In this document: in pieces, positions 1-33,439 of the stretch
How the letters are laid out: each line of letters begins with the position of its first letter
Position numbering within the stretch: the first letter of the stretch is position 1
Assembly: GCA_021157815.1 (NCBI GenBank)
Contig: JAGGVT010000067.1
Location: 1-33,439 of the forward strand
Length of the DNA: 33,439 nucleotides
Source of the DNA: a bacterium
GTDB taxonomy: Bacteria > JAJVIF01 > JAGGVT01
Direction of reading: 5' to 3'
Position numbers and translations under genes: made by a program
Notes under the pieces: generated by a model
Seen by the model: only the letters and a program-made list of their open reading frames with translations
Told to the model about the DNA's origin: nothing
Database searches by the model: none

Positions 1-281
1 CCGTCAATTTCAACAACGCCCCATGCACCGGATGAGATACTCTTGCAGTTATCGCATTTACCGCATGGTTCGCCATCCTGAAGATCGGTGCAGTTTACTG
101 CCCGCGCCATAATCCTCGCGACTGTCGTTTTGCCAGTACCTCTTGGGCCACTGAACAAATAGGCGTGAGAAATCTGGTCGAGCTTAATCGCATTTTTCAA
201 AGTGCGTTTAACATGCTCCTGCCCGATTACTTCCGAGAATAGCTCGGGACGGTATTTTCTATATAGCGCAAGGTATGCCAT
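1..281 (-). CDS. dnaX: DNA polymerase III subunit gamma/tau, N-terminal part (runs off the window)
   Basis: This is the clamp-loader ATPase that loads the sliding clamp during replication. Only the first 93 codons are inside the window; the gene continues beyond base 1. The translation begins MAYLALYRKYRPELFSEVIG, a typical DnaX opening, followed by a Walker A loop (GPRGTGKTT, about residues 45-53). A Cys cluster then follows (C at about 64, then CGKC and NCK), corresponding to the zinc-binding module of gamma/tau. The ATG at 281 is the natural start because it begins the conserved YRKYRP segment. The upstream strand has only a weak purine stretch (GGATAG) as a ribosome site. Identity is firm; whether a separate gamma form is made cannot be judged from this fragment. 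Confidence 0.96.
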   Translation of the reverse strand, partial: MAYLALYRKYRPELFSEVIGQEHVKRTLKNAIKLDQISHAYLFSGPRGTGKTTVARIMARAVNCTDLQDGEPCGKCDNCKSISSGAWGVVEID

Positions 282-422
282 TCATCTATCCGTAGAACGT
301 TTCATCCACCTGTTAATTCACAGTTGATGAGGATTTGTGATTATATCATGCTGCCAGCGTGAATCAAAACCATAAAGATTTGACAATTCAGGAATCTATA
401 ATATCGTAGCGCTGATGTCTAA

Positions 423-551
423 GGGCTGTTGAAAAACCGCTTTTTATCCCGTAACCCGGTCATGCCGTCCCGAACTAAAGAAACAATTATCTATAAGGTA
501 AATCAGGCATGCCGGGGAAGTGGCTATCTATGCGGAACCCCGGGACGCCAG
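423..551. repeat. Truncated copy of the GGGCTGTTGAAAAA repeat element
   Basis: It begins with GGGCTGTTGAAAAA, then carries GTAACCCGG and two GGCATGCCG-type palindromic cores. For about 120 bases it is nearly identical to the reverse complement of the element at 11736-11943. The right end is missing: similarity stops at the 3' end of the neighbouring thiamine-binding protein gene, just before its stop codon. Apart from this repeat I see nothing in the gap between dnaX and that gene. Confidence 0.85.
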
Positions 552-553
552 CG

Positions 554-859
554 CTACGTGTGAATCTCCCTGCCAAGGCGCTTCTCTATTGATTCTATCT
601 TCTTCTTGAGCATATTGCGTTTGCCTTTCCTGTCATCCACCCAGATTTTAATGCTGATTCTGTCTGCGTGTTTTCGCATTTTTTTGCGGCACTTGTTTAT
701 CACGTCGAATATCTCATCCCAGCTGCCCTCAATGACTGTCCCCATTGGGTTTGTTTGAGAATCAAGTCCGCTTTTCTCGATTACATCTATCGATTCAGCG
801 ACATATTTAGAAAGGCTTTCTCCTTTGGCGAAAGGAGCGATGGAAAACATAACAAGCAT
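554..859 (-). CDS. MTH1187/YkoF-family thiamine-binding protein
   Basis: A 101-residue cytoplasmic protein of the MTH1187/YkoF family (DUF77), small ferredoxin-like folds that oligomerise and, in characterised members, bind thiamine or related pyrimidines. Family marks are visible: an opening beta strand with a P(F/L).KGES-type turn (PFAKGESLSKYVAE), the N-P-M-G-T-V-I-E-G segment at about residues 37-45, and a Arg-Ile-Ser-I-K-I strand followed by DDRKGK. The length matches the family. The ATG at 859 has a good GGAGG seven bases upstream. The stop codon lies against the edge of a repeat copy, but the C-terminus looks complete. No thiamine pathway gene is nearby, so the ligand is inferred from the family only. 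Confidence 0.88.
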   Translation of the reverse strand: MLVMFSIAPFAKGESLSKYVAESIDVIEKSGLDSQTNPMGTVIEGSWDEIFDVINKCRKKMRKHADRISIKIWVDDRKGKRNMLKKKIESIEKRLGREIHT

Positions 860-902
860 TTTGAGCCTCCGTGAAATTTTAGACTTTCTTGATATGAAAT
901 AT

Positions 903-1014
903 TTGTCATTCTGAGCAAAGCGAAAAATCTATATGCGACTGTGTTGATGATTATATCTGATGAGAAATATGTACGTCATCGCGAATAGATTCTTCGCTGC
1001 GCTCAGAATGACAA
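903..1014. repeat. Palindromic intergenic repeat with GTCATTCTGAGC ends
   Basis: An imperfect inverted repeat. The left arm GTCATTCTGAGC..AAGCGAAAAATCTAT pairs with the right arm ATAGATTCTTCGC..GCTCAGAATGAC, with about 40 bases between arms. Sequences of this form are common as dispersed intergenic palindromes in many bacterial genomes. No coding potential. Confidence 0.85.
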
Positions 1015-1077
1015 TTTAACCGTTTTCCTGAGTTATAAGACACCTTCTCCATTTCCCTGGATAATGCGTGAATCCGT

Positions 1078-1111
1078 CCCATTTCCCCCGGTTAATGAGA
1101 AACCGGGCTAC
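1078..1111. repeat. Short dispersed repeat, copy 1
   Basis: CCCATTTCCCCCGGTTAATG and the following AGAAAC..GGCTAC recur nearly unchanged at 31552-31584, about 30 kb away. Similarity extends weakly upstream in both places. Function unknown. Confidence 0.7.
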
Positions 1112-1130
1112 AAGCTGAGCGCAGTTTCAT

Positions 1131-1271
1131 TACCCCCACCCCAGCCCTCCCCCTGAAGTGGGAGGGAGTAATTTATCGCAACCCCAATCGCGAATGGAGC
1201 AATTTATCTCAACCCCAATCGTGGAGGAAGCAATTTGTCTCCCCCCGCTCGCGGGGGGATTAAGGGGGGGG
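1131..1271. repeat. G/C-rich dispersed repeat containing a 31-bp tandem repeat
   Basis: C-rich blocks (CCAGCCCTCCC and CCCCCCGCTCGCGGGGGG) flank three tandem units of exactly 31 bases at 1167-1197, 1198-1228 and 1229-1259. Each unit opens AG(T/C)AATTT. Similar C-rich and G-rich hairpin blocks occur at 11596-11728. The GC hairpin close to the end of tamB might also stop transcription of that operon, but it lacks a clear T tract on the right strand. Confidence 0.75.
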
Positions 1272-1276
1272 AAACA

Positions 1277-4200
1277 CTATTTCAATGGAAAAACATAATC
1301 CAGTTTGATAATGATTCCCCCCTCTTCATCCGTACCCAATCCGATAAATGATCCTGTCCTGATTTTGAATTTCATAAAGATATCGTACTCAGGATCACTC
1401 GAAAATAAATGATAGTAATCCAAAAAGAAATCCGGGAATGTTTCATATTCCATGTTGACGAAAATATCCTTCTCGAAATCGATGCCTACCTGGAATAGCT
1501 GGAATCCGCCCTCCGATTCAAAGAACCGTGAAATATACGCGCCCGGAATTGTAAACGCCTGCTGCGACAGAGTTGTGAGCAAGCCCTCATCCTGAAAGTC
1601 CTGGATTATATCCTGTCGCATGACAATCGCCATCAGTTCGTTCTCGGTAAGAGTTCCCCTGTTGGATGTGAAAGTAAGCCCTTTGTTCAATTGCCTAAGC
1701 CGCGCGTTGATTTTGGCTGTTACAATAAGGTTTTCCGTTCCCTGAAAGTTTCTGATACTCCTTGAAACGATTACCGTTGTCGCCTCGCCTTTCAAGTACG
1801 GATTGTCGATTCCCAAAAATTCCTTGAATTGCAGCTCTGCCTCGTTGACAGTAAAAGTTCTATCGAGCAGTCTCATGTATCCGCCTTGAACGGTTATTTC
1901 CCCTTTGGCGGAGGGATATCCGGGAGTTCCTGAAATGTCGAGCGTCGATTTTTCAAGCGTAATTGCCAGGTTATTCCCGGATGAAGCCTGGAATCTCTCC
2001 GGAATAATTACCTCGAGGTCCATCTCAACCGGACTGCCAACCCCAGCAGACGCCGCAATAGGCATCGGTGATACGCGATAACTGCCTTTGACAATCTCGA
2101 TAATGCCGCTTAGTTTCGCTTTGCTTTTTAGAAGTTCAAGCTGAATGCCTTTCTCGTTGTTTTTTCCCGTCAGCAGGACTTCCACATTCAGTCCGAAATT
2201 GTTAAACGGAAACGGTTGGTCATTCAGATTTGCGATTTCAATTCGAGGCGTGTATTCGCCTGCCGCGTTGGTTCCACCGTTTGAAATGCCCGCAAAGCGG
2301 CTGAAATCAAATTCACCTGTGCATGAAAGATACGATGCTTCACTTGCAATCGTGCCAATTAAATCAACCGTATTGTCTTTGAAATCGAGAGATAACAACG
2401 CGGAATCAGCAAGTGCTATATTTCCCAGGACTGGCTTGGCGATTGTCGCGTTCGCATTGCCGTTTATTAACGGCTTTTCGGATGTCCCTCCCAGATTGAT
2501 ATCCAGGTCAAGCGATGTTTCCTCGCCCTTGAGGGAGATTCCAAGTTGTTCAAGAAGCGGCGATAAATTAAATTTCCGTGCAACGATATTCAAGTTAAGT
2601 TTTGTTTCATTCATCGAAAGCGATGGATTAATCACTCCACTAATTTCAAACACACTTTCCTCAAGGCTGCATTGAAGCCGTCCAAGTCTAAATTCTCCCG
2701 TGGTGCCGTCTATTAATCCCTGAGCCAGGATTTTATCCACCTCAAACCATTTATAACCCGGATTTTCCGCTTTCAGGTCGATGTAAATTTTCGGTTCAAG
2801 CGTATTCCGGTCATACGATAACATCATGACAAGCGATGAAATCTTACCTTTCAAGCCCTCGGGAATCAGTCCGCCCATGCTGAGATTTTCCAAAGGCAGA
2901 TTATCAATGCTCATCGATATTGAACTTTCTGAAATCTTTGATGGATTCAGTTCCAGAGAGCCTGATGCCACAGCTTGAAATCCCTTACCATCCCTGAGTT
3001 CAAGGTTGAGGTTATCAATCCTTGTCCCCTCCCATGAGAATTTCAGATTGCTGTCATCAACCGGAATTCCGAACAGTTTCGCTGAACGGAAAAACAAATC
3101 AACATCCTCCAGTTTCAGGTTAAGCATGGAGCCTTTTAATTTACCGCTGCCCTCGATAATGCCATCGAAAATTTCCTCAGACTCAACTCCGGCAAGACTC
3201 ACCAGTGAATTCAATGGGTAAGAGCTGATTTTCAAATCAAGATTCATGGGCGATGCGCCTGTAACCTCCTCAAGACTCGCAGTGCCACTGATTGAAATAT
3301 TTCCTTCCCCCTGTGTGAAATTCATGTATGTATCGTAATTGCCATCTGAACGAGTGTTAATCCTCGCCCTGAGTTGATGAATATTTTCCGAGTTAATCTT
3401 GAAATCCCTGCACTCAGCGGAGCCCTCCAGAAGCCAGTTGTCGGGTTTGCGTTCAACCGCGAGATCAAGCGCCATTTTGCCATCCAGAGGAATCGTGGGT
3501 CCCCTGTTCGCATTTCTTTGTGGCAATTGCAAATCGACTCCGGGAATTTCCGGCAGGATATCTATTATCAGTGTGTTTAACAGTTGGGATGATTCGGTTT
3601 GCTCAGCCAGCGATTCAAAAAGCAGTCCACCGCTGACCTCCATTCTCCCATTTTCTATTGCGCCGCTAGTATGAAACTTTTCTTTGAACTCCGAGAATTG
3701 TTTTGTAAGTTCACCAACTGAGTTGAATTTTCCTATTCCCGTCAGGTCGATATCGAGAAACGTCCCCGTGAAAGTGTTGTCCTCCGGAGTATAGACTCTG
3801 TTGGAAAAACCATCATCGCCATCGATATTAAGATTGATAACACCGTTCAGATTGTCAGCATCGCCGATGAACTCGCCATCACCGCTAATCATCAGTTCGC
3901 TGATAACGTTGTCTGGTGAAAAAGCGCTCAGCGGGACATTCTCCCACCTGCCCCACATAACAAGAGGTCGCTCGTGGTCGAAAAGGTATTCAGAGTGTAT
4001 TTCTATTTCCGAACCAGTCGCTGTGAGTCTGGTGTAACTTTCCTTCAGGCCGGATGAATCAATATGCGCGGAAAAATCGCCACGTTCAAACTGCCAGTTG
4101 AAAATACTACCGTTGTAGGCTCTTAATAAAACAGTCGCCGATGGATTATCAAATGTACCCTCAATCCTGCCGCTGCCAAACAGCATACCGCTTATGTCTA

Positions 4201-5959
4201 TCGGCATGTCATAATCGACAAAATCAATGTCGTTAAGATTGACTTCATCCAGTTGAAACTCCATGTTTACTGAATTCGGTCTTATGATTTTACCGTTAAC
4301 TCTCATAATTCCGCCAGTCTCCGGCTCAATCATCACATTGCTGATTGTGATTATGTCATTTTCAACAACAATGCCGCCTTGAATATTTCCGCAGGGAACA
4401 TGCATAACGCTGCCATCTTGAATATTCAGATTCACTTGCGCTTTGTAGTTGGCTTCCCTTGCTATTAAATTAGCGTCAAATTCCGGTTTCCCCCTGATAT
4501 CAAACGGGATATTGAACTTGATGAATTCCTTAAAAAAGCCAATCTCAATATCCTTTGACTTGATATCGAAAACTCCCAGTGTTTCAAACGGTTTTATTTC
4601 ACCGCAAATATCAATGTAACCACCGTTGCTTTCCTGAAAGCTTATGGATGGGAATGAAATTTTATTGTTGCGAAATTCAAAATCGCTCTCTTCAATTCTG
4701 AAATCCTTAGATGACAATGTTAAATTATCAGACCAAAATTTCCCTGATGCTACAATGTTGTTAATCACTCCTCCTATTTGGGCATCGATGTTCAGCTCAC
4801 CCTTCATATCAGGTTGAATGGGAAGAGTATCCGGCAGAATCGAATCAATCGAGATATCCCTGGCATGCAAAGAGCCTTTTATTTCACCACTTTGAATGCC
4901 ATTGATTTGAAAAAGCCCATTGTATGATGAACCGGCATATTCACCCTCCACGGCAATTTGGCATATATTCGAAGGAGATGAAAAACGAACTAAACACTTT
5001 GAGAATTCAACCTTGCCTGTGCCATTAAACGGAGACGTGAACTGCACCTTCGATGCATCCAGCTCCATATCGAAATTCACATCCGGTTTGCTGTCTGCGA
5101 TATTTGAAATCTTTGCATCAAATTTCCCCTCAATTTTATCTGAATCAATCCCCAGGTTTTTAAGCTGTGGCAATTGGACATTCAGCAAATCCATGAACTG
5201 CCCAATTCCGGAAAGGTCTATTTTTCCACCCAGATGAATCTCCTCAGCCAGATTCCCCCCTCCACTGATTTCAACCACGGGGTTTCGTTTCCCATTAATG
5301 AAATTTCCTGAATGGTTCGAGTTATTCCCGGACAGCCAGTATGCCTTAAGTTTGGGATGCAGAACGATTTCGCCATCAATCAGAAGAATATTCCCGCTCA
5401 TAAACAGGGGTAAATAATAAGAGAAGGCATCGCTGGAATCACCATCGCTACTGTTATTCTGAAAAATCTCAACACGGCAGTCATTCAGCACAAGTTCCAT
5501 GTTGATTTTATCCCATGGAAATTCGGCTTCTTTTTGTTGCCTTGATTTGAAAACCTCCATCCAGTTGACAGAACCATCCTTTAACACGGCTTTAACAACC
5601 GGCTTGTTAATCTGTATATAGCGAATGGCGTTGACTGCCATATCCGGCTTGTTGATTATCTGCAGCCAGTCGGCTCTTATAACAGCGCTTTCGATATGAA
5701 GCAGCGGGGCGCCGTTTATGTCACTCATGGAGATATCACTTAGCGAAACCGAAAATGGAAATTCAGCGGTTAAACTGTCTATCGAAAGGTCAACGTTCAG
5801 CTCATTTGACGCCAGTTTTGTTAATGCCTCGATTATCTTATCCTGGTTGCGATTGATAGCGGCATTGAAGGAAGCCGAACTCATAAGAAGCACGCCGACC
5901 AGAATCAGCACTACGATTATTGCAGTTGTGAAACCATATTTTGAAAAAAATTTACGCAC
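1277..5959 (-). CDS. tamB: TamB-family AsmA-like envelope protein
   Basis: A 1560-residue protein with one N-terminal membrane anchor (about residues 10-30) followed by a very long, beta-rich, periplasmic body. The C-terminal region (about residues 1250-1560) matches the TamB/DUF490 domain: conserved elements include GGYMRLLDRTFTVNEAEL near 1390 and the late LTENELMAIV segment. Family members form hydrophobic grooves that bridge inner and outer membranes and are implicated in phospholipid transport and outer membrane assembly. It is the last gene of a four-gene minus-strand operon, starting 12 bases after mlaD. The start is GTG at 5959 with no clear ribosome site, suggesting coupling to mlaD translation. 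No TamA/BamA-type partner is in the window. Length and context support TamB rather than a smaller AsmA protein. Confidence 0.9.
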   Translation of the reverse strand: MRKFFSKYGFTTAIIVVLILVGVLLMSSASFNAAINRNQDKIIEALTKLASNELNVDLSIDSLTAEFPFSVSLSDISMSDINGAPLLHIESAVIRADWLQIINKPDMAVNAIRYIQINKPVVKAVLKDGSVNWMEVFKSRQQKEAEFPWDKINMELVLNDCRVEIFQNNSSDGDSSDAFSYYLPLFMSGNILLIDGEIVLHPKLKAYWLSGNNSNHSGNFINGKRNPVVEISGGGNLAEEIHLGGKIDLSGIGQFMDLLNVQLPQLKNLGIDSDKIEGKFDAKISNIADSKPDVNFDMELDASKVQFTSPFNGTGKVEFSKCLVRFSSPSNICQIAVEGEYAGSSYNGLFQINGIQSGEIKGSLHARDISIDSILPDTLPIQPDMKGELNIDAQIGGVINNIVASGKFWSDNLTLSSKDFRIEESDFEFRNNKISFPSISFQESNGGYIDICGEIKPFETLGVFDIKSKDIEIGFFKEFIKFNIPFDIRGKPEFDANLIAREANYKAQVNLNIQDGSVMHVPCGNIQGGIVVENDIITISNVMIEPETGGIMRVNGKIIRPNSVNMEFQLDEVNLNDIDFVDYDMPIDISGMLFGSGRIEGTFDNPSATVLLRAYNGSIFNWQFERGDFSAHIDSSGLKESYTRLTATGSEIEIHSEYLFDHERPLVMWGRWENVPLSAFSPDNVISELMISGDGEFIGDADNLNGVINLNIDGDDGFSNRVYTPEDNTFTGTFLDIDLTGIGKFNSVGELTKQFSEFKEKFHTSGAIENGRMEVSGGLLFESLAEQTESSQLLNTLIIDILPEIPGVDLQLPQRNANRGPTIPLDGKMALDLAVERKPDNWLLEGSAECRDFKINSENIHQLRARINTRSDGNYDTYMNFTQGEGNISISGTASLEEVTGASPMNLDLKISSYPLNSLVSLAGVESEEIFDGIIEGSGKLKGSMLNLKLEDVDLFFRSAKLFGIPVDDSNLKFSWEGTRIDNLNLELRDGKGFQAVASGSLELNPSKISESSISMSIDNLPLENLSMGGLIPEGLKGKISSLVMMLSYDRNTLEPKIYIDLKAENPGYKWFEVDKILAQGLIDGTTGEFRLGRLQCSLEESVFEISGVINPSLSMNETKLNLNIVARKFNLSPLLEQLGISLKGEETSLDLDINLGGTSEKPLINGNANATIAKPVLGNIALADSALLSLDFKDNTVDLIGTIASEASYLSCTGEFDFSRFAGISNGGTNAAGEYTPRIEIANLNDQPFPFNNFGLNVEVLLTGKNNEKGIQLELLKSKAKLSGIIEIVKGSYRVSPMPIAASAGVGSPVEMDLEVIIPERFQASSGNNLAITLEKSTLDISGTPGYPSAKGEITVQGGYMRLLDRTFTVNEAELQFKEFLGIDNPYLKGEATTVIVSRSIRNFQGTENLIVTAKINARLRQLNKGLTFTSNRGTLTENELMAIVMRQDIIQDFQDEGLLTTLSQQAFTIPGAYISRFFESEGGFQLFQVGIDFEKDIFVNMEYETFPDFFLDYYHLFSSDPEYDIFMKFKIRTGSFIGLGTDEEGGIIIKLDYVFPLK

Positions 5960-5971
5960 TTTTTAAAAATG

Positions 5972-7594
5972 TCAGAATTCATATAAAATCCCCAAATTGA
6001 AAATATCATCATTAAAGATACTTTCACCACCTACCACTATGAAGACATTATCTGAGATTCCAATTCCGCCATACATGTCGAACACCACATCGTTGGGGTC
6101 ATACAAATCGCTTTTAATGAAGAAATTATCCAGATGGTAATCCAATCCGAGTCCAACTTTCGAGCGTTTAACGCCAAACCTGAGGTCGAAAACTTCATCC
6201 AGATTGAATCCCAGCTGCATGTTCAGAAGATTATCCTCTCCGATTTCATCGAGTCCAACTGTAAAATAAATCTGTTTCTCCGGGTTATACAAGTAGAAAT
6301 CAACGCCGCTGAAGTATGTGTCCTTTTCCGGCCTGAATCGTGATTTGAATTCGCCTGAAAACTCAAGGTCTGAAACTTTTTCAATCCTGTTCTTCAAATC
6401 CTGGACTGTCTTTTTAGTGGTTTCAAGTGTATCACGCACAGAATGGACACTTTCCTTCAATTCGCCTTTAAGTTCAGGATCATCGGTTATTTCCTCGATA
6501 TCCGCCAGGATTCCCTCAATCTGGTCCGCAATGCTTTCAATACGTTCGGAGATATTCTTTACCGAGTCTTGCAATTCGGGATCCTCCATAAGATCACGCA
6601 TTGATTTACTAGCCGATTCGATATTCTCCATTGTGGATGTAATGCGGGGTTTGTTATCATCGACGATATCCGCCAGTCCTACAGTAATGCTTTCAACATT
6701 GGCACCAATGCTTTCAATCTGCTCTTTCACAGAGGCAAACAGCTCATCAATCGCATCTTTATCGATAAGTCCCTCGATATCGTCAAGCAAATCCTGGAAC
6801 CTCTTAAGGACATTCAGTATTTCCTGGTTAAGTTCCTTGAGCTGCAATCCTGATTCCCGCACAACTTCATCAACGTGAGCGATTAAATCCTCCGGCCCTG
6901 CCTCACGCGACCCTTGAAAATATGATTCCTCCTCAAGCGGCGGGAAGACATCAATATAAGTAACCTGAGTATATTTTTTGGTTCCGCTGTCCCAGAATTT
7001 TCTTTCACCCGGAACGAACGCGTATGTTTTATCCACATTAATTGATTTGTCAATCTTCTTTACTTTTGCTCTATCAAACCCGGATTCGGATATTTCCACA
7101 TCAACAATCTGCCCAATCAGTTTTTCCTCACCATCATGGAAGTAATGAAGCCAGTCGTTTTTCCTTACTTTGCTTTTCAATACTTTTACATAATAGCAAT
7201 CTGGTTCCTCATCAGCATCACAGTCAAAATATCCGCCGGCAGGTTCGGATACCTCTATATATGAACTGCCCAGAAGACTTTCCTTGGTTATAATCACTTC
7301 CGCATTTTCATGGACAACATTTCCTTTTCCAAAGATACGCACTGTTACACTTACACCGCTCAACGGGCTGATGTCTGTCATTTCAACCAGCCCAACCTCC
7401 TTGCCGTTTATCTTGAATTTGGCGCCTTTATTCAAACCGCGAATGGATGCAAAATGAAAATGCAGGCGGTATTCATCCTGTCTTTTCCCTATAAATTTAA
7501 CCACACCAAAATAAGAGAGCATAAGCAGTATAAAAAATACTGCCATAATTACCCAGAAACCAACCTTGGCGGCGTCTGATACTTTTAAATCCAA
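5972..7594 (-). CDS. mlaD: Long MlaD: MCE-domain lipid transporter subunit with C-terminal barrel-like domain
   Basis: A 540-residue MCE protein, much longer than the roughly 180-residue E. coli MlaD. Order of parts: membrane helix at about 10-30; MCE domain at about 38-118 (IRGLNKGAKFKINGKEVG, then LLGSSYIEVSEP); an extra charged beta-rich stretch to about 220; a long heptad-like helical region at about 225-400; and a C-terminal region of alternating short amphipathic strands (about 400-540) ending in Phe, as outer membrane barrels do. Members of this long type in diderm Firmicutes (Veillonella) have been described as transenvelope bridges. The TTG start is supported by GAGG eight bases upstream. 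It lies between mlaF and tamB in one operon. The MCE assignment is firm; the barrel is read from strand pattern and the terminal Phe only. Confidence 0.92.
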   Translation of the reverse strand: MDLKVSDAAKVGFWVIMAVFFILLMLSYFGVVKFIGKRQDEYRLHFHFASIRGLNKGAKFKINGKEVGLVEMTDISPLSGVSVTVRIFGKGNVVHENAEVIITKESLLGSSYIEVSEPAGGYFDCDADEEPDCYYVKVLKSKVRKNDWLHYFHDGEEKLIGQIVDVEISESGFDRAKVKKIDKSINVDKTYAFVPGERKFWDSGTKKYTQVTYIDVFPPLEEESYFQGSREAGPEDLIAHVDEVVRESGLQLKELNQEILNVLKRFQDLLDDIEGLIDKDAIDELFASVKEQIESIGANVESITVGLADIVDDNKPRITSTMENIESASKSMRDLMEDPELQDSVKNISERIESIADQIEGILADIEEITDDPELKGELKESVHSVRDTLETTKKTVQDLKNRIEKVSDLEFSGEFKSRFRPEKDTYFSGVDFYLYNPEKQIYFTVGLDEIGEDNLLNMQLGFNLDEVFDLRFGVKRSKVGLGLDYHLDNFFIKSDLYDPNDVVFDMYGGIGISDNVFIVVGGESIFNDDIFNLGILYEF

Positions 7595-7647
7595 TTTATC
7601 AACCTCGAATTAACAGGCGCATGTTTCACCAAACGCCATTTGATAAA

Positions 7648-8418
7648 TTAATTATCCAACGTTTTTATAGAATGAATAAATTCATGAACCTCTTCAATTT
7701 CAGAATTCATTATTTCATCCGGAGTCCCGGTCTGTATTATTGTATTGTTGAAAATCGCGCTGATGCGGTCTGAAAATGCGAAAACAGAAGGCATATCGTG
7801 CGAGACAACAACGCTTGTCACACCGAAATCCTCACGGGTTGAGTAAATCATCTCGTTCACATATCCGGCCATTATCGGGTCGAGTCCGCTTGTTGGTTCA
7901 TCATACAGAATTATGGATGGTTTCTCGACAAGCGCTCTGGCGAGTCCGGCCCTTTTCTGCATACCGCCGGAAAGCTCATCCGGGAAACTATCTCTCGCGT
8001 CAATCATCCCAAGCTGCTCAAGCACCTGAATGACTTTCTCCTTAATCTCCTTTTTGCCAAAAAGCCGTTTCTCCGCCAGTGGAAACGCGACATTTTCGAA
8101 TACAGTCATTGAATCAAACAACGCCGCGCCCTGAAAAACCATTCCCATTTTCTGGCGAACATGATACAGGTTTGATTCTCTCAGATGGTCAATTCTCTCG
8201 CCATCTATAATAAGCTCCCCGCTGAAAATCCTGCAGAATCGCATTATCGTTTTAAGAAGAGTCGATTTGCCTGAACCTGAACCGCCGATAACCGTGATAA
8301 TCTCCGATGGCTTAACATTGAAGTTCAGGTTTTCGAGAATGATTTTATCGTCATACCCCGATGATATCCCGTTCATCGAGATTATATACTCAGAATTATT
8401 TTCAATCCCTTTTTTCAT
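7648..8418 (-). CDS. mlaF: Mla-type ABC transporter ATP-binding protein
   Basis: A 256-residue cytoplasmic ATPase that would power phospholipid transport with MlaE and MlaD. Visible motifs: Walker A GGSGSGKST (45-53), Q-loop in VFQGAALFDSMTV, signature LSGGMQKR (149-156), Walker B ILYDEPTSGLD (170-180) and switch His in VVVSHD. The ALFDSMTVFENVAFPL segment is typical of the MlaF/Mkl branch of ABC ATPases. It begins 11 bases after mlaE ends and is followed 53 bases later by mlaD, so it is surely co-transcribed. The ATG at 8418 has only a weak ribosome site. Confidence 0.94.
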   Translation of the reverse strand: MKKGIENNSEYIISMNGISSGYDDKIILENLNFNVKPSEIITVIGGSGSGKSTLLKTIMRFCRIFSGELIIDGERIDHLRESNLYHVRQKMGMVFQGAALFDSMTVFENVAFPLAEKRLFGKKEIKEKVIQVLEQLGMIDARDSFPDELSGGMQKRAGLARALVEKPSIILYDEPTSGLDPIMAGYVNEMIYSTREDFGVTSVVVSHDMPSVFAFSDRISAIFNNTIIQTGTPDEIMNSEIEEVHEFIHSIKTLDN

Positions 8419-8429
8419 AAATTAATCTA

Positions 8430-9275
8430 TCATAATTTGACAATAGTAATCAGAACGTCGGCAAGGAAAATGAGAATCATGCTTGTTACCACACTTGATG
8501 TAACCGCTCGCCCAACACCGCTGGCTCCTCCCTTTGTTTCAAATCCCCGGACGCAGCCAACAATCGCGATAATCACTCCGAAGATCAGTGATTTTTTCAG
8601 AAGGCTTCGCGCGATATCCATCTCATAGAAATTCTTGACGCTTTCGAAATATGTCATATATGAAACTTCAAGCGGTGAGATATAGTGTACGGCAATGTAA
8701 CCGGCATAAACGCCTACTATTGCGGCAAAGAGAGTGATTATCGGCACCATTATTATGCAAGCGAGAAGTCTCGGCACAACAAGATAACGAATGGGTGGAA
8801 CTGCGCTTGCCCGCAGGGCATCAATTTGGTCAGTTACTTTCATTGTTCCGATTTCACTCGCGATTCCAGCTCCGGCTCGTCCGGCAATAATCAAAGCTGA
8901 AAGAACGGGCGCGAGTTCCTTTCCCATACTCCACAGCATTGCGCCGCCGATTAATTCCTCTCCATAAGAAAGAGACTCAATCTGCTGGGTTAGAATTGTC
9001 GCCAGTGTCATACCGGTAAAGCCAATACATAGTACAACGATGAAAATCGAATCCGCGCCAAGAAAAGACATCTGCTGAATCAGGGTATTGAGCCGAACTC
9101 CGCCTTTTAAAATAAATATCATTGCCCGGACGAACATCAGAATGAACTGTCCAATGAAATCAAATGTGTTAATCATCATCTGGACAAATCCCGCTGTAAC
9201 TTCACCGGTTATGGTGAATGGCGCAAAAAATATATCTTTCGCGGTTTGTTCTATCTTTTGATTCCTGTTTGGCAA
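8430..9275 (-). CDS. mlaE: MlaE-family ABC transporter permease
   Basis: A 281-residue inner-membrane permease of the MlaE/YrbE family, the membrane part of MCE lipid transporters. The family core EIGTMKVTDQIDALR followed by RYLVVPRLLA is present in the middle of the protein, and GMTLATILTQQ and AGRAGAGIASE are also typical. Five or so hydrophobic segments fit. The first gene of the mlaEFD-tamB operon. The TTG start at 9275 has AGGA about ten bases upstream and a closer GGAG only two bases away; no better ATG lies upstream in frame, so the start is probable rather than certain. The promoter was not identified. Confidence 0.93.
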   Translation of the reverse strand: MPNRNQKIEQTAKDIFFAPFTITGEVTAGFVQMMINTFDFIGQFILMFVRAMIFILKGGVRLNTLIQQMSFLGADSIFIVVLCIGFTGMTLATILTQQIESLSYGEELIGGAMLWSMGKELAPVLSALIIAGRAGAGIASEIGTMKVTDQIDALRASAVPPIRYLVVPRLLACIIMVPIITLFAAIVGVYAGYIAVHYISPLEVSYMTYFESVKNFYEMDIARSLLKKSLIFGVIIAIVGCVRGFETKGGASGVGRAVTSSVVTSMILIFLADVLITIVKL

Positions 9276-9385
9276 TGCTCCAGAGTCCTGAACAACCTTA
9301 ATATGTATTAAAGCATAAATTGTACCGATTTACCGCCACCTTTACCAGCACGAAATGAGCTCGATAATCCGCGATTGATTTTAAT

Positions 9386-9458
9386 GTCATTCCGGGCTTG
9401 ACCCGGAATCCATTTAATGCGTGTAATTGCATGGATTCTGAATCAAGTTCAGAATGAC
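9386..9458. repeat. GTCATTCCGGGCTTGACC palindromic repeat, copy 1
   Basis: Two self-complementary blocks, GTCATTCCGGGCTTGACC followed by CGGAATCCA, then TGGATTCTGAATCAAGTTC followed by AGAATGAC. Together they form an overall inverted repeat in the gap between divergent mlaE and the exchanger gene. A second copy is at 17973-18045. Dispersed palindromes of this type are common across many bacterial genomes. The short open frame crossing it is spurious. Confidence 0.85.
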
Positions 9459-9534
9459 ACCCTATCACCCATTTTGATTTAGATTTAATCGCGGATTTTA
9501 GGATAAAAATGCCAATGGCTAATATCGTGATTCT

Positions 9535-10509
9535 ATGATATTTTACCAATTGTTAATGGAAATTCTTCAAATCATATTATTGCTCGCTGGCGGTATTGTT
9601 CTCCTTTATTATGGCGGAAAATACCTGGTTCGTGGTGCGTCATCCCTGGCGCTCAGATTGGAAATGTCGGAGCTCATTGTCGGAATGACGATTGTCGCGA
9701 TGGGGACAAGCGCTCCGGAAGCGTTTGTCTCAATAATCGCATCCATCCAGGGAAGCCCCGGTATCGCGATGGGAAACGTCATTGGTTCCAATATCGCAAA
9801 TATCGGACTGGCTCTTGGTCTTGCGGCAATTATCAAACCGGTTCTCACACAAGACACTTTTTTTCGACGCGAATTTCCATTCATGCTGATAGCCTCGATT
9901 ACGCTTGCCGTTATTACAATTGACAGGCACCTCAGCAGATTTGACGGTATTCTATTTCTTATCTTAATGGCTATCTTCATCGTTTACTGCATTCGCAACG
10001 CAAAAAATGGGGTAAACAATTCATTATCCGATAATGATGCTGATATCCTCAAATCAAAATATCATGACATTGTTTTCATTGTGCTTGGACTGTTGGGACT
10101 TGCATACGGGTCAGATATTTTTGTGGATGGCGCAACCAGATTAGCTCGAATACTTGGCATCTCCGAGTTTGTCATCGGATTGACAATTGTCGCCCTGGGC
10201 ACATCCCTCCCGGAGGTTACAACGCTTCTCGTTGCCACAATCCGGGGCAAATCAGGCATTGCGATTGGTACAATCATCGGTTCAAACATTTTCAACATAC
10301 TCCTTGTATTGGGAATCGCCGGTACGATATGCCCGTTTAAAATTACTGAGGAATCGTACATGGCTGATATAACGGTGATGCTGGTATTCGCTGCAATTAT
10401 CGCTCCGCTTGCATATTTTGGCAAACGAGTCGCAAGATGGGAAGGCATTCTTCTTTTGTCTGGATATATCGCGTACATAGCGTACATCGTAGCCAGGTCA
10501 CATAGTTAG
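9535..10509 (+). CDS. Calcium/sodium antiporter family protein (YrbG/CaxA type)
   Basis: A 324-residue integral membrane protein of the Ca2+:cation antiporter superfamily. The two duplicated alpha repeats are plain: GMTIVAMGTSAPEAFVS with GNVIGSNIANIGLALG in the first half, and GLTIVALGTSLPEVTTLL with GTIIGSNIFNILLVLG in the second. These carry the acidic and polar residues that bind the cation, and both halves are intact. It likely exchanges Na+ or H+ for Ca2+ across the inner membrane. About ten membrane segments are expected. Divergent from the mla operon; in Proteobacteria yrbG is also next to mla genes, a suggestive parallel. The start is uncertain: ATG at 9535 and ATG at 9556 both lack a clear ribosome site. 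Confidence 0.92.
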   Translation: MIFYQLLMEILQIILLLAGGIVLLYYGGKYLVRGASSLALRLEMSELIVGMTIVAMGTSAPEAFVSIIASIQGSPGIAMGNVIGSNIANIGLALGLAAIIKPVLTQDTFFRREFPFMLIASITLAVITIDRHLSRFDGILFLILMAIFIVYCIRNAKNGVNNSLSDNDADILKSKYHDIVFIVLGLLGLAYGSDIFVDGATRLARILGISEFVIGLTIVALGTSLPEVTTLLVATIRGKSGIAIGTIIGSNIFNILLVLGIAGTICPFKITEESYMADITVMLVFAAIIAPLAYFGKRVARWEGILLLSGYIAYIAYIVARSHS

Positions 10510-10514
10510 CCGTT

Positions 10515-10708
10515 GGGGAGCTGTTAAAAAAGCCTATTTCCACCGTAACCCGGTTCCTGTCGGCAGGCTAAGAACAGGCATGCCGTCCCGAATAAAATTA
10601 ACAATTATCTGTAACGTGAATCAGGCATGCCGGGAACGTTGCTATTTATGCGAAACCCCGGTGAAGGGACGCCGGGTTACAATGAAAATTTACCTTTTTT
10701 AGAGACTT
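10515..10708. repeat. Diverged copy of the GGGCTGTTGAAAAA repeat element
   Basis: It starts GGGGAGCTGTTAAAAA, then CCGTAACCCGG, the GGCATGCCGTCCCGAA core, a second GGCATGCCGGG, and ends with CCGGGTTAC and a T-rich remnant of the right end. It carries a small extra hairpin (CCTGTCGGCAGG and following bases) absent from the copy at 11736-11943. It sits right behind the antiporter stop codon. Confidence 0.85.
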
Positions 10709-10817
10709 CATAAAGATAAAAATTCCATATGTTATACCGATATTAAAAGTGGACTCCGGTGTCGTTCCGACGTTGGAGTAAATGCTTCTTTTAATCAAAC
10801 AAATGAGGTATCACACC

Positions 10818-11492
10818 ATGCCGGGTGAATCAATTAATTCTCTGCTGAGTGAGGGACAGAAAGCGACCCTTCTGTTATCGCAGGAAGAAAGGCCATATCT
10901 GATTACAGTTGAATCAATGGGCGAAGATAGCATTGAAATCGCCGCTCCACTGATGAAAGGTTACTATATCCCGGTTGAAACAGGAGCACAGGTCGAACTT
11001 CGTGTCGGGAATGACACCGGTTTGTTCAAACTGCCGTTTATTATATCCAATCGCAATGCCGGCAATCGCAATACCCTTACTCTCACACTTAATGGCAGCA
11101 TCGACAAAGTGCAAAGGCGCGAGCTGTTGCGGATGAGGATTTTTGTCGATTTTGACCTTGATTTTCCATACGGTGGAGTTTACAAAGCGCCATCGGAATT
11201 TAAACTACTGCACGGTAAAAGAGGCAATCTATCCGGAGGCGGACTGTTTTTCCATGCCAACAAACCTCTTCCTGTCGATTTTAAAATGAATGTCCGTTTA
11301 AACCTTGAACCGCATTTCACCCGTCCGGTAATAGCGCAGGTTAAAGTTGTCCGTGTTGAGGAAAATCCTTTTCAAAATGATATATTCGGAATCGCTATCG
11401 AGTTTATCAATATTCGTGAGGGTGACAGGGACAGGATTATCTCGTATGTTCTTCATAAGGAAAGAGATATAATCAGGCGAAGCATTAGTTAA
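10818..11492 (+). CDS. YcgR-like PilZ-domain protein (c-di-GMP effector)
   Basis: From the preferred start a 224-residue soluble protein with two parts: an N-terminal beta-rich YcgR/flagellar-brake-like domain (about 1-95) and a C-terminal PilZ domain (about 98-220). The c-di-GMP-binding marks are complete: the RxxxR motif in QRRELLRMR at the domain junction, and the (D/N)xSxxG motif as NLSGGG. It should bind cyclic di-GMP and act on motility, attachment or envelope functions; the partner cannot be told from the context. An in-frame ATG at 10782 exists, but its purine stretch is only three bases away. The ATG at 10818 has GAGG nine bases upstream and begins the family-like sequence. Confidence 0.87.
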   Translation: MPGESINSLLSEGQKATLLLSQEERPYLITVESMGEDSIEIAAPLMKGYYIPVETGAQVELRVGNDTGLFKLPFIISNRNAGNRNTLTLTLNGSIDKVQRRELLRMRIFVDFDLDFPYGGVYKAPSEFKLLHGKRGNLSGGGLFFHANKPLPVDFKMNVRLNLEPHFTRPVIAQVKVVRVEENPFQNDIFGIAIEFINIREGDRDRIISYVLHKERDIIRRSIS

Positions 11493-11608
11493 AATGAACT
11501 TACAATTTGATTGGTAGTTTAAAATAGCTGTTAGAATCAGCAGTTATAATTAGCAGAGGGTTTAAGAGCCTGTCGGAGAAGGTTGTTTTAAATCTCATCC
11601 CCCCCTTA

Positions 11609-11638
11609 ATCCCCCCGCGAGCAGGTGGGATTTTTTTT
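11609..11638 (+). terminator. Possible rho-independent terminator behind the PilZ gene
   Basis: ATCCCCCC and GGTGGGAT can pair (one mismatch) around a seven-base loop, directly followed by eight Ts. It lies about 115 bases past the PilZ stop codon, inside C-rich repeat sequence, so it may be a repeat that happens to work as a terminator. Confidence 0.5.
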
Positions 11639-11689
11639 CATTTGTAAACAATATATCTGATCCATATACTATCGAAGGGGATAAACAAC

Positions 11690-11728
11690 ACTCTCCCTCC
11701 CCGCTCGCAGGGAGGGCTGGGGTGTGGG
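11690..11728. repeat. G/C-rich hairpin repeat
   Basis: CTCCCTCCCCGCTCGCAGGG followed by AGGGCTGGGGTG resembles the C-rich block at 1131-1271; together with the C-rich block at 11596-11630 it repeats the same pair of motifs found there. It abuts the element at 11736-11943. Confidence 0.6.
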
Positions 11729-11735
11729 CTTCTTG

Positions 11736-11943
11736 GGGCTGTTGAAAAAGGGATAGATTTTAATGTAACCCGGAATGCCTTTATAAAAAAACATGAATCA
11801 ATTCTGCAACGTTCGCAGGCATTCCGGGGTTCCGCATAGATAGCCACTTCCCCGGCATGCCTGATTCACATTATAGATAATTGTTTCTTTAGTTCGGGAC
11901 GGCATGACCGGGTTACGGGGAAAATAGGCCTTTTCAACAGCCC
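11736..11943. mobile_element. 208-bp MITE-like element with 7-bp target duplication
   Basis: Terminal inverted repeats GGGCTGTTGAAAAAGG and CCTTTTCAACAGCCC, and nested inverted repeats GTAACCCGG and CCGGGTTAC inside. Perfect 7-base direct repeats CTTCTTG flank it at 11729-11735 and 11944-11950, as expected for target duplication. It has no coding capacity. Related copies lie at 423-551 and 10515-10708, and bare ends of the same type occur elsewhere (17911, 26132). Between this element and coaD (11951-12065) I see no further feature. Confidence 0.85.
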
Positions 11944-12065
11944 CTTCTTGTTTGCGATGCGTTTCCCAGTATGTCAAGTATCATGTCTCATCCTCCGCTT
12001 TAAATAAGCCTCCTTATTTGCTATCCTTTGCCCGAATTTATGCAAATCCACATTGGGGTTGAATC

Positions 12066-12554
12066 ATGACACACGCGCTATATCCGGGAACTTTTGATCC
12101 AATCACCTATGGCCATATACGCATTGTCGAGAGAACTGTTCCACTTTTCGACAAAATAACCGTTGGTGTCAGCTGTAACAGGTTCAAAGACTTGATGTTC
12201 ACTACCGATGAGCGAATTAAAATGATTCGGGATGTTCTTAGCGACTGCCCAAATATCAATATTGTCCAATACGATAACCTAACGGTGGAATTCGCAAGGG
12301 ATATCAACGCAGATGTGATTATAAGAGGTTTGAGAGCGGTAACGGATTATGTCAGCGAGGTTCAGATGGCGATTATGAATCGTTCGATTGCGCCTGATAT
12401 CGAGACTTTGTTGATGGTATCCGAGGAAGGCTATTCATTTGTGTCATCCAGCCTGATTAAGGAAATTGTCTTTCATGGCGGACCGATTGACCATCTTGTT
12501 CCTGAGACCGTTGCAAGTAAACTAAGAAAGAAGTTAAAAGAAAAACTTGAATAA
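12066..12554 (+). CDS. coaD: Phosphopantetheine adenylyltransferase
   Basis: A 162-residue cytoplasmic enzyme that transfers the adenylyl group of ATP to 4'-phosphopantetheine, the penultimate step of coenzyme A synthesis. It has the nucleotidyltransferase opening YPGTFDPITYGH (the usual T/N-x-G-H site is present as TYGH), the RGLRAVTDYVSEVQM block that contacts substrate, and the second ATP motif VSSSLIKEI. The length is standard for bacterial CoaD. The ATG at 12066 starts exactly at the conserved N-terminal strand. It ends just before the rpmF promoter. The product feeds acyl carrier protein (acpP, downstream) through CoA-derived phosphopantetheine. Confidence 0.97.
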   Translation: MTHALYPGTFDPITYGHIRIVERTVPLFDKITVGVSCNRFKDLMFTTDERIKMIRDVLSDCPNINIVQYDNLTVEFARDINADVIIRGLRAVTDYVSEVQMAIMNRSIAPDIETLLMVSEEGYSFVSSSLIKEIVFHGGPIDHLVPETVASKLRKKLKEKLE

Positions 12555-12570
12555 CCGTAATAAATTTTGC

Positions 12571-12599
12571 TTGACACATGAAAAGCGGGATTTTATACT
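12571..12599 (+). promoter_or_regulatory. Sigma-70-type promoter for rpmF(-acpP-rnc-smc)
   Basis: A perfect -35 box TTGACA (12571-12576), a 17-base spacer and -10 box TATACT (12594-12599). Transcription would start near 12606, giving a leader of about 30 bases with AAGGA just before the rpmF ATG. This is the strongest promoter match I found in the window, fitting a ribosomal protein gene. Confidence 0.85.
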
Positions 12600-12635
12600 A
12601 TAAGTTTCGCTATAAAATCAGGAGCAAGGAATAAA

Positions 12636-12818
12636 ATGGCTCTTCCAAAATATAAAATATCTAAATCGAATACACGTACGCGTAAAGCGCACTGGAAGCT
12701 CGCGATTCCAACAGTTGGCAAATGCCCTCAATGCCAATCGCCAAAGATGCCTCACAGGGCGTGTCCATCGTGCGGGTTTTACAAAGGCTCATACGTGCCG
12801 ATTAAGAAGAAAAAATAA
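12636..12818 (+). CDS. rpmF: 50S ribosomal protein bL32
   Basis: A 60-residue basic ribosomal protein of the large subunit. The opening MALPKYKISKSNTRTRKAHW fits bL32 (consensus MAVPKrktSksr.r.RRsHw). Four cysteines, C30, C33, C43 and C46, form a zinc ribbon, so this is the zinc-binding version. The protein ends in a Lys-rich tail. AAGGA lies five bases before the ATG and a consensus promoter precedes it. Its position ahead of acpP, rnc and smc is a conserved chromosomal arrangement, although the lipid genes usually in between are absent. Confidence 0.97.
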   Translation: MALPKYKISKSNTRTRKAHWKLAIPTVGKCPQCQSPKMPHRACPSCGFYKGSYVPIKKKK

Positions 12819-12833
12819 TGTATGGCAGTTTAA

Positions 12834-12858
12834 AACCAGGTGCTTTAATTTCCTGGTT
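12834..12858 (+). other. Small hairpin between rpmF and acpP
   Basis: AACCAGG and CCTGGTT form a perfect 7-base stem with an 11-base loop. No strong T tract follows, so it may be a weak attenuator or a processing site between the two genes rather than a full terminator. Confidence 0.4.
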
Positions 12859-12907
12859 ATGTTATTTTAACTAATTAGTTTCTGTTCCTTTTATCTCGGA
12901 GGTAGAG

Positions 12908-13144
12908 ATGGCAATTACTGACGAACTGAATGACCTTATAGCATCTAAATTATCAGTGGACGTTTCGCAGGTTACACCAGAGGCTAAATTCATCGATGAC
13001 CTTGGCGCTGATTCACTTGACCTCGTTGAGCTCGTAATGGAACTCGAAGAGCATTTCAGCATCGAGATTTCCGATGATGATTCACAGAATTTTCAGACAG
13101 TTAGCGATGTAGCTGCTTACGTTGAAGGCAAGAAAAGCGAATAA
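12908..13144 (+). CDS. acpP: Acyl carrier protein
   Basis: A 78-residue acidic carrier protein for fatty acid synthesis. The 4'-phosphopantetheine attachment site is Ser36 in GADSLDLVELVMELEE, the classic DSL motif at the start of helix II. The length and acidic composition are typical. The ribosome site CGGAGG lies just before the ATG. It follows rpmF by about 90 bases and precedes a strong hairpin and rnc. The usual neighbours plsX, fabH, fabD, fabG and fabF are not in this window, so its biosynthetic partners must be encoded elsewhere. Confidence 0.97.
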   Translation: MAITDELNDLIASKLSVDVSQVTPEAKFIDDLGADSLDLVELVMELEEHFSIEISDDDSQNFQTVSDVAAYVEGKKSE

Positions 13145-13163
13145 GAGCGAAACATGCTCTTGC

Positions 13164-13204
13164 CACTTACCCAAGCCTGAGACATTTCCAGGCTTGGGTA
13201 AGTG
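13164..13204 (+). terminator. Perfect 16-bp hairpin between acpP and rnc
   Basis: CACTTACCCAAGCCTG (13164-13179) is the exact reverse complement of 13189-13204, with a nine-base loop. There is no adjacent T run, so a classical terminator is doubtful; a long perfect RNA duplex in the leader of the RNase III gene could instead be a processing or autoregulation site. The right arm contains a GTG that had to be rejected as the rnc start. Confidence 0.65.
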
Positions 13205-13288
13205 AAATTCTCACAGGCTCTTCTTCGTTTTTCTCCTGATAGAACAGATTTTTTACAGATTTTCCAGTTTCCAGGAGATGAATTCGTA

Positions 13289-14026
13289 TTGGCGAAACCT
13301 GATTATAATTTCAAACGAAGAATTAAGCGCCTGCTAAACCGCTTTGGGCTTGAGCCGAAGAATTATGATTTGTATTTCCACGCTTTTACTCACACATCAG
13401 CAGCGGAAAAAACATCTGAATCGTATGAGGTCCTTGAATTCCTTGGGGATTCGGTGATACTCATCCATGTGGTAAGGAAGCTGGTGAGAAAATATCCTGA
13501 TGAACGCGTAGGACTGTTATCAAAAGCAAAAAGCCAGATTGTCAGCGGAGAAGCGCTGGCAAACGTGGCATTTGAGCTGAAATTGGACAAGTATGTCAGG
13601 ATAGACGAATCAATCCTGAAATATGGCAAAGGCATTTCCACAAATGTAATGGCGGATATTTTTGAGTCTTTTGTCGGCGCGATTTTCACTGATCTGGGCA
13701 TGCGAAAAGTAAAGAGCTTTCTTGACCCCACTCTGAAAAAAAGCATAAACATTGACCTGAACAAACGCCGCGAGGAGGACTTCAAGTCCATTCTTCAGGA
13801 GGAAGTACAACGTTCATTCAAACAGATACCAATATATGAAATGATTAAAACATCCGGGCCTGACCACGACAAGGTTTTCTATATCCGGGCAAAATTACGC
13901 GGCGTGAACATGGGCAAGGGAAAAGGCAGGAACAAGAAAGAAGCGGAGCAGGAGGCGGCCTGCAAAACACTCAAACGGCTTAATTTTTATTTCAACCAGA
14001 TAAAAGGAAACAGCAGGAAAAGATAA
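13289..14026 (+). CDS. rnc: Ribonuclease III
   Basis: A 245-residue double-strand-specific endoribonuclease for rRNA and mRNA processing. The catalytic domain carries the signature EVLEFLGDS with Glu50 and Asp54 and the second acidic pair Asp123 and Glu126 in ADIFESFVGAIF. A C-terminal double-stranded-RNA-binding domain follows (about 168-238), with its basic KGKGRNKKEAEQEAA helix. I place the start at TTG 13289, with AGGAG 11 bases upstream, because this gives the family's usual length. The earlier in-frame GTG at 13202 lies within a perfect hairpin arm, lacks a ribosome site and adds 29 residues unlike the family. acpP-rnc-smc order is widely conserved. Confidence 0.93.
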   Translation: MAKPDYNFKRRIKRLLNRFGLEPKNYDLYFHAFTHTSAAEKTSESYEVLEFLGDSVILIHVVRKLVRKYPDERVGLLSKAKSQIVSGEALANVAFELKLDKYVRIDESILKYGKGISTNVMADIFESFVGAIFTDLGMRKVKSFLDPTLKKSINIDLNKRREEDFKSILQEEVQRSFKQIPIYEMIKTSGPDHDKVFYIRAKLRGVNMGKGKGRNKKEAEQEAACKTLKRLNFYFNQIKGNSRKR

Positions 14027-14142
14027 GCGTTCTGTTACCTTTTAAATGCTCATGATTACTGTTAAAATGTTCCCCCTGTATTAACTTGTTCTGATTGAAA
14101 TCTCTGGCTGGATAGTGCGTTTGATGCGTGCCTGATTTTTAA

Positions 14143-17100
14143 ATGCATCTTAAGGAAATTGAATTATACGGTTTTAAATCGTTTGGTGAACGGGTAAAGA
14201 TTGAGCTCAACCCGCGACTGACCGCTATTGTCGGTCCAAACGGCAGCGGAAAAAGCAACATTGTGGATTCCATCCGCTGGCTGCTTGGCGACCAATCCTA
14301 CAAAAGCCTTCGAGTGCCATCATCCTCCGAGGTCATTTTCAAGGGCGCGGAAAACGATGCTCCTTTCAATTTTTCCCATGTCGGAATAGTTGTCGATCTT
14401 GAGAACGAAGGCGAATTTCAAGTCGAGAGAAAATATCATCGGTCCGGTGAAAATGAATATGTTCTCAACGGCAAGGTTGTTCGACTGAAAGACATCCGCT
14501 CACTTCTTTCAACAATGGGATTCGGCCTTGGCTCTTTGTCGATTCTGTCACAGGGGCAGATTGATTCCATCCTTTCGCTTGTGCCAACCGACAGGCGCGC
14601 CGTTCTGGAAGAGGTCGCCCAGATTTCCCACTTCAAGGAAAACAAACTGAGGATGTTGAAAAAACTCGATTCAACACGCGAGAACCTGAATCGCATCGAG
14701 GACATCATCAGGGAAATAGAAACCAGAATCAGTGAATTGTCTGAGCAGGCTGAATCAGCAAGGAAATTCCATGAACTGGACAACCGTCGGAATGAGCTGC
14801 AACTTACTCTAACATTCAAGGAAACTGAAAGGCTTGTTAAAAATATCCGAAAAAACCTTGCGGAAGTTCAGGAAAAGGAAAAACTGATCTTTGATCTGAA
14901 AAACGAATCTGATGATATTGACAAGTTAATCACAAATCTGGAAACAGAACTGGAGGAACTCAGGAAAAATTTTGAGCGGGAACTGGAGAAATCACGGGTA
15001 AGGTCGCTTGAGATGGAGAAGAAGCGATCAGCCATGGAACTCGCGAAAAGTGAACTTGATTCGCGAGTTGAAAAACGCGAAGCCGACATGAGATCAATCA
15101 GGCGGATTGAATCTGAAATTGCGGATTTGCTTAACCACATTGCGGAAGAGCGGGAAACCCTTGATAAATCATCCTCTGATCACACTGATGCAAAAAACAG
15201 GCTGAATGAAACTCTCAAACAGAATCAGCAGATTATTGAAAACGAAAACAAGCAACTGGATGAAATCGAACACAGGCAAACCGATATCGCGGAGCTGAAG
15301 GGTGAGATTGATTTGTCGCATGGTCGAATAACCATGCTTGAGGATCGCCTGACACGCTCAACCCAGTATTTAGAAGAGGGCGAGGAAGCGTTTAATGACC
15401 GTTCATCCGAACTTGACCGTCTTGCCACTCACACAAAAGAACTTGATGCGGCAATCGAAAAATCATCCAAAGAAATAAAAATAGTTGAATCTCAAAAGGA
15501 ACAGGCTCAAACTCAATACAATAGTACTGAAGATGAAATCAAACGGATTCAATCTGAACTTTCATCCTTGAAGGAAGAATTAATCGGCGTTTCATCGGAA
15601 TTGAGATTCCTGATGGACCTTGAGAAAAAACTCGCCGGATATCATACCGGCGTCAAACGCCTGATAGAGGCTGACAGAAAAGGTGAACTTCAGGGAGTAA
15701 TCGGACCGGTTGTTGATTTACTCAAAGTTGATGAGGGATTTGAAAAAGCGCTCGAATCGATTCTCGCGGGGCGTGGGCAGTATGTCATCGTTGAATCATT
15801 CCGTGACGGCCTTAATGCTCTTGAATTCCTGAAGAAAACAAGCGGCGGTCGGGTTACTTTCATCCCCATGGACGATTTCAAGCCTGATAATCATCAACAC
15901 GCAGCGATAAACATTTCCGAGAGTGAGGGTTATCTTGGCAAGGCTCTCGATAAAATAAAAATCGACGAGCGATTCACACCGGTTATCGAGCATCTTCTTC
16001 GAGACGCGCTTGTTTTTACTAATCTGGAATCCGCACGTGACGCCCGTAACAAATACAATCTTAAACAATGGATTGTTACCCTTGATGGCGATATTCACCG
16101 TCCCAAGGGAATTTTCACAGGAGGGCTGACATCGAAACACGCCGAGGGCCCTCTTGTACGGCGTTCCCAAATCGAACAGATTGAAACCCGCAAGCGAGAT
16201 TCTGAAATCGCTGAAAAAACTTTGATTGATCGCCTGAACAGCGCCAAATCACTGAGTGATGATCACTTGCGCAACATTACAGCTCTTGAAGATGAAATCT
16301 CCAGCATGCGCGAATCATCGAACGATTCAATCCGTGAGCGCCGTTATATTAAGGAAAGCATCGGTAATCTTGAAAAAGAAGTAACGGAACTTCGCGGTAA
16401 AAAAGACAAAATCGAAAACGAAATATTAAGCATCACAAATGAAATAATTGATGCAAAAAAATCGACAACCGTACTTGAAAAAAAACTTGACAGCATCGCG
16501 GCTATTTCTGATGGAGATGACACTCTCAAGGATAAAATCCTTCAGGACAGGTCATTAAGAGAGGATGAGATAAACCGTTTAAGGATTCTCATCTCATCCA
16601 AGGAACAGGAAAAGGAATTTATTAAAACCACAATATCCAATCTGGAAGATCAACATCAGAATCTGCTTGATGAAATTAAGGAGCAGAAATCGCTTTTACT
16701 TGACAATCTCTCACTTGAGGAAGATGCCCAGGCGCGCTATGTCAAATTGAAATGCCATGTTGACATGGAAAACGCGAATCTCGATTCTGAAACATCGAGT
16801 GAGGATCTTCTGCGAAAACAGATTGAATTAAAGCGCGAACAGCTGCACGATTCCCGGGAAAATGCGGCATTGTTGTCAGCTCAAATCGCTGAAACGGATG
16901 CTAAACGCGAAACTCAAAGTGTGAGAATTGCCAGGATGGAAACCGAACTTGTTTCGTTTTTAAAGGATGTCGCGAATGACGAAAATATTAAAAATGAGTA
17001 TCCCAATCTTCTCGATACCGACAGCGAGGATTTCAACCGTTTTCTGGAATCCGAATTCATAGACAACCTTCCACCAAGAAAACAGCTCGTGGATGAGATT

Positions 17101-17754
17101 AAAACGCTTACAGATCAAATCGATGAAATCGGCGAGGTGAATATTCTCGCTGAGCGTGACCATGAAAACCAGCAAAGACGCAAGGAATTCCTTTACAACC
17201 AGCGCACAGACATAGTCAACAGCGCTGACAAGACAATGCAAACGCTTGCTGAGATTGAAAATGAATCGAAAAAGAATTTCAAAGAGGTTTTTGATCAGGC
17301 GAAAATCAATTTCGAGGAAATATTCCACAACCTCTTCCCGGAAGGCAAAGCTGAATTATCGCTGTCAGACCCGTCAAACCTGCTTGAGTCAGGACTTGAT
17401 ATAAGAGTCGAATTCCCCGGCAAGAAAGAGCTAGACCTTCTTCAGTTCTCAGGCGGCGAAAGAAGCATCATTGCAATCATCTTCCTTTTTTCCATTCTAA
17501 AAACAAAGCCTCCCAGTTTCGTGATTCTTGATGAGGTTGAAGCGGCTCTTGATGACATCAACGTGGATAAATTCATCAAGTTGATGAGGCAATTTTCAGA
17601 CAAATTTCAATTCATCATTGTTACTCACAACAAATTGACAATGGAATACGCCGGCGAGTTACGGGGAGTTACCATGAAAAAAGGCGGCATGAGCCAGGTT
17701 GTCAGCATCTCGATTGATGACTGGCTAAGCGAATACGCTGACACTTTGAATTAA
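14143..17754 (+). CDS. smc: Chromosome segregation protein SMC
   Basis: A 1203-residue condensin ATPase, standard length for bacterial SMC. The N-terminal head has Walker A GPNGSGKSN (31-39) within MHLKEIELYGFKSFGERV; two long charged coiled-coil arms (about 170-510 and 670-1010) flank a hinge (about 515-665) with GVIGPVVDLL at its start. The C-terminal head has the signature QFSGGERS (about 1101) and Walker B FVILDEVEAALDD (about 1126-1138), with the switch segment IIVTHNK. It follows rnc by 116 bases. No clear ribosome site precedes the ATG, but the start coincides with the conserved N-terminal strand. ScpA/ScpB are not in the window. The base Phe in place of Leu in the signature is a mild variant. 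Confidence 0.97.
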   Translation: MHLKEIELYGFKSFGERVKIELNPRLTAIVGPNGSGKSNIVDSIRWLLGDQSYKSLRVPSSSEVIFKGAENDAPFNFSHVGIVVDLENEGEFQVERKYHRSGENEYVLNGKVVRLKDIRSLLSTMGFGLGSLSILSQGQIDSILSLVPTDRRAVLEEVAQISHFKENKLRMLKKLDSTRENLNRIEDIIREIETRISELSEQAESARKFHELDNRRNELQLTLTFKETERLVKNIRKNLAEVQEKEKLIFDLKNESDDIDKLITNLETELEELRKNFERELEKSRVRSLEMEKKRSAMELAKSELDSRVEKREADMRSIRRIESEIADLLNHIAEERETLDKSSSDHTDAKNRLNETLKQNQQIIENENKQLDEIEHRQTDIAELKGEIDLSHGRITMLEDRLTRSTQYLEEGEEAFNDRSSELDRLATHTKELDAAIEKSSKEIKIVESQKEQAQTQYNSTEDEIKRIQSELSSLKEELIGVSSELRFLMDLEKKLAGYHTGVKRLIEADRKGELQGVIGPVVDLLKVDEGFEKALESILAGRGQYVIVESFRDGLNALEFLKKTSGGRVTFIPMDDFKPDNHQHAAINISESEGYLGKALDKIKIDERFTPVIEHLLRDALVFTNLESARDARNKYNLKQWIVTLDGDIHRPKGIFTGGLTSKHAEGPLVRRSQIEQIETRKRDSEIAEKTLIDRLNSAKSLSDDHLRNITALEDEISSMRESSNDSIRERRYIKESIGNLEKEVTELRGKKDKIENEILSITNEIIDAKKSTTVLEKKLDSIAAISDGDDTLKDKILQDRSLREDEINRLRILISSKEQEKEFIKTTISNLEDQHQNLLDEIKEQKSLLLDNLSLEEDAQARYVKLKCHVDMENANLDSETSSEDLLRKQIELKREQLHDSRENAALLSAQIAETDAKRETQSVRIARMETELVSFLKDVANDENIKNEYPNLLDTDSEDFNRFLESEFIDNLPPRKQLVDEIKTLTDQIDEIGEVNILAERDHENQQRRKEFLYNQRTDIVNSADKTMQTLAEIENESKKNFKEVFDQAKINFEEIFHNLFPEGKAELSLSDPSNLLESGLDIRVEFPGKKELDLLQFSGGERSIIAIIFLFSILKTKPPSFVILDEVEAALDDINVDKFIKLMRQFSDKFQFIIVTHNKLTMEYAGELRGVTMKKGGMSQVVSISIDDWLSEYADTLN

Positions 17755-17849
17755 CCGTTGCCCCGGGAAATGGATTTCAATCCGAAGGATTGTAGAGGTG
17801 ATGCGTGCCGCGCCCCGGATGGCGCATCTAAAGAGGACGTAGCAAGGAG

Positions 17850-18184
17850 ACTGTCTCAGAACTAATTGAAATGCACCAATAACCAGTAATTTTGTGCTGT
17901 GCGCATCCTGGGGCTGTTGAAAAAGGTTTAATAGACCAGAAAATCATAATAAAACCATCAAGTATATTAAATGTCATTCCGGGCTTGACCCTGAATCCAT
18001 CTTCAAGCCTGGAAGACGTGGATTCTGAATCAAGTTCAGAATGACAATTTTCCATCTTTGAGGAAAGATAAAATTAAAACAGGGTTTCTCAACAGCCCCA
18101 GGATGCCCGCAGAACAAAACAGCAGCACAAAATTGTTAGATATTCACAGGATATTTACTAGATGTTTATAAGTTCTGAGACAGT
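17850..18184. mobile_element. Nested palindromic element (335 bp)
   Basis: The outer ends ACTGTCTCAGAACT and AGTTCTGAGACAGT are exact inverted repeats. Inside, TAATTTTGTGCTG pairs with its complement, then an 18-base perfect inverted pair (17903-17920 with 18089-18106) carries GGGCTGTTGA ends like those of the element at 11736. The centre holds the palindrome at 17973-18045. The left outer arm is shorter than the right one, indicating deletions. It occupies most of the gap between smc and the convergent lipoprotein gene; no gene is present in it. Confidence 0.8.
17973..18045. repeat. GTCATTCCGGGCTTGACC palindromic repeat, copy 2
   Basis: A second copy of the palindrome at 9386-9458: GTCATTCCGGGCTTGACC at the left and GATTCTGAATCAAGTTCAGA plus ATGAC at the right, with a different middle. 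It forms the core of the nested element around it. The open reading frame through it is a by-product of the repeat. Confidence 0.85.
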
Positions 18185-18229
18185 TACCAAGCGGTGCCCC
18201 TACAATAATACTTGCAGGCAATCCTCAAC

Positions 18230-21200
18230 CTACTGCCACAATCTAATAATCCGCAAACCAGCATCAAAAGCGCCTACATAGGCATAGTTGCCGCGCACGA
18301 TAATCTCACTTACATCAGAAGGCAGTTCAAAAATTGTTACCACTTCCGGTGAAAACGGATCTGTAATGTCAAATATAATCAATCCCTCATCGCAGTTAGA
18401 GTAAACATAATTGCCGGACAGGCAGACATCATAGGGATATCCGGTTGCTTCATGCCCGCCAAGATATACAAGATGGCATGGATCATAGACATCAAGCAAT
18501 TCAAGTCCGATTGATTCGAACATGGCATACACTTTGCCGTAACCCCAGCAGGTTGAATAACAGGGCTTTCCATTCGAATAAATTCCGCAATTGGAAAGGG
18601 TGGCTGGATTTGTCGCTTTTACGGAAACAATGCCGTTCCATCCCGCAGCCGCATAGATATATCCTGTCTGAAAAGTCAGGTCAAAAAAGTCGTACGGCGT
18701 CTGCAGCGATCCAACCTGAACAGGCGAAGTCGCGTTCGACGCATCCAGCAGAATCATGTCAGGATATCCCACGCCTGTCTGCTGTCCCCACAATCCCGCA
18801 TAGTTACCGGCAATCTCAACGCCTTCGACATTCCAGTTTTCCCATTGAGGAAATTGGAAATTGCCTGTATATGTCATTTGGTTTGGGTTTGTGATATTCA
18901 ACATCGCCATTCCATGCTGTTCATCCGCGACATACAGCATTGTATCCTGAACCCCGCAATCCTTCGCGTATCCCGGAGTATTTACATAAGCCAGCATTTC
19001 TGTTTCGCCGTAAGGGATCACGTTCACAGACCTGACTCCGCTCGCGCCGGAGGCTAAATAAACAGTCTGTTCATTAAGCGCGATACCATTAACATTTCCC
19101 AGTGTGATATACATTCCCCTGGGGATAAGTTCAGATTCACAGGACTCAAGGATAACCATGCCAGTGTCACCATCGGCGATAAAAACATTATGCCCCTGCA
19201 CAAACACGCCTTTTGAAATACCGGGCGTGTCATACCCGCCAAGAACCGCGGGATTTGCAAGATCATACATGTTAATCACTTTCAAACCGGCAGTGCCATC
19301 CGCGACAAAAGCGAAATTATCGATAATAAAAACGCTTTCCGCCATTGCCTCGAACGATACAGTGCCCTTGAGAACAGGAAAGTACGGGTTGGATACATCC
19401 GCGGTTACAAGGCGCCCGTCCATCAGAATAGCCGCGATTCCGTTTCCGATATCAAGATCGCGTTTAAAGCCACTTACAATCAGGCCATTTACCAAAACCG
19501 GATCAGCGGGATTCGCAAGCGACAGTATTTCCATGCCGTCCTCGGTATCAAGTTTATAAAGAAAACCGCCATACGCTTTCAACGCGCATACGAAAGGCCG
19601 GTTCGTGTAAAAGGTTTTAAACACTGGCACTGACGGATTACTCACGTCAACAACAGCGACTCCCGAACTGGAATCGCCAACATAAGCGTATGTGCCATGA
19701 AGAGTTACATCGACAACATTGTGAATTCCAGTAACATAAAAAGTTCCCTGCAAATATGGATCCAGTGGATTCAGGACATTTATTATTGCGACCCCGTTCT
19801 CGCCATCCGCTACATAGAGCACATTCCGCTCAGAATCAAACGCGAGTTTTGAGGCGTAACCGTCGGTATCGATTGAAGAAAGAAACTGCGGCGACCCCGG
19901 AATTGTAATATCAAACAGCATTACACCAAGCACGCCGGCTGAAACATACGCGGCTCCGTTGTTGATAATCAAATCATCAAAACAACCGTTCAAGCCATCC
20001 GGTGTGATATCCACTGGATTCTCAGGCACCGCGGTCGATGATGATTTAACCTCAATTTCAAAAACCTGGTATGTTCGAATTTTGTTGTAAAGAAAAGGGG
20101 TTCTGCCGTCGCGCTTGAATCCAAGCATCGTACAGCTGCCGTCAGCCTCATCCATCGCGACCACAATACCGTAATACTTGCCTGGGGGAACCTGATTCTT
20201 GTTGGTTATTTCAGTACTGAACTGCTTTGGCATGGTGCCAGAACCCAACTCCCTGTCGATGATTTTAAGTTCATCATCAAGCGCGGGAATCGTGATGGCA
20301 ATATATGCAATATCTGATTCAAGAGAAATCTCGCCAGCTTTTGATATTCTGAAATCCCAGTCTTGCGATACATAATAATCATCCTGCCAGTCCCAGACAT
20401 CAATTCGCAGCTGCGCCGTCTGTGTCGGATCATTGCTTGTTAGGAAATTAAGGTAGTCGGGAATAGTGGCTTGAATTTTCCATGCTTCATGGCGATTGAA
20501 TCTTGGCAGGAAATATCCGGGTGTCAGGCGATTGCCCCTTTCCCCATTCGGAACATCCCATCTCGCTGACACACCGTATGATGCTGTAAGTACCAGCAGA
20601 AACTGAACAGCATTTCCCTCTTCAACATTGAACAAGTAACTCGTGGAATTAAAACCGCTCCCCTGTGGAAATACATTATGGCCAGTCGGATGCAGAAGAT
20701 CAGTGAATCCCGTTAGTTCGCTCTCAGGATCAAAATTACCTTCAGTCGCATCCTCAAATAAAATCTTGAACGGGTGATGGTCATTCTGTGATGGCGCGAT
20801 TTCATCGATGAAAGCATCATAGGTGCCGGAGTAGCCATCAGCGTTGACAAGAAATCCCGGCTTGACTGTAATGCCCGCGCTGGGAAAATATACACCAGTG
20901 TCAGTGTAAATCAATCCCCATGCATCAAACAGATGAAGGTCAAGACGATTCTTCGCTGTTGGAGGCCCCGGTACAGGCAGATCAAAAGGATGGCGAATCG
21001 AGATTTGGACATCAATATATCCCTCTTCAGTAATTGTCACTCCGTCGATTCTCGCGCAATCCTGGCAGTAAACAGATGTCAGGAAGCTTGTAATATCGCC
21101 GAGAAACTGTTCGCCGAGTGATGCTCCCCGCGTGACAACAGGCGTCATTGACACATTTAAAAGTGTTTCATCTATGATAACTTTATAGATGCCAAACACC

Positions 21201-21346
21201 GTTTTATGCGATGAGATTGACGATAAATCGCTTTCAGCAATGTCGATTTGATTTTGTGCCGTTTCCATCTGAAGCGGGTCAGAACCACTGCACGATGACA
21301 GAAAAATCGCACAAGCAATAATTATTAGAAAAAGATATGGTTTCAT
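18230..21346 (-). CDS. LVIVD beta-propeller lipoprotein with conserved N-terminal base
   Basis: A 1038-residue predicted outer-surface lipoprotein. It has a signal peptide with lipobox LSSC (lipid Cys19). Residues 45-440 form a base module shared with the product of 29888-31297: GIYKVII, a Cys pair (C94, C97), IRHPF, HHPFKILF, a TASYG segment and a GKYYGIVVAMD strand near its end. From about 445 to the end there are about 14 LVIVD-type units of roughly 40 residues, each like AYVGDSSSGVAVVDVSNP, which would suit two seven-bladed propellers. The start is taken as ATG 21346, right at the signal peptide; an in-frame GTG at 21364 has no better ribosome site. No enzymatic motif is seen; binding or scaffolding is inferred. 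Confidence 0.85.
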   Translation of the reverse strand: MKPYLFLIIIACAIFLSSCSGSDPLQMETAQNQIDIAESDLSSISSHKTVFGIYKVIIDETLLNVSMTPVVTRGASLGEQFLGDITSFLTSVYCQDCARIDGVTITEEGYIDVQISIRHPFDLPVPGPPTAKNRLDLHLFDAWGLIYTDTGVYFPSAGITVKPGFLVNADGYSGTYDAFIDEIAPSQNDHHPFKILFEDATEGNFDPESELTGFTDLLHPTGHNVFPQGSGFNSTSYLFNVEEGNAVQFLLVLTASYGVSARWDVPNGERGNRLTPGYFLPRFNRHEAWKIQATIPDYLNFLTSNDPTQTAQLRIDVWDWQDDYYVSQDWDFRISKAGEISLESDIAYIAITIPALDDELKIIDRELGSGTMPKQFSTEITNKNQVPPGKYYGIVVAMDEADGSCTMLGFKRDGRTPFLYNKIRTYQVFEIEVKSSSTAVPENPVDITPDGLNGCFDDLIINNGAAYVSAGVLGVMLFDITIPGSPQFLSSIDTDGYASKLAFDSERNVLYVADGENGVAIINVLNPLDPYLQGTFYVTGIHNVVDVTLHGTYAYVGDSSSGVAVVDVSNPSVPVFKTFYTNRPFVCALKAYGGFLYKLDTEDGMEILSLANPADPVLVNGLIVSGFKRDLDIGNGIAAILMDGRLVTADVSNPYFPVLKGTVSFEAMAESVFIIDNFAFVADGTAGLKVINMYDLANPAVLGGYDTPGISKGVFVQGHNVFIADGDTGMVILESCESELIPRGMYITLGNVNGIALNEQTVYLASGASGVRSVNVIPYGETEMLAYVNTPGYAKDCGVQDTMLYVADEQHGMAMLNITNPNQMTYTGNFQFPQWENWNVEGVEIAGNYAGLWGQQTGVGYPDMILLDASNATSPVQVGSLQTPYDFFDLTFQTGYIYAAAGWNGIVSVKATNPATLSNCGIYSNGKPCYSTCWGYGKVYAMFESIGLELLDVYDPCHLVYLGGHEATGYPYDVCLSGNYVYSNCDEGLIIFDITDPFSPEVVTIFELPSDVSEIIVRGNYAYVGAFDAGLRIIRLWQ

Positions 21347-21414
21347 GGTTGTTTTGGGAATCACAATTTTATCCAGTAAAGAACAATTTTTATTTCGGAA
21401 TGTACTAATATAAT

Positions 21415-21443
21415 ATTTTACGGCATACTGGCGATTTGCTCAA
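21415..21443 (-). promoter_or_regulatory. Probable promoter of the LVIVD lipoprotein gene
   Basis: On the minus strand TTGAGC (21443-21438), a 17-base spacer and TAAAAT (21420-21415) make a reasonable sigma-70 promoter about 70 bases ahead of the ATG at 21346. It suggests transcription separate from the upstream PDZ gene. Confidence 0.5.
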
Positions 21444-21534
21444 TCGGTATAAATGCAAAATGCAGTGACAATACAGCTTTCAGGCAATCAGACTGAAAGC
21501 GATTTACTGGCAATTAAGGAAATGATAAACTCAA

Positions 21535-22938
21535 CTACTGCATCCGCATCATGAATCCGTAAACATCGATTGGCGAACCGTCATCAGGCACAAACTGGCC
21601 GCTTAGTGGAATATAAATCCTGTGGTTGTCATTGAGATAGTTGGGAGTAAATGATTTCAGTTTGATTTCGCCGCTAAAGTCGTTTGGGAACACAATGTTA
21701 ATGTCATCCGGGTACGGGTCGGCTTCGAATCCCGTTACAACCTCATAAAACCAGGTCATATTGAAATCATCCAGACTAACATATTCAACCGTGTAATCGG
21801 AAATGTCAGTTATCAGATAATCGCTCAGACCTTTTAAATCATCCTTATTACCCGCATTTGATGGCATATACACGCCAAGCCACTTCTTGTAAGCGCCATC
21901 CACAGACAGTTCCAGCAAAGAGCCGGATTTGTCAAACAGCATAATCCAATCATATACTTTGACGGTAACCTGCGCTTTGTCAGCAGTCAGTGGTTTCTTC
22001 TTCAGGGGACCTCTCTTTTCCTTATAATATGGAAGTATAAAAAACTGCTCCTCGTGCTGAACCATCACTTTACCTTTGAAAAGGATATTTCCAAATTTTA
22101 AATAACCCTCTCCAATCTGACGCTTGCCGTTCAGTTCAAACTCATTTGAAATCTCATACTTAAGTTCAAATCGCTTTTCATCTGAAAACGCTATCATCCC
22201 GATGTTATTCTCCGGCTTGGAATCAATGAACAATCCCGGAGTAGCCAGATTAGCCAGCTTTTCGATTGGCACACCAGCGTTGAAATCATCCTTGTTATCC
22301 TCCAATCCCCACCACTCATCAGTAAAGGAATCGTAATACCGAATCATATTCGCGGCTTCCTGTGTGAAACTCCCCTTTTTGATTCTGGTCGCGGACTGGA
22401 TAATAAGCACGCATGGCGGATTCTCATTATCCGCATCTGAAATAAAAATAAAATCGCTGTTCCGCTGCTGCGGACAATTCGAGGTCGTTACTTTTAAATC
22501 GTACTCAGTTTCAGTGCCATCATCATTGATAACAACAATCGGAGCTGAACCTTTTTCAATATTTTCAACGATTCGATTTGAATTCGGTTGCTTGTCCAGA
22601 TGCAAAAGGTCGAATCCTAGAATTGATTTCACTTTCATTCCGTCTTTCATGCCAGCGACCCCGGCAGGCCCCTTTTCTTTTAGCTTCTCCACCACCACCA
22701 CACCGTTCTCTTCTTTAATAGCAAGTCCGAAGCTGTGCTGAAGTCCCATGGATATCCAGTTTACAGGATCAAGCTCGACAGTTTTTCGAAGCAGTTCTTC
22801 CTCCTGCTTTTGCCCTTCACTATTCTGAACCTGGCATGATACACACAACGCAAGCAATAAAAGAGCTACTACGCATATTTTCAGGACTTGGAGCGCCATG
22901 CTAAAGCATGGTGTTATTCTATTATCAACTGGTCTCAT
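21535..22938 (-). CDS. PDZ-domain envelope protein, probable lipoprotein
   Basis: A 467-residue secreted protein with a hydrophobic signal segment ending in LALCVSCQ; a lipid-modified Cys is likely, although Cys rather than Leu at position -3 makes the lipobox atypical. A PDZ-like domain follows at about residues 65-150 (GLAIKEENGVVVVEKL, then KGPAGVAGMKDGMKVKSI). The remaining 300 residues are beta-rich with many aromatic and acidic residues, and I do not recognise them; there is no protease catalytic motif. The ATG at 22938 has GAGGA nine bases upstream. It lies just ahead of the LVIVD lipoprotein gene on the same strand, but a separate promoter appears between them. The upstream region is filled by a MITE-like element. 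Confidence 0.75.
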   Translation of the reverse strand: MRPVDNRITPCFSMALQVLKICVVALLLLALCVSCQVQNSEGQKQEEELLRKTVELDPVNWISMGLQHSFGLAIKEENGVVVVEKLKEKGPAGVAGMKDGMKVKSILGFDLLHLDKQPNSNRIVENIEKGSAPIVVINDDGTETEYDLKVTTSNCPQQRNSDFIFISDADNENPPCVLIIQSATRIKKGSFTQEAANMIRYYDSFTDEWWGLEDNKDDFNAGVPIEKLANLATPGLFIDSKPENNIGMIAFSDEKRFELKYEISNEFELNGKRQIGEGYLKFGNILFKGKVMVQHEEQFFILPYYKEKRGPLKKKPLTADKAQVTVKVYDWIMLFDKSGSLLELSVDGAYKKWLGVYMPSNAGNKDDLKGLSDYLITDISDYTVEYVSLDDFNMTWFYEVVTGFEADPYPDDINIVFPNDFSGEIKLKSFTPNYLNDNHRIYIPLSGQFVPDDGSPIDVYGFMMRMQ

Positions 22939-22979
22939 TGATTCATATCCTCACGGCGGATATTTCGATTATTAAATAT

Positions 22980-23190
22980 GGGTCTTCAATAAATCGTGTG
23001 GGTTATTTACACACCCGTAAAAAAAGGGGCATTCCCCAATCATGGGGTACGTCCACATGATGCTTCAAATCTGATGTTATCAATATACTATGCTGTAACC
23101 CCTTATTTATACTGTGTTTATTCACTTGGTTGGGACAATCCCCTTTTTTTACTCAATCCAGATTCAATCCACACGATTTATTGAAGAGCA
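22980..23190 (+). mobile_element. MITE-like element, copy 1 (211 bp), 8-bp target duplication
   Basis: Terminal inverted repeats TCTTCAATAAATCGTGTGG (22983-23001) and its complement (23169-23187). Flanking direct repeats TTAAATAT stand at 22972-22979 and 23191-23198. Internal blocks include GGGGCATTCCCCAATCATGG and GGGACAATCCCC. It is clearly homologous, in opposite orientation, to the element at 24277-24486. End sequence beginning GG.TCTT and an 8-bp AT-rich duplication recall the ISL3 transposase family. The spurious-looking open frame inside it is discussed separately. Confidence 0.87.
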
Positions 23191-23274
23191 TTAAATATTT
23201 CACACATAAGCGACCTGTATGGTATGGATAAATCGCTCTTAATATTCTATCATGAATCGGAGGTTCTAAATAAC

Positions 23275-24114
23275 ATGAACATAGGCGCACACATATCCAC
23301 AGCGGGCGGTTTGGAGAAATGCTTCGAACGCGCGGAAAAACTGGGATGCTCTGTAATTCAGATTTTCACCAAAAGCCCAAGCCAATGGAAAGCCAAACCG
23401 ATTACAGATAATGTCGCTTACGATTTTCGCAAACGCTGGAGTGAATCGGCAATATCACATGTAATCGCGCACAACGCGTATCTGATAAATCTCGCTCATC
23501 CGCAGGATTATGAATGGAACAAATCATTCGATGCCATGCTGGATGAGCTCAATCGCGCGGATAAACTTGGAATTAAATGGCTCATAACCCACTCGGGAAA
23601 TCATCTGGGAAGCGGTGAAACCAACGGCATTGAAAGAATCGTTGACGCTATAACGCGACTCCTTTATGATACTCAAGACCTGCAATGCGGTATTTTAATC
23701 GAGACTACAGCGGGACAGGGTTCCAGTATCGGAACAACATTTGAGCAGCTGGCATCAATGATTGAGAAAATCGATTGCGCTGAAAGAACAGGCGTATGCC
23801 TTGATACGGCGCATATTTTCGCTGCGGGATACGATATCAGAACCAGCGGTAAATTTGAAAAAGTTCTCAGGAAATTCTCCCGGACAATCGGGTTGAAAAA
23901 ACTGAAAGCCATTCATCTTAATGACAGCAAAAAGCCTCTCGGCAGCCGCATTGACCGCCATGCGAACATCGGTGATGGCGAAATCGGCGTTGAGTGTTTT
24001 CGATTTCTTGTGAATAGAAAGCCGTTCATGCGAATCCCGATGATTCTGGAAACTCCGGGCGGGGAAAAAATGTTTGAGAAAGACATGATTCTATTACGAA
24101 AGCTGAAAACATAA
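23275..24114 (+). CDS. nfo: Endonuclease IV (AP endonuclease)
   Basis: A 279-residue TIM-barrel DNA repair enzyme that cleaves the backbone 5' of abasic sites using three zinc ions. All nine expected metal ligands are present: His66 (HNAY), His106 (THSG), Glu143 (IET), Asp177 and His180 (CLDTAH), His214 (IHLND), Asp227 and His229 (DRHANIG), and Glu259 (ILETPG). The length is standard. The ATG at 23275 begins MNIGAHISTAGG, the family opening; an in-frame ATG 51 bases upstream gives an unrelated extension. GGAGG lies 11 bases before the chosen ATG. The gene sits between two inverted MITE-like copies, each with its own target duplication, so it is not carried by them. Confidence 0.97.
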   Translation: MNIGAHISTAGGLEKCFERAEKLGCSVIQIFTKSPSQWKAKPITDNVAYDFRKRWSESAISHVIAHNAYLINLAHPQDYEWNKSFDAMLDELNRADKLGIKWLITHSGNHLGSGETNGIERIVDAITRLLYDTQDLQCGILIETTAGQGSSIGTTFEQLASMIEKIDCAERTGVCLDTAHIFAAGYDIRTSGKFEKVLRKFSRTIGLKKLKAIHLNDSKKPLGSRIDRHANIGDGEIGVECFRFLVNRKPFMRIPMILETPGGEKMFEKDMILLRKLKT

Positions 24115-24276
24115 AAGCCGTGCTGACATTGCGAAGCCTGAAAAATATTAAAAGCAGGTTGATTTTTTAATGGGGTGTGATTGATAATGATTGATGTATT
24201 TGCTTACAGAACTGTCAGCTTGTGGTACAATTCTATTTTGGTAAGTAACCCCAATTGTTGTTCGTTTAAGATATTT

Positions 24277-24486
24277 GGATCTTTAATAAATCGTGTGGGT
24301 TGAGTTTAGATTGAGTAAAAAAAGGGGATTGTCCCAACAACGTTTATTAATGTGATAAACACAGGGATTATTAATGAGACTCATTGAAACCATCAAGTTT
24401 GAAGCCTCATGTGAACGTACCCCATGATTGGGGAATGCCCATTTTTTTATGGGGGACAAATAACCGACACTATTTATTGAAGCGCC
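24277..24486 (-). mobile_element. MITE-like element, copy 2 (210 bp), 8-bp target duplication
   Basis: An inverted, roughly 75-80% similar copy of 22980-23190. Terminal repeats are GGATCTTTAATAAATCG at the left and CTATTTATTGAAGCGCC at the right. The direct repeats AGATATTT at 24269-24276 and 24487-24494 flank it. The outer thirds are best conserved, including GGGAATGCCC and GGGGATTGTCCC; the centre has drifted. The rest of the gap between nfo and cobO shows no feature. Confidence 0.87.
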
Positions 24487-24561
24487 AGATATTTCATCAT
24501 TCTCCATTATAAACTGGAGTGTTAGGACAATACTTGAATATTGAAGCATGATGATAATCAA

Positions 24562-25137
24562 ATGACACAGGAATCATCGACATCCAATGAGGGCAGGCTG
24601 CATGTATATACGGGTGATGGAAAGGGAAAGACAACATCATGCGTTGGATTGGCGGTACGGGCATCAGGCGCCGGACTATCGATTTTGTTTATCCAGTTTG
24701 ACAAAGGTCCGCCCGATGACAGTAATCTTTACTCTGAGAGAAAAATCCTGCACTCGATTGAGAATATTACATTGATTCCGACCGGATGCGCTCGTGTTCA
24801 ATCTGATGGCTCTTTCAGAATGGGCACGACTAATGAGGATAAAATAGAGGCAAAGCGGGGACTGGATGAAGCCGTAACCGGGATTCGTGAAGGAAAATAC
24901 GATTTAATTATCCTGGATGAAATAGTCACCTCGACCACCTACGGTCTCATTCAGAAAGAGGATTTGGAAAGCATTGTTAATTTGTGGATTGAATGTGGGA
25001 AAAAATGCGAACTTGTTTTATCAGGCAGAGGAGCATCGGACTGGCTTGTCAACCAGGCTGATCTTGTTACGGAAATGAAAAAAATCAAGCATTATTACGA
25101 CAAGGGAATACCTGCACGTCATGGTATTGAATATTAA
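24562..25137 (+). CDS. cobO: Corrinoid adenosyltransferase, CobO/BtuR type
   Basis: A 191-residue cytoplasmic enzyme that transfers the 5'-deoxyadenosyl group of ATP to reduced corrinoids, making adenosylcobalamin. The P-loop is GDGKGKTTS near residue 18, followed by AVRASGAG. YDLIILDEI marks the Walker-B-like strand, and LSGRGAS and the ADLVTEMKKIKHYYDKGI segment are typical of the C-terminal half. The length fits the family. The ATG at 24562 is chosen; an in-frame TTG at 24541 is possible, and neither has a strong ribosome site. No other cobalamin gene is in the window, so salvage of imported corrinoids is a fair inference. It is followed 20 bases later by the DUF72 gene. Confidence 0.9.
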   Translation: MTQESSTSNEGRLHVYTGDGKGKTTSCVGLAVRASGAGLSILFIQFDKGPPDDSNLYSERKILHSIENITLIPTGCARVQSDGSFRMGTTNEDKIEAKRGLDEAVTGIREGKYDLIILDEIVTSTTYGLIQKEDLESIVNLWIECGKKCELVLSGRGASDWLVNQADLVTEMKKIKHYYDKGIPARHGIEY

Positions 25138-25157
25138 TAAGTTATTACAGAGTGAAA

Positions 25158-26078
25158 ATGAGCAATAATATATACATCGGAACCAGCGGATTCTCCTATG
25201 ATGACTGGAAGGAGATATTCTATCCCCCCAAGATGAATCGGAAGGATTTTCTCGAATTTTATTCAAACTTCTTTTCGACGATTGAGATTAACTTCACGTA
25301 CTATCAGATGCCGTTTGCCAAAACAATTGAAGCGCTTTTGCGCAAATCAGGCAACAGGCTCAAGTTCGTTATTAAAGCACATCAATCGCTGACACATGAA
25401 AGAGTCGAGGATGAATCCATATATTCGGAATTCCAGGATGCAATACTGCCTCTGGAAGACGCCGGACTGCTTACATGCATCCTGGCACAATTCCCTTTCA
25501 GTTACAAACGTAATCCGCAGAACATTGATTTCCTTGAGCGATTTATAAAACGTATGAACAGATATCCGTTAGTTGTGGAATTTCGCCACGCCTCATGGGT
25601 CAATGATGATATTCTTCAATTCCTCTCGGAAAGGGATATCGGATTTTGTTGTGTGGATGAGCCAAAGCTACCGGGACTGGTGCCCAAAGTTCTGACAAAC
25701 ACCAGTAAGATCGGCTATATAAGATTCCACGGCAGAAACAAGGAAACGTGGTGGAACTATAAAGACCAGTCAGAGCGTTACGACTACCTCTACCACAAAA
25801 GAGAAATTGGCGACTGGGCACGCCGTCTGAAGGAATTCCAGCCAAAAGTCGATGAGCTTTATGTCTTTTTCAATAACCATCCACGCGCGCAGGCCGTCAA
25901 GAACGCGTTTATGCTCAAACAGTATTTTGGAGAGGAGATCGATTATTCAAAGCATCCAGGCCTGTTCCAGCAGGAATTGGATTTTGAAGCGGAACAAAAA
26001 GAAAAAGCTACTGAAGATTCAGATAAGGCAGAAACTACTGAAGATGTAGATAAGGCAGAAACTACTGAAGATAAATAA
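25158..26078 (+). CDS. DUF72 (YecE-like) family protein
   Basis: A 306-residue protein of the DUF72 family, whose known structures are TIM barrels and whose reaction is unknown. Family marks: the opening IYIGTSGFSYDDWKEIFYP, the EINFTYYQMP segment, FVIKAHQSLTH, LAQFPFSY, VVEFRHASW, IRFHGRN and the late YVFFNNHPRAQAVKNA. The last 35 residues are a low-complexity acidic tail with two 9-residue repeats (TEDSDKAET, TEDVDKAET), not part of the family. It starts about 20 bases after the adenosyltransferase gene and is likely co-transcribed with it. An in-frame GTG two codons upstream is possible. Confidence 0.9.
   Translation: MSNNIYIGTSGFSYDDWKEIFYPPKMNRKDFLEFYSNFFSTIEINFTYYQMPFAKTIEALLRKSGNRLKFVIKAHQSLTHERVEDESIYSEFQDAILPLEDAGLLTCILAQFPFSYKRNPQNIDFLERFIKRMNRYPLVVEFRHASWVNDDILQFLSERDIGFCCVDEPKLPGLVPKVLTNTSKIGYIRFHGRNKETWWNYKDQSERYDYLYHKREIGDWARRLKEFQPKVDELYVFFNNHPRAQAVKNAFMLKQYFGEEIDYSKHPGLFQQELDFEAEQKEKATEDSDKAETTEDVDKAETTEDK
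26010..26075 (+). repeat. 27-bp tandem repeat in the DUF72 gene tail
   Basis: Two units of 27 bases (26010-26036 and 26037-26063) that differ at three positions, plus a 12-base partial unit. The period is a multiple of three, so the frame is kept and the tail gains acidic 9-residue repeats. Confidence 0.85.
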
Positions 26079-26176
26079 TCAGCTACGAAAAACTGAATTT
26101 TGCTAATGTAATGCCGGGAGTGTCGGCACACTTGGTCTGTTGAAAAAGGTGGGAAATGACCATTTATTGGTTTTTC

Positions 26177-26254
26177 GTAGGGGCGCTGCTTGCTGCGCCC
26201 TGAAGTTGCTACTTCTAATGCGGTACATCGGGGCGCAGCAAGCAACGCCCCTAC
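26177..26254. repeat. GTAGGGGCG palindromic repeat
   Basis: GTAGGGGCG..GCTTGCTGCGCCC pairs with GGGGCGCAGCAAGC..CGCCCCTAC across about 35 bases. It is preceded at 26132 by a bare CTGTTGAAAAAGG end like that of the 208-bp element. This begins the repeat-filled gap 26079-26577, which holds no gene. Confidence 0.8.
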
Positions 26255-26324
26255 ATATCATGGTTTATCCTCATAAATAATGCTTTTCAATAGTCCCACC
26301 CTTGCCGGCGAAGAATTATCCATG

Positions 26325-26553
26325 CCGGGAGCTTCGGCATCCTTGCCGGAAAAGGGGCGTAAGCCGCAGTTTTTTTTACAGGGGTGCTGACGCACCCAAC
26401 TTTCCGGCAAGGGTGCCGAAGAAACTGTCTCAAAACCTCCAAACAGCAAGAAAAACGTCATTCCGACATCCTACAAGCGAAGCGGTAGGATGGTCGGAAT
26501 GACAAATTATATATGTCTTGGTGATGTTTTGAGACAGGCTCCGAAGCTCCCGG
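26325..26553. mobile_element. Nested palindromic repeat cluster
   Basis: The outer arms CCGGGAGCTTCGG (26325-26337) and CCGAAGCTCCCGG (26541-26553) are exact complements. A 12-base perfect pair CCTTGCCGGAAA/TTTCCGGCAAGG lies within at 26341-26412. A separate unit at 26422-26540 with ends CTGTCTCAAAAC/GTTTTGAGACAG is flanked by direct repeats CCGAAG. It encloses a GTCATTCCGACATCCTAC hairpin (26457-26503). The last unit looks inserted into the outer palindrome. Confidence 0.7.
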
Positions 26554-26577
26554 GGTAAAAACGTCCAGGATTGAAAA

Positions 26578-28602
26578 TCAAATGCTTCGCATATACCCGA
26601 GTCTTCCGCCATCATCATTCCACGATATGTGCAAACGTGAATCGTCGTCAATATACAAATTATTAATCATACCCGGCACTCCAATATCGATTGATTCACT
26701 CCAGCTTGAACCGTCATCGCTGGTTTGAATTATCATGTTTCCTGCGGAATACAGGAGATACAGTTTGTTTGTGTTTGGGTCAACCCGCAGCGATGGCGCA
26801 TTCGCATTGGTATCAACATCATCAATAACAACCGAGGTTGAGAATGTAACTCCGCCATCCTTTGAAACATTGTATCGGACATCATCATAAGCGCCGTCCG
26901 AAAGATCAATCCAGACAACATGGATATAATCGTTGCCGTCGCAGGCAACACATGCGAGTCTTGAATCATTATCTGATTCGTTGAGCTGGTAAGCCAGTGA
27001 ATAGGAAACACCGACATCAGTTGACCTTGTCACGTAAACGCCGTCATTACCGGAATAATCACTCATGAAAGCGACAAAGATATTGCCGTTGGAATCACAG
27101 TCCATGACCGGGAACATTTCAGACGAACCCGTAGTTGGAAAGATATTGTAGCTAAGGTCAAGAGCAGGACTCCAGCTTGAACCGCCATTCAGGGTAGTTT
27201 GTGAAAACAAGCTGAAAGCAAACATTGGCGCGCCGTTTCTAATCGCGTGGATTATGTCGTTATCCACAACTTCTATGTCACAAAACAGCTCAAGATATGA
27301 TCCGCTCATATAGATATCATTTTCGAATGTGATGCCGTTATCCTTGCTTCTAGCGTATTCCATGTACGAACCGAATCCGGAAAGGTCTCCTCTACACCAT
27401 ACGGCATGAATTGTGCCGTCCGGGGAAACATCGAAAGCTGGAGATAAATGAATTGAAGCCGGATCGGGGGAATTAACCATTGTCGCCGGGTATTCAAAAG
27501 TATCGCCGCCGTCAACACTTCTCATCAAGCCAATCTGCTGATTATCCAGCTGATCATCATAGGAGTAGATTAGATATATATTGTCGTCGTATCCGTTTAT
27601 TCCCTCGCCACCCATTGAGCAACAATCAATAGTGGTATCGAATGTATATTCATCTATCAATCGCGGTGATTCAAATTCCAAACTATCGTCACCAACATCC
27701 AAAACAAGGAAATCATAGAGGATTACAGTCGAACCGGGCGACATTCCACCGAAGATTACATTATAAGTTCCGACTGATGCGCCCTGCGAATTTGTTATTT
27801 CCGCTGTGTATGTTTCAGTAGCAGGCTGATATTCAAGGAATGTCAATCCTCCTGTAAATGGCGTTGTATCAGCCGCCGCGATAACGACATCATCCTGATG
27901 ATCCTTGAATTTGACGCTTATTTCAGCGTTACCGCCTGATGGCGTCATGTACGATGAAGTTTGGATATCATGGATTTCAAAAGGTTCAAGGCACTGGTTT
28001 GGAAACGATGCCACAATCAGATAATCCACAAGAGGATTCGCGCCTGTTGGAAAAGCGAGTTCAAGCAGTTCAGTATCGATTGCACCCGGACCCACATCAA
28101 AAGCCCTGTCGTCATTTTCCTTCATGAACGCTATCTGCGGATTGAATGGAAAACCGCCTGAAGGGTCAAACAAGCTTGTGTAGCTATCGGAATTAAGCAC
28201 TTCCTTGCCATATAAATTAGTGAAAATCATTCGAACATCATAGACCTGCAGGGATGTTGGATTTTCAATCTTGAGTTCAATTGACATTACTTCATCGACA
28301 TACGACAGGATTTGATATCTGAAACATCCTCCCGTACATCCTGACGCTATAAATCCTGTGATGTCATAATTGGCACTTCCCGCCCGTTCTGTAACTGTGA
28401 TGGTTTCCGTGAAGGGGTCAATATCCATAGTGCCCATGAACATCAAACCGTAGCCGCTAAATTCAGGATTCATCAAATCGAAATTGCCAAAGGTCGTTTG
28501 GCATGATTCCGACACTGGAATCATTGGCTGATTTGAGGCATTGGAACAGCCGGATGTGAAAATAAACAAGACAAACAAAAGGAGAAGAAAGGAGAATCGC
28601 AT
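26578..28602 (-). CDS. Asp-box (BNR) beta-propeller lipoprotein
   Basis: A 674-residue predicted surface lipoprotein with signal peptide and lipobox TSGC (lipid Cys19). Residues 35-320 form a beta-rich base with a Cys pair (C89, C93) placed as in two other lipoproteins here, and motifs such as IELKIENP and GTYNVIFGG. The C-terminal half has six or seven sialidase-type Asp-box units, for example SVDGGDTFEYP, SKDNGITFEND, TLNGGSSWSPA, SKDGGVTFSTS and SDDGSSWSES, each preceded by a strand like HVVWIDL. A six-bladed propeller is expected; sialidase catalytic Arg residues are not evident, so binding is likelier than hydrolysis. The ATG at 28602 starts the signal peptide and has GGAG seven bases upstream; the earlier in-frame start is not used. 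Confidence 0.84.
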   Translation of the reverse strand: MRFSFLLLLFVLFIFTSGCSNASNQPMIPVSESCQTTFGNFDLMNPEFSGYGLMFMGTMDIDPFTETITVTERAGSANYDITGFIASGCTGGCFRYQILSYVDEVMSIELKIENPTSLQVYDVRMIFTNLYGKEVLNSDSYTSLFDPSGGFPFNPQIAFMKENDDRAFDVGPGAIDTELLELAFPTGANPLVDYLIVASFPNQCLEPFEIHDIQTSSYMTPSGGNAEISVKFKDHQDDVVIAAADTTPFTGGLTFLEYQPATETYTAEITNSQGASVGTYNVIFGGMSPGSTVILYDFLVLDVGDDSLEFESPRLIDEYTFDTTIDCCSMGGEGINGYDDNIYLIYSYDDQLDNQQIGLMRSVDGGDTFEYPATMVNSPDPASIHLSPAFDVSPDGTIHAVWCRGDLSGFGSYMEYARSKDNGITFENDIYMSGSYLELFCDIEVVDNDIIHAIRNGAPMFAFSLFSQTTLNGGSSWSPALDLSYNIFPTTGSSEMFPVMDCDSNGNIFVAFMSDYSGNDGVYVTRSTDVGVSYSLAYQLNESDNDSRLACVACDGNDYIHVVWIDLSDGAYDDVRYNVSKDGGVTFSTSVVIDDVDTNANAPSLRVDPNTNKLYLLYSAGNMIIQTSDDGSSWSESIDIGVPGMINNLYIDDDSRLHISWNDDGGRLGYMRSI

Positions 28603-28715
28603 GATAACGCTCCAAAGAAAGGATAAGAAATTAACAGCCTGCCTGTAATTTGATTTAACAAGCCTGCCTGAAATAATTATAATACCTAATATTTTATTTG
28701 CAATCCAAACGTGGA

Positions 28716-29432
28716 TTATTCTGAAATGGACCATCCTTCCGGAAGGTCATCCTCTTCGATTTCCTTGTCTCTGCGAAGATCAACAGGCTGGACATCTTTC
28801 GATCTGGTTTCCACAATTCTATCCCCGGCATCTTCACTAAACTCCAGGGATTCCTCTGCAAAAAGCCTTTCCTTGCTGATAACCGCTTTATATTGCTCAT
28901 AATGCCTTGCTTTCTGATTATCCATTTCACTTGTTGCTTTCATTATAATTCCCTGAAGGTAATCCTCAGCGGCATCAAATTGTTTTTCTACAATCAGCAT
29001 GTCAAGTTTGATATCCCCCTCCCAGCCTTGAAGCTGCTCTCGAAATCTGCCTGTACCGGTAGGCGCTGATTCCTCGGCAAAAACCCTTGTGACAAGCCTT
29101 GCGCCTGACCGCCTCGCTTTGGATTTGCTTACAATGACCGAATGATAAATCAGATATCCCCACAAACCAATCAATGCCAGGAAGAAATTGATTATCACCA
29201 TCAACCAAAACGGATAATTAACATCCTCAGCAGCTAGAACTGAACCCCAGTATCGATGGTTGAAAAAGGCGGCTATCGCGCCAATGATACATGCGCCGAC
29301 AGTATAGAAACCTATTCCATACTTTGAATGGGATTCCCAGCCAAGCATTAGCATCGTTACGAAATACGCGATGAAAATAAATATCGCTATTACAGTTGAT
29401 GCTATTGAAATCCCTAATGTTATCTCGACCAT
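28716..29432 (-). CDS. Membrane protein of unknown function with acidic cytoplasmic tail
   Basis: I do not recognise this 238-residue protein. Three hydrophobic segments are visible (about residues 5-28, 40-57 and 72-94 from the chosen start). They are followed by a basic patch (SKSKARRSGAR) and a charged, probably helical, soluble tail of about 135 residues that ends in an acidic EIEEDDLPEGW stretch. By the positive-inside rule the tail should be cytoplasmic. The preferred start is ATG 29432 with AGGGG eight bases upstream; an ATG 18 bases earlier lacks a site. The gene lies 113 bases ahead of the Asp-box lipoprotein on the same strand, so the two may form an operon. Confidence 0.7.
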   Translation of the reverse strand: MVEITLGISIASTVIAIFIFIAYFVTMLMLGWESHSKYGIGFYTVGACIIGAIAAFFNHRYWGSVLAAEDVNYPFWLMVIINFFLALIGLWGYLIYHSVIVSKSKARRSGARLVTRVFAEESAPTGTGRFREQLQGWEGDIKLDMLIVEKQFDAAEDYLQGIIMKATSEMDNQKARHYEQYKAVISKERLFAEESLEFSEDAGDRIVETRSKDVQPVDLRRDKEIEEDDLPEGWSISE

Positions 29433-29478
29433 TTCAAAGACCCCTGTCATTTCAGCCGGCGTTGATTTTCATGTCCAA

Positions 29479-29527
29479 CTAATTCACCAGCACAATTTAC
29501 ACCAGTGCAATTAACATTAGTTCACAA
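29479..29527. promoter_or_regulatory. Imperfect tandem AATT..CACCAG repeats
   Basis: Three degenerate units, AATTCACCAGCAC, AATTTACACCAGTGC and AATTAACATTAGTTCAC, lie in a row just upstream of the membrane protein gene and in the divergent gap before the lipoprotein at 29888. They could be a protein-binding array; this is pattern only. Confidence 0.3.
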
Positions 29528-29681
29528 GCCATATTCTAAAATAAAATCAAGCCAGTTGAAAGAGCAAATGATTTTATCAATTCAAATTGGCCTAAATCTT
29601 CTCCTATAATAACATCGTCATGCGTGATGATTTTGGCGTAGGATATGTCCAACCAGGCACTGTATTATTATGTAAAAGCTA

Positions 29682-29711
29682 TTGACAACGATATAACCAA
29701 TACGTTATTAT
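29682..29711 (+). promoter_or_regulatory. Probable sigma-70 promoter of the 29888 lipoprotein gene
   Basis: TTGACA (29682-29687), an 18-base spacer and TATTAT (29706-29711). Transcription would start near 29718, leaving an A/T-rich leader of about 170 bases. Confidence 0.6.
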
Positions 29712-29795
29712 TCATTGTTAGTTGACGGTAGTAATTAATTCAAGATTTTTAAAAATATATTAGCATTACAAGCGCATTAACAGTGGACAATAAGT

Positions 29796-29815
29796 TACTG
29801 ATTAGTACTGATTGG
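29796..29815 (+). promoter_or_regulatory. Two 10-bp tandem repeats in the lipoprotein leader
   Basis: TACTGATTAG followed at once by TACTGATTGG, a period of one helical turn, upstream of the TTG start at 29888. A nearby pair, GCATTACAA and GCATTAACA, also repeats. Possible operator or chance. Confidence 0.3.
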
Positions 29816-29887
29816 ATAGAAAGCTTTTTTCACATAGATTTTGAATTTTGAATATAAAACAGGAAAAATCAGCCTGGAGGTGTTACG

Positions 29888-31297
29888 TTGAAATCACTTT
29901 ACAGCGGTTTTGTAGTTATGGTTATGCTTCTCGCACTTGGCTTAAGCGCATGCTCAAGCTCATCACCACTTACACCAGTGGACACGCCTGACAATACGGC
30001 TCTCAACACAGGTGAGTGGAACGAAAGCTGGCTTGGTCTTTACGAGGTCTCGATTCATCCTGACCTTTCGTACGACCTTAACCCAATTCGCAGCTCAAGC
30101 GCGGTTGGCGATTTCTTTTTTGACCTTGACCTCGGCATTTATTTAAGAGGCCAATTCTGCCCGATTGGTGACTGTTTCAATATCGTATCAATCGGAGCAA
30201 CATCAGATGTTCCCCCAAGAATCACCATGGACATCTCAATCAAACATCCTTTTGCTCAGTATAACTCAGCTGAGCCTTTAAGCGGCTTGAATCGAGCCGA
30301 CCTGGATGTTTTCGACCCGAAAGTTGTAATCCTTACTGAAGGTGATACTGACAACCCGCTTGCTGGCGGTGTTGATGACACCCTTCTTACACTTGATGGT
30401 GGAGTATCAACAATCCTGGGCAACTTTGGATTTGTCCATGATAATGACCCCGTTGCTGATCCTCTGCTTTATGGCCAGCCAACCGACGCTCGACTGGTAG
30501 ATGCAGGCGGTCAGCCGGTTGACCCGGTCACAAACAACACGGAGATTTTCGTCTTTACAAAACCAGATGCTTATCCGACCGCGGATGTTCATCCGTACAA
30601 AGCTGTCTTCGGCGGAACAGCTGCAGATGGCGGTACGAACAATCCAACCGCGAATGACAATCGAATGAGCCAGGGAGAAGCTGCAGACTCGGCTCATTTC
30701 GAGCTTAATGTCAGCGCTGGAAGCCCGACTGTCTCCTTCATCATGGGCGTTTCCGCAGCGTACGGCCAGTCAGCAGTTGGAAGGGACAATCGCGCTCCTG
30801 AGAGTGTCAAATATTTTGTCCCGGCATATCGAACACCAACCGCGACAGATGTTCAGGTTACAACAACCGATGGTACGATTGGTACAACTGATGCAACTGT
30901 TCAGGTTCAGGTTATTGACCCGCAGGCTGGAGCCCCACTCATGGCTACATGGCTAGATTATGAAAGCCAGGCTGACGGTGGCGGCGGAATTCCGCAGGGA
31001 AATCGTGATGGTACAGTCACGTTTATTGACATGAACATTGATATTGTTCAGGTATCCGTTCCCGGACTCGTTACACCTTATTTCCACGAATTTGCGCAGC
31101 TTGCTGCCTCCGGTGGAACTGGTGAACCGACAAACCCGTGGGTATTCGACATGGTTGTTCCTGAAAGCGGTGAGATTGCGGGAACCTATGACGCTTACAT
31201 TCTTGTCAAGGACGATGTTTACGACAACGAATCAAGCGGCGCAGACTTTGAAACTCAGGCTTTTGTAGTCAAGAAGTTCGAGATTACTTTCAACTAA
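29888..31297 (+). CDS. Lipoprotein consisting of the conserved base module only
   Basis: A 469-residue predicted lipoprotein with lipobox LSAC (lipid Cys22). The rest matches the base module of the protein encoded at 18230-21346 in order: GLYEVSI, Cys pair (C91, C96), MDISIKHPF, LDVFD, VHPYKAVF, FIMGVSAAYGQSA, KYFVPAYR, a VQVQVIDPQAG strand, GTYDAYILVKDD and a closing VVKKFEITF. No propeller follows, so this is the minimal form of the family. The start is TTG at 29888, supported by GGAGG seven bases upstream. It has a good promoter, a strong ribosome site and a clean terminator, suggesting an abundant product. Function is unknown; an outer-membrane-anchored structural or binding role is inferred. 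Confidence 0.86.
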   Translation: MKSLYSGFVVMVMLLALGLSACSSSSPLTPVDTPDNTALNTGEWNESWLGLYEVSIHPDLSYDLNPIRSSSAVGDFFFDLDLGIYLRGQFCPIGDCFNIVSIGATSDVPPRITMDISIKHPFAQYNSAEPLSGLNRADLDVFDPKVVILTEGDTDNPLAGGVDDTLLTLDGGVSTILGNFGFVHDNDPVADPLLYGQPTDARLVDAGGQPVDPVTNNTEIFVFTKPDAYPTADVHPYKAVFGGTAADGGTNNPTANDNRMSQGEAADSAHFELNVSAGSPTVSFIMGVSAAYGQSAVGRDNRAPESVKYFVPAYRTPTATDVQVTTTDGTIGTTDATVQVQVIDPQAGAPLMATWLDYESQADGGGGIPQGNRDGTVTFIDMNIDIVQVSVPGLVTPYFHEFAQLAASGGTGEPTNPWVFDMVVPESGEIAGTYDAYILVKDDVYDNESSGADFETQAFVVKKFEITFN

Positions 31298-31327
31298 GAC
31301 ATTCCAGGCATTTGATATGAAATTGTC

Positions 31328-31357
31328 AGCCCGAGCGTTAGCTTGGGCTTTTTCTTT
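31328..31357 (+). terminator. Rho-independent terminator of the lipoprotein gene
   Basis: AGCCCGAGC and GCTTGGGCT pair over nine bases (one G-U) around a GTTA loop, followed by TTTTCTTTT. It begins 30 bases after the stop codon. This is the clearest terminator in the window. Confidence 0.88.
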
Positions 31358-31423
31358 TCATTTATCAGGAATTGAATAAGAATAGCAATGGGTTTAAGAG
31401 CTTATCGGGAAAGCCATAAATTC

Positions 31424-31461
31424 GTCATTCCGACATTCGCGAAGCGAATGGTCGGAATGAC
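31424..31461. repeat. GTCATTCCGAC hairpin repeat
   Basis: GTCATTCCGACATTCGC and GCGAATGGTCGGAATGAC pair with one bulged base around GAA. The same GTCATTCCGAC..GTCGGAATGAC ends bound the hairpin at 26457-26503. About 25 bases before it stands an AGAGCTTATCGGGAAAG sequence resembling the ends AGAGCCTGTCGGAGAAGG (11567) and AAGCCTGTCGAGAAAGG (31675). Confidence 0.8.
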
Positions 31462-31551
31462 GATCTCGTTCACACTCCCTGTTATTCGAATTTGGCATGG
31501 TAATATATGTAACCCAGTGTCCCTTCACCAGGGTATTTGCGTTAGTTCATC

Positions 31552-31584
31552 CCCATTTCCCCGGTTAATGAGAAACAAGACTAC
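31552..31584. repeat. Short dispersed repeat, copy 2
   Basis: CCCATTTCCCCGGTTAATG and the following AGAAAC..GACTAC match 1078-1111. No coding content. Between this and the hairpin near ftsW (31585-31742) only degenerate repeat fragments are visible. Confidence 0.7.
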
Positions 31585-31742
31585 CTTCTAACCAAAAAAT
31601 AATAACCGAGCCCCAAACGTTAGTGAGGGTGTTGGTGAAGCTTGAACCAAAATCGCTAATACCTCACACTAACAAGCCTGTCGAGAAAGGTGCCAATTTA
31701 ATTCAAAACGCTGGGTGCCGCCCATACAGCCCTCCGGGCTTT

Positions 31743-31778
31743 ATGGGTGAAATGTTGCGAATTTACACTTTCACCCAT
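31743..31778. terminator. Hairpin behind ftsW
   Basis: ATGGGTGAAA (31743-31752) and TTTCACCCAT (31769-31778) form a perfect 10-base stem with a 16-base loop, 30 bases downstream of the ftsW stop on the minus strand. There is no T tract, so termination is only possible, not shown. Confidence 0.4.
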
Positions 31779-31808
31779 GAGCTATCAGGAGAATGGTATG
31801 TTTAAAAA

Positions 31809-32963
31809 TCAACGATCTTTCAAAGCATCCCTTCGCGCCAAATTCAGAATCAATCCAATCGAAACAAGATTAACCAGCAGCGCGCTTCCTCCCTGGCTGA
31901 CAAAAGGAAGCGGAATGCCTGTCGTTGGCGCGAGGTCCAGATTAACCGCCACATGAAGAAACACATTCAAGGTAAAAAATAGCACTACTCCCACCCCGGC
32001 AAGACGAAGAAACTCATCCCGTTCTTTCGAGACCACAGACAATGCGCACATTATCAAAAATAAATAGCACAAAAGAAGGAAAGTGCCTCCGACAAATCCG
32101 AATTCCTCAACAATAATCGCAAAGACAAAATCAGTGGATACAGCCGGAAGCGAGTATTTCATAATACTGCGGCCGATGCCGTTTCCCAGCCAGCCGCCGC
32201 GCGCAATAGCGCTCATAGCCTTGTTTACCTGATATCGTTCCTCAATGAGAGACTTGTCATCCGACTGCGCCCATTTACTGGCAAACGCCTTGACTCTTGC
32301 ACTTTTTTCAGGATCAAGCATGATGAAGATACCGACTACAATAACGGCAATCATGGCTAATCCGATTACGTATTTCCAGTTTTTTCGCGACAGCAGCGCG
32401 ACGATTATCGCCACAATCACGCATATGATATTCGCGCTGTGGTTCGGCTGAAGGTAGATAAAAACAAATGAGGCAAGCATTGCAAGCAAAAAAATACAGG
32501 CAAGAAAAATTGAATATAATCTTTTTATTTTGAAGTTCCTGTCTCGCACTAAAATTGATGCCAGCCCGATTGCAAGCGCGAATTTAAAAATCTCAACAGG
32601 CTGGAATCGGAAACCGAATATTTCAATCCAACGACGCGCGCCATGAATCGGGTCGCCGTACTTCAATGTGCAATATAACAAAATCAGCGAAACAATCATC
32701 AGGGCATGCCCGGTGATGAACAGTTGGAATGAACTGGCGCGTCGCACAAGGCAAGCCAGCCAGATTCCAACAATCGCTGTCAGGACGAATTTCAAAATGG
32801 ACAGGTAATAGGTTTCCCCCATCATCTCAGTGCTTGAGTGATAGCTTAAGCCCATCGTCATTATGAATCCGACGCCAAGAAGAAGCCCAACGACCCAGAT
32901 GATGTAACGTTCCAATCCGGAAATGCGATCTTTGGTTTCTGTTTTTGCCCGTGGCATATCCAT
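31809..32963 (-). CDS. ftsW: Septal peptidoglycan glycosyltransferase FtsW
   Basis: A 384-residue SEDS-family membrane protein with about ten membrane segments that polymerises lipid II at the division septum. SEDS marks are present: GARRWIEIFGFRFQPVEIFK, then LQPNHSANI, STDFVFAIIVEEFGFVGG and the C-terminal PTTGIPLPFVSQGGSALL with the conserved GIPLPF...GGS loop. FtsW is preferred over RodA because it overlaps murD by one base (TAATG), as in the division and cell wall (dcw) cluster. The ATG at 32963 fits this coupling. The expected next gene of the cluster, murG, does not follow: a repeat-filled gap and an unrelated convergent gene come next. Confidence 0.93.
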   Translation of the reverse strand: MDMPRAKTETKDRISGLERYIIWVVGLLLGVGFIMTMGLSYHSSTEMMGETYYLSILKFVLTAIVGIWLACLVRRASSFQLFITGHALMIVSLILLYCTLKYGDPIHGARRWIEIFGFRFQPVEIFKFALAIGLASILVRDRNFKIKRLYSIFLACIFLLAMLASFVFIYLQPNHSANIICVIVAIIVALLSRKNWKYVIGLAMIAVIVVGIFIMLDPEKSARVKAFASKWAQSDDKSLIEERYQVNKAMSAIARGGWLGNGIGRSIMKYSLPAVSTDFVFAIIVEEFGFVGGTFLLLCYLFLIMCALSVVSKERDEFLRLAGVGVVLFFTLNVFLHVAVNLDLAPTTGIPLPFVSQGGSALLVNLVSIGLILNLARRDALKDR

Positions 32964-33439
32964 TATGAAAGATGCTTCTCCATTATCGGAAAGAACAGTT
33001 CCTTGAAACGTTCCCCGCGTTTTTCAAAATTCTTGAATTCATCAAACGACGCGCAGGCCGGTGAAAGCAGCACTATACCGGCACCGGCGGATTCCCCAAA
33101 CGCGCAGCTCACACATGAATCAAACGATTCGAATAATTGAAATTCAAAATCCCATTTGCCTGATTCAAGTTCCTCAGACATTCTTTTCCCGCTTGTGCCT
33201 GTAAGGTAAAGCTTGAAAGGATCATCACGCTCGCGCAGAAATTCCCACAGCGGAGTGAAATCGCTGCCCTTTTCGCTTCCTCCGAGAATCAGAAGAAGAT
33301 GCCCCTCCTCGAAAGTTTTCAACGCGGTGATTGTTGATTCAACATTTGTCGCTTTTGAATCGTTGTAGTAACTCACTCCCTCAATCTCACCGAGAAATTC
33401 TATTCTATGCTCAATGCCTTTGAATTCATTCAATCCGGC
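32963..33439 (-). CDS. murD: UDP-N-acetylmuramoylalanine--D-glutamate ligase, C-terminal part (runs off the window)
   Basis: The C-terminal 158 residues of MurD, the cytoplasmic ATP-dependent ligase that adds D-glutamate to UDP-MurNAc-L-alanine. Recognisable parts: GIEHRIEFLGEIEGVSYYNDSKATN (quoted in pieces: HRIEFLGE, then NDSKATN), LLLILGGSEKGSDF, and the closing LLSPACASFDEFKNFEKRGERF, all conserved in the Mur ligase C-terminal domain. The frame is open to the end of the window, so the N-terminal and central ATP-binding domains lie beyond it. The stop codon overlaps the ftsW start (TAATG), indicating translational coupling within a dcw-type operon. Confidence 0.96.
   Translation of the reverse strand, partial: AGLNEFKGIEHRIEFLGEIEGVSYYNDSKATNVESTITALKTFEEGHLLLILGGSEKGSDFTPLWEFLRERDDPFKLYLTGTSGKRMSEELESGKWDFEFQLFESFDSCVSCAFGESAGAGIVLLSPACASFDEFKNFEKRGERFKELFFPIMEKHLS

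Follow-up and report, generated by a model that had tools for sequence, protein, structure and literature searches.

The 540-residue MlaD protein encoded in the window (the whole 33,439-nt stretch of DNA analyzed here) is very probably a barrel-bearing long MlaD of the Veillonella parvula type, forming the proposed one-protein bridge across the cell envelope. The plan itself is already published as a kind: it was described in V. parvula (Grasekamp 2023), where the MlaD barrel was recovered in the outer-membrane fraction, and the barrel has been reported in 103 MlaDs, which make up about 10% of the MlaDs and mostly occur where MlaA and MlaC are absent (PMC10665443). The first-pass annotation had named this precedent, and the literature confirms it. 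What is new relative to the published long-MlaD plan is an extra domain between the MCE domain and the helices. Features of the operon and of the protein are collected in Table 1.

Table 1. Genes of the mlaD operon and segments of the long MlaD protein, in window coordinates.
Feature	Positions	Strand	Basis
mlaE, permease, 281 aa	8430..9275	(-)	PF02405 E=1.5e-63; sole MlaE in genome
mlaF, ABC ATPase, 256 aa	7648..8418	(-)	PF00005 E=9.6e-35; best NCBIfam model MlaF PRK11831, under its cut-off
long mlaD, 540 aa	5972..7594	(-)	TTG start; sole MCE (PF02470) protein in genome
N-terminal transmembrane helix, residues 7-34	7493..7576	(-)	hydrophobic stretch; helix in AF2 model
canonical MCE domain, residues 41-117	7244..7474	(-)	PF02470 E=2.2e-9; Foldseek matches with MlaD structures (best E=3.9e-7)
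extra domain, residues ~122-232, phylum-specific, possibly a degenerate second MCE	6899..7231	(-)	4/4 phylum genomes; HHalign P=0.00067 to MCE profile
helical region, residues 235-405, presumed to wall the tunnel of the hexamer	6380..6892	(-)	AF2 helices, low pLDDT
C-terminal ten-stranded domain, residues 411-540, putative outer-membrane beta barrel	5975..6364	(-)	AF2 strands, residue alternation, Allisonella homology
candidate C-terminal beta-signal NLGILYEF	5975..5998	(-)	fits BAM beta-signal consensus
tamB-like gene, 1560 aa	1277..5959	(-)	PF04357 E=1.2e-7

The coordinates first assigned to mlaD (5972-7594) were exact; the strand, previously unstated, is minus, and the plus strand of this interval has stops throughout. 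A GAGGT Shine-Dalgarno-like site lies upstream of the TTG start codon. The operon order is mlaE-mlaF-mlaD-tamB on a single strand, with mlaE and mlaF upstream of mlaD and the tamB-like gene beginning 12 bases past its end. As had been noted, none of the neighboring genes in the window is an mlaA, mlaB or mlaC. Two further minus-strand genes of the window encode a 1044-residue protein with LVIVD repeats (PF08309; 18230-21364), which is probably surface or secreted, and a protein of 718 residues in which BNR repeats are weakly matched (26578-28734).

Genome-wide searches extend this picture beyond the window. The 3.2-Mb draft, 90.9% complete, encodes one MCE protein and one MlaE, and models for MlaA (PF04333) and MlaC (PF05494) matched nothing in it up to E=10. 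At that completeness either gene could sit in a gap; three relatives from the same phylum, however, are without both, yielding no MlaA match and for MlaC only one sub-threshold match (E=0.33). Each of these relatives has one MlaE. The six-component E. coli Mla system, by comparison, includes both MlaA and MlaC. The genome also encodes LpxC and two Omp85 proteins, a set that makes an LPS diderm equipped with a BAM-type insertase plausible. The Omp85 genes are at G000:C44:4679-5623 and C200:3539-4369, and the second may encode a TamA-like partner of TamB.

Our phylum sample comprised the window genome and the three relatives (n = 4), whose MlaDs align with the window protein over their full length at 27-32% identity. 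Scanning the named genomes returned two phylum members and the Negativicute Allisonella histaminiformans. In all four phylum genomes tamB lies directly downstream of mlaD, while the transporter genes are less constant: one relative (G002) has mlaF-mlaD-tamB on contig C4 and mlaE on another contig (C2:549666-550307), and in a second (L030) neither mlaE nor mlaF adjoins mlaD. The conserved pair is thus mlaD and tamB. The third relative (L031) bears the record name "Planctomycetota bacterium"; PVC bacteria are reported to be without barrel-bearing MlaD (PMC10665443), so its true placement matters.

The protein has the general layout first proposed for it: 540 residues, a membrane helix, a single MCE domain and a C-terminal Phe, all borne out by sequence, Pfam and AF2. 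The MCE match is far over chance (PF02470, E=2.2e-9), and outside this domain Pfam returned nothing but coiled-coil noise. AF2 modeling of the full-length chain used an alignment of four rows, to which a search of viral contigs brought no additions, and reached a mean pLDDT of 50.7 and a pTM of 0.30. Helices were placed, at low pLDDT, at residues 235-271, 279-298, 300-336, 339-369 and 373-405, a region of 171 residues that agrees well with the earlier estimate of about 175. Ten strands were predicted within residues 411-539 at a pLDDT of about 60; this low-confidence model of MlaD alone fits the strand-rich C-terminus also recognized in the first-pass annotation.

Because the AF2 model is weak, we base the case for a barrel on homology, the pattern of strands and the beta-signal. 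We built a barrel-only HMM from the final 133 alignment columns of the phylum's four MlaDs alone, with the helices excluded. Its matches include the MlaD of Allisonella (E=2.3e-17) and, at E down to 4e-28, the C-terminal ends of MCE proteins from many further families, and many of the matched proteins terminate in GxxxxF or a variant of it. By profile comparison, then, the C-terminal domain is homologous to that of Negativicutes MlaD. Alternation of hydrophobic residues along the ten strands exceeds that in all 5000 shuffles, and the terminal NLGILYEF matches the BAM beta-signal consensus, zeta-x-G-x-x-[aromatic/hydrophobic]-x-[aromatic/hydrophobic] (PMC10945584). An outer-membrane barrel is largely supported by these three lines of sequence evidence. 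The earlier suggestion that the organism uses the Veillonella plan is likewise backed by the barrel homology and by the lack of MlaA and MlaC.

Like the window protein, the V. parvula MlaD has a transmembrane helix, a single Pfam MCE domain and a stretch of long helices, and its ten-stranded C-terminal barrel has a putative counterpart here; there too MlaA and MlaC are absent, and TamB is functionally linked, since tamB mutations suppress mla mutant phenotypes (PMC10665443). The V. parvula protein differs in length (419 vs. 540 residues), and only here do we see the extra domain of about 110 residues and an mlaD that directly adjoins tamB. Allisonella (L032) combines a homologous barrel with MlaE, MlaF and TamB in one cluster; its MlaD has 382 aa, and a tolC-like gene separates mlaD from tamB (mlaE-mlaF-mlaD-tolC-tamB). 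Mycobacterium smegmatis Mce1 (8fed) also joins MCE domains to long helices in an envelope-spanning tube, which is, in contrast, a heterohexamer of six distinct chains that each contribute a single strand to a common barrel at the tip (PMC10665443).

From this layout we infer a hexamer, its placement in the membranes, its lipid and its direction of transport. Two MlaE and two MlaF would form an inner-membrane ABC transporter from which six MlaD chains are suspended. The MCE domains would make a ring with a lipid pore, on which the extra domain may be stacked, perhaps as a second ring, and the six long MlaD helices would enclose a hydrophobic tunnel spanning the periplasm. The ten-stranded barrel at each C-terminus, presumably inserted by BAM via NLGILYEF, would fix the bridge to the outer membrane. 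Phospholipids would travel through the tunnel with no need of MlaA or MlaC, most likely from the outer to the inner membrane, and the co-encoded TamB would work in the opposite direction.

The last step of this path could equally be drawn another way, and we give an even chance to the barrel being only an outer-membrane anchor or clamp. In that case lipids would exit where the tunnel reaches the inner leaflet of the outer membrane, and the rest of the path would fall to TamB or a different protein. Grasekamp et al. judged that a single barrel is too narrow to let a phospholipid through and that six barrels are unlikely to form a ring, and suggested that the barrel domain may serve anchoring in some bacteria (PMC10665443). 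The adjacency of tamB and mlaD throughout the phylum sample, even with mlaE displaced, also fits an anchor. Such a role is nonetheless compatible with the one-protein bridge, from which it differs in that step only.

The extra domain had been described as charged and unexplained. It is real and conserved, since a profile search finds it in 4/4 genomes of the phylum; it is no more charged than the helices, as D, E, K and R make up 36% of both regions. Against 381 other genomes the extra-domain profile gave nothing below E=0.0025, and the four best outside matches (two solute-binding proteins, a glycosyltransferase-like protein and an SRP-type GTPase locus) were unrelated by inspection. The Allisonella MlaD has no such domain, and in two outside proteins compared (G259 and G079) the MCE-to-helix gap is only ~36 and ~23 residues. 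Modeled alone with AF2, the domain reached a pLDDT of about 72-85 over residues 130-179, with strands at 133-139, 148-153, 156-167 and 173-179, a spacing close to that of the first MCE strands (41-48, 59-62, 65-76 and 80-88).

Profile comparison and strand order weakly suggest that the extra domain is a degenerate second MCE domain, a reading to which we assign a probability close to, or just under, even. HHalign against a class-only MCE profile was unconvincing; against a 46-row MCE profile it gave a weak signal in the MCE register (score 22.3, P=0.00067, HHalign probability 27%). That score exceeds those of 200 column shuffles, and it stays at 21.8 with the class removed from the profile, where 42 TamB beta windows score <=14.5. 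Slightly short of an even prospect is also the alternative that a small beta domain unrelated to MCE, such as one resembling the C-terminal barrel of aminomethyltransferases, was inserted between the MCE domain and the helices. Pfam matched no second MCE domain in this region, and Foldseek returned nothing below E=0.049, with YgfZ as the top match at that value, the best MCE chain at E=0.14, and aminomethyltransferase-like barrels ranking as high as MCE chains. An unrelated insertion sits less well with the HHalign result, in its score and register, and with the MlaD and Mce4A chains that fill about one quarter of the top 50 Foldseek rows.

An MCE-like extra domain would make the protein resemble E. 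coli PqiB and YebT/LetB, which carry several MCE rings per chain (three MCE domains in PqiB and seven in YebT/LetB, unlike here); PqiB also has a helical tunnel. Neither is known to have an outer-membrane barrel. The window protein may represent an undescribed MCE architecture, for which we would put the chances overall a little below even: a single chain would combine two stacked rings, of which one is canonical and the other degenerate, with a helical tunnel and an outer-membrane barrel, and this design would be confined to one small phylum, where its gene is paired with tamB.

Finally, it is improbable that the C-terminal strands form a periplasmic beta domain and no membrane barrel, so that MlaD would stop short of the outer membrane: the low-confidence AF2 model and the acidity of the region (25 D/E vs. 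10 K/R) would suit such a domain, whereas homology to the barrel-bearing MlaD type, the residue alternation and the beta-signal argue for the barrel.

With the barrel-bearing MlaD, a little-sampled phylum joins the bacteria that seem to carry phospholipids via a one-protein bridge. That mlaD and tamB stay paired supports a functional coupling of two lipid paths, which has been seen genetically in Veillonella. Should the extra domain form another MCE ring, it would connect MlaD of the single-ring type with the multi-ring PqiB/LetB type, which is described as restricted to Proteobacteria (MCE types III and IV; PMC5561183), and would combine the multi-ring type with an outer-membrane barrel.
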